This document shows, in pieces, positions 1-64,000 of a stretch of 64,000 bases of DNA. Within the stretch, counting starts at the first letter, position 1; the number at the start of each line of letters is the position of its first letter. A program made the position numbers and the translations under genes. Location of the stretch: NCBI RefSeq assembly GCF_000739615.1, contig NZ_BATP01000032.1, positions 62,001 through 126,000 of the forward strand. Direction: 5' to 3'. The notes under the pieces are model-generated. The model had not been told where the DNA came from. It worked only from the letters and a program-made list of their open reading frames with translations, and did not search any database. Source of the DNA: Haloferula sp. BvORR071 (GTDB lineage Bacteria; Verrucomicrobiota; Verrucomicrobiia; Verrucomicrobiales; Akkermansiaceae).

Positions 1-1
1 T

Positions 2-535
2 CCTGGCCACTCGAACGGGCACGGCCACGCCACCGGGCACCATCATCATGGCGACGGTGAGCATCATTTCTTCGGGGACCTGCTCCAAGGCGCGCTTCGA
101 GTCGTCAATGCCGAGGAAATGCCCGTGATGGGCGTTCTCTCAGTCCTGATCCTGTTGATCTGGGGCGGCGCGATGCTTGGCAATTACTGGTTCAATCCGA
201 GTGCGACCGGCTGGGGTGGTGCCTTGGTAATCCTGGGTGCTCTTATTAGTGCCATCATTCTCACAAGGCTGGTGCTCACGCCGTTGAAGCCACTCTTCAA
301 GTTCCTGCAAAACGACCCCGAGCCCGAAGCTCCTCTCATCGGCCGGACCGGCTATGTCCGCACCGCCGTGGTCGATGAAAAGTATGGTCAGGTGGTGGTC
401 GATAACCGCGGTGCCCCGATCATCGTAGGTGCCCGCTTGGCCCAAGGCAGCGAACCCATCGAGCGCAATGCCCACGTGCTTGTAGTGAGCCGCGACGAAG
501 ACTCCGGCCTCTACGTGGTTCGTTCCGCCCACTGA
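2..535 (+). CDS. YqiJ/NfeD-like OB-fold membrane protein, 5' end missing
   Basis: The frame is open from the window edge, so the N-terminus lies upstream and only 177 residues are visible. They start with a His/Gly-rich stretch (GHHHHGDGEHH) that may bind metal, followed by two hydrophobic segments (around GVLSVLILLIWGGAML and ALVILGALISAIILT). The C-terminal 70 residues look like the small beta-barrel (OB-fold) of NfeD/YqiJ proteins. An internal ATG at 119 exists, but the open frame and the His-rich segment argue for a longer gene. It ends 29 nt before a flotillin gene. In known YqiJ-YqiK and NfeD-flotillin pairs the membrane OB-fold protein partners the flotillin. The family call comes from this pairing plus topology; the function is inferred. 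Confidence 0.75.
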   Translation, partial: PGHSNGHGHATGHHHHGDGEHHFFGDLLQGALRVVNAEEMPVMGVLSVLILLIWGGAMLGNYWFNPSATGWGGALVILGALISAIILTRLVLTPLKPLFKFLQNDPEPEAPLIGRTGYVRTAVVDEKYGQVVVDNRGAPIIVGARLAQGSEPIERNAHVLVVSRDEDSGLYVVRSAH

Positions 536-564
536 TAAAACTCTCCCAACAACGATAAAAACAA

Positions 565-2631
565 ATGTCTGCGATCCTTGCTGACTTCGCCGTCCCGTCC
601 CTACTCACCGCGCTCATCATCGGCGGCATTCTCGTCGCTGTCATCGGCAGCGCCGTCGTCATGTCCATGTTCTACCGCAAGGCCCAACGTGGCCAGGCAC
701 TGATCAAATCCGGCGCCCGCGGCACTAAAGTCAGCTTCAACGGCATGACCGTGTTCCCCGTGGTCGAGCGCATGGAGAGCATGGATATCTCCCTGAAGCG
801 CGTGGAAATCGACCGCGTCGGCAAGAACGGCCTGATCTGTAAGGATAACATCCGCGCGGATATCAAGGTCGCTTTCTTCGTGCGGGTCAACCAGACCGAG
901 GAGGATGTGCTGCGTGTGGCGCAATCCGTGGGTTGCGATCGCGCCTCCAGCGCGGCTGAGATCCGCGACCTCTTCGACCCCAAGTTCTCCGAGGCGCTCA
1001 AGACCGTGGGCAAACGCTTCCTCTTCACTGAACTCTATGAAGAGCGCGAGACCTTCCGTGACGAGATCATCAAGATCATCGGCACCAACCTGAACGGCTT
1101 CATCCTAGACGACGCTGCGATCGACTACCTGGAGCAGACGCCGCTGGAGATGCTCGACCCCGAGAACATCCTCGACGCGCAGGGTATCAAGAAGATCACC
1201 GAGCTGACCGCGGTTGAAGCGAAGCTTTCGAACAACATCGTCCGCGACAAGGAGAAGGTCATCAAGCAGCAGGACGTCGAGACCCGCGAGGCGATCCTTG
1301 AGCTTGAACGCCAGCTCGCCGAAACCGAGGCCAAGCAGAAGCGCGAGGTCGAGAGCGTGCGTGCCCGTGAAGAGGCGGAAACCCAGAAGGTCCGCGAGGA
1401 AGAGCGCCAGAAGGCCGAGCGTGCCCGCATCTCCGCACAGGAAGAAATCGACGTTGCCACCCAGAACAAGGAGCGCCAGGTCCTCGTGGCCCAGCGCAAC
1501 AAGGAGCGCACCGACGTGGTGGAAGTGGAGCGCGTGAAGCGCGACCAGGAACTCGAATCGATCGAGCGCGAGCGCGTGACCACGCTCAAGGGCATCGAGA
1601 AGGAGAAGGCCGTGGAAGTGGAAAAGAAGGCCATCCAGGACGTCATCAAGGAACGCGTCGCGGTCGAGAAGCTAGTCGTCGCCGAACAAGAGCGCATCAA
1701 GGACACCGAGGCCTTCGCCGGCGCGGATCGCGCGAAGCAGGTCAAGGTCACCTTGGCCGAGGCTGCCGCGCAGGAGGATGTCATCCGCAAGGTTAAGGAA
1801 GCCGAGGGTACCCAGCAGGCTGCTCAGCTGAAGGCCGACCAAGAACTCTATCAGCGCGTGAAGGCGGCGGAGGCTTCGAAGAAGTCGGCCGAACTCAAGG
1901 CCGAGGAAGTCGTCATCTCCGCGGAAGCCGAGCAGGCTGCCAGCGAGAAGCAGGCCTCCGCCAAGAAGTTGCTGGCGGAAGCCACCGCGAAGGAAGCTGC
2001 TGCCGTGGGCCTTGGCGAAGCCGAGGTGATGATCGCGAAGGCCGATGCCACCCAGAAGCAGGGCACCGCGGATGCGGAAGTGAACCGCCTCAAGTTCGAA
2101 GCGGAAGCGGAAGGTATCAACAAGAAGGCCGAGGCGATGAAGCTATTCGAATCCGCCGGCCAGTCGCACGAAGAATTCAAGCTGCGCCTGGAGAAGGAGA
2201 AGGCCGTGGACCTTGCTGGCATCAATATCCAGAGGGACATTGCCCAGGCCCAAGCCTCCGTCATGGGCGAAGCGATGAAGGCTGCCAAGATCGAGATCAT
2301 CGGTGGCGAAGGGAAGTTCTTCGACCAGATCGCCGGTGCCATCTCGCGCGGCAAGTCGGTGGACCGCATGGTCGCGAACAGCGAAGTGCTCGGCGACGTG
2401 AAGGACACCTTCTTCAACGGCGACCCGGACTACTTCAAAGCGCAGCTCAAGGAATGGGCAGGCCAGTTCGGTGTCACCGCTGAAGACGTGAAGAACCTCA
2501 CGGTCAGCGGAGTCCTCGGCAAGCTCCTGGTCGACGCCACCGGTGACACCCGCCGCAAGCTCCTCTCCTTCCTCGGCACCGCCGACCGCTTCGGCCTGGC
2601 CGATGAGAAGGCTGCCAAGGTGCTTCGTTAA
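565..2631 (+). CDS. flotillin-family SPFH protein (YqiK-like)
   Basis: The 688-residue protein has one N-terminal membrane segment (about residues 12-34), an SPFH/band-7 domain (about 35-240, including GMTVFPVVERMESMDISLK), then a long Glu/Ala/Lys-rich coiled coil to about residue 540 and a C-terminal tail. This is the usual flotillin/YqiK layout and length. Flotillins oligomerise on the inner membrane face and organise membrane domains. It lies 29 nt after an OB-fold membrane protein and is followed, past an inserted cassette, by a giant AAA+ ATPase, so the three are likely transcribed together. No clear Shine-Dalgarno sequence precedes the ATG, as for many genes here. The cargo or stress served by this flotillin cannot be read from the sequence. 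Confidence 0.92.
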   Translation: MSAILADFAVPSLLTALIIGGILVAVIGSAVVMSMFYRKAQRGQALIKSGARGTKVSFNGMTVFPVVERMESMDISLKRVEIDRVGKNGLICKDNIRADIKVAFFVRVNQTEEDVLRVAQSVGCDRASSAAEIRDLFDPKFSEALKTVGKRFLFTELYEERETFRDEIIKIIGTNLNGFILDDAAIDYLEQTPLEMLDPENILDAQGIKKITELTAVEAKLSNNIVRDKEKVIKQQDVETREAILELERQLAETEAKQKREVESVRAREEAETQKVREEERQKAERARISAQEEIDVATQNKERQVLVAQRNKERTDVVEVERVKRDQELESIERERVTTLKGIEKEKAVEVEKKAIQDVIKERVAVEKLVVAEQERIKDTEAFAGADRAKQVKVTLAEAAAQEDVIRKVKEAEGTQQAAQLKADQELYQRVKAAEASKKSAELKAEEVVISAEAEQAASEKQASAKKLLAEATAKEAAAVGLGEAEVMIAKADATQKQGTADAEVNRLKFEAEAEGINKKAEAMKLFESAGQSHEEFKLRLEKEKAVDLAGINIQRDIAQAQASVMGEAMKAAKIEIIGGEGKFFDQIAGAISRGKSVDRMVANSEVLGDVKDTFFNGDPDYFKAQLKEWAGQFGVTAEDVKNLTVSGVLGKLLVDATGDTRRKLLSFLGTADRFGLADEKAAKVLR

Positions 2632-2633
2632 GT

Positions 2634-2671
2634 GGCACCACGAATCGGACGAATCCAACGAATCTCTTTGG
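2634..2671. repeat. left arm of 37-bp inverted repeat
   Basis: The arm begins GGCACCACGAATC and carries three CGAATC units about 9 bp apart, ending in CTCTTTGG. Its reverse complement matches 3061-3097 with only a few differences. Confidence 0.85.
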
Positions 2672-2674
2672 ATT

Positions 2675-3049
2675 ATGGAGCTGATCTATAAGCAGGAAGC
2701 CTTCGACATCATCGGTGCGTGCTTTGAGGTCTATAACGAGATGGGCAGCGGATTTCTGGAGGATGTCTACCAGGAAGCGCTGGAGGACGAGTTGAGCCGT
2801 AGGCTCATCCCATTCGTTGCCAAGCCGAAGCTGGAGATCTACTACAAGGGACGTTTGCTTACCAAAAAGTATGAGCCGGATGTCGTTGCTTGGTCGAAGA
2901 TCATCGTTGAATTGAAAGCTGTGAGCGGCCTCACGGATGAACACCGTGCTCAAGTCCACAACTACCTCAAGGCGTCTTCCTTCCAATTGGGCATTCTCGT
3001 GAACTTCGGCAAGCCCAAGGACCTCCAATACGAGCGCATCGTCCGCTGA
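2675..3049 (+). CDS. GxxExxY protein (PD-(D/E)XK-like fold)
   Basis: The 124-residue product carries the family signature GFLEDVY (residues 26-32). It also has a PD...ExK pattern (P68-D69, then E79-L80-K81) followed by QVHNYL (93-98), as expected for a PD-(D/E)XK nuclease-like core. An in-frame ATG exists upstream at 2543, but it lies inside the flotillin gene. The ATG at 2675 gives the normal family length and starts just inside the left inverted repeat. Family members are common in Verrucomicrobiota, Planctomycetota and Bacteroidota and have no proven function that I know of. Its position inside an otherwise tight operon suggests that it arrived with the flanking repeats. Confidence 0.88.
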   Translation: MELIYKQEAFDIIGACFEVYNEMGSGFLEDVYQEALEDELSRRLIPFVAKPKLEIYYKGRLLTKKYEPDVVAWSKIIVELKAVSGLTDEHRAQVHNYLKASSFQLGILVNFGKPKDLQYERIVR

Positions 3050-3060
3050 CTGGCGCTTCT

Positions 3061-3097
3061 CCAAGAGATTCGTTCGATTCGAGAGATTCGTGGTGCC
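3061..3097. repeat. right arm of 37-bp inverted repeat
   Basis: The arm runs from CCAAGAGATTCG to GATTCGTGGTGCC and is the inverted partner of 2634-2671, with three GATTCG units at about 9-bp spacing. Confidence 0.85.
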
Positions 3098-3119
3098 TCC
3101 CTCTGCCTGAACTATTTCC

Positions 3120-6100
3120 ATGCCTGAAGAACCCCCAAAGCCCGACCAACTCGAAGGTGGCGCGTATGAAGTCATCCGCGCCCGGTTGGACAAGCACGCC
3201 GCGACCCTGCGGACGGGCCTGGATGCCCTGAACTCCGAACGACTGCAGGTCTTCGGCGGGATCGAGACCGCGCTGCTCGGCACGGAGCGTGTGTCGACTG
3301 AGCACAACTGCATCGCCCGCGACCTGGTGGCGATCGGCAAGCGTCGCTTCCTTTTCGGATACAACATCCAGTTCGGCCTGAAGCAGACGACGGACGTCAA
3401 GGACGTCTTCGCTGCCTACGACTTCAATCCAGAGAGCCGCTCTTTCACCCAGTTGCCGGTGGAAGAAGTGCTGCGCGATCCGAAGTTTGCCGAGGATTTC
3501 GCTTACCTCTTCAAGTACTACCGCGAGGCGGTCTTCCTGAAGTTCATGGTCATCGGGCCGCACCTCTACCTGGTGATGCGGGCCGGCAAGACCGTGGATG
3601 ACATCAAGGCCTTCAAGTGGCGCTTCGCCGGTGATGGCCAGCTTGAATACATCGGCAACCGCTTCGACCACGAGTGCGTCTTCCCCGCGCAGCAAGAGTT
3701 CGAGTGGAAGCGGGTCCACCGCGGAATGCATCGCTCCGGCGAGCACCCGCACATCTCGATCGAGGACCGCGTCTTCGTCGAGACCGTCGGCGGCGACCTG
3801 ACCGTGAAGGTCGAAGACAATACGGCCAGCGGCCAAGGTATCTACTCCGAGCCGGTTACCGAAAGCGACCAAACGCTCGACGACGCGGAGATCTTCTACG
3901 CCTGCGTCGGCTCTTTGATCCTATTGCGGATCCTGCCCTACCGCGAGTCGCTCCACCGCCATCTCGTCTTCAACGAAAAGACCAAGACCGTCCATCGCAT
4001 TGATGCGATCGGAGACTCCTGCGTGCTGCTGCCGGATGACCAGGGCGTCATCTTTGCCAATGGCTACCTGCTGCAGAGCGGCGAGGTGAAGACCTTCGAC
4101 CACGGCCTGCTCGACATGCGCTATGAGCGCAAGGTCGCCAGCGCGAACGGTGAAGACGTCCTCTACTCCTTCTACAACCGTGCTGCGGGCACCTACGTCC
4201 TGCTCTCCTACAACCGGATCAAGCAATCGGTGGAGACGCCGATCGTCTGCTCCGGCTTCTCGCTCTTCGGCAATGGTCAACTCGTGCTCTTTCGTGAGGA
4301 GGATCAGGCCCAGAAGCACCATGCCCTCCAGATCTGGCAAACGCCGTACCTGGACGATGAGACCAGCGCCGCCGCCGCCACCGACAAGGAATCCTTCCTC
4401 TACAAGGTCGGCAACCCCGAGCTGGTCCGCGGCATGGCGGAGGCACGCGAGCTACTTACGCTGCTGCAGAAGGACGACTCCTTCGCAGGCCTCTACATGG
4501 ACATCGTCAAGCGCTCCAGCGACCTGCTGGATGCCTACTTCTGGCTCGACCGCGCCGAGTGCCAGTCGCTCGCCGCGCCGGTGCGCGAGATCAAGCGGGC
4601 GGGTGAAGCGGCCATCGGCGAATTCGACAAGGTCCAGAAGCTGCGTGCTGTCGCCAGTGAGCGCACCACCGCAGTTCACACCGCGGTAGAGAAGCTGGTC
4701 CGAGAGGCGAAGAACTCGCCGCCGGATGCCCTGCAGGGCTTCGTCCACCAGCTTGCCGGCCTGCGCAAGCTGCGCGGCGAGATCATCGGCCTGCGCGATG
4801 TCCGCTATGCAGATCCGGTCGCCATCGCCGCCTTCGAGAAGGAGGTCGTGGAGACCACCGATGCCGTGTCCGCGCGGACCGTCGAATTCCTGTTAGGCGA
4901 GGAATCGCTGAAGTCTTATGCCGCGGCGATCGACACGCAGGAAGCGGCACTCACCAAGATCGCCAAGGTCACCGAGGCCGATGAAGTGGCCACTGCATTG
5001 GATCAGGCGGCAGCGGAGCTGGAGATGCTGATCGAAATCGTCGGCGGCCTGAAGATCGCCGATGCCACGCAGACCACTGCGATCATCGAGCGCATCTCCG
5101 CGCTCTACGCCCGTCTGAATGGCACCCGCGGCTCGCTGCGCAACCGGCGCAAGGAACTCGCCCGCGGCGAGGGCGAGGCCCAGTTCTCAGCGCAGATGAA
5201 GCTGCTTTCGCAGGCGCTGGCGAACTACCTCGACCTCTGTGACACGCCGGAGAAGTGCGATGAATCGCTTACCCGCCTGATGGTTCAGGTGGAAGAACTC
5301 GAAGGCCGATTCGCCGAGTTCGACGAATACATCGAGCAACTCTCCAGCCGCCGCGAGGAGATCTACGATGCCTTCGAAGGCCGCCGCACGCAGCTCGTGG
5401 AGGCCCGCGGCAAGCGCGCCGGAGCCTTGTTCAAATCCGCCGAACGCATCCTGGCCGGTATCCGCAACCGCGTTTTGTCGCTCAAGGAAGTGGAGGAGAT
5501 CCACTCCTACTTCGCGACCGACCCGATGATCGAGAAGGTCCGCGACCTGATCGGCCAGTTGCAGGCCTTGGGAGATTCGGTCAAGGCGGACGACCTCCAG
5601 ACCCGCCTCAAGACCCTGCGCGAGGACGGCGTGCGCCAGCTCAAGGACAAGAAGGATCTCTATGTCGACGGCGAGAACGTCATCCGCTTCGGCAAGAATG
5701 CCTTCAACGTGAACACCCAGCCGCTGGAGATGGCGATCGTGCCCCATGAGGACGCGATGGCCTTCCACCTCACCGGCACCAAGTTCTACGAGCCGATTAT
5801 TGATGCCGACTTCCTCGCTGCCCGCGAGGCATGGGATCTGGAGGTGCCGAGCGAAAGCCCACGCGTAGCGCGTGCGGAGTATCTGGCCTGGCGTTTCCTG
5901 GAAGCGGACGCGCCCGGCCGACCCGGGGAGGCGCGGGGCACCTTGCTTCTGGAAGACATCCAGGCCTTCATGCAGCCACGCTATGCGGAGGGCTACACCA
6001 AGGGCGTGCACGATGAAGATGCGGCGAAGATTCTTGCCCAGCTTTTGACGATTCACGCGGAGGCAGGCCTCTTGCGCTTCGGTCCCGCCGAGCGTGCTGC

Positions 6101-8219
6101 CGCGTTGTTGTTCTGGGATTCCTGGGAAGATTCCGGCAAGGCCCGGCTCGCGGCCCAGTTAGCCTCCTACGGGAAGCGTCGTAGTTTGTTTGCTGGCGGC
6201 GATGAAGCCGAGCGCTGGAAGGCGCGCCTCGCCGAGGCCTTCGTCAAGTGGCGCGGAGACTACGGTCTGTTCCAGACCGTAGAGGAGTCGGACGCTGCAG
6301 AATACCTCGCGGAAGAACTGGCCGCGGGAGGCAGCTTCATCGTGTCCTCAGCCGCAGCGGAGCTGGTGAAGGCGCTCAACCAGGGCTTGGTCGCAAAGCG
6401 GGCGGAAGCGGTGTTCAAGGAATCGCTGGGCGGTGACGAGGTGCCGCCTTCCGCGAAATACGAAGTCGCCCGCGATTGGCTCGCCGGTTTCGCGGCCAGC
6501 AACGACGCCTTGCAAGGAACCCCGCCGGAGTTGGCCGATGCCGTGATGGACGAAGCCGCGGTGCATCTCGCACGCGGTGGATTCGAGCAGCGCGCGGTGA
6601 AGTCTGTGCCGCTTTCCTTCCACGTGGAAGGCTTGCGCTCGAGCCACACCCGCATCGTCAATGGCGGTTTGGAAGTTCACTACAGCGAGTTCCTCGATCG
6701 CTTGGAGCGCCACGAGCGCACCGACGCCGCAGCCTTCCGTGCGCTGGCCGAGCGCAAGAGCAAGCTCACCTGTGCCAAGCGCGAGCAGATGCGCCTGGAC
6801 GAGTTCAAGCCGAAGGTGATGAGCGCCTTCGTCCGCAACCGTCTGATCAACGATGTCTATCTGCCCTTGATTGGCGACAACCTCGCCAAGCAGCTCGGCA
6901 CCGCCGGTGCGAATACCCGCACCGACCGCATGGGCCTGCTACTGCTGATCTCGCCGCCCGGCTACGGCAAGACGACGATCATGGAGTACGTCGCCAATCG
7001 CCTCGGCCTCACCTTCGTGAAGATCAACGGTCCCGCACTCGGCCACCGAGTGCTCTCCCTGGACCCCGCAGAGGCTCCGAACGCCTCTGCCCGCATGGAA
7101 GTCGAGCGCGCCAACCTCGCGCTGGAGATGGGCGACAACGTGATGCTGTATCTCGACGACATCCAGCACACCGATCCCGAGTTCCTGCAGAAGTTCATCA
7201 GCCTTTGCGACGCCCAGCGTAAGATCGAAGGCGTGTGGCAAGGCAAGGCGCGGACCTACGATCTCCGTGGTAGAAAGGTCGCCGTGGTCATGGCGGGCAA
7301 CCCCTACACCGAGAGCGGTGGCAAGTTCCAGATCCCGGACATGCTCGCGAACCGCGCCGATACCTACAACCTCGGCGACATTCTCGGAGGTCACGAGGCA
7401 GCCTTCAAATCGAGCTACATCGAGAACGCGCTGACCTCGAATGCCGCGCTCTCGCGTCTCGCGAGCCGCTCGCAGAAGGACGTGCTGATGCTGATCCGCT
7501 ACGCCGAGACCGGCAGCCGCGACGGTGCCGATTTCGAGGGCAACTACACGCCTGCGGAGGTCGAGGAGATGCTGGCCGTGACCAAGCACCTCTTGGCCGT
7601 GCGCGATACCATCCTGCGGGTGAACCTGCAGTATATCGCCAGCGCCGCGCAGGAAGACGCTTATCGCAACGAGCCGTCCTTCAAGCTGCAAGGCTCTTAC
7701 CGCAACATGAACCGCATCGCGGAGAAGGTCCTGCCGCTGATGACCCCGGAGGAAGTCCGCCAGATCGTCGTCGACCACTACCGCAGCGAGTCGCAGAACC
7801 TCACCACCGCCGCGGAGGCGAACCTGCTGAAGTTTTACGAGATGGAAGGCCTCCTCGACGAAGTCCAGGCCACGCGCTGGGCATCGATCAAGAAGGAGTT
7901 CAACAAGCGCAAGGTCTTCGGTGCCGGCGGTGAAAATGATCCGGTAGCTCGCGTGGTCGCCCAGCTCACGCAGTTCAACGACGGCCTCGAAGCCATCAAG
8001 GAAGGCATCGCCCAAGCCGGTCGCAGCTATGCCCAGCCGCAATCGCTCGCCGAGCAAACCGTCGGCCAGCTCCGCCAGATCATCGAGGGTCTCCGTGCTG
8101 TGCCCGTGCAGGTGGATATCAAGGTCGTGCCGGTGCAGGACGACAACCACAGCATCGAACAGATGGAGGCCCCCGCAAAGCCGTCCTTGTCCTTCGATCC
8201 CGACGTGAAGCAGGGCTAA
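3120..8219 (+). CDS. giant AAA+ ATPase, DUF3686 'DNA repair ATPase' family
   Basis: The protein is 1,699 residues, the expected size for this family. About the first 430 residues are beta-rich with no motif I can assign. Residues of about 450-860 are mostly helical and charged (coiled-coil-like). The AAA+ module is near the C-terminus: Walker A SPPGYGKTT (1278-1286), Walker B VMLYLDD (1341-1347) and a sensor-1-like VVMAGNPY. The name 'DNA repair ATPase' is a database label; I know of no experiment that supports it. The recurrent pairing with YqiJ and flotillin suggests a large membrane-associated remodelling machine. The last 4 nt overlap the end of the convergent phosphatase gene. Confidence 0.9.
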   Translation: MPEEPPKPDQLEGGAYEVIRARLDKHAATLRTGLDALNSERLQVFGGIETALLGTERVSTEHNCIARDLVAIGKRRFLFGYNIQFGLKQTTDVKDVFAAYDFNPESRSFTQLPVEEVLRDPKFAEDFAYLFKYYREAVFLKFMVIGPHLYLVMRAGKTVDDIKAFKWRFAGDGQLEYIGNRFDHECVFPAQQEFEWKRVHRGMHRSGEHPHISIEDRVFVETVGGDLTVKVEDNTASGQGIYSEPVTESDQTLDDAEIFYACVGSLILLRILPYRESLHRHLVFNEKTKTVHRIDAIGDSCVLLPDDQGVIFANGYLLQSGEVKTFDHGLLDMRYERKVASANGEDVLYSFYNRAAGTYVLLSYNRIKQSVETPIVCSGFSLFGNGQLVLFREEDQAQKHHALQIWQTPYLDDETSAAAATDKESFLYKVGNPELVRGMAEARELLTLLQKDDSFAGLYMDIVKRSSDLLDAYFWLDRAECQSLAAPVREIKRAGEAAIGEFDKVQKLRAVASERTTAVHTAVEKLVREAKNSPPDALQGFVHQLAGLRKLRGEIIGLRDVRYADPVAIAAFEKEVVETTDAVSARTVEFLLGEESLKSYAAAIDTQEAALTKIAKVTEADEVATALDQAAAELEMLIEIVGGLKIADATQTTAIIERISALYARLNGTRGSLRNRRKELARGEGEAQFSAQMKLLSQALANYLDLCDTPEKCDESLTRLMVQVEELEGRFAEFDEYIEQLSSRREEIYDAFEGRRTQLVEARGKRAGALFKSAERILAGIRNRVLSLKEVEEIHSYFATDPMIEKVRDLIGQLQALGDSVKADDLQTRLKTLREDGVRQLKDKKDLYVDGENVIRFGKNAFNVNTQPLEMAIVPHEDAMAFHLTGTKFYEPIIDADFLAAREAWDLEVPSESPRVARAEYLAWRFLEADAPGRPGEARGTLLLEDIQAFMQPRYAEGYTKGVHDEDAAKILAQLLTIHAEAGLLRFGPAERAAALLFWDSWEDSGKARLAAQLASYGKRRSLFAGGDEAERWKARLAEAFVKWRGDYGLFQTVEESDAAEYLAEELAAGGSFIVSSAAAELVKALNQGLVAKRAEAVFKESLGGDEVPPSAKYEVARDWLAGFAASNDALQGTPPELADAVMDEAAVHLARGGFEQRAVKSVPLSFHVEGLRSSHTRIVNGGLEVHYSEFLDRLERHERTDAAAFRALAERKSKLTCAKREQMRLDEFKPKVMSAFVRNRLINDVYLPLIGDNLAKQLGTAGANTRTDRMGLLLLISPPGYGKTTIMEYVANRLGLTFVKINGPALGHRVLSLDPAEAPNASARMEVERANLALEMGDNVMLYLDDIQHTDPEFLQKFISLCDAQRKIEGVWQGKARTYDLRGRKVAVVMAGNPYTESGGKFQIPDMLANRADTYNLGDILGGHEAAFKSSYIENALTSNAALSRLASRSQKDVLMLIRYAETGSRDGADFEGNYTPAEVEEMLAVTKHLLAVRDTILRVNLQYIASAAQEDAYRNEPSFKLQGSYRNMNRIAEKVLPLMTPEEVRQIVVDHYRSESQNLTTAAEANLLKFYEMEGLLDEVQATRWASIKKEFNKRKVFGAGGENDPVARVVAQLTQFNDGLEAIKEGIAQAGRSYAQPQSLAEQTVGQLRQIIEGLRAVPVQVDIKVVPVQDDNHSIEQMEAPAKPSLSFDPDVKQG

Positions 8220-10228
8220 GCACCAACACTGCGGTCCTGCGCCAGCAAATCGATTCCCACCACGCAGAGATCATCGTCGAAGCGCCGGGCTGGCGAAAAC
8301 TCGCGCACTTCGCTGAGCACCTCCTGGAGCAGCAGTGCGGTCGGCAGCGGGAGTCGGCTGCCGATCGATTCCTTGAGCCGGTCCATGCCGTACTCCTCCG
8401 CGTCCGGACCGTTGATCTCGAACAGCCCGTCGGTGAAAAGCAGCAGCGCATCCCCCGCTTCCAACTGGCACTCTTGGGTGCGGTACTTCACGCCCGGCAC
8501 CAGGCCGAGTGCCGGGCCTGCTCGCATATTCTCAAGCCGCAGCGAGGCTACATTCCCCGTTGCGCGCTGCAGGTGCAGTGGCCAGGGATGGCCGGCATTG
8601 GCGTGCAACACCCGGCCGTTCTCCACATCCACCACCAGATAGCAGGCCGTGACGAACAGCGTCGTTTCCGTGCCGCCGAGCAGTCCGGCGAGCTCGCGGT
8701 TGATCTCCGTGATGAATCTGCCCGGATCGGTGGCAAATTGCCGGAATTCCTCGAACAAGCCGCGCATCATCGCCGTGATCAAAGCGGCCCGCACGCCGTG
8801 GCCCATCGCATCGCAGATCGCCACCCCAATCTGGGTTTCGGATAGCGGCAGGATCGCGAAGAAGTCGCCGCCGACCGCGCCGGAGGCCTCGTAGGCGTGA
8901 TGGAAGCAGAGGAGATTCGGGCCCACGCCTTCAGGTGGGAAATGGGGCTGTTCCCCCGGCAGCCACGCGAGCTGGAATTCCCGCGCGAGCGCCAGGTCCG
9001 CCTCGAGTTCCTCGTTCTTCGCGCGCAGCTCGGCGGTCCGTTCCGCCACCCGTTGCTCCAGTTCGAGGTTCAGCTCCTTGAGCCCGGCCTCAGCTCGATC
9101 CCGCTCCGTCCCGCGCTGTTCGAGCGATAGCGCCATGGCGTCAAAGGCATGTGCCAGCTTTCCGAGTTCCCCGTGACCGTAGCGGATTTCAGAGCGCGCG
9201 CGGAGATCACCTGCCTCGAGTCGTCCGGTCGCGCGGACCAGAGCCCTCACCCGGCGCAGGATCACCCAGTCCGCGCCATACCACGCCGCGGCGAGGGCGA
9301 GTCCCCCCGCCAAGCCCAGCAAGCTGAGGTTGCGTTTGAGGATCCGGTTGGCCTCGGCGTAGGCCACTGCGGTGGGCACGCCGATGTTCACGCTGACGAA
9401 GCCTGAGCCCTCCGCACCGCGCAATTGGGTGAAGGCGAACAAGCGTGGCACGCCAGCCGAGTCCAGCGCTTGGGAGGTGCCGTGGTGCAGTCTCGAGATG
9501 GATTCCCAGATCGGTTGATCCTTCATCGATTTCCCGCGCTGGCTTTCCGGATCGGGCCAGTGCACCAGGACGGTGCCGTCGCCATCGACCACCGTCAGCG
9601 TGCCGCCTTCGGCCAGTTCCGCCTCCGCGGCGAGCCGCTCCATCCACGACAGATCCAGGGCGGTGAAGACGATCCGGCGGATCTTGCCGGCCTCGTCCCT
9701 GAGCGGATAGCCGAAGTTGACGCTCGCCTTGCCCGTGATCCGGCCGATCTGGTACTCACCCATGGCAAAGCCTCCGGTTCGCACGGCGCGCTGGAAGTAA
9801 CCGCGGTCCGCCAAGTTGAGGCCCGGCGGCAAGGGCACGCCGCTGGCAAAGGGGCGACCGTCCATTTCGATGACCCCGAAGTTCAGATAAATCGGATATT
9901 GGCGCAGCAGGTCTGCCAGCATGGCGCTCGCGGCCGCCGGATCATCCCCGCGCAGCTCGGGCAGCCGCGCCATCATCACCAGCAGCTGGTGCGAGCCCTC
10001 GATCATGCGCTCTTGCTGCGCCGAGGCGAGCCGCGCCAGCCGCAAGGCATCGGACTGGACATCGGCCGCGGCCCGCTTGCGCTGCTCTGCCGCCGTGTAG
10101 AGCGTCAGGATGAACGCCGGCAGGACGCCAAGCAGGACCAGCACCAGCAAGCGGGTGCGCAAGCCGGAGAGGCGGGCGACCACCTGGCGCAGGCGGGACC
10201 TGACGGAATTGGTGGGAGGGGTAGCCAC
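8216..10228 (-). CDS. membrane SpoIIE-type PP2C phosphatase with Cache-like sensor and HAMP
   Basis: The 670-residue protein has a transmembrane segment at about 26-46, a periplasmic region of about 250 residues that resembles a double Cache sensor, and a second membrane segment near 298-318. A HAMP linker and short coiled coil (about 320-415) follow, then a C-terminal SpoIIE/RsbU PP2C domain. Metal-binding aspartates are visible in GGDFFAI, CDAMGHGVRA and LFTDGLFE. Such proteins dephosphorylate anti-sigma-factor antagonists (STAS proteins) in response to an external ligand. No STAS or RsbW partner is in the window, so the target is unknown. The gene is monocistronic and converges on the ATPase gene with a 4-nt overlap. 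Confidence 0.9.
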   Translation of the reverse strand: MATPPTNSVRSRLRQVVARLSGLRTRLLVLVLLGVLPAFILTLYTAAEQRKRAAADVQSDALRLARLASAQQERMIEGSHQLLVMMARLPELRGDDPAAASAMLADLLRQYPIYLNFGVIEMDGRPFASGVPLPPGLNLADRGYFQRAVRTGGFAMGEYQIGRITGKASVNFGYPLRDEAGKIRRIVFTALDLSWMERLAAEAELAEGGTLTVVDGDGTVLVHWPDPESQRGKSMKDQPIWESISRLHHGTSQALDSAGVPRLFAFTQLRGAEGSGFVSVNIGVPTAVAYAEANRILKRNLSLLGLAGGLALAAAWYGADWVILRRVRALVRATGRLEAGDLRARSEIRYGHGELGKLAHAFDAMALSLEQRGTERDRAEAGLKELNLELEQRVAERTAELRAKNEELEADLALAREFQLAWLPGEQPHFPPEGVGPNLLCFHHAYEASGAVGGDFFAILPLSETQIGVAICDAMGHGVRAALITAMMRGLFEEFRQFATDPGRFITEINRELAGLLGGTETTLFVTACYLVVDVENGRVLHANAGHPWPLHLQRATGNVASLRLENMRAGPALGLVPGVKYRTQECQLEAGDALLLFTDGLFEINGPDAEEYGMDRLKESIGSRLPLPTALLLQEVLSEVREFSPARRFDDDLCVVGIDLLAQDRSVGA

Positions 10229-10348
10229 AGCTTTTGGGGCTTCTCATTGGTAGCCCCATGGCGCGCCCCGCCACAAGCGGGAAGTCCCGACTCGACGCCG
10301 GAAGCGCCGCGTCTTGTGATACGGCCGGATTTTTCCTAACAACTGCTC

Positions 10349-11350
10349 ATGCGCATCGATTGTCATGTCCACATCGTCGGCACCGGCACGGGTGGCACCG
10401 GCTGCTGGTACCGGCCGAAGGGCCTGACCCGCTTCGGCGAGCCCATGATGACCAAAGCCGTCGGCCTCACTACCCGCGACCTCCACGGTCCGGACTTTGA
10501 TGCCGTCTATGCCGGCCGGGTCCTCGAATACGTCCGCAGCGCGGAGTCGATCGACCGGGCGATGCTCCTGGCCCACGAGCTGCCGCACCTCGAAGACGGC
10601 ACGCCCTTGCCGGAGCGCTCCTCGCTCTACGTGCCAAATGACTACGTGCTGAAGCTTGCGCAGCAGCATCCGGAGTTCCTTGCCGCCGTCTCCATCCATC
10701 CCGCGCGCAAGGACGCCATGGAGGAGCTGGAGAAATCCCTCGCCGGTGGTGCCGCCGCGCTCAAGTGCCTGCCTAACGTGCAGGGCATCGATTGGAATAA
10801 CCCCCGCTACACCGCCTTCCTTGAGCGCATGGCCGAGGCCGGTCTCCCGCTGCTGGCCCACACCGGCAGCGAGCGCACCATGCCGGTCATGGATCACAAG
10901 CTCGCCTCACCGCAAGTGCTGGAGCTGCCGCTGGAGATCGGTGTCACCTGCATCGCCGCCCACTCTGGCACCGGCATGATGCTGCTGGATCCGGATTACC
11001 TCGATGTCTTCGCCAGCATGCTCGCGAAGTACCCGAATCTCTACGGCGACAACAGCGCCCTGGCCGCCCTCAATTTCCGCCTGCGGCCCTCCGCCCTGAG
11101 GCGCCTCAACGCCACGCCGATGGTGGACCGCGTCCTCCACGGCAGCGATCTGCCTGTGCCTTCCAGCGGTTTGCTGCCCTGGGCCTTCGGGATGCTCTCG
11201 TGGGAAGATTTCCGCGTCACCGCCGCGATCGCCAACCCACTGGAGCGCGATGCCGTGCTGAAGCACCTGCTTGGCTTTCCGCCGGAGACCTTCACGCGCG
11301 CTGCCAGCGTTCTCCGCGGCGCAAATTCGGACGCTTCCGCGATCACGTGA
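10349..11350 (+). CDS. amidohydrolase-2 family metal-dependent hydrolase
   Basis: This is a 333-residue TIM-barrel hydrolase. Ligand candidates are H6 and H8 in DCHVH, H171 in LAHTGS, H205 in AAHSGTGM and D267 in HGSDLP, in the order expected for amidohydrolase family 2 (PF04909). There is no signal peptide, so it is probably cytosolic. The substrate cannot be named; relatives include decarboxylases and lactonases. It is transcribed away from the phosphatase gene across a 120-bp divergent intergenic region and has no linked pathway gene. Confidence 0.85.
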   Translation: MRIDCHVHIVGTGTGGTGCWYRPKGLTRFGEPMMTKAVGLTTRDLHGPDFDAVYAGRVLEYVRSAESIDRAMLLAHELPHLEDGTPLPERSSLYVPNDYVLKLAQQHPEFLAAVSIHPARKDAMEELEKSLAGGAAALKCLPNVQGIDWNNPRYTAFLERMAEAGLPLLAHTGSERTMPVMDHKLASPQVLELPLEIGVTCIAAHSGTGMMLLDPDYLDVFASMLAKYPNLYGDNSALAALNFRLRPSALRRLNATPMVDRVLHGSDLPVPSSGLLPWAFGMLSWEDFRVTAAIANPLERDAVLKHLLGFPPETFTRAASVLRGANSDASAIT

Positions 11351-11404
11351 TGTTCTTGGAGCGGGGGAATGCTAAGGTTTTCTCACCCCCACAACCCCCC
11401 ACTG

Positions 11405-11854
11405 ATGAAAACCGCACCCCCCCTGCGGTCTTCGAAGAGGAGCGGCTTCTCGCTACTGGAACTCACCGTAGTGATCGCCGTACTCCTCTCGTTGACTACT
11501 GTCTTGATACTCGGAGCCCGCGCTTGGAAAAAAGGCGCTGATCGCACCGGTTGTATCCTCACCATCCGCAACGTGCAGACCTCCGTCCGCTCGTATCAGA
11601 ATCTCTACGGCTACGAAGCCGGTGGCATGCCCTACGCCGAAGGCGGCAGCCAGGACATTGCCGCGCACATGTTTGCCAAGGGTTACATCAGCGGTAAGAC
11701 CTATGATGAGGTCCAGGGCATGGAAGCCTGCGCGGGTGGTGGTCACTACGTCCGCGCTCACGCGGATGTATTCCCGCTCCCCGGCCAGCTCTACATCAAC
11801 TGCTCGCTGAACGCCCTGGAGAGCCACGCTCCGGACCTCAGCTTGGATTGGTGA
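11405..11854 (+). CDS. prepilin-leader (type II pseudopilin-like) protein
   Basis: The product has a basic leader ending KRSG, then FSLLELTVVIAVLL, which is a class III prepilin signal: cleavage after G, E at +5, then one hydrophobic helix. The remaining roughly 110 residues form a small soluble head with three cysteines. I chose the ATG at 11405, which gives the common 'MKT...' leader. An upstream in-frame ATG at 11369 has a better GGAG Shine-Dalgarno and would make 161 residues. Verrucomicrobial genomes hold many such proteins of unknown role, exported through type II/IV pilus-like machinery. No prepilin peptidase is nearby. Confidence 0.82.
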   Translation: MKTAPPLRSSKRSGFSLLELTVVIAVLLSLTTVLILGARAWKKGADRTGCILTIRNVQTSVRSYQNLYGYEAGGMPYAEGGSQDIAAHMFAKGYISGKTYDEVQGMEACAGGGHYVRAHADVFPLPGQLYINCSLNALESHAPDLSLDW

Positions 11855-11859
11855 CCATC

Positions 11860-12477
11860 TCAGCCTTCGAGCGCGGAGCGCAGATCGGAGGCGGCGGATG
11901 AGGCCTGCTGCTGGGGATCCGGCACAAAGCCGAAATCCTCCCCGAAGGCCGACACCGCGCTGATCGCGGGCAGGGCTCCGTCCCGCGCCTGTTCGAGGGA
12001 ATATCCCAGCTCGCCGAGTTGCCCGGCGAGTGCTGCCAGGATTTGAAGCTGAGCCTGCATCTCCGCATGGGCGGCCCCGCGGGCCTTTTCCATGTCCCCG
12101 AGCCGGCCGTCGAATTTGCCGATCGTCTCGGCGACCGGCTTGAGCAGGGTCTCCAGCGAGACCCGTCGCTGCTCGGCCTGGGTGAGCAATTCCTGTTTTT
12201 CTGAGAGGGAGCGGCTGCCTTCCTCCACGCGGACCCGCAGCTCGGCAAGCTGCGTACGCAGCGCCTGCGCATTCGCCTCATGCTGGCCGGCTTCGGAGCT
12301 GGCCTCGGCGTGGCGGGCGGCCAACTCGGTATTCTGGCGCTCCGCCGCCTTCAGGCGCTCCTCCAGCCGCGTCCGGCGCAGGGAGGCGACCAACCAGGCA
12401 AACAGGGTTCCGGCCAGGAAACCCACGACGAGGGCTCCGATGATCCAGGAGAGGGCGTCTTTGACTTCGAGCGGCAT
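11860..12477 (-). CDS. membrane-anchored coiled-coil protein (RmuC N-terminal-like)
   Basis: The 205-residue product has one N-terminal membrane helix (about residues 8-32, with [19 protein letters not shown]) and then an almost unbroken Ala/Glu/Arg coiled coil to about residue 160. This matches the N-terminal half of RmuC, but the RmuC nuclease domain is absent and the gene stops after a short Ala/Gln tail. I chose the ATG at 12477 because AAGGA lies about 10 nt upstream; the longer form would start at 12516. It converges tightly on the pseudopilin gene (5 nt apart). The function is unknown. Confidence 0.7.
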
Positions 12478-12591
12478 GTTCGGATTGTTCCTTGCGGATG
12501 CCCGGACCCGGCGCAAGCTTGGGTCCGTCGCAGCCGCCCGACGGCACTACCCGCCGGACCGCGCGAACGCAAATCAAACCGACTCACGATC

Positions 12592-13218
12592 ATGGCCTAT
12601 ACGCTTCCTCCACTCGGATACTCCCTCGATGCCCTGGAACCGCACATCGACGCGCGGACCATGGAGATCCACCACGGCAAGCACCACAACGCCTACGTCA
12701 CCAATCTGAATGCCGCCGTCGCCGGCAAGGCCGATCTCGAGGCGAAGAGCGCCGATGACCTCATCAAGGACCTCGGCGCGGTGCCGGATGACATCCGTAC
12801 GGCTGTCCGCAACAACGCCGGCGGTCACGTCAACCATTCCCTCTTCTGGAAGGTCATCGCCCCCGGTGGTGCCAAGGCTCCCTCCGGCGAGCTGGCCGCT
12901 GCCATCGACAAGGCTTTCGGTTCCCTTGATGCTTTCAAGGAAGCCTTCGCCAAGGCTGCCACCACCCGCTTCGGCTCCGGCTGGGCCTGGCTCTCCAAGA
13001 CCGCCGATGGTCTCGCGATCTCCTCCACCGCCAACCAGGACAACCCGACCATGGGCCCTGATTTCGGTGGCACCAAGGGCGCGACCCCGCTGCTCGGTCT
13101 CGATGTCTGGGAGCACGCCTACTACCTCCACTACCAGAACCGCCGCCCGGACTACATCACCGCCTTCTGGAACGTGGTGAACTGGGACGTGGTCGCTGCG
13201 AATTTCGCGGCCGCCTGA
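12592..13218 (+). CDS. sodA: superoxide dismutase, Fe/Mn family (Mn-type residues)
   Basis: The 208-residue enzyme converts superoxide to hydrogen peroxide and oxygen. Metal ligands are H27, H82, D171 and H175 (in DVWEHAYY). The [11 protein letters not shown] segment (Gly77/Gly78) and Gln149 in ANQDNP are the residues usually found in Mn rather than Fe enzymes, though cambialistic use cannot be excluded. There is no signal peptide, so it is cytosolic. The frame is open upstream to 12280, but the ATG at 12592 gives the standard family N-terminus [11 protein letters not shown] strong terminator follows. Confidence 0.95.
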
Positions 13219-13243
13219 GCCCTTCCGCATCGTTTTTACCAAG

Positions 13244-13277
13244 CCGGCAGCCGGGACACCCTGGCTGCCGGTTTCTT
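13244..13277 (+). terminator. rho-independent terminator of sodA
   Basis: CCGGCAGCC pairs perfectly with GGCTGCCGG across a 10-nt loop, and TTTCTT follows. It lies 25 nt after the sodA stop. Confidence 0.8.
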
Positions 13278-13300
13278 ATGTGGGCGGCAGGGCTACCGCC

Positions 13301-14638
13301 TCAAATCCCCTCCCTTCCTTTGACGATCCGCCATACCGGCCCGGCAGGATCGTAGGGTGGGGCATTGTCTGATCTGGCGGCTGGTGGTGTGGTCAGTTCG
13401 GTCCGGAAGAGCGGGAGGATCGGCGCACCGTCCCGTGTCAGAACGGGTGAGGCACCAGCCTCTTCGATCAGCAGCGCGGCGGCGAAGAGCGAGCCTTGGC
13501 CTTCGCTGATCACGATCTCCACCGGATAGGTCTTGCCCTCGACTGCCTCGAATTCGGCGCCAATGGCCATCCCGCCCAGATATCGGTTCCAGTCGATGGT
13601 GGTGGCGTAGCGGTATTTCTTCTCGGGCGGGCTCGGCGGCGGGGTCTCAGGTTCCTGCTCCGAGAAGGGCTTTGCGAGCTTCCGCCCGGGGACCGGAAGG
13701 ACGGGCCGCCGGAGCTCGGGCGCGTCCGGATTCGTCGCCCTGAAGTAACCGTAGTCGAAGACGACCTTCCCCCCGAAGCGGACCACCAGGGTATCATCAC
13801 CGGCACCCACAAAGCGGAACTTGCCGGTCTTCGGCGCGGTGACCGTGCCGCGATAGACCACCATCCAAGCAGGGGAGTCATCGGGAGTTTGCCCGAAGGC
13901 GGCCGGCGCACTGTGGGCGCGGGCGGCCGGCATGTAGAGATGGGTGAGGTAGAGCTTCCGCGGTGCTTGGAAGAATTTCTCCAGGCCATTGGCGTGCCAG
14001 TCACCGCTCACGAACTCGTGGACGATGCGGTGATAGTCGTAGAAAGAGGTGTTGAGGAATGCCCCGTCGTTACGCCGCTTGAGATTGTAGAAGGTTCCGC
14101 TCAGCCCGCTGGAGGCATCCATCATCCCGAAAGGATTCGAGGCCCCCGAGCCCTTCCCGGAACCAATCCCAATGCCGTTCCCATAGCCGCGGCCCTGTCC
14201 GGCTCCGCGCCCACCACCAGCGCCTTCGCCGCCTTGACCGCGGCTGACGCTCGCCGTGGGCAGTTGGTAGAGCGGCTTGAGAGGAGTGGAAGCGAAGGCC
14301 TCGGGTAGGGCGATGTCTCCGCTCACCCCCTTCACCGCCAGGCGCTCCATCTGCCGCATGGTGAAATCGCGGTGCTGCTTGCGCATGCTGCGCTCCTGAG
14401 CAGTGACATCTCCACCACCACCGCCGCTGGGCATGAAATCGACAGTCTTCTCCTGTGGGGGCCGGACTGGACCCTTCACCACCCACAGCAGGGCTAGGAT
14501 CAGCAGGCTCCCGTGAAGTCCGAGCGAAGCGAGTAGCGGCCATCGCCCGCTTCCGCCGCGCTTGCGGGAAGGGTGCTTTTCCGTATCACGGCGACGGCGG
14601 AGTCGGGGCATGCCTTGGAACTTCTTCTTCTCCGGCAC
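13301..14638 (-). CDS. membrane-anchored protein with Gly-rich linker and PA14-like domain
   Basis: The 445-residue protein has a very basic cytosolic N-terminus, one membrane helix (about residues 33-55, LLASLGLHGSLLILALLWVV) and a Gly-rich low-complexity linker (about 135-165, GGEGAGGGRGAG). It ends in a roughly 270-residue extracytoplasmic part that opens GLSGTFYNLKR and contains GTVTAPKTGKFRFVG and DDTLVVRFGGKVV, which is how PA14 domains read. PA14 domains usually bind carbohydrate. The topology resembles TonB-type anchors, but no TonB C-terminus is seen. The start shown is GTG; an ATG at 14611 is an equally plausible start. A small lipoprotein gene lies upstream on the same strand. Confidence 0.75.
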   Translation of the reverse strand: MPEKKKFQGMPRLRRRRDTEKHPSRKRGGSGRWPLLASLGLHGSLLILALLWVVKGPVRPPQEKTVDFMPSGGGGGDVTAQERSMRKQHRDFTMRQMERLAVKGVSGDIALPEAFASTPLKPLYQLPTASVSRGQGGEGAGGGRGAGQGRGYGNGIGIGSGKGSGASNPFGMMDASSGLSGTFYNLKRRNDGAFLNTSFYDYHRIVHEFVSGDWHANGLEKFFQAPRKLYLTHLYMPAARAHSAPAAFGQTPDDSPAWMVVYRGTVTAPKTGKFRFVGAGDDTLVVRFGGKVVFDYGYFRATNPDAPELRRPVLPVPGRKLAKPFSEQEPETPPPSPPEKKYRYATTIDWNRYLGGMAIGAEFEAVEGKTYPVEIVISEGQGSLFAAALLIEEAGASPVLTRDGAPILPLFRTELTTPPAARSDNAPPYDPAGPVWRIVKGREGI

Positions 14639-14718
14639 ATATCAGATCCCGATCCGTTTTCACGATCTATCTTTCGCCCGCTGCCGGGTTGAGCAGCGCC
14701 TCGGCTCCTTGCTCCGCT

Positions 14719-14919
14719 TCAATACATGTGCCGGTCGTACCAAGCATCGGTGCGCTCTTGCCGGGCATCGGCGCGGATCTCCTGGCGGGTCTGGCCCTCC
14801 TTGTAGCGTTCCGTCCGGCGGTCTTGGCGCTGTTGGACACCCTCGGTACCCGTGGTGCAGGAGCTGAAGGACAGGGCGGCGAAAAGCGCGGAAATGAAGA
14901 TCAGGCTGGAACGCTTCAT
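14719..14919 (-). CDS. small lipoprotein
   Basis: The 66-residue product has a signal peptide ending in a lipobox-like ALSFSSC, so Cys21 would be lipidated. The mature part is Arg/Glu/Gln-rich with no cysteine, probably helical (RQDRRTERYKEGQTRQEIR). It lies 80 nt upstream of the PA14 membrane protein on the same strand. The function is unknown; the lipoprotein call rests on the signal sequence. Confidence 0.75.
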   Translation of the reverse strand: MKRSSLIFISALFAALSFSSCTTGTEGVQQRQDRRTERYKEGQTRQEIRADARQERTDAWYDRHMY

Positions 14920-14956
14920 CCCTCTGGCTTCCCGTAAAATGGAAGAGGGGTCAAGT

Positions 14957-14981
14957 TTGCGGGACGCTACTTTGGTATAAT
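14957..14981 (+). promoter_or_regulatory. possible promoter of the receiver gene
   Basis: A perfect TATAAT hexamer lies at 14976-14981, 65 nt before the ATG. The best -35 candidate (TTGCGG at 14957) is too close (13-nt spacer), so only the -10 element is convincing. Confidence 0.35.
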
Positions 14982-15045
14982 CAAGCCCTCTGATCGTAAA
15001 AGCCAGCCTTCGGTTCTTAAGCTATCGATTGTGGCGGTTAATCCC

Positions 15046-15429
15046 ATGAAGAAGCCGATCCTGCTGATCAACGACGACGAAGAACTCGTCAGCCAAGTCA
15101 CCAAAGTCCTGAAGGACGGAGGCTACTATTACATGACCGCCGCGACGGCGAAGGAGGCACTTACACAGGCCTCCGGTTACGACTTCGCCCTAATCCTGCT
15201 CGACCTCAAACTGCCGGACATGGATGGCGACCAGCTCTACGGCAAGCTGATCGAATCGGAATCCCACTACGTCGTGCCGGTGGTGGCTTTGGTCGACAGC
15301 CTGGACTCCCAGGAAGTGCAGGTGGTCAACCGCTTGATCCCCCAAGGCACGGTGACCCTGCTTTCCAAGCCCCTGAAGACGGAGTGGCTGGAAGATCTCT
15401 TCTCCCGCTACGGCGAGAAGAAAGGCTGA
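15046..15429 (+). CDS. stand-alone response-regulator receiver protein
   Basis: The 127-residue protein is a single CheY-like receiver domain without an output domain. The acidic pair is in LINDDEE, the phospho-acceptor Asp in LLDLKLPDMDG, and the conserved Lys in LLSKPL. At the usual Thr/Ser switch position the sequence reads VVALVDS, so Val seems to replace the switch residue. A GTG start at 15031 would add five residues; the ATG at 15046 gives the typical MKKPILLIN beginning. No histidine kinase is nearby. The LuxR gene downstream is separated by a terminator and is probably its own unit. Confidence 0.85.
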   Translation: MKKPILLINDDEELVSQVTKVLKDGGYYYMTAATAKEALTQASGYDFALILLDLKLPDMDGDQLYGKLIESESHYVVPVVALVDSLDSQEVQVVNRLIPQGTVTLLSKPLKTEWLEDLFSRYGEKKG

Positions 15430-15480
15430 AGTGGCGGGAACGGAGCCGCTCTCTAACCGCCTGTTAGTCTGGATTTTGCG

Positions 15481-15513
15481 GAATCCGGGGACCATTTCCC
15501 CGGATTCTTTGCG
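15481..15513 (+). terminator. rho-independent terminator after the receiver gene
   Basis: An 11-bp perfect stem (GAATCCGGGGA with TCCCCGGATTC) and a 5-nt loop are followed by TTTG. Confidence 0.75.
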
Positions 15514-15577
15514 TCCGGACTTCGGGTTCCCTTGCCGATTTTCCCCCTTGGTCTAGGGTAGCGGCTTCTCCCCTTCC

Positions 15578-16324
15578 ATGGAACGCCTCCGTCATTCGGA
15601 CTACCTGCGCCTGCTCGACTTCATTGCGGGCCTGCAGGAAGCAGTGCCGCTGGCGGACTTCGGCAGCCATTTGGTCCGCCTGACCTCGGAATTGCTGCCA
15701 GGTGCGACGATCGCCTTCGACCAGATCGACCAAGCGGGGGACTTCTACGCTTTCGACCACAATGTGGAGATCGGTCCCGCAGAACTGGAGCGCTTCGTTG
15801 GCCGGCTTCAGGAGGTCTATCAGCAGAACCCGATCTACAGCTACATTAGAGGCGGTGGGAAGAGCCCGGTGGTGGACATCTCCGATCTCGCCAGCCGCCG
15901 GCAGCTCCACCGCACGGATTTCTATCACGACATCTTCCGCCCCTACGGGATCGAGCATCAGGTCAATGTGCTGTTGTCCCGCCCGGGCTGGATCAATGCC
16001 CTGACCATCAACCGCGACCGCCCGATCCCGCAGCGCATGAAAACGCTGCTGACGCTCGCGATCCGGCACATCCAGATCGCCCACCGGAATGCCTGCGCGT
16101 TGGATAAGATCAGCCGGGTCGTCCAACCGGCCAGCGAATCCCTGCTGACCGCCCGCGAGGCCGAAGTCTTCTCCTGGCTTGGCGAAGGGAAGCGGAACTC
16201 GGAAATCGCCATCATCCTCGGCTGCTCGCCGCGCACGATCGACAAGCACGTGCAGAACATCCTCCGCAAGACCCGCACCGAAACGCGGACTGCGGCGGTC
16301 CGCAGCGGCCTGACGCCTGAGTGA
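15578..16324 (+). CDS. LuxR-type transcription regulator
   Basis: The 248-residue protein ends in a LuxR/GerE helix-turn-helix (about residues 188-240, with LTAREAEVFSWL and CSPRTIDKHVQNIL). The first 170 residues have no clear receiver Asp or autoinducer signature and may be a GAF-like sensor. There are no membrane segments, so it acts as a soluble DNA-binding regulator. Verrucomicrobiota have many such orphan LuxR proteins of unknown ligand. It is flanked by terminators on both sides, so it is monocistronic; the next gene (an exported lectin) is 313 nt away. Confidence 0.85.
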   Translation: MERLRHSDYLRLLDFIAGLQEAVPLADFGSHLVRLTSELLPGATIAFDQIDQAGDFYAFDHNVEIGPAELERFVGRLQEVYQQNPIYSYIRGGGKSPVVDISDLASRRQLHRTDFYHDIFRPYGIEHQVNVLLSRPGWINALTINRDRPIPQRMKTLLTLAIRHIQIAHRNACALDKISRVVQPASESLLTAREAEVFSWLGEGKRNSEIAIILGCSPRTIDKHVQNILRKTRTETRTAAVRSGLTPE

Positions 16325-16637
16325 ACGGCGTACGCGGTCCTGCGTATTTTCACGAGGACTGAATGTGAACATGCTCCGACTGTTCACCTTGATCGGCTCG
16401 AAGGCCGTTTTTCCCCCCTCACGGATACTTCAGGACGGCTCGGGTGAGCACCTGTCCATAGCTCCTGACACGTGTCGCCCGTCGTAACAAAACGGCGGGC
16501 GGCGCGACGCGGGAGCCTCAGAGCCCTCCTTCGGATTTTGCATCGAGGTATTTCCAAGGGCCGTGTGACCGCCCTGCGACAACGACTTCCTTCCCCATGG
16601 TTTCGGTTTCCGACCCAAGCTCCCATCATCATCGGTC
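16325..16637. other. 313-bp gene-free stretch
   Basis: It contains an inverted repeat GTGAAC...GTTCAC (about 16363-16386), the LuxR terminator (16394-16412) and a short hairpin near CCCGTCGTAAC. No credible ORF or RNA gene is seen. The remaining DNA presumably holds the promoter of the lectin gene, which I could not pin down. Confidence 0.5.
16394..16412 (+). terminator. short terminator after the LuxR gene
   Basis: CGGCT-CGAA-GGCCG forms a 5-bp stem with a stable CGAA loop and is followed by TTTTT. Confidence 0.65.
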
Positions 16638-18218
16638 ATGAGAATCCTACCTGTCCTCGCCCTCGCGGCGTCGGGAGCTCTACCAGCCTTGGGCGCCTTG
16701 GATCATCCGGCGGGCCTCTGGCAGCTTGATGGCAATCTGGCGGCGGATGTCGGATCCGCTCTGGATGCCTCCACCCTGGCGGCAGGAGCCGACTACTCGT
16801 TCAGCGGGGATGGCAGCGGTTTCCAGTTCCTCCAGACCCAGCCCTTCACCACATCCGCCAAGCGCCTGACGGTCACAAATTCCGTCGGCGTGAATGGTGG
16901 ACCCGGAGCCACCCGCAGCAACCGCTGGACGGTGGTAATGGACGTGAAGCTGGACGCCATGCAACCCTACTCCGGGCTTCTCCAACTCAATCCGCTGAAC
17001 AACACCGACGTTTCGGTCTACGTCTTTTCCTCGAATAACCTGTCCGGCAGCGTGAATGCCGGACTCAGCTCGGTGGGTGCCATTGCGGTGAATACCTGGT
17101 ACCGCCTCGCGATCACCTGCGGAAACGATGGCGCGGGTGGCGGGACCACGATGCGTCTCTACATCAATGGCACCCCGAACGGTGCGCCGCGTACTGCAGC
17201 CTTCAATGGAGTGTTGTCCCTGCAATCCACCTTCCATCTCTTCTCGGACGATACTGCCGGAGGCGGCGACCTGAAGCCTGCCAAGCTCGGCTCCTTCGCC
17301 CTCTGGGGCGAGGAACTCAGCCCTGCGGACATCGCCTCGCTCGGCGGCCCGCAGCCCGCCGGAATCCGGCCACCCGGCGTGCCCAGTACCATCGCCGCGG
17401 GTTCCCCCTACGTTCACGGCGCGAATATCGGCTGGATTCATGCGCGGCCCCCGCACAGCGGCTTGGTCATCGGCGAGTATGCCTGCTCCGGCTATGCCCA
17501 CAGCGCGAACTGCGGCTGGATCAATTTCGGCAATGGCAGCCCCGCGAATGGCCTCCGCTACACGAACACCCTTGGCAGCGACAGCGGCGTTAACCACGAC
17601 GGTACCGGCAATCTTTCCGGTCTCGCTTGGGCCGCGAACTTGGGCTGGATCAACTTCGGCACCGGTAGCAACGGCGCACCTCGTCCACCGGGCGATGCCT
17701 ACCGTCCGCGCTTCGACCTGCTGACCGGCCAATTCTCCGGCTACGCTTGGGGTGCCAATGTCGGCTGGATCAATCTGGAGACTCTCAAGACCGCCACACT
17801 CTATGGCCGGGATAGTGATGCCGATGGCATCACTGACTCTTGGGAGATTGAAAAGTTCGGCAACCTCACCACCGCCACCGGTACCAGCGACGCGGACAAA
17901 GACGGCATCTCCGACAAGGATGAGAATCTCGCCGACAGCGATCCCAATGACAGCGCAAGCCGCCTGAGGATCACCAGCCAGAGCGTACAATTCTTCCCGA
18001 ACAGCGGCTACAATACTTGGGACGTGACCTTCACCAGTTCACCCCGGCGTCTCTACCGTCTGGAGACCTCGCCCGACCTTGGCGGTGCACCTTGGTATCA
18101 CGACACCGGATTCTTCGCGGGTGCCGCCAATGCCACGACCACCAGCCAAACCATCGGCGTGCAACCCGCTTCCCGGAACTTCCTTCGCGTCCAATCCGCC
18201 AAGCCACTCCAACCTTGA
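16638..18218 (+). CDS. exported LamG-like lectin with GWIN repeats and Ca-loop repeats
   Basis: The 526-residue protein has a signal peptide (about residues 1-20). A concanavalin/LamG-like beta-sandwich follows (about 21-235, with NTWYRLAITC and MRLYINGT), then four short repeats built on GANIGWIH, SANCGWINFG, AANLGWINFG and GANVGWINLE (about 260-385). Two Asp-rich calcium-type loops come next (DSDADGITDSWE and DADKDGISDKDE), and then a C-terminal beta domain. It is probably secreted or surface-bound and may bind glycans. It is followed after 65 nt by another exported protein gene. The function is inferred only from the LamG fold. Confidence 0.8.
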   Translation: MRILPVLALAASGALPALGALDHPAGLWQLDGNLAADVGSALDASTLAAGADYSFSGDGSGFQFLQTQPFTTSAKRLTVTNSVGVNGGPGATRSNRWTVVMDVKLDAMQPYSGLLQLNPLNNTDVSVYVFSSNNLSGSVNAGLSSVGAIAVNTWYRLAITCGNDGAGGGTTMRLYINGTPNGAPRTAAFNGVLSLQSTFHLFSDDTAGGGDLKPAKLGSFALWGEELSPADIASLGGPQPAGIRPPGVPSTIAAGSPYVHGANIGWIHARPPHSGLVIGEYACSGYAHSANCGWINFGNGSPANGLRYTNTLGSDSGVNHDGTGNLSGLAWAANLGWINFGTGSNGAPRPPGDAYRPRFDLLTGQFSGYAWGANVGWINLETLKTATLYGRDSDADGITDSWEIEKFGNLTTATGTSDADKDGISDKDENLADSDPNDSASRLRITSQSVQFFPNSGYNTWDVTFTSSPRRLYRLETSPDLGGAPWYHDTGFFAGAANATTTSQTIGVQPASRNFLRVQSAKPLQP

Positions 18219-18227
18219 AGCTCACCA

Positions 18228-18250
18228 CCGCACTTCCAGTTCCAGTGCGG
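18228..18250 (+). other. intercistronic hairpin
   Basis: CCGCACT and AGTGCGG form a perfect 7-bp stem with a 9-nt loop, between the lectin and the beta-helix gene. No U-tract follows, so it may stabilise or attenuate rather than terminate. Confidence 0.4.
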
Positions 18251-18283
18251 CATCGGCCTCGTTCACCCGAACGGCAAAGTATC

Positions 18284-20536
18284 ATGAAAACCCGGACCCT
18301 TTTTGCAGCCGTCCTGCTTTCGACCTCCTGCGCCCTCCTTGCCCAAGGTCCTCTCGCTCCGCCGGCGGGACCGCCCGTGCCCGGCATGAAGACCTTGGAC
18401 CAGCTTGAGGCTCGCATTCCCATTCCCAAGAGCCCGGAGCCGTCCATCGCAGGCCCTCACTTCACGATCACTCAGCCGGGAAGTTACTACCTCACCGGGA
18501 ATGTCGATGTGGCCACCGGCAATGGCATCAACATCGAGGCGGACGATGTGACGCTGGACCTGAACGGCTACACCATCTCCTCTAATAATCCGACCGCTGG
18601 CAACTACGGCATCAGCTTCATCGGCACCCGCAAGCGCGTGAGCATTTCAAATGGCCACATCCGGAGCGGAGCGACCTTCACGGGGAATGTCATTTCATCG
18701 GGGCCCGGTTTCTACAGTGGCATCAATTGGGCGAACGCCAGTCCTACCGCCTGCCGAATCAGCGGGATCTCGGTGACCGGGGTGCCCGGTGAAGGAATCG
18801 TGGTGGGCAGTGCGGTCAACAACTCCTCAATCGTCGAAGGCTGCACGGTGCGGGACGTGGTTGGCATCGGCATCCGCGCGGGGGTGGTTTCGAACTGCTC
18901 GGTCACCAATGCCGCCTCGACTTCGATCTCGGCAGAACGCGTGGCGAACTCCGTCGGCGCCCGGGTGGACGGCACCGGCACCGGAATCGTCCAAGGCGGC
19001 ACATCCTTGGAAAGCCTGGGAGCCGCGGCCGACAAGCGCATCCAGATTCCCGGTGGCAGCACCGCGGTGGCGATCGGCACCCCGGGCTCCTACGTTTTGA
19101 TGGGTAATCTGAGCGTTACCACCGGGAACGGCATCTCGATCACGGTCAGCGATGTCAGCCTCGACCTGAATGGCTTTACCATCGCGTCCACCGCTCCCAC
19201 CGCTACCGGAGATGCGATCAGTCTGGGCAGCGATGTGCAGCGGGTCTCCATCTCGAATGGCAATATCCGCAGCGGCACCACCTACAGCGGTGGCACCTTC
19301 TCCAATGGGCCCGGCTTCGACGGTGGCATCAACTGGCGCTCCCTTGCACCGAAATCGGTCCAAGTCTCCGGTATCTCGATCACCGGGATCAAGGGCTACG
19401 GGATCGATCTGGGCACCGATCAATCGAGCATTGTCCAAGCCTGCTCGGTCAGGGTCGCAGGGAATCTGGGAATCCGCGCCGGGGTGGTGACCGATTGCTC
19501 GGTGACTTCCGGCCCGGCGACGACAATCTCCGCTTCCCGCATCGCGAACTCGGTCGGCTCCAGGGCCGATGGCAGTGGCACCGGCTTCGACACCCTGACT
19601 CCATCCTTTGAAGCGATCGCCTCCACCACCTCGACCACACAGACCGCGGTGACAGCCATTCAGGGTGCCACGACCGCACTGGTGGCGGCGAAGGACAACC
19701 GCATTCCCATCACCTCCTTGCCATTCGCGATTAGCACATCGGGAAGCTACTATTTGCAGGGCAATCTCCAGCATACCGGTTTGGGCAATGCGATCAACGT
19801 CGGGGCTAGCGACGTCACCATCGACCTGAACGGTTTCACGCTCAGCTCAGCCCCGGGTTCAGCGGGCAGCGCCGTCTCGATTCCCTTCGACAACACCAAT
19901 GTGACAGTGAAGAACGGTATCATCGCCGGGGCCTCCACTTTCACCGGTGACTGGACCAGCAACTGGTCGATCACCCAATCGGGCTTCGTCTACGGCATCA
20001 ACAATGACTCCCGGTCCGGCGGACAATTCTATAACCTGACCATTCGCGGTTGCCGGTCCTCCGCTATCACAAGTGGCGGCCCCAGCCAGCGGCATAGTGC
20101 GTTCATCGATCAGGTGTCTTGCACCTACAACGGTGCTGGCATTTATGCGCCGTATAGCCGCGTTTCGAACTGCGTCGTCGCCTGCAACGACGGGATTGGG
20201 ATCAACGCCCAAAGCGTCTCGAATTGTCAGGTGACTTACTGCAAATCCTACGGGATTGAGAGCACCTTCGGCAGCGTGGTCGACTGTCATGTCTCGACGG
20301 TAGGCGGGGCCGGTATCAGTGCCGTTAGTGTTTCCCGCTGCGTCGCCTCTGGCAGTGGGAGTGATGGGATTACGGCTACCTCTGTCACGAACTGCTCGGC
20401 GAGCTTCAATACGGGTTTCGGGATCAAGGTCAACTTGAGCAGCGGTGGCGTGATCTCCGGCTGCTGCGTCTTCAGCAATACGGCCGGCGATTATTCAGCG
20501 ACCGGCGCCACGCGGACAGGTTGTTCGCCGCCTTGA
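18284..20536 (+). CDS. exported right-handed beta-helix protein with internal triplication
   Basis: The 750-residue protein has a signal peptide (MKTRTLFAAVLLSTSCALLA). Three related blocks follow (roughly residues 50-245, 250-440 and 465-690), each opening with a PGSYYL/GSYVLMGNL-type strand, then DVTLDLNGYTI, then a run of NGxIRSG turns and 'NCSV' rungs. This is how pectate-lyase-like parallel beta-helices read. No catalytic lyase or hydrolase motif is recognisable. The open frame extends upstream to 18017, but the ATG at 18284 starts the signal peptide. It is likely secreted or surface-bound and may bind or cleave polysaccharide. Confidence 0.82.
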   Translation: MKTRTLFAAVLLSTSCALLAQGPLAPPAGPPVPGMKTLDQLEARIPIPKSPEPSIAGPHFTITQPGSYYLTGNVDVATGNGINIEADDVTLDLNGYTISSNNPTAGNYGISFIGTRKRVSISNGHIRSGATFTGNVISSGPGFYSGINWANASPTACRISGISVTGVPGEGIVVGSAVNNSSIVEGCTVRDVVGIGIRAGVVSNCSVTNAASTSISAERVANSVGARVDGTGTGIVQGGTSLESLGAAADKRIQIPGGSTAVAIGTPGSYVLMGNLSVTTGNGISITVSDVSLDLNGFTIASTAPTATGDAISLGSDVQRVSISNGNIRSGTTYSGGTFSNGPGFDGGINWRSLAPKSVQVSGISITGIKGYGIDLGTDQSSIVQACSVRVAGNLGIRAGVVTDCSVTSGPATTISASRIANSVGSRADGSGTGFDTLTPSFEAIASTTSTTQTAVTAIQGATTALVAAKDNRIPITSLPFAISTSGSYYLQGNLQHTGLGNAINVGASDVTIDLNGFTLSSAPGSAGSAVSIPFDNTNVTVKNGIIAGASTFTGDWTSNWSITQSGFVYGINNDSRSGGQFYNLTIRGCRSSAITSGGPSQRHSAFIDQVSCTYNGAGIYAPYSRVSNCVVACNDGIGINAQSVSNCQVTYCKSYGIESTFGSVVDCHVSTVGGAGISAVSVSRCVASGSGSDGITATSVTNCSASFNTGFGIKVNLSSGGVISGCCVFSNTAGDYSATGATRTGCSPP

Positions 20537-20660
20537 GTGATCCCAAGCTGGCGGATGCTGGCGGATGCTGGCGGGAACGCGCTAATCCGCGCGTTTCAAG
20601 GGTATTCCGCGGAGATTCCGGGGGAATACTTGAACAAGCTGGCTGGACCGGGGCGCTACA
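20537..20660. repeat. short tandem repeat and inverted repeats upstream of the protease gene
   Basis: GCTGGCGGAT occurs twice in tandem with a third degenerate copy (about 20548-20577). Next to it are GC-rich inverted elements (GCGCTAATCCGCGC at 20578 onward). These sit in the leader of the HtrA-like gene. Confidence 0.45.
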
Positions 20661-20680
20661 TGGCGCACTCTAGAACCGCC

Positions 20681-22726
20681 ATGACCTTTCCTTCCCACCG
20701 TGCCGCCCTGCTCTTGCTTGCCCTCGCCACCGCCCAGCCGGCGCTCGCGGAGGCCACCGCCACCCCGCCGGCACCCGCCGCGGAGCTGCAGGATGCGATC
20801 AACAAGATGTATCCCACGCTGGTGCGCATCTACGTGGTGATGGAGGAGGGAATGGATGGCCGGATGCGCAAGCTGCAGGGCAGCGGTAGCGGCGCAATCA
20901 TTTCGGCGGAAGGTCACGTGCTCACGAACCATCATGTGGCCGGCCGCGGCACCCGCTTCGTCTGTTCGCTCTCGAACCGGGAGGAAGTCGACGCCACCTT
21001 GGTCGGTACCGACGCGCTGGCGGACCTCGCCATCCTGAAGCTCGATCTTTCCACGCGCCGTTTGAAGGACCAGCCGCTCGCTGTCGCCAGCTTCGGGGAT
21101 TCCGACAAGCTCAAGGTCGGCGATACGGTGCTCGCGATGGGCAGCCCCGGTGGCCTTTCCCAATCGATCACCCGCGGCATCGTAGCAAACACCGAGATGA
21201 TCGTGCCGAAGCACCAGATCTCCATGACTCTCGATGGCGAGAGCGTCGGTGAGCTGGTCCGCTGGATCGGCCACGATGCTGTGATCTACCCCGGCAACAG
21301 CGGCGGCCCCTTGGTCAATCCCGCTGGCGAGATCGTCGGCGTGAATGAGGTGGGCATCGCCAGCCTCGGTGGTGCGATCCCCTCGAACCTCGCGAAGAAG
21401 GTCGCCGCGGAGCTGATCGAGAAAGGCAGCGTGACCCGCAGCTGGATCGGCTTGGAGGTCCAGCCGCTGCTGCGCAGCATGGATGACGAGAAGGGCGCGC
21501 TGGTGGCCTCCGTCTGGAAAGACAGCCCGGCAGCGAAGGCGGGCATCAAACCCGGCGATTTCATCACCAATTACAACGGCACCGTGCTGCCGGATTGCCA
21601 CGCGGCGGAGGACCTGCCGACCTTCAACGCAATGGTCCTCGGCACCGTCCCGGGCACCAAGGTGACCCTTTCCGGCAAGCGCGATGGCAAGCCCCAGACT
21701 TGGGAGCTTACCACGGTGGTCCGCGAGGCGACCATGGGCAAGGAGGACGAGCTCCGCGAGTGGGGCTTCACCGCCCGCGACTTCACCACGGTGGCCGCGC
21801 TTGAGAAGTTCCGCGACAGCAAGGATGGCGTGCTGGTCGATACCGTGCGCGGCGGCGGGCCTTCCTCCGAGGCGAAGCCGCCTCTCCGCGGCTCGGACGT
21901 GATCGTGCGCGTCGGTGGCAAGGTCGTGAAAAACCGCGCCGAATTGCAGCAGGTCACCAAGGACCTCACCCAAGGAGCCAGTGAACCGAAGCCGGTGCTG
22001 GTGGAATTCGAGCGCGATGGCCAGCAGCTCGCCACGGTGGTCAAGGTCGGCACCGCAAAGGATCCCGTCCGCCCACGCTTGGCGGACAAGGCCTACCTGG
22101 GTGCAGCCACGCAGGTGATCACCGATGAACTCTCCACCGCGCTCGGCATCCCCGGCAAGAAGGGTGTCCGCGTCATCGGACTGGCCCCGGATTCCCCCGC
22201 GAAGAAGGCCGGCCTCAAGGAAGGCGATCTCCTGCTCAAGCTCGATGGCAAGGTGATCAACGCCCGCCGCCCCGAAGACGCTGAAGTCCTCCCCGAGCTG
22301 ATCCTCGCCTATCCCACCGACGCGAGCGTCGAGCTCGAAGGCATCCGCGATGGCCAGCCGCAGAAGTGGTCGGTCTCCCTGGCCAAGCGCCCGATCGACG
22401 ACAGCGAGCTGAACGAGCACAAGGACGAGCTCTTCGAGTTCACCGCCCGCCAGCTCTCCACCAGCCAGCGCGACCGTTTGAAGGAGCAGCAGGGCGAAGA
22501 GCCCGCCGGCGTTTCTGTGCTCAAGGTTGAGCCGAGCGGCTGGGCTGCTCTGGGTGGTCTTGCGATCGAGGACACCATCCTCACCATCGACGGCACGCCC
22601 ACCAACGACATCGATACCCTCAAGACCAAGCTGAACAGCCTGCGCGAAACCAAACCGCGCAGCGTGGTCTTCGGCATCCGCCGCGGCCCCCGCACCCAGT
22701 TCCTGGAAATCGAACCGCGCTGGTAA
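20681..22726 (+). CDS. HtrA/Deg-like serine protease with four PDZ-like domains
   Basis: The 681-residue protein has a signal peptide (about 1-24) and a trypsin-like domain with H85 (LTNHHV), D115 (ALADLAIL) and S207 (YPGNSGGP). About four PDZ-like domains follow from residue 245 to the end, including SPAAKAGIKPGDFI and SPAKKAGLKEGDLL. Classical DegP has two PDZ domains and about 450 residues, so this is an enlarged version. It is likely periplasmic. I chose the ATG at 20681 for the signal peptide; an ATG at 20660 is possible and the open frame reaches 20537. The next gene, 55 nt downstream, encodes a degenerate protease, so the two are probably one operon. Confidence 0.88.
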   Translation: MTFPSHRAALLLLALATAQPALAEATATPPAPAAELQDAINKMYPTLVRIYVVMEEGMDGRMRKLQGSGSGAIISAEGHVLTNHHVAGRGTRFVCSLSNREEVDATLVGTDALADLAILKLDLSTRRLKDQPLAVASFGDSDKLKVGDTVLAMGSPGGLSQSITRGIVANTEMIVPKHQISMTLDGESVGELVRWIGHDAVIYPGNSGGPLVNPAGEIVGVNEVGIASLGGAIPSNLAKKVAAELIEKGSVTRSWIGLEVQPLLRSMDDEKGALVASVWKDSPAAKAGIKPGDFITNYNGTVLPDCHAAEDLPTFNAMVLGTVPGTKVTLSGKRDGKPQTWELTTVVREATMGKEDELREWGFTARDFTTVAALEKFRDSKDGVLVDTVRGGGPSSEAKPPLRGSDVIVRVGGKVVKNRAELQQVTKDLTQGASEPKPVLVEFERDGQQLATVVKVGTAKDPVRPRLADKAYLGAATQVITDELSTALGIPGKKGVRVIGLAPDSPAKKAGLKEGDLLLKLDGKVINARRPEDAEVLPELILAYPTDASVELEGIRDGQPQKWSVSLAKRPIDDSELNEHKDELFEFTARQLSTSQRDRLKEQQGEEPAGVSVLKVEPSGWAALGGLAIEDTILTIDGTPTNDIDTLKTKLNSLRETKPRSVVFGIRRGPRTQFLEIEPRW

Positions 22727-22781
22727 GATCCACGACTCAATCCTTCATCACCACGATTAACCCCTTGCACAAATCAGAACC

Positions 22782-23639
22782 ATGATCCGCAACCTGACCC
22801 TCGCCCTCGCGGCGACCACCGCCCTCGCTTCTGCCGCCAATCCCGAAATGAAGGAGGCCGCCAAGAAGCTCTCCGCCGCTCATGCCGAGGCCGTCGTCTG
22901 GCTCTCCGTCCTTTCCAAGACCAGCATGTCTGTGGATGGCGATGCGCCCGCCCAAGTCAAGCAGGCCCTCGCCGGCCAGGATCGGGAAGAGAAGAGCGAA
23001 GTCATCGGCACCGTGGTCGATGCTTCGGGCCTGATCGTCACCGCCCTCGGTGGCATGGACAAGTCCTCGATGGTCGACGGCCAGACCGTCAACACCCCCA
23101 TGGGTGAGATCAAGCTGAAGGCCACCTCCGAGATCAAGGAAGTGAAGATCATCACTGCGGATGGCTCGGAAGTCCCGGGTGATCTCGTGCTGAAGGACGA
23201 AGACCTCGGTCTCGCCTTCATCAAGGTCCGCACCGAGAGCGAGGAAGCCAAGGGCGTCGAGTTCAAGGCCATCGACCTCGCGGACTCCGCGAAGGGTGAT
23301 CTCCTCGACGATTGCATCGCCCTGGGCCGCATGGACGAGGCGATGAACCGCGAGACCAGCCTGTGGACCTCCGAGATCGTTGGCATCACCAGCAAGCCGC
23401 GCGCCTTCTACCGCGTGCCGACGGATTCCGTCGGCTGCCCGGTCTTCCTTTCGAATGGCAAGCTTCTCGGTATCTCCGTGCTCCGCCAGGGCAAGGGTGG
23501 TTCCCGCGGCCAGATCCAGCCGAGCCAAGTCGTCCTGCCTGCCGCCGATGTCGCGAAGACCGCGGCCCAAGCAAAGGATGCCAAGCCTGTGGCCGCCAAG
23601 AAGGAGGCCGAAGCACCGGCAAAGGAAGACGAGAAGTAA
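22782..23639 (+). CDS. exported trypsin-fold protein lacking catalytic residues (HtrA pseudoprotease)
   Basis: The 285-residue protein has a signal peptide (MIRNLTLALAATTALASA) and HtrA-like strand patterns. Where HtrA proteins have TNHHV it reads VTALGG, so the catalytic His is missing. Where they have GNSGGP it reads DSVGCP, so the Ser is replaced by Val. DLGLAFIKV retains an Asp. The C-terminal 35 residues are Ala/Lys-rich. It follows the active HtrA-like gene by 55 nt and may act as adaptor or inhibitor; that role is inference. A clear terminator follows. Confidence 0.72.
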   Translation: MIRNLTLALAATTALASAANPEMKEAAKKLSAAHAEAVVWLSVLSKTSMSVDGDAPAQVKQALAGQDREEKSEVIGTVVDASGLIVTALGGMDKSSMVDGQTVNTPMGEIKLKATSEIKEVKIITADGSEVPGDLVLKDEDLGLAFIKVRTESEEAKGVEFKAIDLADSAKGDLLDDCIALGRMDEAMNRETSLWTSEIVGITSKPRAFYRVPTDSVGCPVFLSNGKLLGISVLRQGKGGSRGQIQPSQVVLPAADVAKTAAQAKDAKPVAAKKEAEAPAKEDEK

Positions 23640-23670
23640 TCCCGTCCGACTGACCCATCGATTTGTTGTA

Positions 23671-23708
23671 GCGCGTCCGGGGGGAGCTCCCTCCGGGCGC
23701 GTTTTTGT
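23671..23708 (+). terminator. terminator of the protease operon
   Basis: GCGCGTCCGG...CTCCGGGCGCG forms a long GC-rich stem and TTTTTGTT follows, 30 nt after the stop. Confidence 0.8.
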
Positions 23709-23791
23709 TAGGCTGGCCGGTGCCGCCGGATGGGATTGATTTCCGGACCCGACATTGGGATGATCCTGCTAGCCAAAGAGCCCCGTTCCCA

Positions 23792-24199
23792 ATGTCGAAG
23801 CTCGTTATCTCCACCTGTACCCTGCTGCTTTTGTTAGGAGTTTCCGCGGGTTTGGATATGGCCTACAGCTTCGCCAACAACCTGCGCTCCTATAATCTGT
23901 TCGTCCTCTTCTTGCCGGTCTCGATCTGCCTATCCCTCGCGGTGCCGCGCGCACGCCTGATGGCGACCACGGTATTCGTTTTGAACTATCTGTTCCTGGC
24001 CGTTCTCTTGGCGGCTCCCTTGGTTGGAGCGGATTGGCATCTCAATTTGGCGGGTAGGGAGTTTCCGGTCCAGGTACCCTTTGCCTTCGTGTTCGTTGCC
24101 GTGAGCGTGCTCGGCTCACTGTTGGCCATGCTCCACTGGTCCCTCTACTCGCGGCCCTTCGAGGAGCATCTCGGGGAGGGTTTGAGCCAAGCGCCCTGA
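23792..24199 (+). CDS. small integral membrane protein
   Basis: The 135-residue product has four hydrophobic segments (about residues 4-22, 34-50, 56-78 and 97-118) and short charged ends. I recognise no family. The frame is open to 23705, but only the ATG at 23792 starts at the first membrane segment. It lies alone between a terminator and a long intergenic stretch. The function is unknown. Confidence 0.65.
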   Translation: MSKLVISTCTLLLLLGVSAGLDMAYSFANNLRSYNLFVLFLPVSICLSLAVPRARLMATTVFVLNYLFLAVLLAAPLVGADWHLNLAGREFPVQVPFAFVFVAVSVLGSLLAMLHWSLYSRPFEEHLGEGLSQAP

Positions 24200-24525
24200 T
24201 CATATTCTCCAAGTGCGTGAAATGTGACGACCTACGCGATATCGTAGGATAAGCTAGGCGATCCGAGGCTATGTCGCGCGTAACGGTGAGGGTCAATAAG
24301 CGGCCAAGCTGATGTCTCTGGTCTGCCGGCAGAGATATTCCGCCGCTTTTCCATCATCTTGAAGCGGATCGTAGATTTTTGACTATCAATCAATAACAGT
24401 GATAATGGCCGATTTTGCGGTGTTTAGGCCAAATTGGAGGTTAACCTAACTTATCCAAGAATAAGGAAAAAGTCCCGCCCTTGGATTGAGCGATCTCTTC
24501 CCCTTCCACATGCTATGCGACGCAA
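24200..24525. other. 326-bp gene-free stretch upstream of the PEP-CTERM gene
   Basis: It is less GC-rich than the neighbouring coding DNA. It contains an inverted repeat CCTACG...CGTAGG (24231-24248), a 10-bp palindrome AGGTTAACCT (24438-24447) and a good sigma-70-like promoter (24379-24406). No ORF is supported. Confidence 0.6.
24379..24406 (+). promoter_or_regulatory. sigma-70-like promoter of the PEP-CTERM gene
   Basis: TTGACT and GATAAT are separated by 16 nt, each one mismatch from consensus, about 120 nt upstream of the ATG. The palindrome AGGTTAACCT lies about 30 nt downstream of the -10 and could be an operator. Confidence 0.55.
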
Positions 24526-25386
24526 ATGAAATGCTGCGCACCCCTCCTCGCTGCAGCAGCTCTGGCCGCCACCCTCGGAATCTCCGATGGCCAGACGCTG
24601 GTTGACGGCACGAACTATTCAGGACTTTTTGGCCCTAACAGCCAAGTCACGGTCACCCCTCCCACCCTCGCCGAAGGCACCCTCCTGGACGTCCATCTGG
24701 GCGGCTCGAAATCCGGTGACCTCGGAGACTATTGGTATGCCCAAGCTACCGGCGGAGCGGTCCTGGGTTCAAATCTACCTTTGGCACCTGAGGTCCGGCT
24801 CGCAGAGACTGGTGCCCAAGTCGCCCTGAACAATGGCGGCCTCGATTTCAGGATCAGCAACAATCCCGATTCCGTGCTCGGCTCCCTCGGCGTCGGCCTT
24901 GGCTTGGCCCTCACGTGGTCCGCCACTGCCACCTTTGATGCACCCGGGGAGGAACTCCTCTTGCTGCCGGGCACCATCTATCAGGTCAGCTTTGATGTGG
25001 ATGGCAGCAACGGCCTGCTCAAGTCGACGCTCGGCATCCTCCCGACTTTCGGATTGGAGATGCTGGACGGCAATGGCAACCCGATCAATTGCCCTGCGGA
25101 AGACGGCACCCTGGTGAACGTCATCGGCCTCGAGCTGCTCGGTATCGTCGGTTCGCCGCCGGAGTCGGGACGTGCCGTGGTGCAATTCCAGACCGGTGCC
25201 AGCGTTCCCACGGGCCCTGCCGGCCTGCGCTTCACCGGCTCTGCGGTTCTTCCCGCCACGGCCCTGAATCTCGGAACAAACTTCGCACGGGTCTCCAACA
25301 TCAGCGTGACCCAAGTGGTGCCGGAACCATCGGCATTCACGCTCGGACTTTTAGGCGCAGCGTTTGCGTTTCGCCGTCGCCGTTGA
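24526..25386 (+). CDS. PEP-CTERM-sorted exported protein
   Basis: The 286-residue protein has a signal peptide (about 1-22), a beta-rich body without catalytic motif, and a C-terminal tag: VVPEPSAFTLGLLGAAF followed by RRRR. This tripartite tag (PEP motif, membrane helix, basic end) is recognised by exosortase and marks proteins for the cell surface or extracellular matrix. No exosortase gene lies in the window. Two hairpin-like palindromes and a good promoter lie upstream and a strong hairpin downstream, so it is monocistronic. Confidence 0.88.
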   Translation: MKCCAPLLAAAALAATLGISDGQTLVDGTNYSGLFGPNSQVTVTPPTLAEGTLLDVHLGGSKSGDLGDYWYAQATGGAVLGSNLPLAPEVRLAETGAQVALNNGGLDFRISNNPDSVLGSLGVGLGLALTWSATATFDAPGEELLLLPGTIYQVSFDVDGSNGLLKSTLGILPTFGLEMLDGNGNPINCPAEDGTLVNVIGLELLGIVGSPPESGRAVVQFQTGASVPTGPAGLRFTGSAVLPATALNLGTNFARVSNISVTQVVPEPSAFTLGLLGAAFAFRRRR

Positions 25387-25414
25387 CGGCCTTCCAGGCA
25401 CGCCTGAAACAGCA

Positions 25415-25457
25415 CCATGGCGGCACCCTCCACCCGGAGAGTGCCGCCATGACTCGT
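25415..25457 (+). terminator. hairpin after the PEP-CTERM gene
   Basis: CATGGCGGCAC pairs perfectly with GTGCCGCCATG (11 bp, 15-nt loop). Only a weak T-rich tail (CGTTTA) follows. Confidence 0.55.
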
Positions 25458-25492
25458 TTATGCGCCAAGTAATGGAAATTCGTTGCAGCCGG

Positions 25493-25855
25493 TCACGCCG
25501 TCAGCGGTGGCGGCAAATCGGCCGCGGGAGCGGTGGCTTCCGTCGCCGCTTGTTCACCGGCGCTTTTGCCATCGCGCATGCCGCGGCGGAGCGTGTCTCT
25601 CACCGCCGTCGGCAGTAGCTCCTTGGCGAAGCATGCCGCGAAACAAGCGCCGAAGGCCGCCCCGTAGGCTATGTCATGAGCAGCTCCCGCCAGGGCCTGC
25701 TTCAGCTTGGGGGCGGCCTCCCGCGCGATTGATGCAGCATCCTGTCGAGCGGAGTCGACGGCTTGCTGGAAACTCGCGAAACGCGGCGCCTCCGGTGCGG
25801 CCTGTGAAGGGCCGCCGGTGCTGTCGTTTTGGAAGGAGTCGTTGAAATCGTTCAT
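25493..25855 (-). CDS. conserved-type small protein with one hydrophobic helix
   Basis: The 120-residue product starts MNDFNDSFQND and is rich in Ala, Gln and Asp. A helix-prone region lies at about 30-62, a Gly/Ala/Cys-rich hydrophobic segment (YGAAFGACFAACFAKELL) in the middle, and an Ala/Pro-rich tail follows. An upstream ATG at 25915 would add 20 residues that look non-conserved. There is no known domain. It is divergent from the next exported peptide gene. The function is unknown. Confidence 0.55.
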   Translation of the reverse strand: MNDFNDSFQNDSTGGPSQAAPEAPRFASFQQAVDSARQDAASIAREAAPKLKQALAGAAHDIAYGAAFGACFAACFAKELLPTAVRDTLRRGMRDGKSAGEQAATEATAPAADLPPPLTA

Positions 25856-26031
25856 CGGGATAAAGTCGGTTGGACGTTCATCGGTAGCATTCCATTCACA
25901 CCATCCACGCGCCATGGGAAATGGCTGGTTCGTTTGGAATCGCGGCCGTCACGTCCGGCAAAAAATTTTCGGACTTCTTGAATAAGCCCCGCCCCGCTTC
26001 GTCGGAACCTGTGACTACCAATACGAAGTTT

Positions 26032-26295
26032 ATGAAGCACCTGATCACGCTCCTCACCCTTGGAACCGCCATCTTCCTCGCAGCTCCCGCTGCTGAGGCT
26101 CGCGGTCACGGCTACCGCCCTTCGCGGGTCTATGTGGAATACCACCGCTCGTGCCGCGGCCCGGCTTACATCGAGCGCTACGTCGCCTACTACGATTGCC
26201 ATGGCTGCCCGGTCTGGCGCACTCGCGTCATCCCCATTCGGCATTCCTACCATGGCCCTTCGATCAGTGTGCAGTGGGGCCGTAGCTGCCGCTGA
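26032..26295 (+). CDS. small exported Cys/His/Tyr-rich protein
   Basis: The 87-residue product has a clear signal peptide (MKHLITLLTLGTAIFLAAPA, cleaved near AEA). A mature peptide of about 65 residues is rich in Arg, Tyr, His and has four cysteines (CRGPAY, DCHGCP, GRSC). An upstream in-frame start at 25921 would bury the signal peptide, so 26032 is preferred. I recognise no family. A strong terminator follows. Confidence 0.7.
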   Translation: MKHLITLLTLGTAIFLAAPAAEARGHGYRPSRVYVEYHRSCRGPAYIERYVAYYDCHGCPVWRTRVIPIRHSYHGPSISVQWGRSCR

Positions 26296-26329
26296 TCCAG
26301 CGCGCAGCCATTGATCCCCTTCGAAACGA

Positions 26330-26366
26330 CCCGGCGTGGCCATGCGGCGACGCCGGGCTTTTTCTT
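26330..26366 (+). terminator. terminator of the small exported protein
   Basis: CCCGGCGT and ACGCCGGG form a stem with a 12-nt loop, followed by CTTTTTCTT. Confidence 0.8.
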
Positions 26367-26515
26367 GGCGGGAAAGTGGGTTTCTTCCCGCGAAGCTGGT
26401 CCGGGAAGCAATCATCGGCGAAGGAGTGGCACGACAGCCGGAAACTTCCGCCACTCCGTGAAGTGAAGATGATGGCTGCGTGAAAATTGCGCGCCACCGT
26501 TGTTACTCTGTTAGA

Positions 26516-27550
26516 TCATCCGCCCACGCGGGCCCGCAACATCACATCCGGCCCGAAGCGTGAAAAAAGCGGATCTAACAATCTCAGCCCCTCCGCCGAT
26601 CCCGCCCCGGCCAAGGCTGGCACCGGTCCGCCGGCAAGCAGCGGCGCGAGGAAGGCGACCCATTCATCCACCAGCTTTGCCTCGATGAATTCGGCCGCCA
26701 GTCTGCCGCCACACTCCACCAGCACGCTCGCTACACCCCGCTCCGCAGCGAGCCGCCGCAGCACTTCCTCCGGATGATCGCGGTCTTCCACCAGCGTCCT
26801 TTCGCGCTGTGCATCGGTGAAAAGGATCGCATCCTGCGGTAGCGAAGCGGCATCGCGGGTCAGCACCACGCGCCACGGTTGCTCGCGGCCTGCGGCCAGT
26901 TCCGGATCGCGCAGGTCCAGTCGTGGGTTGTCGCGGCGCACAGTCTCGCCGGAGGTGAGGATTGCCTGGCACTCCGCGCGCAGGCGCTGGACTTCGGCGC
27001 GCGCCTCCAGCCCGGTGAGCCACATCCCTTCGCCCGGCGGGCGGGTAATGCGGCCGTCCAAGCTCATCGCGGTTTTGAGGATCACCCACGGCAGGCCGCT
27101 CCGCTGGACCTTGGCGAAGGGCCGGATCACTTCTTCCGCCTCCGCCGCCAGCACGCCGCGGCTCACCCGGATTCCCGCCGCTTCCAGGAGGCGGTCAGCC
27201 CGCCCGGCATGCGCGGGATTCGGATCTTCCGCGGCGTAGATCACCCGCGCGAAACCCGCTTCTATCAGCCCATCCGTGCACGGCGGCGTCCGGCCGTGAG
27301 TGGAGCAGGGCTCCAGGGTGACATAGATCTCGCTGCCGCGCATCGCCTCGCTGCCATGCTTCGCCCGCACCGCCGCGATCGCCTCGCGCTCCGCATGCGG
27401 CAGACCGGCACCGCGATGCCAGCCGGCACCGAGTTCCACGCCATCGCGCACGATCACCGCGCCCACCGCAGGGTTGGGCGCAGTCCGCCCGAGGCCCCTG
27501 CGGGCTTCCTCGATCGCGCGGCGCATCCAGCGCTGGTCTTCACCTTGCAT
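26516..27550 (-). CDS. ribD: bifunctional pyrimidine deaminase/reductase RibD
   Basis: The 344-residue enzyme carries out the deaminase and reductase steps of riboflavin synthesis. The deaminase zinc site is H52-A-E54 and C82/C91 (PCSTHGRTPPC), and the reductase domain starts around VILKTAMSLDGRI. The length fits RibD. The open frame continues upstream to 27760, but the ATG at 27550 is the natural start. There is no FMN riboswitch-like sequence in the 139-bp upstream region, and no other rib gene is linked. Confidence 0.93.
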   Translation of the reverse strand: MQGEDQRWMRRAIEEARRGLGRTAPNPAVGAVIVRDGVELGAGWHRGAGLPHAEREAIAAVRAKHGSEAMRGSEIYVTLEPCSTHGRTPPCTDGLIEAGFARVIYAAEDPNPAHAGRADRLLEAAGIRVSRGVLAAEAEEVIRPFAKVQRSGLPWVILKTAMSLDGRITRPPGEGMWLTGLEARAEVQRLRAECQAILTSGETVRRDNPRLDLRDPELAAGREQPWRVVLTRDAASLPQDAILFTDAQRERTLVEDRDHPEEVLRRLAAERGVASVLVECGGRLAAEFIEAKLVDEWVAFLAPLLAGGPVPALAGAGSAEGLRLLDPLFSRFGPDVMLRARVGG

Positions 27551-27689
27551 GGACAATGAAAGGCCACTTCTGTGAATTTTCTGCAAGCTTGTGTGAAGGC
27601 GGTTGATCCGCGGGAAGTTTTCTCCAACTTTTTCATCGAGGGCAAAGCCCTGCCTTTGCCTGCGCCTCAAACCTGCAACGCAAACCCCT

Positions 27690-28262
27690 ATGAAGAGACT
27701 TATCTTCGCCCTCGCCGCACTGGCTTGTCTGCCATTGCGCGCCGATATCGTGAGCGACACCTACAAGCAGGGTGTCGCCGCTCTGAATGATGGAAACGTG
27801 GAGGCCGCCAAGATCTCCTTCAATGAAGTGCTCCGTCTCCAACCCGGTCACGCCAATGCCCAGTATCAACTCAAACAGTTGAGCCTGAACCAGGATTCCT
27901 ATGCCGCCGTCGCGCGCGAGAAGGAACTCGGAAGGCAGGTCATGCCCGAGATCAACTTCGACAACGTGGATGCCGACCAAGCGGTCCTGGCTCTCGGCGT
28001 GATGGTCGAAAAGAAATCCGGCGGCAAGTTCGCCCCGAACATCATGATCCAGGATCCTTCCAAGCTGCTGGAGCAGCGCAGGGTGACCTTGCTAGTGAAG
28101 AACATGCCCGCCAGCGCCGCGCTCAAGATGATCGCGGAGCAGGCCAATGCGATCGTGCGCTACGAAAAACACGCGATCGTCGTCACCCCGCGCGGAGGTG
28201 ATGCCAAGAAGTCGGAGCCGGTGACCTCGGAGAAGGAGGACAAGCCCGATCCGGTAAAATAG
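27690..28262 (+). CDS. exported TPR/STN-like (secretin N-terminal-type) protein
   Basis: The 190-residue protein has a signal peptide (MKRLIFALAALACLPLRA) and a TPR-like helix pair (about residues 25-65, with GVAALNDGNVEAAKISFNEV). A roughly 75-residue STN-like alpha/beta domain (about 90-170) contains VTLLVKNMPASAALKMI, and a charged tail follows. STN domains occur at the N-termini of secretins and TonB receptors; here the domain stands alone. It is probably periplasmic. I start it at 27690 because of the signal peptide. The partner is unknown. Confidence 0.72.
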   Translation: MKRLIFALAALACLPLRADIVSDTYKQGVAALNDGNVEAAKISFNEVLRLQPGHANAQYQLKQLSLNQDSYAAVAREKELGRQVMPEINFDNVDADQAVLALGVMVEKKSGGKFAPNIMIQDPSKLLEQRRVTLLVKNMPASAALKMIAEQANAIVRYEKHAIVVTPRGGDAKKSEPVTSEKEDKPDPVK

Positions 28263-28282
28263 GAGCAGCTTATCGATTCAAA

Positions 28283-28320
28283 AGGGCCCGCGGGAAAGGG
28301 ATGGATTTTCCCGTGGGCCT
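28283..28320. other. hairpin overlapping an alternative ATG
   Basis: AGGGCCCGCGGGAAA pairs with TTTTCCCGTGGGCCT around GGATGGA. The loop holds the ATG at 28301. There is no U-tract on the plus strand and only a weak one on the minus strand. Confidence 0.55.
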
Positions 28321-28369
28321 CCTGCCCTTGCCGCTTGCCGGGCTGCCGCCGCCGCGACAGCCTTTTTTC

Positions 28370-29017
28370 GTGAGCGGGCAAGTTGTCATCACCGGTGGCC
28401 AGGGTGGCTTGGGCCAAGCCTTGGCCGAGGCCTTTGTGGCTGCCGGATATACCGTGGCGGCCCCTGGCCGCGATGAGCTCGATGTGAGCGATGCGGCCGC
28501 CGTGAAGGAATACTTCCGCGGTCGCGATACGGATCTGCTCATCTGCAATGCCGGCCTCACCCGCGACGCCCTGCTCGCCAAGCTGGGCGAAGCGGAGTGG
28601 GACGAAGTCATGGCGGCGAACCTCCGCGGCGCGGCCCTCTGTGCTGCCGCCGCATCACGAGGAATGATCCGCACGCGCCGTGGCCACATCGTTTTCGTCT
28701 CAAGCTACTCGGCCATTCATCCGCCCGCGGGCCAAGCCGCTTACGCCGCGGCCAAGGCCGGGCTCATCGGCCTCGGCAAGTCACTGGCCAAGGAACTCGG
28801 CCAAGCCAACATCCGCGTGAACGTCGTGCTCCCCGGATTCCTGGAAACCAAGATGACCGCCAGCCTCAGCGAGAAACGCAAAGAAGCCGTCCGCAGCGAG
28901 CACGTGTTAGGCCGCTTCAATACGGTGGAAGCCGTCGCGGATTTCCTCCTGACGCTGCACGACAAGCTCCCGCACAGCTCCGGCCAGGTCTTCCAGTTGG
29001 ACAGCCGGGTGTCCTAA
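28370..29017 (+). CDS. short-chain dehydrogenase/reductase (FabG-like)
   Basis: The 215-residue SDR has the cofactor motif TGGQGGLG (residues 8-15), CNAGL, the catalytic Ser in VSSYS and YAAAK. It would use NAD(P)H to reduce a keto group, as in 3-oxoacyl-ACP reductases, but the substrate is not visible. I chose GTG at 28370, giving the normal SDR N-terminus VSGQVVITGG. The ATG at 28301 lies inside a hairpin and adds a Pro/Leu-rich stretch unlike any SDR start. It is not linked to other fab genes, so fabG itself is not claimed. Confidence 0.82.
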   Translation: MSGQVVITGGQGGLGQALAEAFVAAGYTVAAPGRDELDVSDAAAVKEYFRGRDTDLLICNAGLTRDALLAKLGEAEWDEVMAANLRGAALCAAAASRGMIRTRRGHIVFVSSYSAIHPPAGQAAYAAAKAGLIGLGKSLAKELGQANIRVNVVLPGFLETKMTASLSEKRKEAVRSEHVLGRFNTVEAVADFLLTLHDKLPHSSGQVFQLDSRVS

Positions 29018-29057
29018 CCGAGCGGATGCTTCCAGTGCCCCAAGGGTGTCTCTCTAG

Positions 29058-29148
29058 TGCCCCAAAGGGGCAAAGGTTGATAGCCCAGGGCAAGCGATAG
29101 CGCAGCCCTGGGTTAAGTAGGAAGAGATGACGCGCCCTGAAGGGGCGC
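29058..29148. repeat. cluster of three intergenic hairpin repeats
   Basis: Three hairpins lie in 90 bp between convergent genes: TGCCCC-AAA-GGGGCA (29058-29072), CCCAGGGC...GCCCTGGG (29084-29112) and GCGCCC-TGAA-GGGGCGC (29132-29148). They resemble extragenic palindromic elements that recur in planctomycete and verrucomicrobial genomes. Confidence 0.65.
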
Positions 29149-29184
29149 AGGTAGCTCGCCGATCAGGAGAAGGCTAGCCTCCTG

Positions 29185-31572
29185 CTACTCCCCCAACTCC
29201 ATCAGCCCCTTCAACACCCGCGCCGCCACCGGACCCGCGACCGTCGTGCCAAAGAAGGGCTCTTGCTCCTTCTTCCCGCCTTCGAGTCGCACCGCCACCA
29301 CATACCGCGGTGCTTCCGCCGGTGCGTAGGCCGTGAAGCTCGCCACGAGTCTACCACTCACATATTCTCCTTTCTCCACCAGAAGGCTGGTCCCGGAGAC
29401 TCCAGCAACCGCTAGATCCGGAAGCTTCGCCCGCGCACGGGACCCCGAACCACCGCCGCTGCTATCGTAGGGCCCATTGACGCTATCGCTCAGAGCTTGC
29501 CGGATCAGCGCAAGCTCCTCTCGGTCCACCCCGCGCTCTCCCACTGGAACCGCTTCGTGAACCTGCTCTCCTACGACAAACACCGGCTGGCGGATGCTCC
29601 CACTGGCCACCGTCGAGAGCAACGCGGCGCGATCGAGAACGGAGATCTGAATCGCATACCCATAGGAGGCGCGGCTCAGCTCGACAAGGCTTGGCTCTTT
29701 AGAGGGATTGAGCGGATACCACCTGGCCGCGGGGGCCTGCCACATCGAGCCCGCGGCCAGCGGCAGATTGAAGTCGTCCCAGATCCGGCTGAACTTCTCA
29801 TGGCCCATCTCCATCGCGAGCTGGGCACAATAAACATTCGAAGACCTCATCAACGCGGTGCGAAGCCCGATCTCCCCATGAATCGGATGGTCATCCTTCA
29901 CGATGATCCCGCCGCTCTTGAAGGCCCCGTCGTGACCGGAATACTTGCGACCCGTAAGATCATTTGTGGCTGCCCCCAGAGCCAAAACCACCTTCCCAAA
30001 CGACCCGGGCTCATCCGGCGACAAGGCGCGGTTCCGCAGCGGCTCGCGTTCATCGTTCTGCCACGCCTGCATCTGCTCCTCCGTCACCCCATCCGCATAG
30101 GCATTCGGATCGATCGCGGGCCAGGATGCCATCGCCACGACCTCGCCCTTGCGCGGATCCATCACCACGATCGAGCCCTTTCGCTCAACCGCAGCCAATT
30201 CATTCCAAGCCAGCCGTTGGGCGCGCAGATCCACGGTGGATTGCACCGGCTTGCCTTCCTGAAGAAGCGGGCTTGCTTCCAGGCCGGACTTTTCGACCGG
30301 CACCATTCCGCCATCCTTGTCAGGATGGACCCAGCCACTCAGGTGACCGACTGCCGCACCATCGGGATACCAGCGCAACGGCGGATTCGCCCGCATGGCT
30401 TCGGGCATCTTCTCAGGATCCGAAGTGGCGATGATCTTACCACGCCGGTCCACAATATCCGGCCGCTTCTCTTGCTTGGCAACGGACAGGGGAGGGGATT
30501 GAGCCTCCGCCGCACGCATCACCTCAGGAGCCGCAAAACCGAGAATCGCCAGCACCACCGTGGCCGCCGCCGCTGCCACCGCCATGAACCGCTCCGCAAA
30601 GCGCCGGAATCGTGCCGGTGCCTCGCGCCGTGCAAGCAGGAGATGGATCCGTCCGCCGATCTGCGAGCGCCGCGCCATCGCCAGGCCCGGAAAGCAACGC
30701 GCCTCGCTCACAGTCTCCAGCAAGTGCCCCGCATAGTCCGCAGCTGGCACTCCCGCTGCCACCACCGCTTCATCCGCCGCACGTTCCTGAGCGATCACGA
30801 TCCGCGATTGCACCCACCACGCCGCCGGATGAAACCACAGCAATGCCCTAACTCTACGTCCCAACCACCGCCCTATCAAATCCCGGCGGCGAATGTGATG
30901 GAATTCATGGCGGAGCACCGAGTGCAGCCGCTCTTCCGGCCAATCTATGGCCGACTCGGGCAGCAGGACCACCGGCCGAAAAGCCGAAGCGACTCCTGGC
31001 GAGCTGATATCCGATGAAAGCCGCAGAGGTACGAAGTCCGCCGTACTTCCCGCGATCTCCTGCCAGTGCGCGAACATCGCTGCCGGAGCGCGTCTGCCTT
31101 TCAAGCGCCGGGTGACACACCACCCGAAGAAAGAGGGCAGCAGGCTAAGGAGCCCGCCTCCAATCCACAAACCCGCCAAGATCTGGCGCGGCGACAGATC
31201 GGGAATCATGATCGATGACGAGGCGGTAGCTTTGACCGGAACCGGCGTCGCTTGAGATGGCCCTTCATCGCCTTCGCCGATGGGTTCATCGACGGGGACA
31301 GCTTCAAGGGGAGATCTCGTCGCTAGTGCAGGCAGTGGAAAGTATGCAGCTCCAATCCTCTCCGCCGGTGGCAAAACTTTCCACGACAGCGGCAACAACC
31401 CCGAGAAAAAGGCCATTGGCAGCAACAAGGCCAAGCCGGTCCACAGCCGCGCGGCGAGGTCGCGTTGCCGCACACAGGCGATGAAGGCTCCGCCGAGGAG
31501 AGCGATGAGCAGTGTCTTCACACAGCCCATGGCGAACCACGAGCTCCACGACAGATCGAGCGGCAGCTTCAT
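29185..31572 (-). CDS. BlaR1-like M56 metalloprotease fused to a penicillin-binding (FtsI/PBP2-type) domain
   Basis: The 795-residue protein has membrane segments at about 15-33, 44-66, 131-150 and 331-350. The M56 site H222-E-F-H-H226 and ERAADEA (from E263) lie on the cytosolic loop, as in BlaR1/MecR1. After the fourth helix comes a class B PBP region: VDRRGKIIATS (374-384), STVDLRAQ, GSIVVMDPRKGEVVAMAS, EPGSFGK with S524 and K527 (SxxK), RSSNV with SSN 577-579 (SxN), and AVAGVSGTS. The last replaces the KTG motif with V725-S-G. BlaR1 instead uses a class D beta-lactamase-like sensor. It is downstream of blaI with a 4-nt overlap, so it is probably an antibiotic-sensing protease for the repressor; that role is inferred. 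Confidence 0.85.
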   Translation of the reverse strand: MKLPLDLSWSSWFAMGCVKTLLIALLGGAFIACVRQRDLAARLWTGLALLLPMAFFSGLLPLSWKVLPPAERIGAAYFPLPALATRSPLEAVPVDEPIGEGDEGPSQATPVPVKATASSSIMIPDLSPRQILAGLWIGGGLLSLLPSFFGWCVTRRLKGRRAPAAMFAHWQEIAGSTADFVPLRLSSDISSPGVASAFRPVVLLPESAIDWPEERLHSVLRHEFHHIRRRDLIGRWLGRRVRALLWFHPAAWWVQSRIVIAQERAADEAVVAAGVPAADYAGHLLETVSEARCFPGLAMARRSQIGGRIHLLLARREAPARFRRFAERFMAVAAAAATVVLAILGFAAPEVMRAAEAQSPPLSVAKQEKRPDIVDRRGKIIATSDPEKMPEAMRANPPLRWYPDGAAVGHLSGWVHPDKDGGMVPVEKSGLEASPLLQEGKPVQSTVDLRAQRLAWNELAAVERKGSIVVMDPRKGEVVAMASWPAIDPNAYADGVTEEQMQAWQNDEREPLRNRALSPDEPGSFGKVVLALGAATNDLTGRKYSGHDGAFKSGGIIVKDDHPIHGEIGLRTALMRSSNVYCAQLAMEMGHEKFSRIWDDFNLPLAAGSMWQAPAARWYPLNPSKEPSLVELSRASYGYAIQISVLDRAALLSTVASGSIRQPVFVVGEQVHEAVPVGERGVDREELALIRQALSDSVNGPYDSSGGGSGSRARAKLPDLAVAGVSGTSLLVEKGEYVSGRLVASFTAYAPAEAPRYVVAVRLEGGKKEQEPFFGTTVAGPVAARVLKGLMELGE

Positions 31573-31985
31573 GGCTTCTCTCCTCCTTTTGCTTGGCGCT
31601 TGGCTTCGCGGATCACCGCTTCCAACTCCGCGATCTCCGCCGCATCTGGCGCGGCCCCGCTGCCCGTGAAGCGCGCCTGCAACGCCTGCTTCAGCGAACC
31701 ATCGAAGAACACCCGCAGCACCTGCTGCAGCGCGCTCTGCCCGGCCACCGCCGGATCGGTCGCCGGCTTGTAGAAATACTCCCGCCCCTCCTTGCGCCGT
31801 GTCACCCGGCCCTTGCCTTCCAGGATCGTTAGCATCGTTCGCACCCCGTTCGGGCTCAGATCCGCCGGCATCTTCTCGGTGACCCCACTCACCGTGGCTT
31901 CGCCCAGGGCGAAGAGAATTTCCATGATCTCCGTCTCCCGCCGCGAGAGCCCGGACAAAGGTTCAGGTGTCTTCTTTCGTGCCAT
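31569..31985 (-). CDS. BlaI/MecI-family repressor
   Basis: The 138-residue protein has the winged-helix N-terminus of this family (LSRRETEIMEILFALG and PNGVRTMLTILEGKGRVTR) and a helical dimerisation tail. BlaI repressors bind palindromes as dimers and are cleaved when the partner M56 sensor is activated. It overlaps the sensor gene by ATGA, so translation is coupled. A palindrome of the MecI type lies 45-62 nt upstream. There is no beta-lactamase gene in the window, so the regulated target may be the operon itself or distant. Confidence 0.92.
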   Translation of the reverse strand: MARKKTPEPLSGLSRRETEIMEILFALGEATVSGVTEKMPADLSPNGVRTMLTILEGKGRVTRRKEGREYFYKPATDPAVAGQSALQQVLRVFFDGSLKQALQARFTGSGAAPDAAEIAELEAVIREAKRQAKGGEKP

Positions 31986-32029
31986 GATGCCGCGAAAGAA
32001 ATCAGGATTTCCAAATCATCACAAGCCAA

Positions 32030-32047
32030 AAACTAAGTTTTTAGTTT
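32030..32047. promoter_or_regulatory. candidate BlaI operator
   Basis: AAACTAA-GTTT-TTAGTTT is a perfect inverted repeat with ACTA-N6-TAGT spacing, the core geometry of MecI/BlaI operators. It is 45 nt upstream of the BlaI start. Confidence 0.65.
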
Positions 32048-32087
32048 AAGGGCCCGGGGGATGCCCCTCGGGACCTCAAAGGCATTC

Positions 32088-32195
32088 AACCGCGGAAAGC
32101 GGGAAAAGACGCAAAATCTAACAGCCGGTGCGATCGAGGCTTCCCTCTTCTGACTTTCCAATTTAGCGGCCTTTCGCGTTTTTCGCGGTTAAACT
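32088..32195. repeat. inverted pair of CGCGAAA-type periodic repeats
   Basis: A GCG-AAA periodic arm (CAACCGCGGAAAGCGGG... from 32088) is mirrored by GCGGCCTTTCGCG...GCGGTTA near 32168-32193, about 55 bp apart. The arms have a 9-10-bp period like the arms of the cassette at 2634. No gene lies inside. Confidence 0.55.
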
Positions 32196-32224
32196 CTTAT
32201 CCGCCCCGGCCCTTGGGCTCTCTA

Positions 32225-33106
32225 TCACCCCGCCAGCTCCTTCAACAACTCCGCCGCCGCCGGTGTGTCCTTCGCATCCCGCCGCTTCATCAGCGCGATC
32301 ACGCGGAACATCCCTTTCCCCGCGAAAGGCCGAACCACAACCCCATCCATCACCCGGTTCCGCGTTGCCAGCTTCGGCACCACCGTCACCCCCAATCCCG
32401 AGGCCACCATCGAAAGCGCCGTCCCCAACTGATCGCACTGCAATCCCGGATCCGGCTCGCGGATCTTGCACAGCCGCAAGGTCCGATCGGAAAGGCAGTG
32501 ACCACCCTTCAAGTGGATCAACTCCGCCGGATTGAGATCCGCGGCCGTCGGTGCCGCCTTGCGCAGGATCAGCGGATGCTTCACCGGAGCCGCCAATAGC
32601 AGCGGCTCGCGGAACAGCTCCTTCACTTTCAGCGACCACTTCTGGCGCTCATGCTCCGGCACATCGCTCAGGATCGCGAACTCAATCCTTCCCTCCACCA
32701 ACTGGGTAATCAGCTCCTGCGTCCGCGACTCCGAAATCGCAATCGAGATCCCTGGATGCCGCTCGCGGAAGGGCCCGAGCCACTGCGGCAACAAATACGG
32801 CGCAATCGTCGGAATGATCCCGAAGGCCACCCGGCCGTGCCGAAGCTCCCGCCGATCCGCAAAGGCATTCCGCAGCTTGTCCCGCTCCGCGAGTAGCCGG
32901 ACGGCATGCTCCAGCACCGTCTTCCCCGCCGCAGTCAGATCCACACCCCGCGCCCGCCGGATCAGCAGCGCCTCCCCGATCTCCTCCTCCAGCGCCTGGA
33001 TTTGCTGACTGATCGCCGGCTGGGACAGATTGCACAGCTTCGCCGCCGCAGTCAGCGATCCCGATTCCGCCACACTGAGCAAGATCTCAAGCTGTCTCAG
33101 CTCCAT
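32225..33106 (-). CDS. oxyR: OxyR, LysR-type peroxide sensor
   Basis: The 293-residue LysR protein has an N-terminal helix-turn-helix ([20 protein letters not shown]) and a substrate-binding domain. GGHCL at C204 and LRLCK at C213 match, in motif and 9-residue spacing, the redox cysteine pair of OxyR (C199/C208 in E. coli). It is divergent from catalase across 152 bp, the classical arrangement for peroxide-induced catalase. Oxidised OxyR would activate katA. Confidence 0.9.
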
Positions 33107-33113
33107 CGTCTTT

Positions 33114-33172
33114 AATTCTTATCCAAGCCATCCCATCCATCCCGGTCCAAACTCCTCTAAGCCATAAGTATT
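33114..33172. promoter_or_regulatory. oxyR-katA divergent regulatory region
   Basis: AATTCTTAT (33114-33122) and ATAAGTATT (33164-33172) form an inverted pair with one mismatch, compatible with LysR-type binding. It does not match the full OxyR consensus, so the assignment is tentative. Confidence 0.35.
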
Positions 33173-33258
33173 CCCAATGGCTCCGTTTTCAACCTGCGAT
33201 TTCTCAAATACCGCGAAAGCGCCCACGCTTGGCCCTGCAACCCCATTCCATCATTACC

Positions 33259-34737
33259 ATGGCGAAACCCCAGCTGACCACGACCGGTGGCAACCCGATT
33301 GCCGACAACCAGAATTCGATCTCTGCGGGACCGCGCGGTCCCTTGCTCCTCCAGGACTACCAGCTCATCGAGAAGCTCGCCCACCAGAACCGCGAGCGTA
33401 TCCCGGAGCGTGTCGTGCACGCCAAGGGCTCCGGAGCCTTCGGCACCCTGACCATCACCCACGACATCACGCAATACACCAAGGCCGCGGTCTTCGAGCG
33501 GGTCGGCAAGAAGACCGACATGCTGTTGCGCTTCTCCACCGTGGCCGGTGAGCGCGGCGCTGCCGATGCCGAGCGCGACGTGCGCGGCTGGGCCCTCAAG
33601 TTCTATACCGAGGAAGGCAACTGGGATCTCGTCGGCAACAACACCCCGGTCTTCTTCGTCCGTGATCCGCTGAAGTTCCCGGACTTCATCCACACCCAGA
33701 AGCGCCACCCGCGTACCAACATGCGCAGCGCCATCGCGATGTGGGACTTCTGGTCGCTCTCGCCGGAGTCGCTGCACCAGGTGACCATCCTGATGTCGGA
33801 TCGCGGCTTGCCCCTGAGCTACCGTCACACCAATGGCTACGGCTCGCATACTTACTCGCTTATCAATGCCAAGAACGAGCGCTTCTGGGTGAAGTTCCAC
33901 TTCAAGACTCAGCAAGGCATCCGCACCATGACCAATGCGGAAGGCGAGCAGGTCATCGCCAAAGACCGCGAGTCCTCGCAGCGCGATCTCTACGAGGAGA
34001 TCGAGAAGGGCAACTTCCCGAAGTGGAAGATGCAGATCCAGGTGATGAAGGAAGAAGACGCCGAAAAGTGCCCTTTCAATCCCTTCGACCTCACCAAGGT
34101 CTGGCCGCACAAGGACTACCCGGTCATCGACGTCGGCATCCTCGAGCTCAACCGCAATCCCGAGAACTACTTCCAGGAGATCGAGCAGTCCGCCTTCTCG
34201 CCCTCGAACATCGTTCCCGGCATCAGCTTCTCGCCGGACAAGATGCTGCAAGCCCGCATCTTCTCCTACGCCGATGCCCATCGCTACCGCGTCGGCACCT
34301 GGTATGAGAAGCTCCCGGTCAATCGCCCGAAGAGCGCGGTGAATACTTACCACATGGACGGCTCGATGAACTTCATGGAGCCCAAGAGCAGCAATGCCTA
34401 CTACGAGCCGAACACCATGGGCGGCCCCGTCCAGGATGAGCGCTTCGCCGAGCCGCCGCTCAAGATCTCCGGCGATGCCGACCGCTGGAATCATCGCGAT
34501 GGCAATGACGACTACACCCAGCCGGGAAATCTTTTCCGCCTGATGAGCGACTCGCAGAAGGATCAGCTCTTTCACAATATCGCTGAGGCGATGCAGGGCG
34601 TGCCGCGGGAAATCGTTGACCGTCAATTGGGCCATTTCCACAAGGCCGATCCCGCCTACGCCGCGGGTGTAGCGCAGGCGCTCAAGATCGAGTGGCAGGC
34701 CAGTGGTGCGTATCCGAATGAGCCCGCTTTAGCTTGA
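33259..34737 (+). CDS. katA: catalase, small-subunit monofunctional type
   Basis: The 492-residue haem catalase converts hydrogen peroxide to water and oxygen. Distal H54 (RVVHAKG), N127 (VGNNTP) and proximal Y337 ([14 protein letters not shown]) are present, and the length is that of small-subunit (clade 3-like) enzymes. The open frame reaches 33229, but [11 protein letters not shown] at 33259 is the normal start. There is no signal peptide. It is divergently paired with oxyR and followed by a terminator and an ankyrin gene. Confidence 0.95.
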
Positions 34738-34762
34738 TCCGCCATCGCTGACATGAATCATG

Positions 34763-34794
34763 GCGGGCGGTGTGTCGGCACCGCCCGCTCTCTT
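34763..34794 (+). terminator. terminator/attenuator between katA and the ankyrin gene
   Basis: GCGGGCGGTG and CACCGCCCGC form a perfect 10-bp stem with a 6-nt loop, followed by TCTCTT, 21 nt before the ankyrin ATG. Confidence 0.7.
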
Positions 34795-34814
34795 GAACCC
34801 AAGGACCAAATCCG

Positions 34815-35333
34815 ATGACCACTACCGCCCAAGAAGAAGCCCGCTATGCGGAACTCCAGGCCATGGCCCTCGATGCCGCCCGTCAGGGCGATGAGGAGAC
34901 CTTGGAGCCGATGCTGGAAGCGGGGATGCCAGTGAACCTCCGCGACGAGAAGGGTAACACCCTCCTCATGCTCGCCAGCTACCACGGCCATGCCAAGGCG
35001 ACTTGGGCCCTCCTGCGTCGCGATGCCGAAGTGGATGCGCGCAATGACCGCAACCAGACCCCGCTCGCCGGAGTCGCCTTCAAAGGCCACCTCGATATCG
35101 CCAAGCTCCTGCTGGATGCCGGCGCCGATCCAGTCGCTGACCAAGGCGGCGGCCGCACTCCCGTGATGTTCGCCGCCATGTTCGGCCATCTGGAGATGGT
35201 GAAGCTCCTGGAGGCCAGCGCCGTGAAGCAAGGCTGGCGCAAGTCCTCCCTCGGCTGGCTCGCACGGGTCATGGCCATCCCGCGCGTGCTCTTCTTCCGC
35301 AAGCTGATGAAGCCGGCTAAGGGTGCGGCTTGA
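34815..35333 (+). CDS. ankyrin-repeat protein downstream of catalase
   Basis: The 172-residue protein has about four ankyrin repeats (residues 15-140; NTLLMLASYHGHAKATWALL, QTPLAGVAFKGHLDIAKLLL, RTPVMFAAMFGHLEMVKLL) and a basic, hydrophobic C-terminus. A purine-rich AAGGA precedes the ATG. In Pseudomonas aeruginosa the ankyrin gene ankB sits just downstream of katB and supports catalase activity, so a similar helper role is a reasonable inference. It lacks a signal peptide. Its last 17 nt overlap the convergent C25 peptidase gene. Confidence 0.88.
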   Translation: MTTTAQEEARYAELQAMALDAARQGDEETLEPMLEAGMPVNLRDEKGNTLLMLASYHGHAKATWALLRRDAEVDARNDRNQTPLAGVAFKGHLDIAKLLLDAGADPVADQGGGRTPVMFAAMFGHLEMVKLLEASAVKQGWRKSSLGWLARVMAIPRVLFFRKLMKPAKGAA

Positions 35334-36798
35334 GGCGCGCCGCATGCACCAGCAGAGCCGGGCCACCGGTGACGCATAGCCGCAGCGTCCCCGGCTCAGC
35401 GATGCTCCCGCTCCAATCTTCCGTAGCCCCCAGCTCCTTCACGGTTCGGAAATCCAAGGCCGCGTTGGCCCTATCCATCGCAGCGTTGGCCTTCTCCGCA
35501 TCGCCGGCTTGCAGGCCTAGAGCAAAGGACGGCAGCGGCGCCCGATGCTGCACGATCAGCTTCGCCTCTGCGGGCAGACCGGGTGGCTTGGGCACGCTCC
35601 AGTTCCACTTGCCGTCCGCGGCTGTGACCTTGGCCTCCAGCGCTTGCGGCATGAACACCCGCGTCGCCGGATCGCCCAGCAGATTGTAGATCAGCAGATG
35701 GTCTGCCTTCAGATCCTTCACCGGGTTGCGCTTGCCGATCACGAAGGGCTCAAGCAGGGCCACCAGCCATTCCTTCAGCGGCTCGCGCGTCGCATGCGCG
35801 CGGCGGATCGATTCCACCCACAGCCCGCCCAAGGTGTCCACCGGGGATGAGTCCAGCTCCTTCAGCAGTGCGGTGGACCCATAATAGTTCGTGAGCGGAT
35901 GCGAATCGACCGACGCCGCGATGCTTGCCACCGGCCCCCCGGGTGCGAATAGCAGCTCTTCTCCCAAACATTGGACCTGCGGATCGGCAAAGGCCCCACA
36001 CTTGCAAGCGAAGACGATGTGCGGCGCGGCCGGCTGCGCCGCAGTCAGCGCCCGCGCATCAGCCGCCCCATAGCGCAGCGCCCCGTCGGGCAGGGTCATG
36101 ATCCACCAGGAGTCCGTGCGCCCGTGGCCGATCATCGCGCTGAACAAGCTGCCTTGCGAGATCCTCTGATTGAAGTTCGCCGCGCTGGCTTCCGGCCAGC
36201 CACAGAAGGGACTGCGCGGGTCCGACTGCTGGACCCAGAAGCCAGCCCACGGCGGTGCCTCGCTGCGCAGGCGGCTGAGGAAAAAAGGCAGCGCCACCTG
36301 CTTCATCACCTCGCCGATCTTCCCGAACCCGGGGTCACCGGACCAAACCGGGATCGTCAGGTCCGCGGGCGAGGGCACGCGCTTTTCCCAAGCCATGATC
36401 TTATCCACCACCCGGGCGATCTCCGCCCGGCCCCGGCCCGGGATCCGCCCAACCGGCACATCAGGAACCCCATCCTGATCCAGATCACCGAAGACCGCGT
36501 CGCTCACGAACTCCTTCGGATGCTTCGCCAGCCAGCCGTGATAGGGCAGCCGCTCCGCCGGAACGAGGCGATCATCCCCCAGGATCAGCACCGCCGCCGG
36601 TCTCTCCGGCAGTGCCGCAATCGCCTCCCGCGGCGCGGCATTGGACCGCTGAACCTTCCACCCCTCCGAAGCCCGCAACTCGCACAGCGGTCCCGCCACC
36701 TCCACCAGATCCGGCGGCCCCACGCACAGCCAAGTGCCCCGCTCCTGCGCATCAGCACCGGCCAGCGCGAGAAGAGAGACAAGGAGGAGCCGCTTCAT
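35317..36798 (-). CDS. exported C25 (gingipain-like) cysteine peptidase
   Basis: The 493-residue protein has a signal peptide (MKRLLLVSLLALAGADA) and a caspase/gingipain-like core. The catalytic His is H225 in IGHGRTDSW, and C265 in FACKCGAF aligns with the gingipain ACVNG cysteine. LLGDPATRVF near the C-terminus is typical of C25. There is no long propeptide and no type IX secretion C-terminal domain, unlike gingipains. The substrate is unknown. The start at 36798 is preceded by GGATGGA; the frame is open to 36870. It is last in a minus-strand cluster with HEAT-like and CBM9-like genes. Confidence 0.85.
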   Translation of the reverse strand: MKRLLLVSLLALAGADAQERGTWLCVGPPDLVEVAGPLCELRASEGWKVQRSNAAPREAIAALPERPAAVLILGDDRLVPAERLPYHGWLAKHPKEFVSDAVFGDLDQDGVPDVPVGRIPGRGRAEIARVVDKIMAWEKRVPSPADLTIPVWSGDPGFGKIGEVMKQVALPFFLSRLRSEAPPWAGFWVQQSDPRSPFCGWPEASAANFNQRISQGSLFSAMIGHGRTDSWWIMTLPDGALRYGAADARALTAAQPAAPHIVFACKCGAFADPQVQCLGEELLFAPGGPVASIAASVDSHPLTNYYGSTALLKELDSSPVDTLGGLWVESIRRAHATREPLKEWLVALLEPFVIGKRNPVKDLKADHLLIYNLLGDPATRVFMPQALEAKVTAADGKWNWSVPKPPGLPAEAKLIVQHRAPLPSFALGLQAGDAEKANAAMDRANAALDFRTVKELGATEDWSGSIAEPGTLRLCVTGGPALLVHAARLKPHP

Positions 36799-36866
36799 TC
36801 CATCCGGTATATGCGAAATCCGCCGGGAAACCCGCCGAAAATTCGCTGGTGGGCTTCCCCGGAAAC

Positions 36867-38450
36867 TCACTCCGAGCGCTCAAGAATGTAGTGGATCGAT
36901 TTCTTCAGGCCTTCTCCCAAGTTGACACTGGCAAGAAGTTCCAAGAGGACGGCCCGCTTGGCGGGATCGAGGCGGATAAAGGAACGGTTCTCGCGGTATT
37001 GCCAGTTCCGCAGGGTTTCCTGGATATCGTCCACCATGGACTTGTCTTGCATCATCTGCAGCAGGAACTCCAAGCCGTGCCACTTCCCGAAGAAAGGTGC
37101 CAGGCGGACGAGGTGCAACCTGACGTCGATGGGGAGCGCAGCTACTTGATCCGGGATGGCAAGCAGGTGGGGGCCGAGGAGGGTGGTGACCTTGGCTAGG
37201 TGCTTGCGGGCAGCCCTAGCTGGTGCTGGAAGATCTGATGCCATGGTTTGCAGCAAGAAGTCGATATGCTCTCCGAGTGCATCGGTATCCAGGCATTCGA
37301 TCGCCGCCGTCCTCGTCGGCAGATGCGGGCTCTCCAAGCGGGCAAGAATTTCGGGACGGGCCGCCGCAGAGGAGACCTCCACGAGGCCACGGAGGGCCCA
37401 AGGCTCCAATTCCGGGACATCAAGCCGGGCGCGGTAGTGTGCGGCGAAATCCGTTGGAGCGAGCCGCGAAAGATGAAAGCGGGCGAAATGGCGGAGGCTG
37501 CGGCTACGGTTGATCAGGGTCTCCCCCAGCTCCTTGATGGCGGCGGGAGGATCAAGCTCCATTTGCCGGGTTAGCCAGAGTCGCCGCACCGGGACAGCGC
37601 GTGAGCGGGCGACGGCTTCGGTCGCTTCAGAGCGCTCGTCCTCGCCGAGGCTGGGAAGAACATCCTGAATATACCACAGCAGGGCAGCGCGGTCGTTGCT
37701 TCCGAAGAGGTTCCGCCGGATGTCGGGACCGGGCTTGATTTTGGAGCGCTTGAGCAGTTCCAGATAGACGCGACGCTCTTCGCCCCGTGAGGGGGCCCAG
37801 AGCTTCTTCCATGCTTCGGGATCGAAGAAGGCAGCGAGATGATCGAACCAGAACTCAATTTGCGCGGACTCCTCGTCTCGCCTCTTCCCGTGCCACCATC
37901 CTTTCGCACGGCGACCGCAAGTCCGCAGCCGGGCTACCAACGGTGCTACGGCCATCTTCTCCGCAGAGGAAAGCCGGTCGAGCGTCGGCTCCAGTTCAGA
38001 CGATGCACGCTCTTCGACCGCAGTCACCCAATCGTTGAGGCGCACCAGTAGCAGGCTGGCGGCGAGGAGCGGCGGAAGTACGGCACTTATCGTAGTAGCC
38101 CGCTCGCGGACGTGCCCGGATGGGTGACACAAGGCGACCAGAACGCTGCCGGCCTCTGGCGGGAAGTCGCCTGCCGGGGCCGGGCCGTAACGCGGCCAAG
38201 TTTCGCGAATCTCTTCATCGATCTTTGGCCAGAGGGGCGTCGGGAGTGCCGTGGCAAGATCGAGCAGTGTGGCTGCGATAAGTTGCCGAATCTCGGCGGG
38301 AGCATGCCAGTAGCAGATGCACAAGGGCGCGAGTGTTTCCGGAGGCCACGAGTCCCGAAGCACCACGCAGGCCTTGCGGACCGCGGGCGCATCATTGGCA
38401 TTCAGCTTGGCTGCTAGGAAGCCCAAGGCATTCTTTTCACCTTCCGTCAT
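36867..38450 (-). CDS. HEAT-like alpha-solenoid protein
   Basis: The 527-residue protein is almost wholly helical with repeated pairs of amphipathic helices (e.g. PALRG-like turns, ESPHLPTRTAAIECLD, PAPARAARKHLAKV), so it is probably a HEAT/ARM solenoid. There is no signal peptide, membrane segment or catalytic motif. It lies 4 nt downstream of the CBM9-like gene and 68 nt upstream of the C25 peptidase ATG, which suggests an operon. Codon use is a little less biased than that of its neighbours. The function is unknown. Confidence 0.65.
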   Translation of the reverse strand: MTEGEKNALGFLAAKLNANDAPAVRKACVVLRDSWPPETLAPLCICYWHAPAEIRQLIAATLLDLATALPTPLWPKIDEEIRETWPRYGPAPAGDFPPEAGSVLVALCHPSGHVRERATTISAVLPPLLAASLLLVRLNDWVTAVEERASSELEPTLDRLSSAEKMAVAPLVARLRTCGRRAKGWWHGKRRDEESAQIEFWFDHLAAFFDPEAWKKLWAPSRGEERRVYLELLKRSKIKPGPDIRRNLFGSNDRAALLWYIQDVLPSLGEDERSEATEAVARSRAVPVRRLWLTRQMELDPPAAIKELGETLINRSRSLRHFARFHLSRLAPTDFAAHYRARLDVPELEPWALRGLVEVSSAAARPEILARLESPHLPTRTAAIECLDTDALGEHIDFLLQTMASDLPAPARAARKHLAKVTTLLGPHLLAIPDQVAALPIDVRLHLVRLAPFFGKWHGLEFLLQMMQDKSMVDDIQETLRNWQYRENRSFIRLDPAKRAVLLELLASVNLGEGLKKSIHYILERSE

Positions 38451-38454
38451 CGCT

Positions 38455-39246
38455 TCACTCCGTGAACTTCAGCATCCCCCAGTGCTCCGGCAAATGCATC
38501 GCGATCTCGCCTTGCGGGCTCCACACCCAGTTGTCCTCGGGATGCTCGCCATCCGCGATCTTGGCACCATGCGCGGGAATGCGGACATACTTGCCCTCCT
38601 TCAACTCATGCTTCCACTCCACCCGGGAGAAATTGATGCGCCAGGTATCGCCGGCTTTCGGCGGCGCGGTCTTGCTGCCTTGATACTTGGCCAAGTCTTT
38701 CCATGGCAGGAAGACTTCGACGCTCCAGCCGCTGTCGGTATCGCTGGAATTGTTGAGCGTGCCCTGAACCTTCACCGCGCTCTTCAGCCCGGGCAGGTTG
38801 GTCCCATGGGTGGCGGTCCCGCCTCTCGAGTAGGGCTTGTCCAGAGTCAGCTCCCAGATCGTCCCGAGCGCGTTGATCTCGAACTCGTAGTAGTTGAGCG
38901 TGTCGCCATCGGGATCCAGGAAGATCTCGAAGTCATTGTCGTGGAAGATGATCGCGTTCTTCTCGGTCAGCGTGCCCCAGACATGTGGCTCGGCCAGCTC
39001 GGCGCAGACGCAGAGGCCTTCGGCGGTCCAGAGCATCTTCGTACGGGTGCGGAAGCGCGGAGCGGGCTGGTCCTTGCCCCGGATGTCCATGAAGTCGCCG
39101 GTCCACGCGGCCTTCTGCCAGGCCGGGTCGGAGAGATCGCCGTCGATGACGGGCGCCTGCTCGGAGCGACGGCACTCGTAGCTTAGCGGCTCGGCGAAGG
39201 AAGTGGCGGTGGCGACCAGGGGGAGGATGAAAAGGAATGGCTTCAT
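38455..39246 (-). CDS. exported CBM9-like carbohydrate-binding protein
   Basis: The 263-residue protein has a signal peptide (MKPFLFILPLVATATSFA) followed by one beta-sandwich of the 'carbohydrate-binding family 9-like' type. The hallmark APVIDGDLSDPAWQKA lies near residue 33 and FHDNDFEIFLDPDGD follows. The family typically binds sugar; no hydrolase domain is attached. An ATG at 39261 adds five residues; 39246 starts the signal peptide. It is first of a three-gene minus-strand cluster, 4 nt before the HEAT-like gene. Confidence 0.85.
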   Translation of the reverse strand: MKPFLFILPLVATATSFAEPLSYECRRSEQAPVIDGDLSDPAWQKAAWTGDFMDIRGKDQPAPRFRTRTKMLWTAEGLCVCAELAEPHVWGTLTEKNAIIFHDNDFEIFLDPDGDTLNYYEFEINALGTIWELTLDKPYSRGGTATHGTNLPGLKSAVKVQGTLNNSSDTDSGWSVEVFLPWKDLAKYQGSKTAPPKAGDTWRINFSRVEWKHELKEGKYVRIPAHGAKIADGEHPEDNWVWSPQGEIAMHLPEHWGMLKFTE

Positions 39247-39399
39247 CGGACGGGTAACCACGAAACAACGCGAAACTGCAGGGAATTTGAAGAGTCAAAT
39301 TCAGGGGCGCCGACCTTCTCCCGACTGTGACGAAACGCTCGCGCCGGTGAAACACATTTGGATTCGACGACGGCAGCCATTCATCCGCACTCTCTAGCC

Positions 39400-40242
39400 A
39401 TGAGTTTGAAAACCTTGGCCTGTGTGGTGACGGGGATCCTGGCGAGCAGCTTGGCGGAGGCCACGCCGCTGCGTGTGCTCACCTACAATTTGCGTTACAT
39501 CACTTCCGGCGACAAGGGTGAGCTGGCTTGGACCGCGCGGCGCGACCAGGCAGCGGAGTTGATCAAGAACGACGCCGCGGATATCGTCGGCATCCAGGAG
39601 GGCCTGCCACCGATGATGAATGACCTGGCAGACCGCCTGCCGGGCTACGCGGTGATCGGCGTCGGCCGCGAGGATGGTGTCGATCAGGGCGAGTATGCCG
39701 CGCTGCTGGTAAAGGCCGACCGTTTCCGCATCCAGGAGTCCGGTACCTTCTGGCTTTCCGATACGCCGGAGATCTGCAACTCCTGCACTTGGGGCAATAC
39801 CGTCACTCGGATCTGCACCTGGGCGAAGCTCTACGACCGCGAGACCAAGCGGACCTTCCACTTCTTCAATACCCACCTCGACCATGCCTCCGAGCTGGCG
39901 CGCAAGAAGGGTACCGACCTGATCCTCGCACGGATCGCGGAGCGCAAGCCGCAAGGACCGGTGATTCTAACAGGCGACTTCAACTCGGTGGATGACAACC
40001 CGCTGCACGCCGCGATCCGGGCCACCGGAATGGCGGACATCTGGAAGACCCTGAACGCCTCCGTGCCACCCGAGGAGTCGGGAACCTTCCACGAGTTCAC
40101 CGGCGTGACGAACCGCGGACGGATCGATTTCATCTACGCCTCGCCGGATCTGAAGGGCCTGGAATCCATGATCGTGCGGAGCTCAAAGAACGGGAACTGG
40201 CCCTCGGATCACTTCCCGGTTAGAGCGACCCTCGATTGGTGA
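39400..40242 (+). CDS. exported endonuclease/exonuclease/phosphatase-family protein
   Basis: The 280-residue protein has a signal peptide (MSLKTLACVVTGILASSLAEA). It then shows EEP motifs: VLTYNLRY, DIVGIQEG, FFNTHLDH, TGDFNSVDDNP, GRIDFIYAS and SDHFPV (catalytic Asp/Asn/His set). It may be a secreted DNase, phosphodiesterase or sphingomyelinase-like enzyme; the substrate cannot be decided. It is transcribed divergently from the CBM9-like gene across 153 bp. Confidence 0.9.
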   Translation: MSLKTLACVVTGILASSLAEATPLRVLTYNLRYITSGDKGELAWTARRDQAAELIKNDAADIVGIQEGLPPMMNDLADRLPGYAVIGVGREDGVDQGEYAALLVKADRFRIQESGTFWLSDTPEICNSCTWGNTVTRICTWAKLYDRETKRTFHFFNTHLDHASELARKKGTDLILARIAERKPQGPVILTGDFNSVDDNPLHAAIRATGMADIWKTLNASVPPEESGTFHEFTGVTNRGRIDFIYASPDLKGLESMIVRSSKNGNWPSDHFPVRATLDW

Positions 40243-40264
40243 GTAACGCGCTAGCGCTGCGAAG

Positions 40265-40364
40265 GGCGGACACTCCTGTCTGCCTTTGAGGTGAGATGAA
40301 CCTTCCTCCAACCGGCGGGAATCAGCGAGCCGTTTCCGGCATCAGGCGGACATGAGTGTCCGCC
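40265..40364. repeat. two GGCGGACA hairpin repeats
   Basis: GGCGGACA-CTCC-TGTCTGCC (40265-40284) and GGCGGACA-TGAG-TGTCCGCC (40345-40364) are two copies of one 20-nt hairpin, 80 bp apart, in a convergent intergenic region. Confidence 0.7.
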
Positions 40365-40376
40365 CTCCACAGGCAC

Positions 40377-40411
40377 AAAAAAGGGCGGGAGCATCGCTGC
40401 CCCCGCCCTTG
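40377..40411 (-). terminator. terminator of the SGNH hydrolase gene
   Basis: On the minus strand AAGGGCGGG... pairs with CCCGCCCTT and is followed by TTTTTT. Confidence 0.75.
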
Positions 40412-40439
40412 GAGTTTCGTTCGATCGGTCCTCGTGATC

Positions 40440-43400
40440 TCAGTTCGCCGAGACCAGCGCGACCTTCAGTCGCAGCCAGCGCTGCGGGAAGCCGGTGCGG
40501 CTCACGGAGGCCTTGCGGGTTTCGATTCCTGCGTCGGTTGAGACCAGCGTGTCAGGCACGTCGTCCCATCCGTCGAGTGCATCGGTGCTTTGGACCTGGA
40601 AGCTCAGATCCGTGGCGGCGAGGTTCTTCTTGTAGCGCAGGGTGAGCACATCGCCATCGCCGGTCGTTTCGAGCGCGAAGTCCTGTGCTTCGAAGTCCTG
40701 CACCCGGGGATCGCTGCCATTGGCATACTCCATCAGGTTCGAGCGCCCGTCGCCATCCGGATCGGCATCGTTGCCCCAGACACTCGCTTCCAGAGCCGGG
40801 TTGTTCAGTTCCTCGGCGCTGAAGTGCGCGGAGCGCCAGTTCTCGACCGGCGTTCCCGTGACCGGCGGAGTGCTGGCCGTGATCTGCATCGCGTTGATGT
40901 AGGCGAAGTCGCCCTGCACCAGGGTGAGATCCACCCAGACTTGGCCGAAGGCGTCCGGACGGATGCCGGAGATCACCGCGGCTTCGTCGTCGTTGATGTC
41001 AGCGCCGGTGCTGCCGATGGCGGTGCCGCTGGTGGTCAGGTTCGCCGTGCCGGAGTTGCTACCGTAGACGTCGTACTTGGTGGTCCGGGTCTGGGTATTG
41101 TTGCGGGCACCCAGGAAGCGGAACTCGTAGCTCAGCGCCGGGTTCAGGCCTTCCATCATGAAGCCGCCGGGAACGTCGTCACTCGTTGCGTCGTTGATGT
41201 CGTTCGCGGTGGAGTAGAAGAAGTCCTGCGTGGCCGTCTCCGTTGCCAGCTCGCCGAGCAGACCCTGCTGCGGGGCGAAGAGGCCCCCGAAGGGTGCCTT
41301 GCCATTGCAGAGGAAGCCGCCGCTCATGGTCATGCGGATGCCGGTGTTCGTGCCGGTGCTGCGGACCAGGTTCGGCAGGTGCTCGCCGGCATTGATGGTG
41401 ATGCCGCCGTTGGTCAGGTACCAGTTGTTCCAGAAGTTGCCGCGCGCATCGGCACCCACGGTCGGATCACCGGTCGTCACATCGCTTGGACCGAAGTCGA
41501 AGAACAGTTTCTCACCCGCGACCAGCGCATTCGGATTGGCCGTCACGACCTTGTTCGGAGCCAGGATCGCCTGCAGCGCAGGGCGGATCACACTCGTGAA
41601 GTGGTTGTAGCCCTTCCGGTTCATGTGGGTGTCATCCACGAAGTAGGTGTTCCATTCCACCGGATCGGTGTCGTGGAGGTTGTCCAGGAACTCGTTCGTG
41701 TTGAAAAAGTGCAGCTTCAGGTTCGGATCCGAGTTGCAGTAGTCCTTGATCAGCGTATTCGCGGTGCGGCGGCGTGGATCGTGGTTCGGATCCACGAAGA
41801 ACGAGGGCACCGGGGTAATGCCGATGTAGCAGATCGGCACGTTCGGCTGCTGGGCACGGACCGTGGTCACGAAGCTCTTGAAGTCGGCAAAGACCAGCTC
41901 ACCGGTCTTATTGCCCACGCGGATGTCATTGGTGCCTTCGAAGACGACGATCGCCGAGGCTTGGTAAGGTGTGACAATGCGGTGCACGATCGGATTCAGA
42001 TCCGAGAACTGCGAGCCACCGAAGCCGCGCTGCACGATGCGGTAGTCCGCGAAATCCTTGGTCAGGTTTTCCCAGCGGCGGATGCTCGAGCTACCGACGA
42101 AGAGCACTCCACCGGGAGCGACCGGATCCAGGCTGTCCTGATAGGTCCAGCGGTCCACGTCGTTGTTGATCGCCACCGGCGGCAGGGCCGGAACGGAAAG
42201 GCTCTCGACGATTTCCAGAATTCCCAGGTAAGCGAAATCACCTTGGGCCACGGAGAGCGCCAGATTCACCTCACCCGTGGAGTTTGCTTGGATGTTGCCC
42301 AGTGCCACGGTGCTGCGGTTGTTGCCGTTGTAGGTCGCCACCGGGTTGGTTGTGTTGCCGATGCCGGGCCCAGTGGTCTGCAAGGTGCCGGCCGTGATCC
42401 CGTTGCCCGCCGTGATGGTGTAGGTCGAGCGGCGGATCGATGGGTCATTGCGCGTGCCGAAGAAGCGCATGGAGTAGAGCTTCGTCGGGCTGAGTCCCCG
42501 GATGGTCAGATTCGAGACGGCGGTGGCGCCGTTGTTGAAGAAGTAGTCCTGGGTTGCCGTTGGCACCGCCAGATCTCCCAGCAGCGCGGAGCTCGGGGCG
42601 AGCAGGCCGCCGTTGTTGATGCCGTTGTTCTGCCAGTTCGCCGAGGTCAGGGTGATGCCCAGTGACGTCGGCTCGTTGGTGGTGGTCACCAGGTTGCTGA
42701 TGGCGCTGCCATTGGCGGTAGTCCCGAAGCTGTTCCAGTAGCTGCCGAAGCTGTCCGGGTTCACGGTCGGATTGCCGTTGGTCACGTCATGCCTGCCGAA
42801 GTCCACCCGCACCTTCTTGGTCACGATCGCCGGAGCGGCGTCACCTTCGCTGAGCTCCAGGATGCCGAGATAGGCGAAGCCACCTTCCGTCGCGGTCACC
42901 CGCAGGGACAGCTGGCCGCTGGCATCGGTCTGCAGGCCGCTGAGCGTAGCGATTGTGGAGTTGTTGCCGTGAATGCCGGCGCCCCCGATGTCGGTTCCGG
43001 AAGTCTGCAGCAAAGTGCTGAAGATCCCGTTGCCCCCGGTCACGGTGTAAGTCGTCTTTCTTACATCCGTGGTATTGCGCGTGCCGAAAAGCCGCAGGTT
43101 GTACAGCTTGCCAGGATCCAGGTTGTTGATGTTGAGGGTGGCGTAGTTGCCGTTGCCACCGTCGATGAAAAGGTAGTCTTGGGTGGCTTTCGCGATGGCG
43201 AAGCTGCCGAGCGTGGCGGAATCCGGCGCTAGCAGGCCGCCATTCAGGATCCCATTGGACTTCCAGTTGGGACCGAGGGTCAGGCCGATGCCGGTGGGGG
43301 CATTGCTGGTATCGATGAGGTTCAGGTAGCTCATCGCGACCGGGCCGCCGGTGGCACCGGCTCCCACCACGTTGTTCCAGAAGTTGCCGTTGCTGTCGGC

Positions 43401-43586
43401 CACACCGGTGCTGCCGTTGCCGGGATTGATCACCGGAGTTCCGGAGGGAGTGACATTGCCATCCGTCGTATTGTTGGGACCGAAGTCTACCAACAGGGTA
43501 CGCGCATGGAGTGAGGAGACGAGGGCGGCGACAAGACCCGCCAAGAGGGCCGGTCGCCAGCCCGTGAGGAGCTTGCGGGATAACAT
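40440..43586 (-). CDS. giant exported SGNH/GDSL hydrolase with three repeated beta modules
   Basis: The 1,048-residue protein has a signal peptide (MLSRKLLTGWRPALLAGLVA). Two related modules of about 220 residues follow, opening LLVDFGPNN and VRVDFGRHD. The SGNH domain is next: block I VGSSSIRRW with S500, GTND in VVFEGTNDIRVG, and DDTH in FVDDTHMNRKG. Then comes a third copy of the module (LFFDFGPSD) and a C-terminal ADPDGDG...EYANGSDP segment. SGNH enzymes hydrolyse esters, often sugar or acetyl esters. The modules may be malectin-like binding domains. The start at 43586 gives the signal peptide; the frame is open to 43667. Confidence 0.82.
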   Translation of the reverse strand: MLSRKLLTGWRPALLAGLVAALVSSLHARTLLVDFGPNNTTDGNVTPSGTPVINPGNGSTGVADSNGNFWNNVVGAGATGGPVAMSYLNLIDTSNAPTGIGLTLGPNWKSNGILNGGLLAPDSATLGSFAIAKATQDYLFIDGGNGNYATLNINNLDPGKLYNLRLFGTRNTTDVRKTTYTVTGGNGIFSTLLQTSGTDIGGAGIHGNNSTIATLSGLQTDASGQLSLRVTATEGGFAYLGILELSEGDAAPAIVTKKVRVDFGRHDVTNGNPTVNPDSFGSYWNSFGTTANGSAISNLVTTTNEPTSLGITLTSANWQNNGINNGGLLAPSSALLGDLAVPTATQDYFFNNGATAVSNLTIRGLSPTKLYSMRFFGTRNDPSIRRSTYTITAGNGITAGTLQTTGPGIGNTTNPVATYNGNNRSTVALGNIQANSTGEVNLALSVAQGDFAYLGILEIVESLSVPALPPVAINNDVDRWTYQDSLDPVAPGGVLFVGSSSIRRWENLTKDFADYRIVQRGFGGSQFSDLNPIVHRIVTPYQASAIVVFEGTNDIRVGNKTGELVFADFKSFVTTVRAQQPNVPICYIGITPVPSFFVDPNHDPRRRTANTLIKDYCNSDPNLKLHFFNTNEFLDNLHDTDPVEWNTYFVDDTHMNRKGYNHFTSVIRPALQAILAPNKVVTANPNALVAGEKLFFDFGPSDVTTGDPTVGADARGNFWNNWYLTNGGITINAGEHLPNLVRSTGTNTGIRMTMSGGFLCNGKAPFGGLFAPQQGLLGELATETATQDFFYSTANDINDATSDDVPGGFMMEGLNPALSYEFRFLGARNNTQTRTTKYDVYGSNSGTANLTTSGTAIGSTGADINDDEAAVISGIRPDAFGQVWVDLTLVQGDFAYINAMQITASTPPVTGTPVENWRSAHFSAEELNNPALEASVWGNDADPDGDGRSNLMEYANGSDPRVQDFEAQDFALETTGDGDVLTLRYKKNLAATDLSFQVQSTDALDGWDDVPDTLVSTDAGIETRKASVSRTGFPQRWLRLKVALVSAN

Positions 43587-43950
43587 GGGTTCGACTGGGT
43601 TAGGTTGGGTAGAGAAGTCCGCGCTCAAATGTGGGCGGGACAGCAGCCGGCCCCGGGCAAACGCCACGGGTTTGGGAGGCTCATGTCTGCAATTAGGTGT
43701 AAATCGGACACCGGGTCAATCTGATTGTATACAATCGATGGCATCGGACATACCGATGCTTCTTCGCGGTGAAGAAAAATCGCCCTGATCTAGGGAATGA
43801 GCTGCATACTAGAGCGCCTATCGCGCCTGTAGCGGCGCGTCTATGACCGTCGCACCTCGGCGGCCACAAGCCGCATCGTGAGTTCTCCGCTTCATTCTCA
43901 TCCGGCCCTCTGGAGAAGAGGCTCTGCCATCCCGATTTTCAGAAAGCCTC
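43587..43950. other. 364-bp gene-free stretch with two palindromes
   Basis: It holds the promoter area of the minus-strand SGNH gene and the 3' end of matB. GATTGTATACAATC (43723-43736) and GCATCGG-N5-CCGATGC (43741-43759) lie side by side. No ORF is supported. Confidence 0.55.
43723..43736. promoter_or_regulatory. perfect 14-bp palindrome like the matR operator
   Basis: GATTGTATACAATC shares the TTGTATACAA core with the madL/GntR intergenic site. It lies 137 nt upstream of the SGNH hydrolase start. Confidence 0.5.
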
Positions 43951-45432
43951 TTAGGCGCAGGGCCCGTCCGTGAACAAGGTCGCGACCTCGCGCTTGGCGA
44001 CTTTGCCCATCGCGTTGCGGGGCAATTGCTCCACCAGCATCAGGTGCCGGGGCAGCTTGTAGGGGGAGAGGCGGTCCTTGGCCCAGTGCTGCAGTTCCGT
44101 GAGCACCAGCGGTGGGGCGCTGGCTTCCGGGACGGCGGCGACCGCGACGGTCTCGCCCCAGGTGGCATCCTCCAAGCCGACCACCGCGCACTCACGGATG
44201 GCCGGGTGGTCGAGCAGGGCGGCTTCGATCTCCAGCGCGGAGAGCTTGTAGCCACCGCTCTTGATGATGTCCACGGAGAGGCGGCCGAGGATGCGGTAGT
44301 AGCCATCTTCCATCACGCCCATGTCGCCGGTGTGGAACCAGCCATCCTCGAAAGAGGCCGCGGTGATTTCCGGAAGCTGCCAGTATTCACTGAAGACCGC
44401 CGGGCCGCGGACCTGGATCTCGCCGGGCTCGTGCTCGCCATGCAGGGTCTCGCCGCTTTCGGAGCGCAGCCGGACCTCTACGCCGGGCAAGGGCTGGCCC
44501 ACCGCACCGGGACGGCGTTCCCCCTGCAGCGGATTGGAGAGGATCATCCCGGTCTCCGTCATCCCGTAGCGTTCTAACAGATGCTGGCCGGTCAGATCAT
44601 GCCAGCGGCGGTGGAGCCCCGCGGGCAGGGCCGCCGAGCCGGAGACCATCAGGCGCATGCGGCCGAAGGCGGCGGCAAGATCCGACGCGCCATCACCTAA
44701 CAAATCGACGAGCTTCGCGTAGATCGTCGGCACCGCCATGAAGAGCGTGTAGGCGTCCGCCTTCACCCGCGGCAGGATCAGCTCCGCATCGAAGCGCGGG
44801 AAGGCCTCGATCATCGCGCCGGACCACAGGGCACAGCCGAGGACATTGATGATGCCGTGGATGTGATGCAGCGGCAGGAAGAGCGGGATGCGATCCTCCG
44901 CGCTCCACTCCCACGCGTTCACCAGGGCCTCAATCTGCGCCTGGAGGTTCGCATGGGTGCTCACCACGCCCTTCGGTTTGCTGGTGGTGCCGCTGGTATA
45001 GAGAATCATTGCCCGCCGGGTGGCTGCGATGTCGGGCAAGGAGCACTCAGCCCTAGTCCCTTCTTCGATGACCAGCAGGCGGCGCGGGCCGGGGTCCAGC
45101 TTGCTGGCGTAGGCCGGAGTCGTGAGGATGAGCTTGATGTCCGAGTCGCCCAGCACGTGGTCCAGTTCCCGCGCGGTGACTTGGGTGGACAGCGGTACGG
45201 CGATCCCGCCAGCCCGCCAGATTCCCCATTGCAGCGCTGCGTAGTCGAAGCCCGGGGGTGCCATGAAGGCCACGCGTTCTTCCCGAAGATCAGCGCGACC
45301 GTCTAACAGAACGGCCGCGATCGTCTCGGAGCGTCGCAGCAGATCCGCGTAGCAGTAGGAGCGGCCATCGGCATGAATGGCGATCCGCTCTTCATGGGCG
45401 CGGGCCCGGGCAATCAAGGGAAGTTCCACCAT
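43951..45432 (-). CDS. matB: malonyl-CoA synthetase (MatB-type acyl-CoA ligase)
   Basis: The 493-residue ANL-family enzyme would convert malonate, CoA and ATP to malonyl-CoA. Motifs include the P-loop-like MILYTSGTTSKPKG, ERYGMTETG, the hinge Asp in FHTGDMG, DIIKSGGYKLS and the C-terminal catalytic Lys in GKVAK. Substrate assignment comes from operon context: malonate transporter genes madM and madL lie directly upstream, with a 3-nt gap. It is probably cytosolic. Confidence 0.88.
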   Translation of the reverse strand: MVELPLIARARAHEERIAIHADGRSYCYADLLRRSETIAAVLLDGRADLREERVAFMAPPGFDYAALQWGIWRAGGIAVPLSTQVTARELDHVLGDSDIKLILTTPAYASKLDPGPRRLLVIEEGTRAECSLPDIAATRRAMILYTSGTTSKPKGVVSTHANLQAQIEALVNAWEWSAEDRIPLFLPLHHIHGIINVLGCALWSGAMIEAFPRFDAELILPRVKADAYTLFMAVPTIYAKLVDLLGDGASDLAAAFGRMRLMVSGSAALPAGLHRRWHDLTGQHLLERYGMTETGMILSNPLQGERRPGAVGQPLPGVEVRLRSESGETLHGEHEPGEIQVRGPAVFSEYWQLPEITAASFEDGWFHTGDMGVMEDGYYRILGRLSVDIIKSGGYKLSALEIEAALLDHPAIRECAVVGLEDATWGETVAVAAVPEASAPPLVLTELQHWAKDRLSPYKLPRHLMLVEQLPRNAMGKVAKREVATLFTDGPCA

Positions 45433-45435
45433 CTG

Positions 45436-46197
45436 TCAGAAGATCGAGCGAATGATGAAATACATCACCGAAGGCCCCAGCAGGCATCCCAGGCCGGTGT
45501 AGAAGGTCGCGGTCATCGCGCCATAGGGGACAAGCTTCGGATCGGTGGCCGCTAGGCCACCGGCGACGCCGCTGGTGGTGCCCATCAGGCCGCCATAGAT
45601 CATCGCCGTGCGCGGGTTGTTCAGGCCGATGAAGCGGGCGACGAGAGGAGTGCCGACCATCACGGTGATCGATTTGATCAGCCCCGCCGCGAAGCTCAGC
45701 GCGATGACTTCAGGGGTGGCACCGAGCGCTGTGCCGGTGACTGGGCCGACGATGAAGGTCGCCGCGCCGGCACCGAGTGTGGTCAGGCTGACCGCATCCC
45801 GGTAGCCGAAGGCATAACCCACGCAGACTCCCACGACGAAGGAGACGAAGATTCCGGTGAACAGGGAGGCGACTCCAGCGATACCGGTCTTGCGAAGCTC
45901 TTCCATGCGCACGCCCATGGCGGTGGCGACGATGGCGAAGTCACGCAGCATCGAGCCGCCCATCAGGCCGATGCCGGCAAACTCTGGAATGTCGGCCAGC
46001 CCCTTCTCGCCCTTCGTGATCTCTCCACCGACATAGGCCAGTACCAGGCCAAGCATGATCGCGATCGCGGAGCCATGCAGGCGGCCGCGGGTCAGCCAAC
46101 CGGACAGCAGATAGGAAAAGCCCACCAGCAAGCCGATGACCGCGAAAGCGGTGATCAGCGGATACTCCACCAGCAGCGGTTTGATGAACTGCATCAT
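45436..46197 (-). CDS. madM: malonate transporter subunit MadM
   Basis: The 253-residue protein is almost entirely hydrophobic, with about eight membrane segments (e.g. LITAFAVIGLLVGFSYLLSG) and the GGLMGTTSGVAGGLA loop typical of MadM. With MadL it forms a sodium-coupled malonate importer. The open frame extends far upstream (to 46908), but ATGATG at 46197 overlaps the madL stop, so translation is coupled. The MMQF start is used; MQF at 46194 is equivalent. Confidence 0.88.
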   Translation of the reverse strand: MMQFIKPLLVEYPLITAFAVIGLLVGFSYLLSGWLTRGRLHGSAIAIMLGLVLAYVGGEITKGEKGLADIPEFAGIGLMGGSMLRDFAIVATAMGVRMEELRKTGIAGVASLFTGIFVSFVVGVCVGYAFGYRDAVSLTTLGAGAATFIVGPVTGTALGATPEVIALSFAAGLIKSITVMVGTPLVARFIGLNNPRTAMIYGGLMGTTSGVAGGLAATDPKLVPYGAMTATFYTGLGCLLGPSVMYFIIRSIF

Positions 46198-46583
46198 GGG
46201 TCCAGGTGGGAAGAGTCTTCGCCGCGGGAACGGCCGATCCGGCAGAAGAGCGGCACCAGCGCGACACAGGCAACCGAGACCAAGACGCCCGCGATGAGCG
46301 CAGCATAGCCACCGTGGATCGCCTTGCGGACATTCTGCGAGGCAGCCATGGCGACGATCACCGGGATGTAGATCGCGCTCCAGAAGAGGATGCCGGACTC
46401 GGTGGGCGGCTGCAGATTGCCGCGCTTCTTGAGCCAATCGGTTAGAAGGATCAGCAGCAGCATCGCAATGCCGACGCCGCCGATGTCTTTGTTTTCCATG
46501 CCGAGCAGCTGGCCAAGCCCGCGGCCGATCAGCATGCCTGCGAGCAGGCAGAAGGATAGGATTGCCGTTCCGTAGATGGCCAT
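46194..46583 (-). CDS. madL: malonate transporter subunit MadL
   Basis: The 129-residue protein has four hydrophobic segments, starting MAIYGTAILSFCLLAGMLIG, and the MadL signature NKDIGGVGIAMLLLI. It pairs with MadM, which follows by a 4-nt overlap. It is the first gene of the operon, 118 nt from the divergent regulator ATG. Confidence 0.88.
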   Translation of the reverse strand: MAIYGTAILSFCLLAGMLIGRGLGQLLGMENKDIGGVGIAMLLLILLTDWLKKRGNLQPPTESGILFWSAIYIPVIVAMAASQNVRKAIHGGYAALIAGVLVSVACVALVPLFCRIGRSRGEDSSHLDP

Positions 46584-46634
46584 ACCAGAGAGGGTTTTTG
46601 GGAGGCGGACCGGCGCACCATGAGGAGAATGGCG

Positions 46635-46654
46635 ATTCTTGTATACAAAAATCC
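46635..46654. promoter_or_regulatory. operator of the malonate regulator
   Basis: A 10-bp perfect palindrome TTGTATACAA (46639-46648) lies inside the imperfect 20-nt palindrome 46635-46654, between the divergent madL and GntR genes. FadR-type GntR proteins, including the rhizobial malonate repressor MatR, bind TTGTA/TACAA-type sites. Confidence 0.7.
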
Positions 46655-46701
46655 AAATGCTGTCTGGAACAGCCGGGATCGGCCGCTACGCTGCTGCACC
46701 T

Positions 46702-47367
46702 ATGACGAGCCGCAGCGCCGACGAGATCCGCGAAGACATCGAACAACGCATCGTGGAAGGCGAGTTCGAGGACGGACAGCGGCTGGATGAGGTCAGTTTG
46801 GCGAAGCGCTTCGGCGTGTCGCGCACTCCCTTGCGGGAAGCGTTGCGAATGCTCGCCGGTTCCGGGCTGGTGGAGTTGATCCCGCGCCGTGGGGCCTTCG
46901 TGCGGCACCCCGGGATCGTCGAGCTGATCGAGATGTTCGAGGTGATGGCCGAGCTGGAAGCCCTCTGCGGGCGCCTCGCCGCGCGGCGGATCTCACCCGG
47001 CGAGCTGGCCGAGATCTCGGTGAGCGCGCGGGCCTGTGAGCAGGCACTGGAGAAGGAGGATCCCGACGCCTACTACCATCGCAACGAAGAGTTCCACCAA
47101 CTGATCTACCGGGCGGCGGGCAACAGCTTCCTGGTGACGGAAGCGAAGCGGCTCCAGAAGCGCCTGCGCCCTTTCCGGCGGATGCAGCTCCGTGCCCGCG
47201 GCCGCATGCGCCAATCGATGGCGGAGCACGAGCAGATCCTCCAGGCGCTCAAGGACGGCAATGCCGCCATCGCCGCCGATACCCTGCGCAGCCACGTGGC
47301 CGTCCAGGGCGAGAGGTTCCACGACCTCCTCTCCAGCTACGAGAAGTCCGCCGCAGGCAAGAAGTAG
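46702..47367 (+). CDS. FadR-type GntR regulator of malonate genes
   Basis: The 221-residue protein has an N-terminal winged helix (LAKRFGVSRTPLREALRML) and a helical FCD ligand domain with metal-type histidines (RNEEFHQLI, RSHVAVQGE). Divergence from madLM-matB matches MatR of rhizobia, where malonate relieves repression. The frame opens at 46639, but that start would fall inside the operator; the ATG at 46702 is preferred. Confidence 0.88.
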   Translation: MTSRSADEIREDIEQRIVEGEFEDGQRLDEVSLAKRFGVSRTPLREALRMLAGSGLVELIPRRGAFVRHPGIVELIEMFEVMAELEALCGRLAARRISPGELAEISVSARACEQALEKEDPDAYYHRNEEFHQLIYRAAGNSFLVTEAKRLQKRLRPFRRMQLRARGRMRQSMAEHEQILQALKDGNAAIAADTLRSHVAVQGERFHDLLSSYEKSAAGKK

Positions 47368-47496
47368 CAGAAGTGGCGCGGCTCTCCTTGGACTGCGGAG
47401 GCTTGCCCCCGCCTTTCTTCGCGAGGCTTGCCGAGCGTGGGGGCGTGGCGCTTCACCCCAAGTCTCCGCTGTCTTGCAGAAGTGGCGCGGCTCTCC
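47367..47496. repeat. 21-bp direct repeat
   Basis: A 21-nt sequence beginning GCAGAAGTGGCGCGG occurs at 47367-47387 and identically at 47476-47496. Between them lies a GC-rich segment with inverted GGCTTGCC pieces. The first copy starts on the last base of the regulator stop codon. Confidence 0.7.
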
Positions 47497-47619
47497 CGAG
47501 CCGCGACCGTGCAAGTCCACGTCTTCCCGAAAGCTCCCCTCGCTCCAAAGCATCCCCGGCACAGCAGGGGAGACATCGCTTCCAAGCTCATTAGCAGCCC
47601 TCCAGAGCCGCACCTCTTC

Positions 47620-48147
47620 TCACTTCAGCGCCTTCTCGATCGCCTCGGTCACCTCGGCGCTATCCGGCGTGGTCTTCGGCTCGAAGCGCGCAATCGGCTT
47701 GCCATCCTTCCCGATCAAAAACTTGCCGAAGTTCCAGGTCACATCACCCGGGAAGGCGCCTTCCTTGCCGCTGAGTGCGGTGTAGAGGGGATGCTGTTCC
47801 GCGCCCTTGACGTGGACCTTCTCCATCAGCGGGAAGCTGACCTTGTAGTTGTCCTTGCAGAACTCCTTGATCTCCTCGGCCGTGCCCGGCTCCTGGTTGC
47901 CGAAGTCGTTGCAAGGGAAGGCGAGAATCACGAAGTCCTTCTTCTTGTACTTGTCGTAGATCGCCTCGAGCTTCTCGTACTGCGGGGTCAGGCCGCACTT
48001 GGAAGCGGTGTTGACCACCAGCACCACCTTGCCCTTGTACTCGGCCAGGTTGGTCTCCTTGCCGGAGATGGTCTTGAAGGGAATGCTGGTGAGATCCGCT
48101 GCGGTAGCGGTGGCGAAGAGGACGAGGGAAGCGAGGAAGTGGCGCAT
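47620..48147 (-). CDS. exported glutathione-peroxidase-fold thiol peroxidase
   Basis: The 175-residue protein has a signal peptide (MRHFLASLVLFATATAA) and the GPx tetrad: C51 (NTASKCGLT), Q85 (NQEPG), W138 and N139 (VTWNFG). The peroxidatic residue is Cys, not selenocysteine. C97 in EFCKDN sits where thioredoxin-dependent GPx proteins have the resolving Cys, so thioredoxin is the likelier reductant. It probably detoxifies peroxides in the periplasm. It is monocistronic. Confidence 0.92.
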   Translation of the reverse strand: MRHFLASLVLFATATAADLTSIPFKTISGKETNLAEYKGKVVLVVNTASKCGLTPQYEKLEAIYDKYKKKDFVILAFPCNDFGNQEPGTAEEIKEFCKDNYKVSFPLMEKVHVKGAEQHPLYTALSGKEGAFPGDVTWNFGKFLIGKDGKPIARFEPKTTPDSAEVTEAIEKALK

Positions 48148-48220
48148 GGCGGGAGAAATACGGCGATAGGAGCGATCCTGCTATCGCTTATTCCACGCCA
48201 TCCGGGGTGGAACCGGAGGG

Positions 48221-48256
48221 AAAAGAAAACCCCGGCCACCTTGAGGGCGGCCGGGG
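48221..48256 (-). terminator. terminator of the strand-repeat protein gene
   Basis: On the minus strand CCCCGGCC pairs with GGCCGGGG and is followed by TTTTCTTTT. Confidence 0.8.
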
Positions 48257-48293
48257 CTGGAATTGAATCACTTCAAGGATCGAATCGGACCGA

Positions 48294-51200
48294 TCAGGGG
48301 GTCGGAGTCACGTTCACCCGCAGGAAGCCCTTCGAGCCTTGGGCCAAGCCATCGCTGGCGGTCAGGCTGAAGGTCCGGTATTCATACCCCGCCGGTGCCG
48401 CCGGCAGGCCGGTGGTGACGACCGGGGTGACCACCGTGACCGGGCTGGTGAATGCCGCCAGGTTCAGGCTGCCCTGCACCGTGTAGGTGTAACCGTCCTT
48501 CGCGGCGGTGGGCGAGGGCGCTCCGGCGAAGACCGGCGCTCCGCTGCGTACCGCGATGGTCAGCAACAACTCGTTGGCCGTGCCAGCATCGTTGCCGTCA
48601 CCGATCAGGTTGTAGACCTTCGGACCGCTCGAGCCGTTGTTCGGGGTGCCACCCAAGGCGAACTCGAGCGCGTTGCTGTTGCCGTCACCATCCGGGTCCG
48701 CATTCGGTCCCACGATGTTCGGATCGGTCTCGCCCGGGAAGAAGCCGTTCGCCCAGGTTTCGAAGGCACTTGCCGCCCGCACGATCGCGATCTGGGTGCC
48801 GCCTTGGTAGGCATAGTTGATCGAGTAGCCCGAAGGCAGCGTTGCCGAGACCGCCGCATGGTTGGCGAACTGGGTGCCCGTCTTGGTGCCGTAGTCGGCA
48901 ATGATGTAGGTCGACGCCGTTGGAGTTCCCGTGATCACCAGGTTGGCATTGGTGATGTTCAGGTTGGCGGTAGCGACCAGATGGCCGGTCGTCGGCTCGG
49001 TGGCACTGAGGTTGATCGCGAAGTTACCGCCAACAGCGAAGCTCACGTTGCCATCCGCGAACAGGTCTCCGGTCGGAGCACCCGGTGCCAGCGAGGCGCC
49101 GTTGCTGACCGAGATCGGACCCTTGATCGTGCCGGTGCCGCCGAGCGTCCCGACACTGACGGTGGTCGTTCCCAGATAGGTGTTGGTGCCGTTCAGGTTC
49201 AGCGTGCCGGCGCCGATCTTGGTCAGCCCGCCCAGCCCGGTGCCGTCATCATCAAGCCCCTGCCCGATGTTGATGGTCTGGCCGTTGCTGTCGATGATCG
49301 CACCGCCGTCCTCGATGATCGCGCTGTTGAGGCTCGACATGAAGTTGGCATTCGCATTCGCGCCGGCCTTCAGCGTGCCGCCGTCGAAGTTGAAGTGGCT
49401 CTCGCCGCCAACACCACCGTTGTTGTCATTGCCCTCACGCACCCGGCGCACAGTCAGGAGACCGCCATCCAGGTTCATGGTGCCGGTGCCGCTCGGTTCG
49501 TTCGCCAGGATCAGCCCGTTCGCACCCAGCGAAGTCACCTGCGCCGCCCCGGTCATGTTCACCGTGCCCTTGCCGAACTCACCGACCATCAGCGGCCGGT
49601 CGAGTTGGGTCTGGGTGAAGGTGCCGCCGGAGATGTTCAGCGTGCCGTCGCCGGTGGCGTTGCGGCCCAGGATCATCCAGCCGTTGGCGCTCACCGAGCC
49701 GGCGCTCTGGTTCCACACCGCGAGACCATCGCGGGAGATCATGAACTCACCCCCGGTGTGGCTGACCGTGCCGCCGGTCATGGTGACCGTGCCGCTGGAG
49801 CCCGTGTTCAGCGCCACGAAGAAGCTACCAGTGCCGGTGTAGGTGCTGGTGCCGCTGATGCTAACCGTGGCGACCGTGCCGGTGTTCTTGCCCCAGAAGG
49901 TCGTCACCGAGTGGACGGTGCCGTTGTCCTGCAGGTTGAAGTTGCCGATGGAATTATCCAGGTCGGTGACGTTGAAGTCATTGCCGGTGTGGTTGTAGGT
50001 GCCGTTCTCCTTCACCGTCAGCGTTCCGGTGCTGGTGGAGGTGTGGCCGACTGCGAGCCATCCGGCGGTCTGGTTGAGCGTGCTGCTGCCGCCGATGGTC
50101 AGCGAGCCCGCGGTGCCGTTCACGCCGGTGCCAATTAGCAGCTGGGCTCCGGCATTGTAGACGGATGTCCCGGCGAGCGTCATCGCCCCGGCCGTGCCAG
50201 CGGTATTGCTGATCTGGGTTTCTCCCGTGACCGAGAGAGCCGCATTGTTCAGCAGGCTCACCACGGTTCCGGAGCGCATCAGCAGGGGACCTGCCACCGC
50301 GTTGGTCTGGCCCGTGCCGTTGAGGACCAAGCCACCTGCTGCCACCGTCAGGCCGTTGTTCGACAGACCGTTCGCGCCCGGGAAGGACAGCGTCAGCGTG
50401 CCGGCACCATCCTTGACGAAGCCACCCAGGGAACGGGCGATCTGCCCGGAGATCTCCAGGTTGTTGGTGATCTTCAGCGTGCTGATGACCGCATTGTCGG
50501 CTGCTCCCACGGTGTAACCGCGATTGTTGGTGGTAGCCGGACCGGTGTAGGCGAGCGTGCCACCCGCGAAGACCAGATTGCCCGGAGCCGCCGGAGCTGC
50601 ACCCAGCGGACTGGCCGCACCGCCCGCAGCCAAGGTGGCTACGCTGGTGGTTCCCCCTGCCAGCGTGGTGACGCCGGTGTAGGTATTCGCGGTCGAGATC
50701 GTCAGGTTGCCGGTGTTCTGCTTGAGCAGGCCGCCGGTGCCCGAGATCTGACCAGCACCACTGAGGCTGTAGTCCACATCGATCGTGTTGTCGAAGGTCA
50801 TGCCGCTTGGCGTGACCGTGCCGGGAATGTTGATCGCGCTATTGGCGGGGACCAACAAGCTGTTGTCGAAGGTCACCGGATTCCCGTTCGCGAAGAAGGC
50901 CGGAGTGTTCGCAATCGAATCGAGCCAGTTCTGGGTGCCCGTGGTCGTCCGGGTGCTCCATTCGTTGTCGAAGTTGCCAGTCCAGCTCCGCAGGGCCACC
51001 GCCGTGATATTCAGCCGGTAGAGCTTGTTCACCGTGTCGTGGACCAGCGTGGCCTGGATGCCGGGAGGCAAGGTGCCGAGGGTGAAGGTGCCGCCCGTGG
51101 TGCTGTTGTATTTCACCAGCGGGAAGCTGCCCACCTGCGGCAGCAGGCCCGTCAGGTTGATCGTCGCGGTGCCGTTGATGGTCAGGGCGCCCGTCACGTT

Positions 51201-53075
51201 CACAGGTGCCAGCGAGGGATTCCCCGCGATCGCGTTGTAGTTGATGTCCAGGCTGGTCGCACCGCCGGTCCCGAAGGAGGCGCTGGCCGCGTTGAACTGG
51301 GCATCAAAGAAGGTCGCGGTCACCCCGAAGGAAGCACCGTTCGCAACTGTCAAGGCACCGCCGCCCACGGAGTCGGTCGTGGTATACAGCTTGCCGCCGT
51401 TCACCGTATTCGCGCCCGTGTAGGTGTTGGCTGCGGTCAGCGTCAGCGTGTCGGCACCGCTCTTGGTGAGGCCGCCGGCACCGCTCAAGATCTGCGGGAT
51501 GCCGATCGGGCTGCCATTGCTGTTGATCTTCAGGCCGCCGACTTGGATCTCGGCGGTGTCGAGATTGCTGATGAAGTTCGGCTCGATCCCGTTGGAGGTG
51601 ATCTGCGTGCCGTTGAATTCCACCACATCCGCGCCTGGTCCGCCGTTGATCCGCTTGGTCGAGAGCGTCCCGCCATCGAAATCAATGTGGCCGGCCGAAC
51701 CGCCGCCGGTGGCGACATCCACATTAGGTGCGCTCAAGGCGCCCCCGGTCATGGTCAGGGTGCCGGTGCCGCCTTCGCCGATCCGCAGGGTCCCGCCCAA
51801 CGTGGCCGTGCCCGCGGAGAGATTGTACGCTCCGAAGCTGCCACCCGCGCGACCGATGCTGACCGCGACGGTGCCCACGTTCATCGTGCCGCCGCTTTGG
51901 TTGATGGTGCCGTGCGCCCCCGTGCCGTCGCTACCCACGATGAACTCCTGGTTGGAGTTCTTGGTGAAGACGCCGGTGCCGCTGATGTTGAGCGTGCCGG
52001 TGGCATTGTTGGCCCGGCCGATGGCCAGCCAGTTGCCCACGCTGATGTTACCCGCGCTCAGGTTCACCACCCCGGTGCCGCCATTCTGGCCGATCCAGAG
52101 TTCCCCGCCGATCTGCAGGTCGGAGTTGGTGTTGTCCACCGTGACCGTGCCGTTCGAGTTCACATCCTCGCCGAGGATGAACTGCTCGTTGTTCACGTTC
52201 AGGTAGTCGCCACCCGAGAGCTTCAGCAGGCCGGTGCAGGTGTTCTGGCCCACGTAGGTGCGGCCGGTGTTGGTCAGCGTGCCGCCGTTCATGAACAGGG
52301 AGCCATTGGAGCCTGTTCCATCTTCGTTCTTGCCGATGAAGTTCCAGCCCCCCGTGGTGATGGTCCCCGCAGTCACCGTCATCACCCCGGTGCCGCCGCC
52401 GGTGCCCAGCGCCAGATCGTTGCCGATCGGCATCGTGCCGGACTCCATGTTGAAAGTGCCGTTGCCACCGCGTGCGCCCACGTAGAGGCGGTTGCCGATG
52501 TTCAGGTTGCCGGTGGTGTTCATGTTCACCTTGCCGATCCCGGTGCTGGCCCCGCCATTGTTGCCGCCCACGTAGAGGCGGCCGCCGTTGGCGGTCATCG
52601 TGCCGGAGCCTTGGGCGAAGCCGCTGATCCCGCCCCCCGCTGTGGTGGTGTTGGCCAGGTTGTAAACCGAGTTGCTGCCAGTCGTGGATCCCACGAACAT
52701 CCAGTTGCCGCCGCCGGTGGTCGCGATCCCCGAGCGGTGATCCAGCCTGCTCACGCCTCGCAGGATGATGTCGGTCGGGATCGGGGTCATATCGACCGTG
52801 ATCGTCGGGATATTCACCGTCGTGGAATCGATCACCCCGTGCTCATTGGTTGCCTCCGTCCCCGTCTTCACCGGGGCATGTCCGAAGCTCCAGTTGCCCG
52901 GAGTGTTCCAGTTCGAATCGACCGATCCGTTCCAGATATTGTCGATCGCGGCTTGGCTTACGGCAGAGCTCAGGATCCCGCCTACTACCAGCCGGGCAAA
53001 CCAGCGGGCATTGTGGGAGGCTGTGGCCGTAAGGGATTCACGGGTAATGAGCGGCGTGGTCGGGGTTTGTTTCAT
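48294..53075 (-). CDS. giant autotransporter-strand-repeat surface protein
   Basis: The 1,593-residue protein starts with a signal-anchor-like region (about 24-46, FARLVVGGILSSAVSQAA). Hundreds of residues follow of Gly/Thr/Asn-rich beta-helix repeats. About 14 short units resemble TGTLNISGGxF with LYVGxNG, and four autotransporter-associated strand repeats have the form GGLTKxGAGTLxL plus NTYTGxTTV. Near the C-terminus come DPDGDGNSNALEFALGG and a beta domain. There is no beta-barrel and no PEP-CTERM tag, so it is probably exported by the general pathway and held at the surface another way. The ATG at 53075 is used; the frame opens at 53138. Large ORFs on the opposite strand are shadows. Confidence 0.82.
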   Translation of the reverse strand: MKQTPTTPLITRESLTATASHNARWFARLVVGGILSSAVSQAAIDNIWNGSVDSNWNTPGNWSFGHAPVKTGTEATNEHGVIDSTTVNIPTITVDMTPIPTDIILRGVSRLDHRSGIATTGGGNWMFVGSTTGSNSVYNLANTTTAGGGISGFAQGSGTMTANGGRLYVGGNNGGASTGIGKVNMNTTGNLNIGNRLYVGARGGNGTFNMESGTMPIGNDLALGTGGGTGVMTVTAGTITTGGWNFIGKNEDGTGSNGSLFMNGGTLTNTGRTYVGQNTCTGLLKLSGGDYLNVNNEQFILGEDVNSNGTVTVDNTNSDLQIGGELWIGQNGGTGVVNLSAGNISVGNWLAIGRANNATGTLNISGTGVFTKNSNQEFIVGSDGTGAHGTINQSGGTMNVGTVAVSIGRAGGSFGAYNLSAGTATLGGTLRIGEGGTGTLTMTGGALSAPNVDVATGGGSAGHIDFDGGTLSTKRINGGPGADVVEFNGTQITSNGIEPNFISNLDTAEIQVGGLKINSNGSPIGIPQILSGAGGLTKSGADTLTLTAANTYTGANTVNGGKLYTTTDSVGGGALTVANGASFGVTATFFDAQFNAASASFGTGGATSLDINYNAIAGNPSLAPVNVTGALTINGTATINLTGLLPQVGSFPLVKYNSTTGGTFTLGTLPPGIQATLVHDTVNKLYRLNITAVALRSWTGNFDNEWSTRTTTGTQNWLDSIANTPAFFANGNPVTFDNSLLVPANSAINIPGTVTPSGMTFDNTIDVDYSLSGAGQISGTGGLLKQNTGNLTISTANTYTGVTTLAGGTTSVATLAAGGAASPLGAAPAAPGNLVFAGGTLAYTGPATTNNRGYTVGAADNAVISTLKITNNLEISGQIARSLGGFVKDGAGTLTLSFPGANGLSNNGLTVAAGGLVLNGTGQTNAVAGPLLMRSGTVVSLLNNAALSVTGETQISNTAGTAGAMTLAGTSVYNAGAQLLIGTGVNGTAGSLTIGGSSTLNQTAGWLAVGHTSTSTGTLTVKENGTYNHTGNDFNVTDLDNSIGNFNLQDNGTVHSVTTFWGKNTGTVATVSISGTSTYTGTGSFFVALNTGSSGTVTMTGGTVSHTGGEFMISRDGLAVWNQSAGSVSANGWMILGRNATGDGTLNISGGTFTQTQLDRPLMVGEFGKGTVNMTGAAQVTSLGANGLILANEPSGTGTMNLDGGLLTVRRVREGNDNNGGVGGESHFNFDGGTLKAGANANANFMSSLNSAIIEDGGAIIDSNGQTINIGQGLDDDGTGLGGLTKIGAGTLNLNGTNTYLGTTTVSVGTLGGTGTIKGPISVSNGASLAPGAPTGDLFADGNVSFAVGGNFAINLSATEPTTGHLVATANLNITNANLVITGTPTASTYIIADYGTKTGTQFANHAAVSATLPSGYSINYAYQGGTQIAIVRAASAFETWANGFFPGETDPNIVGPNADPDGDGNSNALEFALGGTPNNGSSGPKVYNLIGDGNDAGTANELLLTIAVRSGAPVFAGAPSPTAAKDGYTYTVQGSLNLAAFTSPVTVVTPVVTTGLPAAPAGYEYRTFSLTASDGLAQGSKGFLRVNVTPTP

Positions 53076-53210
53076 TGGGGTTTGGGGTCGAAATTGGGGG
53101 GGACAAGTGACGAGTGCACACGTTCCCGGAGCCCGCATGCGGGCGAAGAAGCGCGAGCAACCCGGAAAAATCGGGGTCGTTATGTTGCACCGGGGGACTG
53201 ACCCGGTTGC

Positions 53211-53240
53211 GGGGTTTTGGGCTTTTTGGGTTGGGTTGGG
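53211..53240 (+). other. candidate G-quadruplex
   Basis: Five G-runs (GGGG, GGG, GGG, GGG, GGG) are separated by loops of 4, 6, 2 and 2 nt, enough for a three-tetrad G-quadruplex on the plus strand (template strand of the downstream minus-strand gene). Confidence 0.5.
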
Positions 53241-53245
53241 TTCGG

Positions 53246-53278
53246 CTGCGGTCTAGGAGGTACCGCAGTCTGTTTTTT
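53246..53278 (+). terminator. orphan plus-strand terminator-like hairpin
   Basis: CTGCGGT and ACCGCAG form a perfect 7-bp stem with a 9-nt loop, then TCTGTTTTTT. No plus-strand gene precedes it. Confidence 0.6.
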
Positions 53279-53584
53279 ATATACCAAGGCTGTTTTCAAA
53301 GAAAACAACTTTGTTTGCAAACAGGTCTGATACCGCAATTTTACGCAACCAAAGTGGCCCCTTGGAACCCAAGGATCTCAGCCCGAAGGATATGCTGTAC
53401 GCGGCTTTTGCGCCCTAGCAGTTAGGTAACGTCCGGATCGCGCGGTTCGCATTCTATCGCGACTGGTAAGCAGGTTGTCATACCACTCTCCCAGTTATGC
53501 AATTTTAGGTATCTAAACTTTCGGGGAGTCGCCCTCGCTCCCGGACAGGTCCGGGAAGGATTTTGTGTCATATTTCAACCTTTT

Positions 53585-53613
53585 AAGGGGACAAGGACTA
53601 AACCCGTCCCCTT
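53585..53613 (-). terminator. hairpin downstream of the P-type ATPase gene
   Basis: AAGGGGAC pairs with GTCCCCTT over a 13-nt loop, 8 nt past the stop of the minus-strand ATPase gene. The tail is TTAAAAGG rather than pure T, so it is a moderate terminator. Confidence 0.5.
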
Positions 53614-53620
53614 GGGAGCC

Positions 53621-55549
53621 CTAGCGCAGCAGCAGACGCAGGCTGTTCAAGACCACCACCACGGTGGATCCCTCATGGCCGAGCACGCCCAGAGGCAGCG
53701 CCAGGCGGGATCCAAGGGCCGCGAGGCCGAGCATCACCACCACGCCCAGGGAAATCGCCAGGTTCTCGCGGATGATCCGGCGGCAGCGGCGGCTAAGGCT
53801 GAGGGCATCCACGATCCGCTCCAGCCGGTCGTGGGTGAGGACGATGTCCGCTTGCTCTAGGACGGCGTCCGAGCCGCGGAGTCCCATCCCGATCGAGATG
53901 TCCGCGGCGGCTAGGCTGGGCGCGTCGTTCACCCCGTCGCCGGCCATGGCCACGCGCTCGCCCGCGGCGCGCCAGTCGCGGATCGCCTTCACCTTGTCTT
54001 CCGGATGCAGGCCGGCTCGGAACTCGGCGAGCCCGAGCTCCTTGGCGATCAGCTCCGCGGACTCCGGGCGGTCGCCGGTTAGCATGGTCACGCGGATCTG
54101 CTCCTCTGCCAGCCGGCGGATCAGCGGCGCGGCCTCGCTGCGCGGGGCGTCGCGCAGGAGGATGCGGCCTCGGAGATCCTCGCCCGCCTGCACCAGCACC
54201 TCAGTCAGGCCCGGCTGCGGGTCGGGCAGCGCGGAGAGCCAGGCATCCCCGCTGAACATCGCCCGCCGGCCCTGCCGGACGATGCGGCCGCCGATGCTGC
54301 CTTCGAGGCCTTGGCCGGAGATCGACTCGAAGCCGCTAACCTCGCCGGGCGCGGGCAGCTTGCGGCGCAGACTCTCTTTCACGATCGCCCGGGACAGCGG
54401 GTGGGTGGAATTCGCCGAGAGGGCGGCGGCGAGGGCGAGCAGTTCGTCTTCCCGGCCGGGAGGCGAGCTTTCGCAGGAGACCAGCTCCAGCTCGCCCTTG
54501 GTCAGGGTGCCGGTCTTGTCCACGGCCAGACGATTGATCGTGGCCAGGTTCTCCAGCGCCACCCCGCCGCGGAAGAGAATCCCGCGCCGCGCCCCGGCCG
54601 CGATCCCGGCCAGGATCGCGCTGGGAATGGAGATCACCAGCGCACAGGGGGAGCAGACCACCAGCAGGGTCATCGCCCGGTAGAAGGCGGATGATTCCGG
54701 AGTAGCGCCATAGAATGCGGGAAGCCCGGCCCCGAGGTGCCACCACAGGAACATCAGGAAGGAAAACCCGAGGATCCCTAGGGTGTAAGCGGTGCCGAAG
54801 CGGTCGGTGAAACGCTGCGAAGGCGCCTTGCTGGCCTGCGCCTCGCGGATCAGGTGGATGATCCTGGCATGCGCGCTGTCCCCGGGCGCACGGGTGACTG
54901 AGGCTTCTAGCACCCCCCAGGTATTCAGCGTCCCGCCGAAGAGGTGGTCGCCCGGGGCCTTGTCCACTGGCAGCGATTCGCCCGTCAGCGAGGATTCATC
55001 GGCGGCGCTCTCCCCGCCGGTGACACGGGCATCCGCAGGAAATTGCTCGCCCGGCAGGATCCTCACGATCGCCCCGGGGTACAATTCCGCGACCGCGATC
55101 TGCCGGGTGCTGCCATCGGGGCTTGCCAGCAGCGCCTGCTTCGGTGCTTCCTGGAACAAGCTGCGGATCTCCCGCTCGGTGCGGGCCATCGCCATCGCCT
55201 CCAAGGCCCCGCTGAGAGAGAACAGGAAGAGCAGCGCGGCACCCTCCCACCACGCGCCGATGATCGCGGCACCGACCGCGACCGCGAGCATCAGGAAATG
55301 GATATCGAGCCGGAAGCGCCGCAGATTGCTGAGGCTATCGAGCGCCGCCTCCCAGCCGCCGGAGAGATAGGCGAGCGCGTAGAGGCCGAGCGCAAGCTGC
55401 GGCGGAGCATCGGTCCGCTGCAAAAGCACCCCCGTAAGGGTCGCTACCCCACAGATAATCGCCGAGCCCAGCAGCCAGGGCCAGCCGGGCTCACTGTGGC
55501 CGTGATCGTGATCTTCACCGTGGGCATGGTCGCGGTTGTGGTCGTGCAT
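53621..55549 (-). CDS. PIB-4-type metal-transporting P-type ATPase
   Basis: The 642-residue pump has a His/Asp-rich N-terminus (MHDHNRDHAHGEDHDHGH) instead of a CxxC metal domain, then six to eight membrane segments. The TM metal motif is S300-P-C302, the phosphorylated Asp is D344 in DKTGT, TGES is at 189-192, and GDGVND closes the core. HEGST lies at 625-629 in the last helix. SPC plus HEGS/T marks the PIB-4 group (CoaT/CtpD/ZosA-like), which moves Co, Zn, Fe or Ni out of the cell, rather than the CPC zinc/copper pumps. The frame opens at 55672; 55549 starts the His tag. Confidence 0.88.
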   Translation of the reverse strand: MHDHNRDHAHGEDHDHGHSEPGWPWLLGSAIICGVATLTGVLLQRTDAPPQLALGLYALAYLSGGWEAALDSLSNLRRFRLDIHFLMLAVAVGAAIIGAWWEGAALLFLFSLSGALEAMAMARTEREIRSLFQEAPKQALLASPDGSTRQIAVAELYPGAIVRILPGEQFPADARVTGGESAADESSLTGESLPVDKAPGDHLFGGTLNTWGVLEASVTRAPGDSAHARIIHLIREAQASKAPSQRFTDRFGTAYTLGILGFSFLMFLWWHLGAGLPAFYGATPESSAFYRAMTLLVVCSPCALVISIPSAILAGIAAGARRGILFRGGVALENLATINRLAVDKTGTLTKGELELVSCESSPPGREDELLALAAALSANSTHPLSRAIVKESLRRKLPAPGEVSGFESISGQGLEGSIGGRIVRQGRRAMFSGDAWLSALPDPQPGLTEVLVQAGEDLRGRILLRDAPRSEAAPLIRRLAEEQIRVTMLTGDRPESAELIAKELGLAEFRAGLHPEDKVKAIRDWRAAGERVAMAGDGVNDAPSLAAADISIGMGLRGSDAVLEQADIVLTHDRLERIVDALSLSRRCRRIIRENLAISLGVVVMLGLAALGSRLALPLGVLGHEGSTVVVVLNSLRLLLR

Positions 55550-55966
55550 GGTGACAGGGACGGGGACTGGCCATGTTAGACCCGCTCGACCGGAACGCCA
55601 CGGAATAGTCGGATCCGCGTCGCCTTCCAGCGCTGGAGCCAAGTGAGCTTGGATCCGCGCCGTCCTCCCCAATCACACCTCCGCCCAACCCGTCTTTCCC
55701 TCCTTGTCCTTCTCCTGTTCAAAATCCATCACCGGAAGGAGAGCATCCTTCACCCCCTCGCATGAGGAAATCCCGCGTATCAGCCTGGCAGGCCACCACC
55801 GGCAAGATCTCTCCGCCTCAGCCCACGCCCAAGGCCTCTCACGCCAGCCAATCCTCTTCAAAACACTTCGATTGATGATTGGAAGATTGGTGATTGATGA
55901 TTTCGCCTCTCCCCAGTCACCACACCGTGATTGCAGACCAAGAGGCACTACCTATGCTCCGCCGCC
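55550..55966. other. 417-bp divergent intergenic stretch
   Basis: It separates the minus-strand metal ATPase from the plus-strand S46 peptidase. A repeat of GATTGATGATT occurs at 55870-55880 and again at 55892-55902 within an AT-rich segment. Open frames here look non-coding. The promoters of both genes should lie here, but no convincing hexamer pair stands out. Confidence 0.5.
55870..55902. repeat. GATTGATGATT direct repeat
   Basis: Two identical 11-mers, 22 bp apart, lie in a T/G-rich segment of the divergent intergenic region. Confidence 0.5.
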
Positions 55967-58024
55967 ATGCGCACCCGGATTTTGGCAGCAGCAGCTCTCT
56001 CCTTGGCAACCGCAAGCCACGCAGACGAAGGCATGTGGCTCTTCAACAAGCCCCCGGTCGCGAAGGTGAAGTCGGCTTACAACTTCGAGATGACCCCGCC
56101 TTGGCTGGAGCACCTGCAGAAGTCCGCGGTCAAGATCGGCGGCGGCGCCTCCGGCTCCTTCGTCTCGGCGAATGGCCTGGTGCTGACCAACCACCACGTC
56201 GGCTCCGGCATGATCGAGAAGCTCAGCACGCGTGAGAAAGACCTCTACAACCACGGCTTCTACGCCGCCACTCTGGAGGAGGAATTGCGCTGTCCGGACA
56301 TGGAGATGAATGTCCTCATGAGCATCGAGGATGTGACCGCACGCGTGCGCGCCGCGGTGAAGCCGGGTGCCAGCGCGGAAGACGGCGCGAAGGCCCGCCG
56401 CGCGGTGATCGCGGAGATTGAGAAGGAATCGCAGGATGCCACCGGTTTCCGCAGCGATGTCATTACGCTCTATCAGGGCGGTGCCTACCACCTCTACCGC
56501 TACGATCGCTTCACGGATGTGCGCCTGGTCTTTTGCCCGGATGCCCAAGCTGCGACCTTCGGCGGCGATCCGGACAATTTCGAGTTCCCGCGCTACTGCC
56601 TCGATCTCTGCTTCTTCCGCGTCTATCGCGACGGCAAGCCAGCCGCGACGCCGAACTTCCTGAAGTGGAATGCCGCCGGCGCGAAGGATGGCGAACTGGT
56701 CTTCATCGCCGGCCACCCGGGCCGCACCAACCGCCTGAATACCTACGCCGAACTGGAGGCGATGCGCGATGACGGCCTGCCCTTCCGCATGGAGCAGATT
56801 TATCGCGGCGAGGCGGTGCTGGAAGCATGGGCCGCTCGCGACCGCGAGAACCGCCGCCGTGCCACCGGTTCGATCACCGGCATCCGCAATGGCCGCAAGG
56901 CAGTGGGCGCGCGCCTGGAAGGTTTGCTCGATGCCAGCTTCATGGCCCACAAGGCACAGTCGGAGAAGGCCCTCCGCGAGTCCTTCCGCGCGAAGGAGGA
57001 ATGGAAGGATGCGGATGCCGCCTTCGATCGCATCGCGGCAGCGGAGAAGGAGAGCGAGACGCTTGGCTTGCGCGGCCGCATGTTAGGGGAGGGGAATGCC
57101 TTCGGCACTTCCTTGTTCGGGATCGCACGCACCTTGGTTCGCGCCGCCGATGAGCGCGAGAAGCCGAACCGCGAGCGCCTCAAGGAATTCCAGGACGCCG
57201 GAAAGATCTCACTGGAGCTCGATCTCTTCTCCGACGAGCCGATCTACCGCGACATGGAGGCCGAGAAGCTGGCCAGCTCGCTGACCGTTCTCTGCAACAA
57301 GCTCGGCGCGGACGATCCCTTGGTCGCCAAGATCATGGCCGGCAAGCCGCCGCGCGAGCGGGCCGAGGAGCTGGTCTCCAAGACCCGCCTGATCGACGTG
57401 GGCTTGCGCAAGAGCCTCTACGAAGGCGGCCGTACCGCGCTGGCCGCCTGCGAGGATCCGATGCTCGATCTCGCACGCTTGGTTGATCCGGAGTCGCGCG
57501 AACTCCGCAAGAAGTTCGAGGCGATCGACGAAACGGTGAAGCAGGCCCACGAGAAGATTTCGGCCGCACGCTTTGCGATCGAAGGCGATTCCAACTATCC
57601 GGACGCCACCGGTAGCTTGCGCCTCGCCTTCGGCGTGGTGAAGGGTTATCGCGAAGGCGGCAGTGATGTGCCATCCGCGACCACCTTGGGCGGCCTCTTC
57701 GCGCGCTCGGAACTCCAAGGCCATGTGTCGCCCTTCCAACTGCCCGCGACCTGGAGTGGCATGGATCAGAAGATCGCGAGCGATACCCCCTTCAATTTCG
57801 TCTGCACGGCGGACATCACCGGCGGCAATTCCGGCAGCCCGGTGGTAAACCAGAAGGGCGAACTCGTCGGCCTCGTCTTCGATGGCAACCAGGACAACCT
57901 GAAACTCGGCTTCGGCTACCACGAGGGCAATGGCCGCTGCGTCTCCGTCCACGCCGCGGGCATGCTGGAGACCCTCGACAAGATCTACGGCGCGAAGCGC
58001 GTGACTCAGGAGATCACGCAGTAA
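55967..58024 (+). CDS. S46-family dipeptidyl peptidase (DPP7/DPP11-like)
   Basis: The 685-residue exported serine peptidase has a signal peptide (MRTRILAAAALSLATASHA). The catalytic triad is H77 (LTNHHV), D213 (YCLDLCFF) and S622 (GGNSGSPVVN), with a helical insertion between D213 and S622 as in DPP7/DPP11. Length and motifs match S46. Such enzymes remove dipeptides from peptide N-termini in the periplasm or at the surface. The DPP7 versus DPP11 specificity residue cannot be assigned safely. The frame opens at 55931; 55967 starts the signal peptide. Confidence 0.9.
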   Translation: MRTRILAAAALSLATASHADEGMWLFNKPPVAKVKSAYNFEMTPPWLEHLQKSAVKIGGGASGSFVSANGLVLTNHHVGSGMIEKLSTREKDLYNHGFYAATLEEELRCPDMEMNVLMSIEDVTARVRAAVKPGASAEDGAKARRAVIAEIEKESQDATGFRSDVITLYQGGAYHLYRYDRFTDVRLVFCPDAQAATFGGDPDNFEFPRYCLDLCFFRVYRDGKPAATPNFLKWNAAGAKDGELVFIAGHPGRTNRLNTYAELEAMRDDGLPFRMEQIYRGEAVLEAWAARDRENRRRATGSITGIRNGRKAVGARLEGLLDASFMAHKAQSEKALRESFRAKEEWKDADAAFDRIAAAEKESETLGLRGRMLGEGNAFGTSLFGIARTLVRAADEREKPNRERLKEFQDAGKISLELDLFSDEPIYRDMEAEKLASSLTVLCNKLGADDPLVAKIMAGKPPRERAEELVSKTRLIDVGLRKSLYEGGRTALAACEDPMLDLARLVDPESRELRKKFEAIDETVKQAHEKISAARFAIEGDSNYPDATGSLRLAFGVVKGYREGGSDVPSATTLGGLFARSELQGHVSPFQLPATWSGMDQKIASDTPFNFVCTADITGGNSGSPVVNQKGELVGLVFDGNQDNLKLGFGYHEGNGRCVSVHAAGMLETLDKIYGAKRVTQEITQ

Positions 58025-58039
58025 ATAAGCCGCTCATTC

Positions 58040-58498
58040 ATGTTCCACATCGTTCTCGTCGCGCCCGAAATCCCGCACAACGCCGGTGCCGCGGGGCGTC
58101 TCGCCCTGGCCACCGGCTCGCGCCTGCATCTGGTCAAGCCGCTCGGCTTCTCGCTGGATGACAAGCACGTCAAGCGCACCGGCCTCGACTACTGGAAGGA
58201 TGTGGACCTCCGCGTCTGGGAATCCTTTGCCGACCTGCAAGCCGCGGCGGAGGCAGACGCGAAGTACTGGTACCTTAGTACCAAAACCACCCGCGCCCAC
58301 TGGGACGCCGGGTTCAAGGACGGCGACTACCTCGTCTTCGGCTGCGAAACCCGCGGCCTCCCCGAGTCCATGGTTTTCGCCGCCGGTGACCAAGGCATCC
58401 GCATTCCCATGATCGAAGGCGGCACCCGCAGCCTGAACCTCTCCACCGCCGTCGCCATCACCCTCTACGAAGCAGTCCGCCAGCGCGCTTGCGGCTAA
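58040..58498 (+). CDS. trmL: tRNA (cytidine(34)-2'-O)-methyltransferase TrmL
   Basis: The 152-residue SPOUT methyltransferase has the family pieces PEIPHNAGAAGRLA near the start, VFGCETRGLP in the middle and IPMIEGGTRSLNLSTAVA at the knot. It methylates the ribose of wobble C34/U34 in tRNA-Leu. The length is typical. It starts 15 nt after the S46 stop, so the two may be co-transcribed, though there is no functional link. Confidence 0.93.
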   Translation: MFHIVLVAPEIPHNAGAAGRLALATGSRLHLVKPLGFSLDDKHVKRTGLDYWKDVDLRVWESFADLQAAAEADAKYWYLSTKTTRAHWDAGFKDGDYLVFGCETRGLPESMVFAAGDQGIRIPMIEGGTRSLNLSTAVAITLYEAVRQRACG

Positions 58499-58540
58499 TC
58501 GCCTGCGGTCGGCCGGTCGGCTTCACGCACACTCATTGTG

Positions 58541-59030
58541 CCCCCGAATAACTGCGGCATAGCCGCCTTCGGACTGCTGCGATGATTCGCAGCTCTCGAA
58601 TGCAGCCTCGCGGCGCGCCTACTCTATCAGATCGAATCAGCCCTCCCGCTCCGCGGCTGCCCGACCCCACGTCCTCTCCCAGCCTCCCCGGGACCGCGAG
58701 GCCTCCCGCCTCGCTTCACCGGGCGGGGAGCTTTCATCCCGGGTGCCCCCCGACAACCGCGGCATAGCCGCCCTCGGACTGCTGCGATGATTCGCAGCTT
58801 TCGAATGCAGCCTCGCGGCGCGCCCGTTCTATCAGAACGAATCGGCCCTCCCGCTCCGCCCGTGCCCCACGTCCACGGCTCTGCTTCGTATCATCCATAC
58901 CCCCCGGACAACCGCGGCATAGCCGCCCTCGGACTGCTGGGGTCATCCACAGCTCTCGAGTGCATCTCGCGGCGCGCTCATTCTATCAGAACGAATCAGC
59001 CCTCCCGCTTCGCCACTGCCCGAGATTCAC
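58541..59030. repeat. three copies of a roughly 128-bp repeat
   Basis: Copies start at about 58541, 58746 and 58901 and share CGGCATAGCCGCC, TCGGACTGCTG, CGCGGCGCGC and TCTATCAGA. The third has a small deletion. Spacers differ in length and sequence. Confidence 0.75.
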
Positions 59031-59158
59031 GGCTTTTCTTCAAAGGCAGATCGAACCACGTCTCCCAACGAAAACCCCTCCCGATCTGAGATCCGAAATC
59101 CCAAATCTCAAATCTGCCTTTCCTCCCCGTCCTCAATATCCCGGAACACCCAACCCCA

Positions 59159-59207
59159 TCCATTCCCCTGCCTTTAATCCGTCCATCCGTGTAAATCCGT
59201 GGTTCCC
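59159..59207. repeat. CCGTG/ATCCGT periodic repeat
   Basis: The stretch has three ATCCGT-type units at 9-11-bp spacing, ending CCGTGTAAATCCGTGG. The reverse complement reads as CACGGATTTACACGG, a periodic pattern also seen near GxxExxY genes in other genomes (from memory, not verified here). Confidence 0.45.
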
Positions 59208-59439
59208 CTTCAAAGCCACCCCATTCTTCCGAACCACTCTAACAATTCACCGCGCCCCGGAACCTTCCTCCTCCCAGATCCGATCCATCCCGGTCCAAAT
59301 CCGCTCCTCCCGCCTCTCCGCAAACCAATTTATCCCCCAACCCAACAACCTAACCCTCTGTTAGCGGCAACTGCCACAGCCTGTTAGGAAACGCTATCTA
59401 CTTGAGGATATCGGCATTCCATATATTCAGGAAAGCCCG

Positions 59440-62295
59440 ATGAACTCTACCGGATTCCTCTCCAAGGTAGCAGGGCCTCTGCTTGCGGCGTTCTCCACCC
59501 TTTCCGTGGCAAGCGCCGACCAGCCGCCCATGACCGCCGCGCAGGTCGCCCAGCTCGCCTACAACCAAGGCTTCCGCGGTGGCTCCCTGATGACGGCCGT
59601 CGCAGTGGCATCCGCCGAGTCATCCTTCGATCCGGATGCAGTTTGCAACAGCCTGCAGGAAATCAATAGCTCGGACCAGCCGCTCTTCTATCCCAACGGC
59701 AAACCGCGGATGGCCTCGCTGCCGTACTACGATGGCACCATGCTGCCGGTGGGCCAGATCCTCAACCTCAGTGGTGGCGGCCGGGGCAAGGTGGTCAGTC
59801 ATTGCCGCGGCCTGTGGCAGATCAACGATGTGGTGCACTCCACCATCACCAATGCCGATGCCTTCGACCCCACTGTCGCGGTGCGGCGAGCCTGGGGAAT
59901 TTCGCGAGGCGGCCGCTTCTGGGGCAAGTGGACCAGCGTGATGCAGGGCACGGCCTGGCAGCCGGCCCGCCTCTCCGCGGCGCGCACCGCGGCGCGCGCC
60001 GTGGACCCCACCGTCCTGCCGACGGGCGTCGCAGCCGGCACCCGCGTCCGCGCGTGGACGACCGGTGGCGGCATCCGCACCACCGCGGGAGGCACCTTCA
60101 ACCGCTCCATCCTCACCGGTGATACGGGTACCATTCTGGCCGGACCGACCATCGCCTCGATCACCGAGGGCATTCAGACCAGCCAGCACTTGTGGTATCA
60201 AATCCAGTGGGATCACGGGATCACCGGCTGGAGCGTGGAGGAATATCTCACCCAGAGCACCCTGCCGGTTCAGAACGCCTCGCCGGCCTCCAATCCCTTG
60301 CCGACCGATGGCAAGACCCGCGTTCCGCTCGCGGGAGTCGCCCTGGAGTGGACCGTCGGCGGAAATACCAAAGACCTCCAACTCCGCTTCGGCACCGATC
60401 CGGCGCTGACCGCGGCCGGGACTCTGAAGTTGAATGGCGGCCTACCGCGGACTTGGAACACCGGTGCCCTCGTGGCCTCCCAGAATTACTACTGGCGGAT
60501 CGATTCCGTGAGCGGCAACGGCACCGTCGTGCAGGGCAGCACCTGGACTTTCCGGAGCATGCCGCCGGCACCCCAGCCGGTCGTGCTTTCGAATCTCACG
60601 GTCACTCCCAAACCGGCGGGCAAGGGCCAGATGCTCACCATCAAAGGCACCGCGACCTCCCCCGGACCCCAGCCGGTGATCATCGGGGCAAATGTGGGCA
60701 ACTACACCGACGCCGCGCGGGATCTCGTCTTCTCGGTGCCGGGCGGTAATGTTCCGACCCAGTTCACCCGCAGCTTCCAGCTGCCCGCGGACATCCCCTT
60801 TGGAAGCTACGATCTCATCGTCGCGGCCTGGCAAGATGCGGACGGCAGCGGCGCGGTTGAATCCGGGGACGCGAAGATCACCCAGTTGGGCCTGGCTGCG
60901 GGTGTCGTGGTTGGCGACGTGACCTTGCCGACTCTGAACAACCTTTCGGTCTCGCCGGTCTCGGCTCTGCCGAATCAAGCGATCCAGCTTTCCGCCACGG
61001 CCAGCGACAGCGGTGGCAGTGGCTTGGCCGGTGTCTATTTCTATCGCGCCACCGGTGAAGCCTCTCCCGGAGTCTGGCAGGTGGTCGCCTATCGCCCGGC
61101 CACTGGCAACGGCCCGGTTACCCTGACGGCCCAAGATATGCCCGGCACCGAGGCACGCTATTGGTATGAGATGGAAGCGGTGGACTTGGCTGGCAATCGC
61201 TACCGCCTCGCCGCGCCATCGACCGTCCGCATCCAGATTCCCGACCTCGCGCCACCCGTGGCGAAGTGGCAGCAGCCACAGAATGGCATGACCATCGGTG
61301 GCGGGATCACCGTCACCGGCGAAGCCACCGACGACCGCGCCTTGGCCAGCGTTTACTACCGGGTCAATGGCGGCGCTTGGGTGCAGGTCTTCCAGAATTT
61401 CAACAACTGGTCTTTCCTGCTCAACCCCCTGCCCGGCTCGAACCTCATCGAGACGATGGCGATTGACCAAGTCGGCAAGACCTCGGCCATCGAACCGCTC
61501 TATCTCTACAATCCGGGATCCAACGGGGATAACTCGGTCTTCGAGGAGCTGATCAATTTCGACAACCAGACCTTGGGCCAGCGCTGGCAGGTCGATCCGG
61601 AATTCGTCATCGACAGCGGCATCGTCAATGGCCGCCTCCAGGCCAGCGCCAATAACTCGGCGCTCATCCGCGCGACCAAAACGGTTCCCGCTGGTATCCA
61701 GACGGTGGAACTGCGCTTTGGGGCGGATGGCGACAGCGGGGTCTATTGGCGTGACAATGCTTTCCGCTGGTGGCGCGTCGCCTTGAAGCAGAATCCAACT
61801 CGCCTTGAGGTCGGCTTCGATGGTTCCTTGCAGACGGTCTCGGTGCCGAATGGCAGTGGTCAGCTTTCAAAGATCCGCACCCTTTGGCGGGACGGGCGAA
61901 TCGCCCTCGAATTTTACGCTGGCGGTCAGCAGCAAGCCACCACGCAGACCTTGAGCCTGCCCCTGCTCAAGCTCGCCAATCTCTCGGGCACGATGGAGTT
62001 CCGCACCCAGGGCAGCTCTTTCTCCTCCGCCTACATCGACGACATCCAGCTCCGCGCGCTGCGGCCTTGGGACCGCTTCTCGATCGACTCACAGACCCTG
62101 AAGTCGGGCCAAACTTCAAAAGTGCGGTGGACCTCCTTCAACGGCCGCAACTATTCGATCGAACTCTCACCGACCATGGCGAATGGGGCATGGACCACTC
62201 TCGGCCAAGCCTTTGGCAACGGCCTCGTGACCGAGTACAGCTTCTCCATGCCCGCCGGACCACGCCGCTTTGTCCGGGTCCGGGAGCTGCCCTGA
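59440..62295 (+). CDS. exported lysozyme-fold protein with SH3b and Ig-like modules
   Basis: The 951-residue protein has a signal peptide (about 1-26). A goose-lysozyme/transglycosylase-like N-domain (about 30-190) has E60 in ASAESSFD and CRGLWQIND. An SH3b-like module follows (about 195-275, RAWTTGGGIRTTAGG and HGITGWSVEEYL), then fibronectin/Ig-like domains (about 290-690) and a jelly-roll/lectin-like tail (about 700-870). It probably cleaves peptidoglycan or chitin-like glycans, or acts at the wall surface. Catalytic activity is inferred from the single Glu and fold pattern only. Confidence 0.78.
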   Translation: MNSTGFLSKVAGPLLAAFSTLSVASADQPPMTAAQVAQLAYNQGFRGGSLMTAVAVASAESSFDPDAVCNSLQEINSSDQPLFYPNGKPRMASLPYYDGTMLPVGQILNLSGGGRGKVVSHCRGLWQINDVVHSTITNADAFDPTVAVRRAWGISRGGRFWGKWTSVMQGTAWQPARLSAARTAARAVDPTVLPTGVAAGTRVRAWTTGGGIRTTAGGTFNRSILTGDTGTILAGPTIASITEGIQTSQHLWYQIQWDHGITGWSVEEYLTQSTLPVQNASPASNPLPTDGKTRVPLAGVALEWTVGGNTKDLQLRFGTDPALTAAGTLKLNGGLPRTWNTGALVASQNYYWRIDSVSGNGTVVQGSTWTFRSMPPAPQPVVLSNLTVTPKPAGKGQMLTIKGTATSPGPQPVIIGANVGNYTDAARDLVFSVPGGNVPTQFTRSFQLPADIPFGSYDLIVAAWQDADGSGAVESGDAKITQLGLAAGVVVGDVTLPTLNNLSVSPVSALPNQAIQLSATASDSGGSGLAGVYFYRATGEASPGVWQVVAYRPATGNGPVTLTAQDMPGTEARYWYEMEAVDLAGNRYRLAAPSTVRIQIPDLAPPVAKWQQPQNGMTIGGGITVTGEATDDRALASVYYRVNGGAWVQVFQNFNNWSFLLNPLPGSNLIETMAIDQVGKTSAIEPLYLYNPGSNGDNSVFEELINFDNQTLGQRWQVDPEFVIDSGIVNGRLQASANNSALIRATKTVPAGIQTVELRFGADGDSGVYWRDNAFRWWRVALKQNPTRLEVGFDGSLQTVSVPNGSGQLSKIRTLWRDGRIALEFYAGGQQQATTQTLSLPLLKLANLSGTMEFRTQGSSFSSAYIDDIQLRALRPWDRFSIDSQTLKSGQTSKVRWTSFNGRNYSIELSPTMANGAWTTLGQAFGNGLVTEYSFSMPAGPRRFVRVRELP

Positions 62296-62352
62296 CATCG
62301 CGGGAGATTGCGATTGCCGCGCTCCCGGATTTCAGGTTTGAGGCAGCTTGAA

Positions 62353-64000
62353 TTGAAGACGCAGCTTTTCGCGATTCTGGGGGCGGGCACGGTGGTGGCA
62401 GGGGCGGCGGCACAGGATGCCGATGCCCTTTCGGATGTTACGGTGCTGGCGGAGCGGCTGGCTGGCAGCGTGGCGGATACGCCGGGCTGGACCTTGGCGG
62501 AATGGGATCGTGAGGAGATCTCGAAAGAGGCACCCCGGACCCTCGATGAACTGCTCGCGCAGGAGCCCTCCTTCTCACTCTACCGGCGCCAGACTTCCCT
62601 CTTCGGCAATCCAACTTCGGCAGGCGTGAGCCTGCGCAACACCGGGGCCACCGCAGCCTCGCGGACCTTGGTGCTGCTCGATGGCATCCCGCAGAATGAT
62701 CCCTTCGGCGGCTGGGTCTATTGGGCGCGCTACGAACCCTCGACCCTCGAGTCGGTGCGCATTGTCCCCGCCGCGCAATCGGCGGTCTGGGGCAACCAGA
62801 GCCCGGCGGGCGTGGTGCAGATGGAGAGCCAGTCGCCCTTCACCGAGCGGCATCTGCTGCGGATGGGCGGTGGCAGCCAGGGAACGATCTCTGGCGCGAC
62901 CACACATACCCTGGTCGCGGATGATGGCTCGCTGGGCGTGACCTTTTCAACCTTCGGACTGCACTCGGACGGCTTCTTCGCAGTGCCCCCCTGGCAGCGC
63001 GGGACGATTGATCGCCGCCTGGAACTGGATGCCTACGGCGCCGATCTGAAGATGGCATGGAAGGCTTTCCAAGGGGTGACCATCGAACCGATGTTCTCCT
63101 GGTACGAGGAAGACCGCGGCAACGGCACGCCGCTGGCGGAGAACGCCACCGAGGCACTCGACTTCGCCCTCCGCGTCACCGCTGCGGAGGAAGGCGGCTT
63201 CTCCTGGCAAGCACTCGCCTACCACCAGCGCCGGCGCTTCGAGGCGATGTTCACCTCGGTGAATGCCGCCCGTACTGCCGAGAATCCCTCGCTCGATCAA
63301 TTTCACGTGCCGGGCAATGGCACCGGCGGCGCCCTCACCTTCCGCTACGCGCCGGAGGGCCCATGGTCGCTCACGGCGGGCGCTGACCTCCGCCAGATCG
63401 AGGGCTCCACCAACGAGAACGCGAGCTTCATCGCCGGCCGCTTCACCCGCCGCCGCGAGGCCGGCGGCGAGCAGGGCAATGCCGGCATCTTCGTCGCCGG
63501 CGGCTACGAAGCCCAGTCCAAGACCCGCATCGATGCCAGCCTGCGCCTCGACGCCTGGTGGCTCGACAATGGCAGCCGCCTCGAACGCTCGCTGGTAACC
63601 GGCAAGCCATTGCGCGTGAACTTCCAGGAGGACCGCGACGGCGTCGAACCCTCCTTCTCCCTCGCCGTGAATCATCCGCTCACCGAGGACCTCCACATCG
63701 GCGCCTCGGCGGGAACCAGCTTCCGCCTGCCCACTCTCAACGAACTGCATCGGCCCTTCCGCGTCCGCAGCGACATCACGGAGGCCAATCCCGCCCTCGA
63801 CCCGGAGCGCTTCTACAGCGTGGAAGGCACCCTCGACTGGCAGGCAGCAGACTGCCTGAGCTTCGAGGCGGCGGTTTTCCACCATTGGATCCGGGACGCC
63901 ATCGCCAACGTCCCGATCACCGACCCCGCCCAGATCGCCGCGATCTTCGGCACCATCCCGCCCGGTGGCTCCGGCCAGCAGCGCCAGAACGTCGACGAGG
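62353..64000 (+). CDS. TonB-dependent receptor, 3' end outside the window
   Basis: This frame has no ATG near its start. A TTG at 62353, preceded by GAGG at about 10 nt, gives a signal peptide (LKTQLFAILGAGTVVAGAAA). Next come a plug domain (TLDELLAQEPSF, GVSLRNTG, LVLLDGIPQNDPFGG, WGNQSPAGVVQ) and the start of the beta-barrel, with FRLPTLNELHRPF near 63740. These are typical of outer-membrane receptors for siderophores, vitamin B12 or sugars. At least 549 residues are visible; the frame is open at the window end. The substrate is unknown. Confidence 0.88.
   Translation, partial: MKTQLFAILGAGTVVAGAAAQDADALSDVTVLAERLAGSVADTPGWTLAEWDREEISKEAPRTLDELLAQEPSFSLYRRQTSLFGNPTSAGVSLRNTGATAASRTLVLLDGIPQNDPFGGWVYWARYEPSTLESVRIVPAAQSAVWGNQSPAGVVQMESQSPFTERHLLRMGGGSQGTISGATTHTLVADDGSLGVTFSTFGLHSDGFFAVPPWQRGTIDRRLELDAYGADLKMAWKAFQGVTIEPMFSWYEEDRGNGTPLAENATEALDFALRVTAAEEGGFSWQALAYHQRRRFEAMFTSVNAARTAENPSLDQFHVPGNGTGGALTFRYAPEGPWSLTAGADLRQIEGSTNENASFIAGRFTRRREAGGEQGNAGIFVAGGYEAQSKTRIDASLRLDAWWLDNGSRLERSLVTGKPLRVNFQEDRDGVEPSFSLAVNHPLTEDLHIGASAGTSFRLPTLNELHRPFRVRSDITEANPALDPERFYSVEGTLDWQAADCLSFEAAVFHHWIRDAIANVPITDPAQIAAIFGTIPPGGSGQQRQNVDE

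Follow-up and report, generated by a model that had tools for sequence, protein, structure and literature searches.

A gene in the 64,000-nucleotide stretch of DNA analysed here (the window) encodes a BlaR1-like protein in which the M56 metalloprotease is joined to a class B penicillin-binding protein (PBP) domain. Across the family to which it belongs, the protease has been kept and the active site of the PBP domain has been lost repeatedly, suggesting that these proteins probably sense by binding a ligand and not by reacting with penicillin.

The fusion protein and its sensor

The fusion is read from an open reading frame on the minus strand, and its domain order is an M56 metalloprotease, a predicted last transmembrane (TM) helix and a class B PBP domain. 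The features of the locus are the following, in window coordinates and with the residue numbers of the fusion protein.

29185..31572, minus strand: M56-class B PBP fusion protein, 795 aa (ORF with Pfam, NCBIfam and PDB matches)
31192..31401, minus strand: predicted periplasmic loop EL1, residues 58-127, between TM2 and TM3 (predicted helices, low confidence)
30694..31191, minus strand: M56 peptidase region, residues 128-293 (PF05569, E 2e-21)
30895..30909, minus strand: HEFHH zinc motif, residues 222-226 (alignment with BlaR1 8exp/8exs; found in 25/25 Verrucomicrobiales fusions)
30784-30786, minus strand: E263, predicted third zinc ligand (alignment with BlaR1)
30187..30477, minus strand: shortened class B PBP pedestal/linker, residues 366-462 (RxxIxDRxG, YP, G413 and E432 invariant or nearly so; PBP_dimer match in relatives)
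29212..30177, minus strand: transpeptidase domain, residues 466-787 (PF00905, E 4e-35; Foldseek matches to PBP3/PBP2)
29992..30003, minus strand: SxxK motif SFGK, residues 524-527 (sequence and alignment)
29836..29844, minus strand: SxN motif SSN, residues 577-579 (sequence and alignment)
29392..29400, minus strand: VSG at the KTG position, residues 725-727 (alignment)
31569..31985, minus strand: BlaI/MecI-type repressor, 138 aa (PF03965, E 4e-21; PDB MecI/BlaI matches; 4-nt overlap with the fusion)
32031..32046, no strand: operator-like perfect dyad AACTAA-N4-TTAGTT upstream of blaI (0 expected in shuffles; conserved before blaI in four relatives)

The zinc residues HEFHH and E263 align with the HEYAH site of BlaR1 (8exp/8exs); the E-value is weak at 1.6, and the motifs agree. 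BlaR1 has four TM helices and both termini outside; here, helices are predicted at residues 8-35, 37-56, 128-156 and 320-358, and the charges agree with the positive-inside rule, in a model of low pLDDT at its N-terminal end.

The class of the sensor cannot be read from the pairing of PF05569 with PF00905, since the PF00905 family takes in class D enzymes and BlaR1 sensors too. The pairing was therefore set aside as proof of class B, and the class was decided with NCBIfam. The best NCBIfam family for the protein is PBP2/MrdA (residues 438-791, 6e-43), with other class B PBPs next. The generic BlaR1 model (blaR1_generic) covers residues 132-273 only, which is the protease part, and no class D model in the NCBIfam search matched at E<=1. 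Among PDB sequences, gonococcal PBP2 and FtsI match best, and Foldseek leads from the AlphaFold2 model (mean pLDDT 63.8, with 70-90 in the transpeptidase core) to class B PBPs. The protein also keeps the N-terminal region of class B PBPs (RPDIVDRRG 370-378, RWYP 400-403 and GLE 430-432), a region absent from class D domains. This pedestal remnant is placed by alignment, as PF03717 is not reached in the window protein and is matched in relatives. The periplasmic sensor is a class B PBP, nearest to PBP2/MrdA, and not a class D domain. An earlier, sequence-only reading of this DNA had described an M56 protease joined to a class B PBP, motifs at S524FGK527 and S577SN579, V725SG727 in place of KTG and a BlaI gene overlapping by 4 nt, and all of this is borne out.

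Relatives of the fusion

A contig scan with the single protein gave no relative, but a genome search and an alignment-based scan recovered 26, comprising 24 from Verrucomicrobiales and two from Myxococcota/Deltaproteobacteria metagenome-assembled genomes (MAGs). The Verrucomicrobiales relatives are full-length fusions with 66% to <30% identity, found in the family and order searched. One belongs to Luteolibacter pohnpeiensis KCTC 22041 and others to Verrucomicrobia MAGs; together with the window protein they make up the 25 Verrucomicrobiales proteins counted below. The two outside this order come from a Labilithrix MAG (L117:3-1721 (+)) and a Deltaproteobacteria MAG (L144:4152-6518 (+)), and each combines M56 with an FtsI-like PBP whose motifs are intact. 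The distribution is patchy, with fusions in 10 of the 195 genomes searched in the family. A phylum-wide search of 388 genomes, at a strict cut-off that weaker members would escape, gave no fusion beyond the family already known. All members have long open frames with no stops. A further locus, L069:1450-3852 (+), holds the PBP part behind a start that resembles the family's last TM helix and has no in-frame M56; it looks like either a split gene or an assembly frameshift.

On a tree of the PBP domains, the Verrucomicrobiales fusions group with PBP2-like enzymes and the Myxococcota/Deltaproteobacteria fusions with FtsI-like enzymes. A single origin for all fusions is rejected (AU test, p=0.004), and with these two tree positions it follows that class B PBPs gave rise to the BlaR1-like arrangement on at least two occasions. 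The proposal that the architecture was built convergently is upheld, the source being a class B PBP in place of a class D domain. A single Verrucomicrobiales clade of fusions is not rejected (AU p=0.084). One clade for the subset with RRER-type BlaI is rejected (p=0.013), this being a subset named after the data were seen.

C-terminal extensions, most without a Pfam match, are found in the relatives of one family. For example, the sister proteins L064:1-3888 (-) and L065:1-3861 (-) consist of M56, a degenerate PBP2 and, at the C-terminal end, a domain of MreC, the PBP2 activator (E about 1e-31), which is confined to these two relatives. MreC has been reported to bind the pedestal of PBP2 and open it (PMC10257715). 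Another fusion, L055:562-3969 (-), ends in an FGE-sulfatase-type (formylglycine-generating enzyme-like) domain. In the window's own genome, mreC is a gene by itself with a PBP gene some 1.6 kb from it, and PF00905 is matched eight times outside the fusion; given this mreC and other PBP genes that score better, the fusion is an extra. The same genome carries two tandem M56 proteins (L001 and L002, C32:146281-149387), which are almost the same in their N-terminal halves and have diverged in their C-terminal domains, and three more M56 proteins (L003, L004 and L005) with yet other C-terminal domains or none.

Conservation of the protease and loss of the PBP active site

The zinc residues H222, E223, H226 and E263 are intact in all 25 Verrucomicrobiales fusions. 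By alignment, the acylating serine S524 is found in 15/25 and K527 in 10/25, so that a full SxxK motif is kept in ten proteins and lost in 15; S577 and N579 are each found in 16/25 and the KTG lysine in 11/25. All three motifs are together in only two of the 25 (L066 and L067), and also in L117 and L144 outside the order. Non-fused class B PBPs of related genomes were aligned as a control, and each motif residue is present in 8/8 of them; a pattern check found all three motifs in ten non-fused PBPs, a set that overlaps the eight controls. The KTG position reads VSG in the window protein and LPG in its closest relative, and the state of SxxK changes at least four times on the tree. Since the acylating serine, the SxxK lysine and KTG are not kept family-wide, acylation by beta-lactams cannot be the shared mechanism, and the earlier suggestion of stable acylation favoured by the altered KTG is not supported.

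The rest of the PBP domain is under constraint. The pedestal-derived residues R370, D375, R376, P403, G413 and E432 are invariant in the fusions. When the window protein is compared with the relative closest to it, the transpeptidase region has a dN of about 0.30 against a dS of about 1.8, which is near saturation, and dN is 0.12 in M56, where dS is >1 and likewise near saturation. In every region dN is lower than dS, including the fast EL1 loop, which is the least conserved. With dN well below dS, the PBP domain is under purifying selection and is maintained, although in most members catalysis is not what it is kept for.

The BlaI partner and an operator-like site

A blaI-type gene lies upstream of the fusion in 25/25 loci with readable upstream DNA. 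The dyads before it are AT-rich and specific to each clade: AACTAA-N4-TTAGTT in the window's clade, two copies of CGTTAA-N4-TTAACG in a second clade and TTCGCTA-N6-TAGCGAA in a third. In the 7.8 Mb searched for the window's dyad, the site before blaI is the sole exact match. Across 17 genomes, exact dyad copies sit before blaI, with one further exact copy in genome G125, and copies elsewhere (<=1 mismatch) are at or below the count of the reversed control pattern, in a search that divergent sites would escape. As there is no excess elsewhere in these 17 genomes, the blaI-fusion operon is the only predicted target, and the predicted regulon would be that operon itself. No canonical TACA/TGTA operators of the BlaI type occur upstream of blaI in the window, and the dyad search, with up to 1 mismatch, found no beta-lactamase or mecA-type target with a shared operator. 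As to a cleavage site in BlaI, the repressors of the Luteolibacter clade have Arg-Phe in the C-terminal part, at a place where other clades have Leu. This Arg-Phe possibly corresponds to a Phe that hardly varies among known BlaI proteins (PMC9834060).

Possible functions of the fusion

The explanation favoured here, which has about an even chance of being right, is that the protein is a pseudo-PBP2 sensor on a BlaR1-type protease, which responds non-covalently to cell-wall precursors or elongation partners and brings about the cleavage of BlaI. The sensor would be a shortened, partly inactivated PBP2 that takes the place of the class D beta-lactamase domain. Candidate ligands would be a peptidoglycan precursor or stem peptide; alternatively, the PBP2 pedestal may be recognised by a partner from the elongation machinery, such as MreC or RodA. 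If the protein works as BlaR1 does (PMC9834060), an altered sensor would signal through the last TM helix to the zinc protease in the cytoplasm, and the protease would cleave the co-encoded BlaI and thereby derepress the blaI-fusion operon. There is a precedent for BlaI systems responding to a signal from peptidoglycan, because a muropeptide fragment binds BlaI/MecI directly (PMC3305447). There are points against the non-covalent reading. The window protein has both SxxK and SxN and may therefore bind beta-lactams, with some residual acylation, and L066, L067, L117 and L144, with all their motifs, may bind beta-lactams. The MreC domain is limited to two sister proteins. In addition, with its predicted operator at its own promoter only, the favoured model leaves the output unexplained. 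A narrower and less likely version would have the pseudo-PBP2, in places together with MreC, mimic the elongation complex, read the Rod machinery or its substrate non-covalently and cleave BlaI in a closed, self-regulating loop.

One alternative, also raised in the sequence-only reading, is a true beta-lactam receptor like BlaR1, in which acylation of S524 would switch on the protease and lead to BlaI cleavage. The intact SxxK and SxN of the window protein, the domain order and BlaI partner shared with BlaR1, and the four relatives with all three motifs are in line with it, and a PBP as a beta-lactam sensor has a precedent in PbpP (PMC8092216). However, KTG is replaced in the window protein and in its closest relative, SxxK has been lost in 15 Verrucomicrobiales fusions and the protease in none, and the operator-like site stands before no second gene in the 17 genomes. 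The receptor is an unlikely explanation, and the sensing of a cell-wall or partner signal would fit better. L117 and L144 are more promising as true class B receptors for beta-lactams.

Another alternative, no more likely than the first but a serious rival, is that the PBP domain is the output, either as an inducible alternative PBP2 or as a non-catalytic modulator of the elongation complex, with sensor and effector in one chain. The fusion would then be the one predicted product of an operon that alone carries the operator-like site in the 17 genomes, and the MreC domains of L064 and L065 agree with such a role. So does L070:238-3126 (-) from G258, a relative of L067, which has BlaI upstream and a PBP with SxxK, SxN and KTG kept, and from which the M56 domain is absent in frame between the TM segments. 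Yet most members, the window protein included, lack a complete transpeptidase site, which would leave a structural role at best, and the protease is kept in 25/25. Finally, a decaying fusion without present function might account for the degenerate PBP motifs of many members and the patchy distribution, but it is highly improbable, as conservation speaks against it: the frames are open throughout, dN is below dS even in EL1, and the zinc site, pedestal residues and BlaI linkage are invariant.

Comparison with known systems and significance

The fusion shares with BlaR1/MecR1 and BlaI/MecI of S. aureus and B. licheniformis (PMC9834060) an M56 zinc protease between (here predicted) TM helices, a C-terminal periplasmic sensor of the penicillin-recognising fold and a BlaI-type repressor gene that overlaps or is adjacent. 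It differs in that its sensor is a PBP2-like class B domain with a pedestal remnant instead of a class D domain, in its replaced KTG and an active site that is not conserved among the fusions, and in that no beta-lactamase or mecA-type target was found. With PBP2 (MrdA), the class B elongation transpeptidase, it shares the fold, the pedestal/linker motifs, the closest NCBIfam model and the tree position; unlike PBP2, it is joined to M56, has a shortened pedestal and, in most members, degenerate motifs, and is extra to the genome's PBPs. PbpP, the beta-lactam sensor for SigP in Bacillus thuringiensis, is likewise a PBP that acts as a sensor and causes a regulator to be proteolysed, but it is likely not itself the protease, it acts through an anti-sigma factor and its response needs beta-lactam binding (PMC8092216). 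The BlaR homologs of Oxalobacteraceae (PMC9045261) also join M56 to a penicillin-recognising domain outside Firmicutes; their active site is of class D, whereas that of the present fusions is of class B. No published description of the M56-class B PBP architecture was found in the open-access literature, subscription papers lying outside the scope of the search. The fusion can be considered a variant of the BlaR1/M56 kind, to which the Oxalobacteraceae class D and M56 proteins and PbpP are the nearest published systems.

BlaR1 and MecR1 provide the textbook example of how a beta-lactam leads to resistance. A parallel family whose sensor is derived from PBP2 and mostly inactivated suggests a more general role for the M56/BlaI module, the reading of cell-wall state without acylation. 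Such a system would offer a genetic handle on how cell-wall elongation is monitored in the Verrucomicrobia, a little-studied phylum, and its natural series of variants would allow binding to be separated from acylation in receptors of the BlaR1 type.
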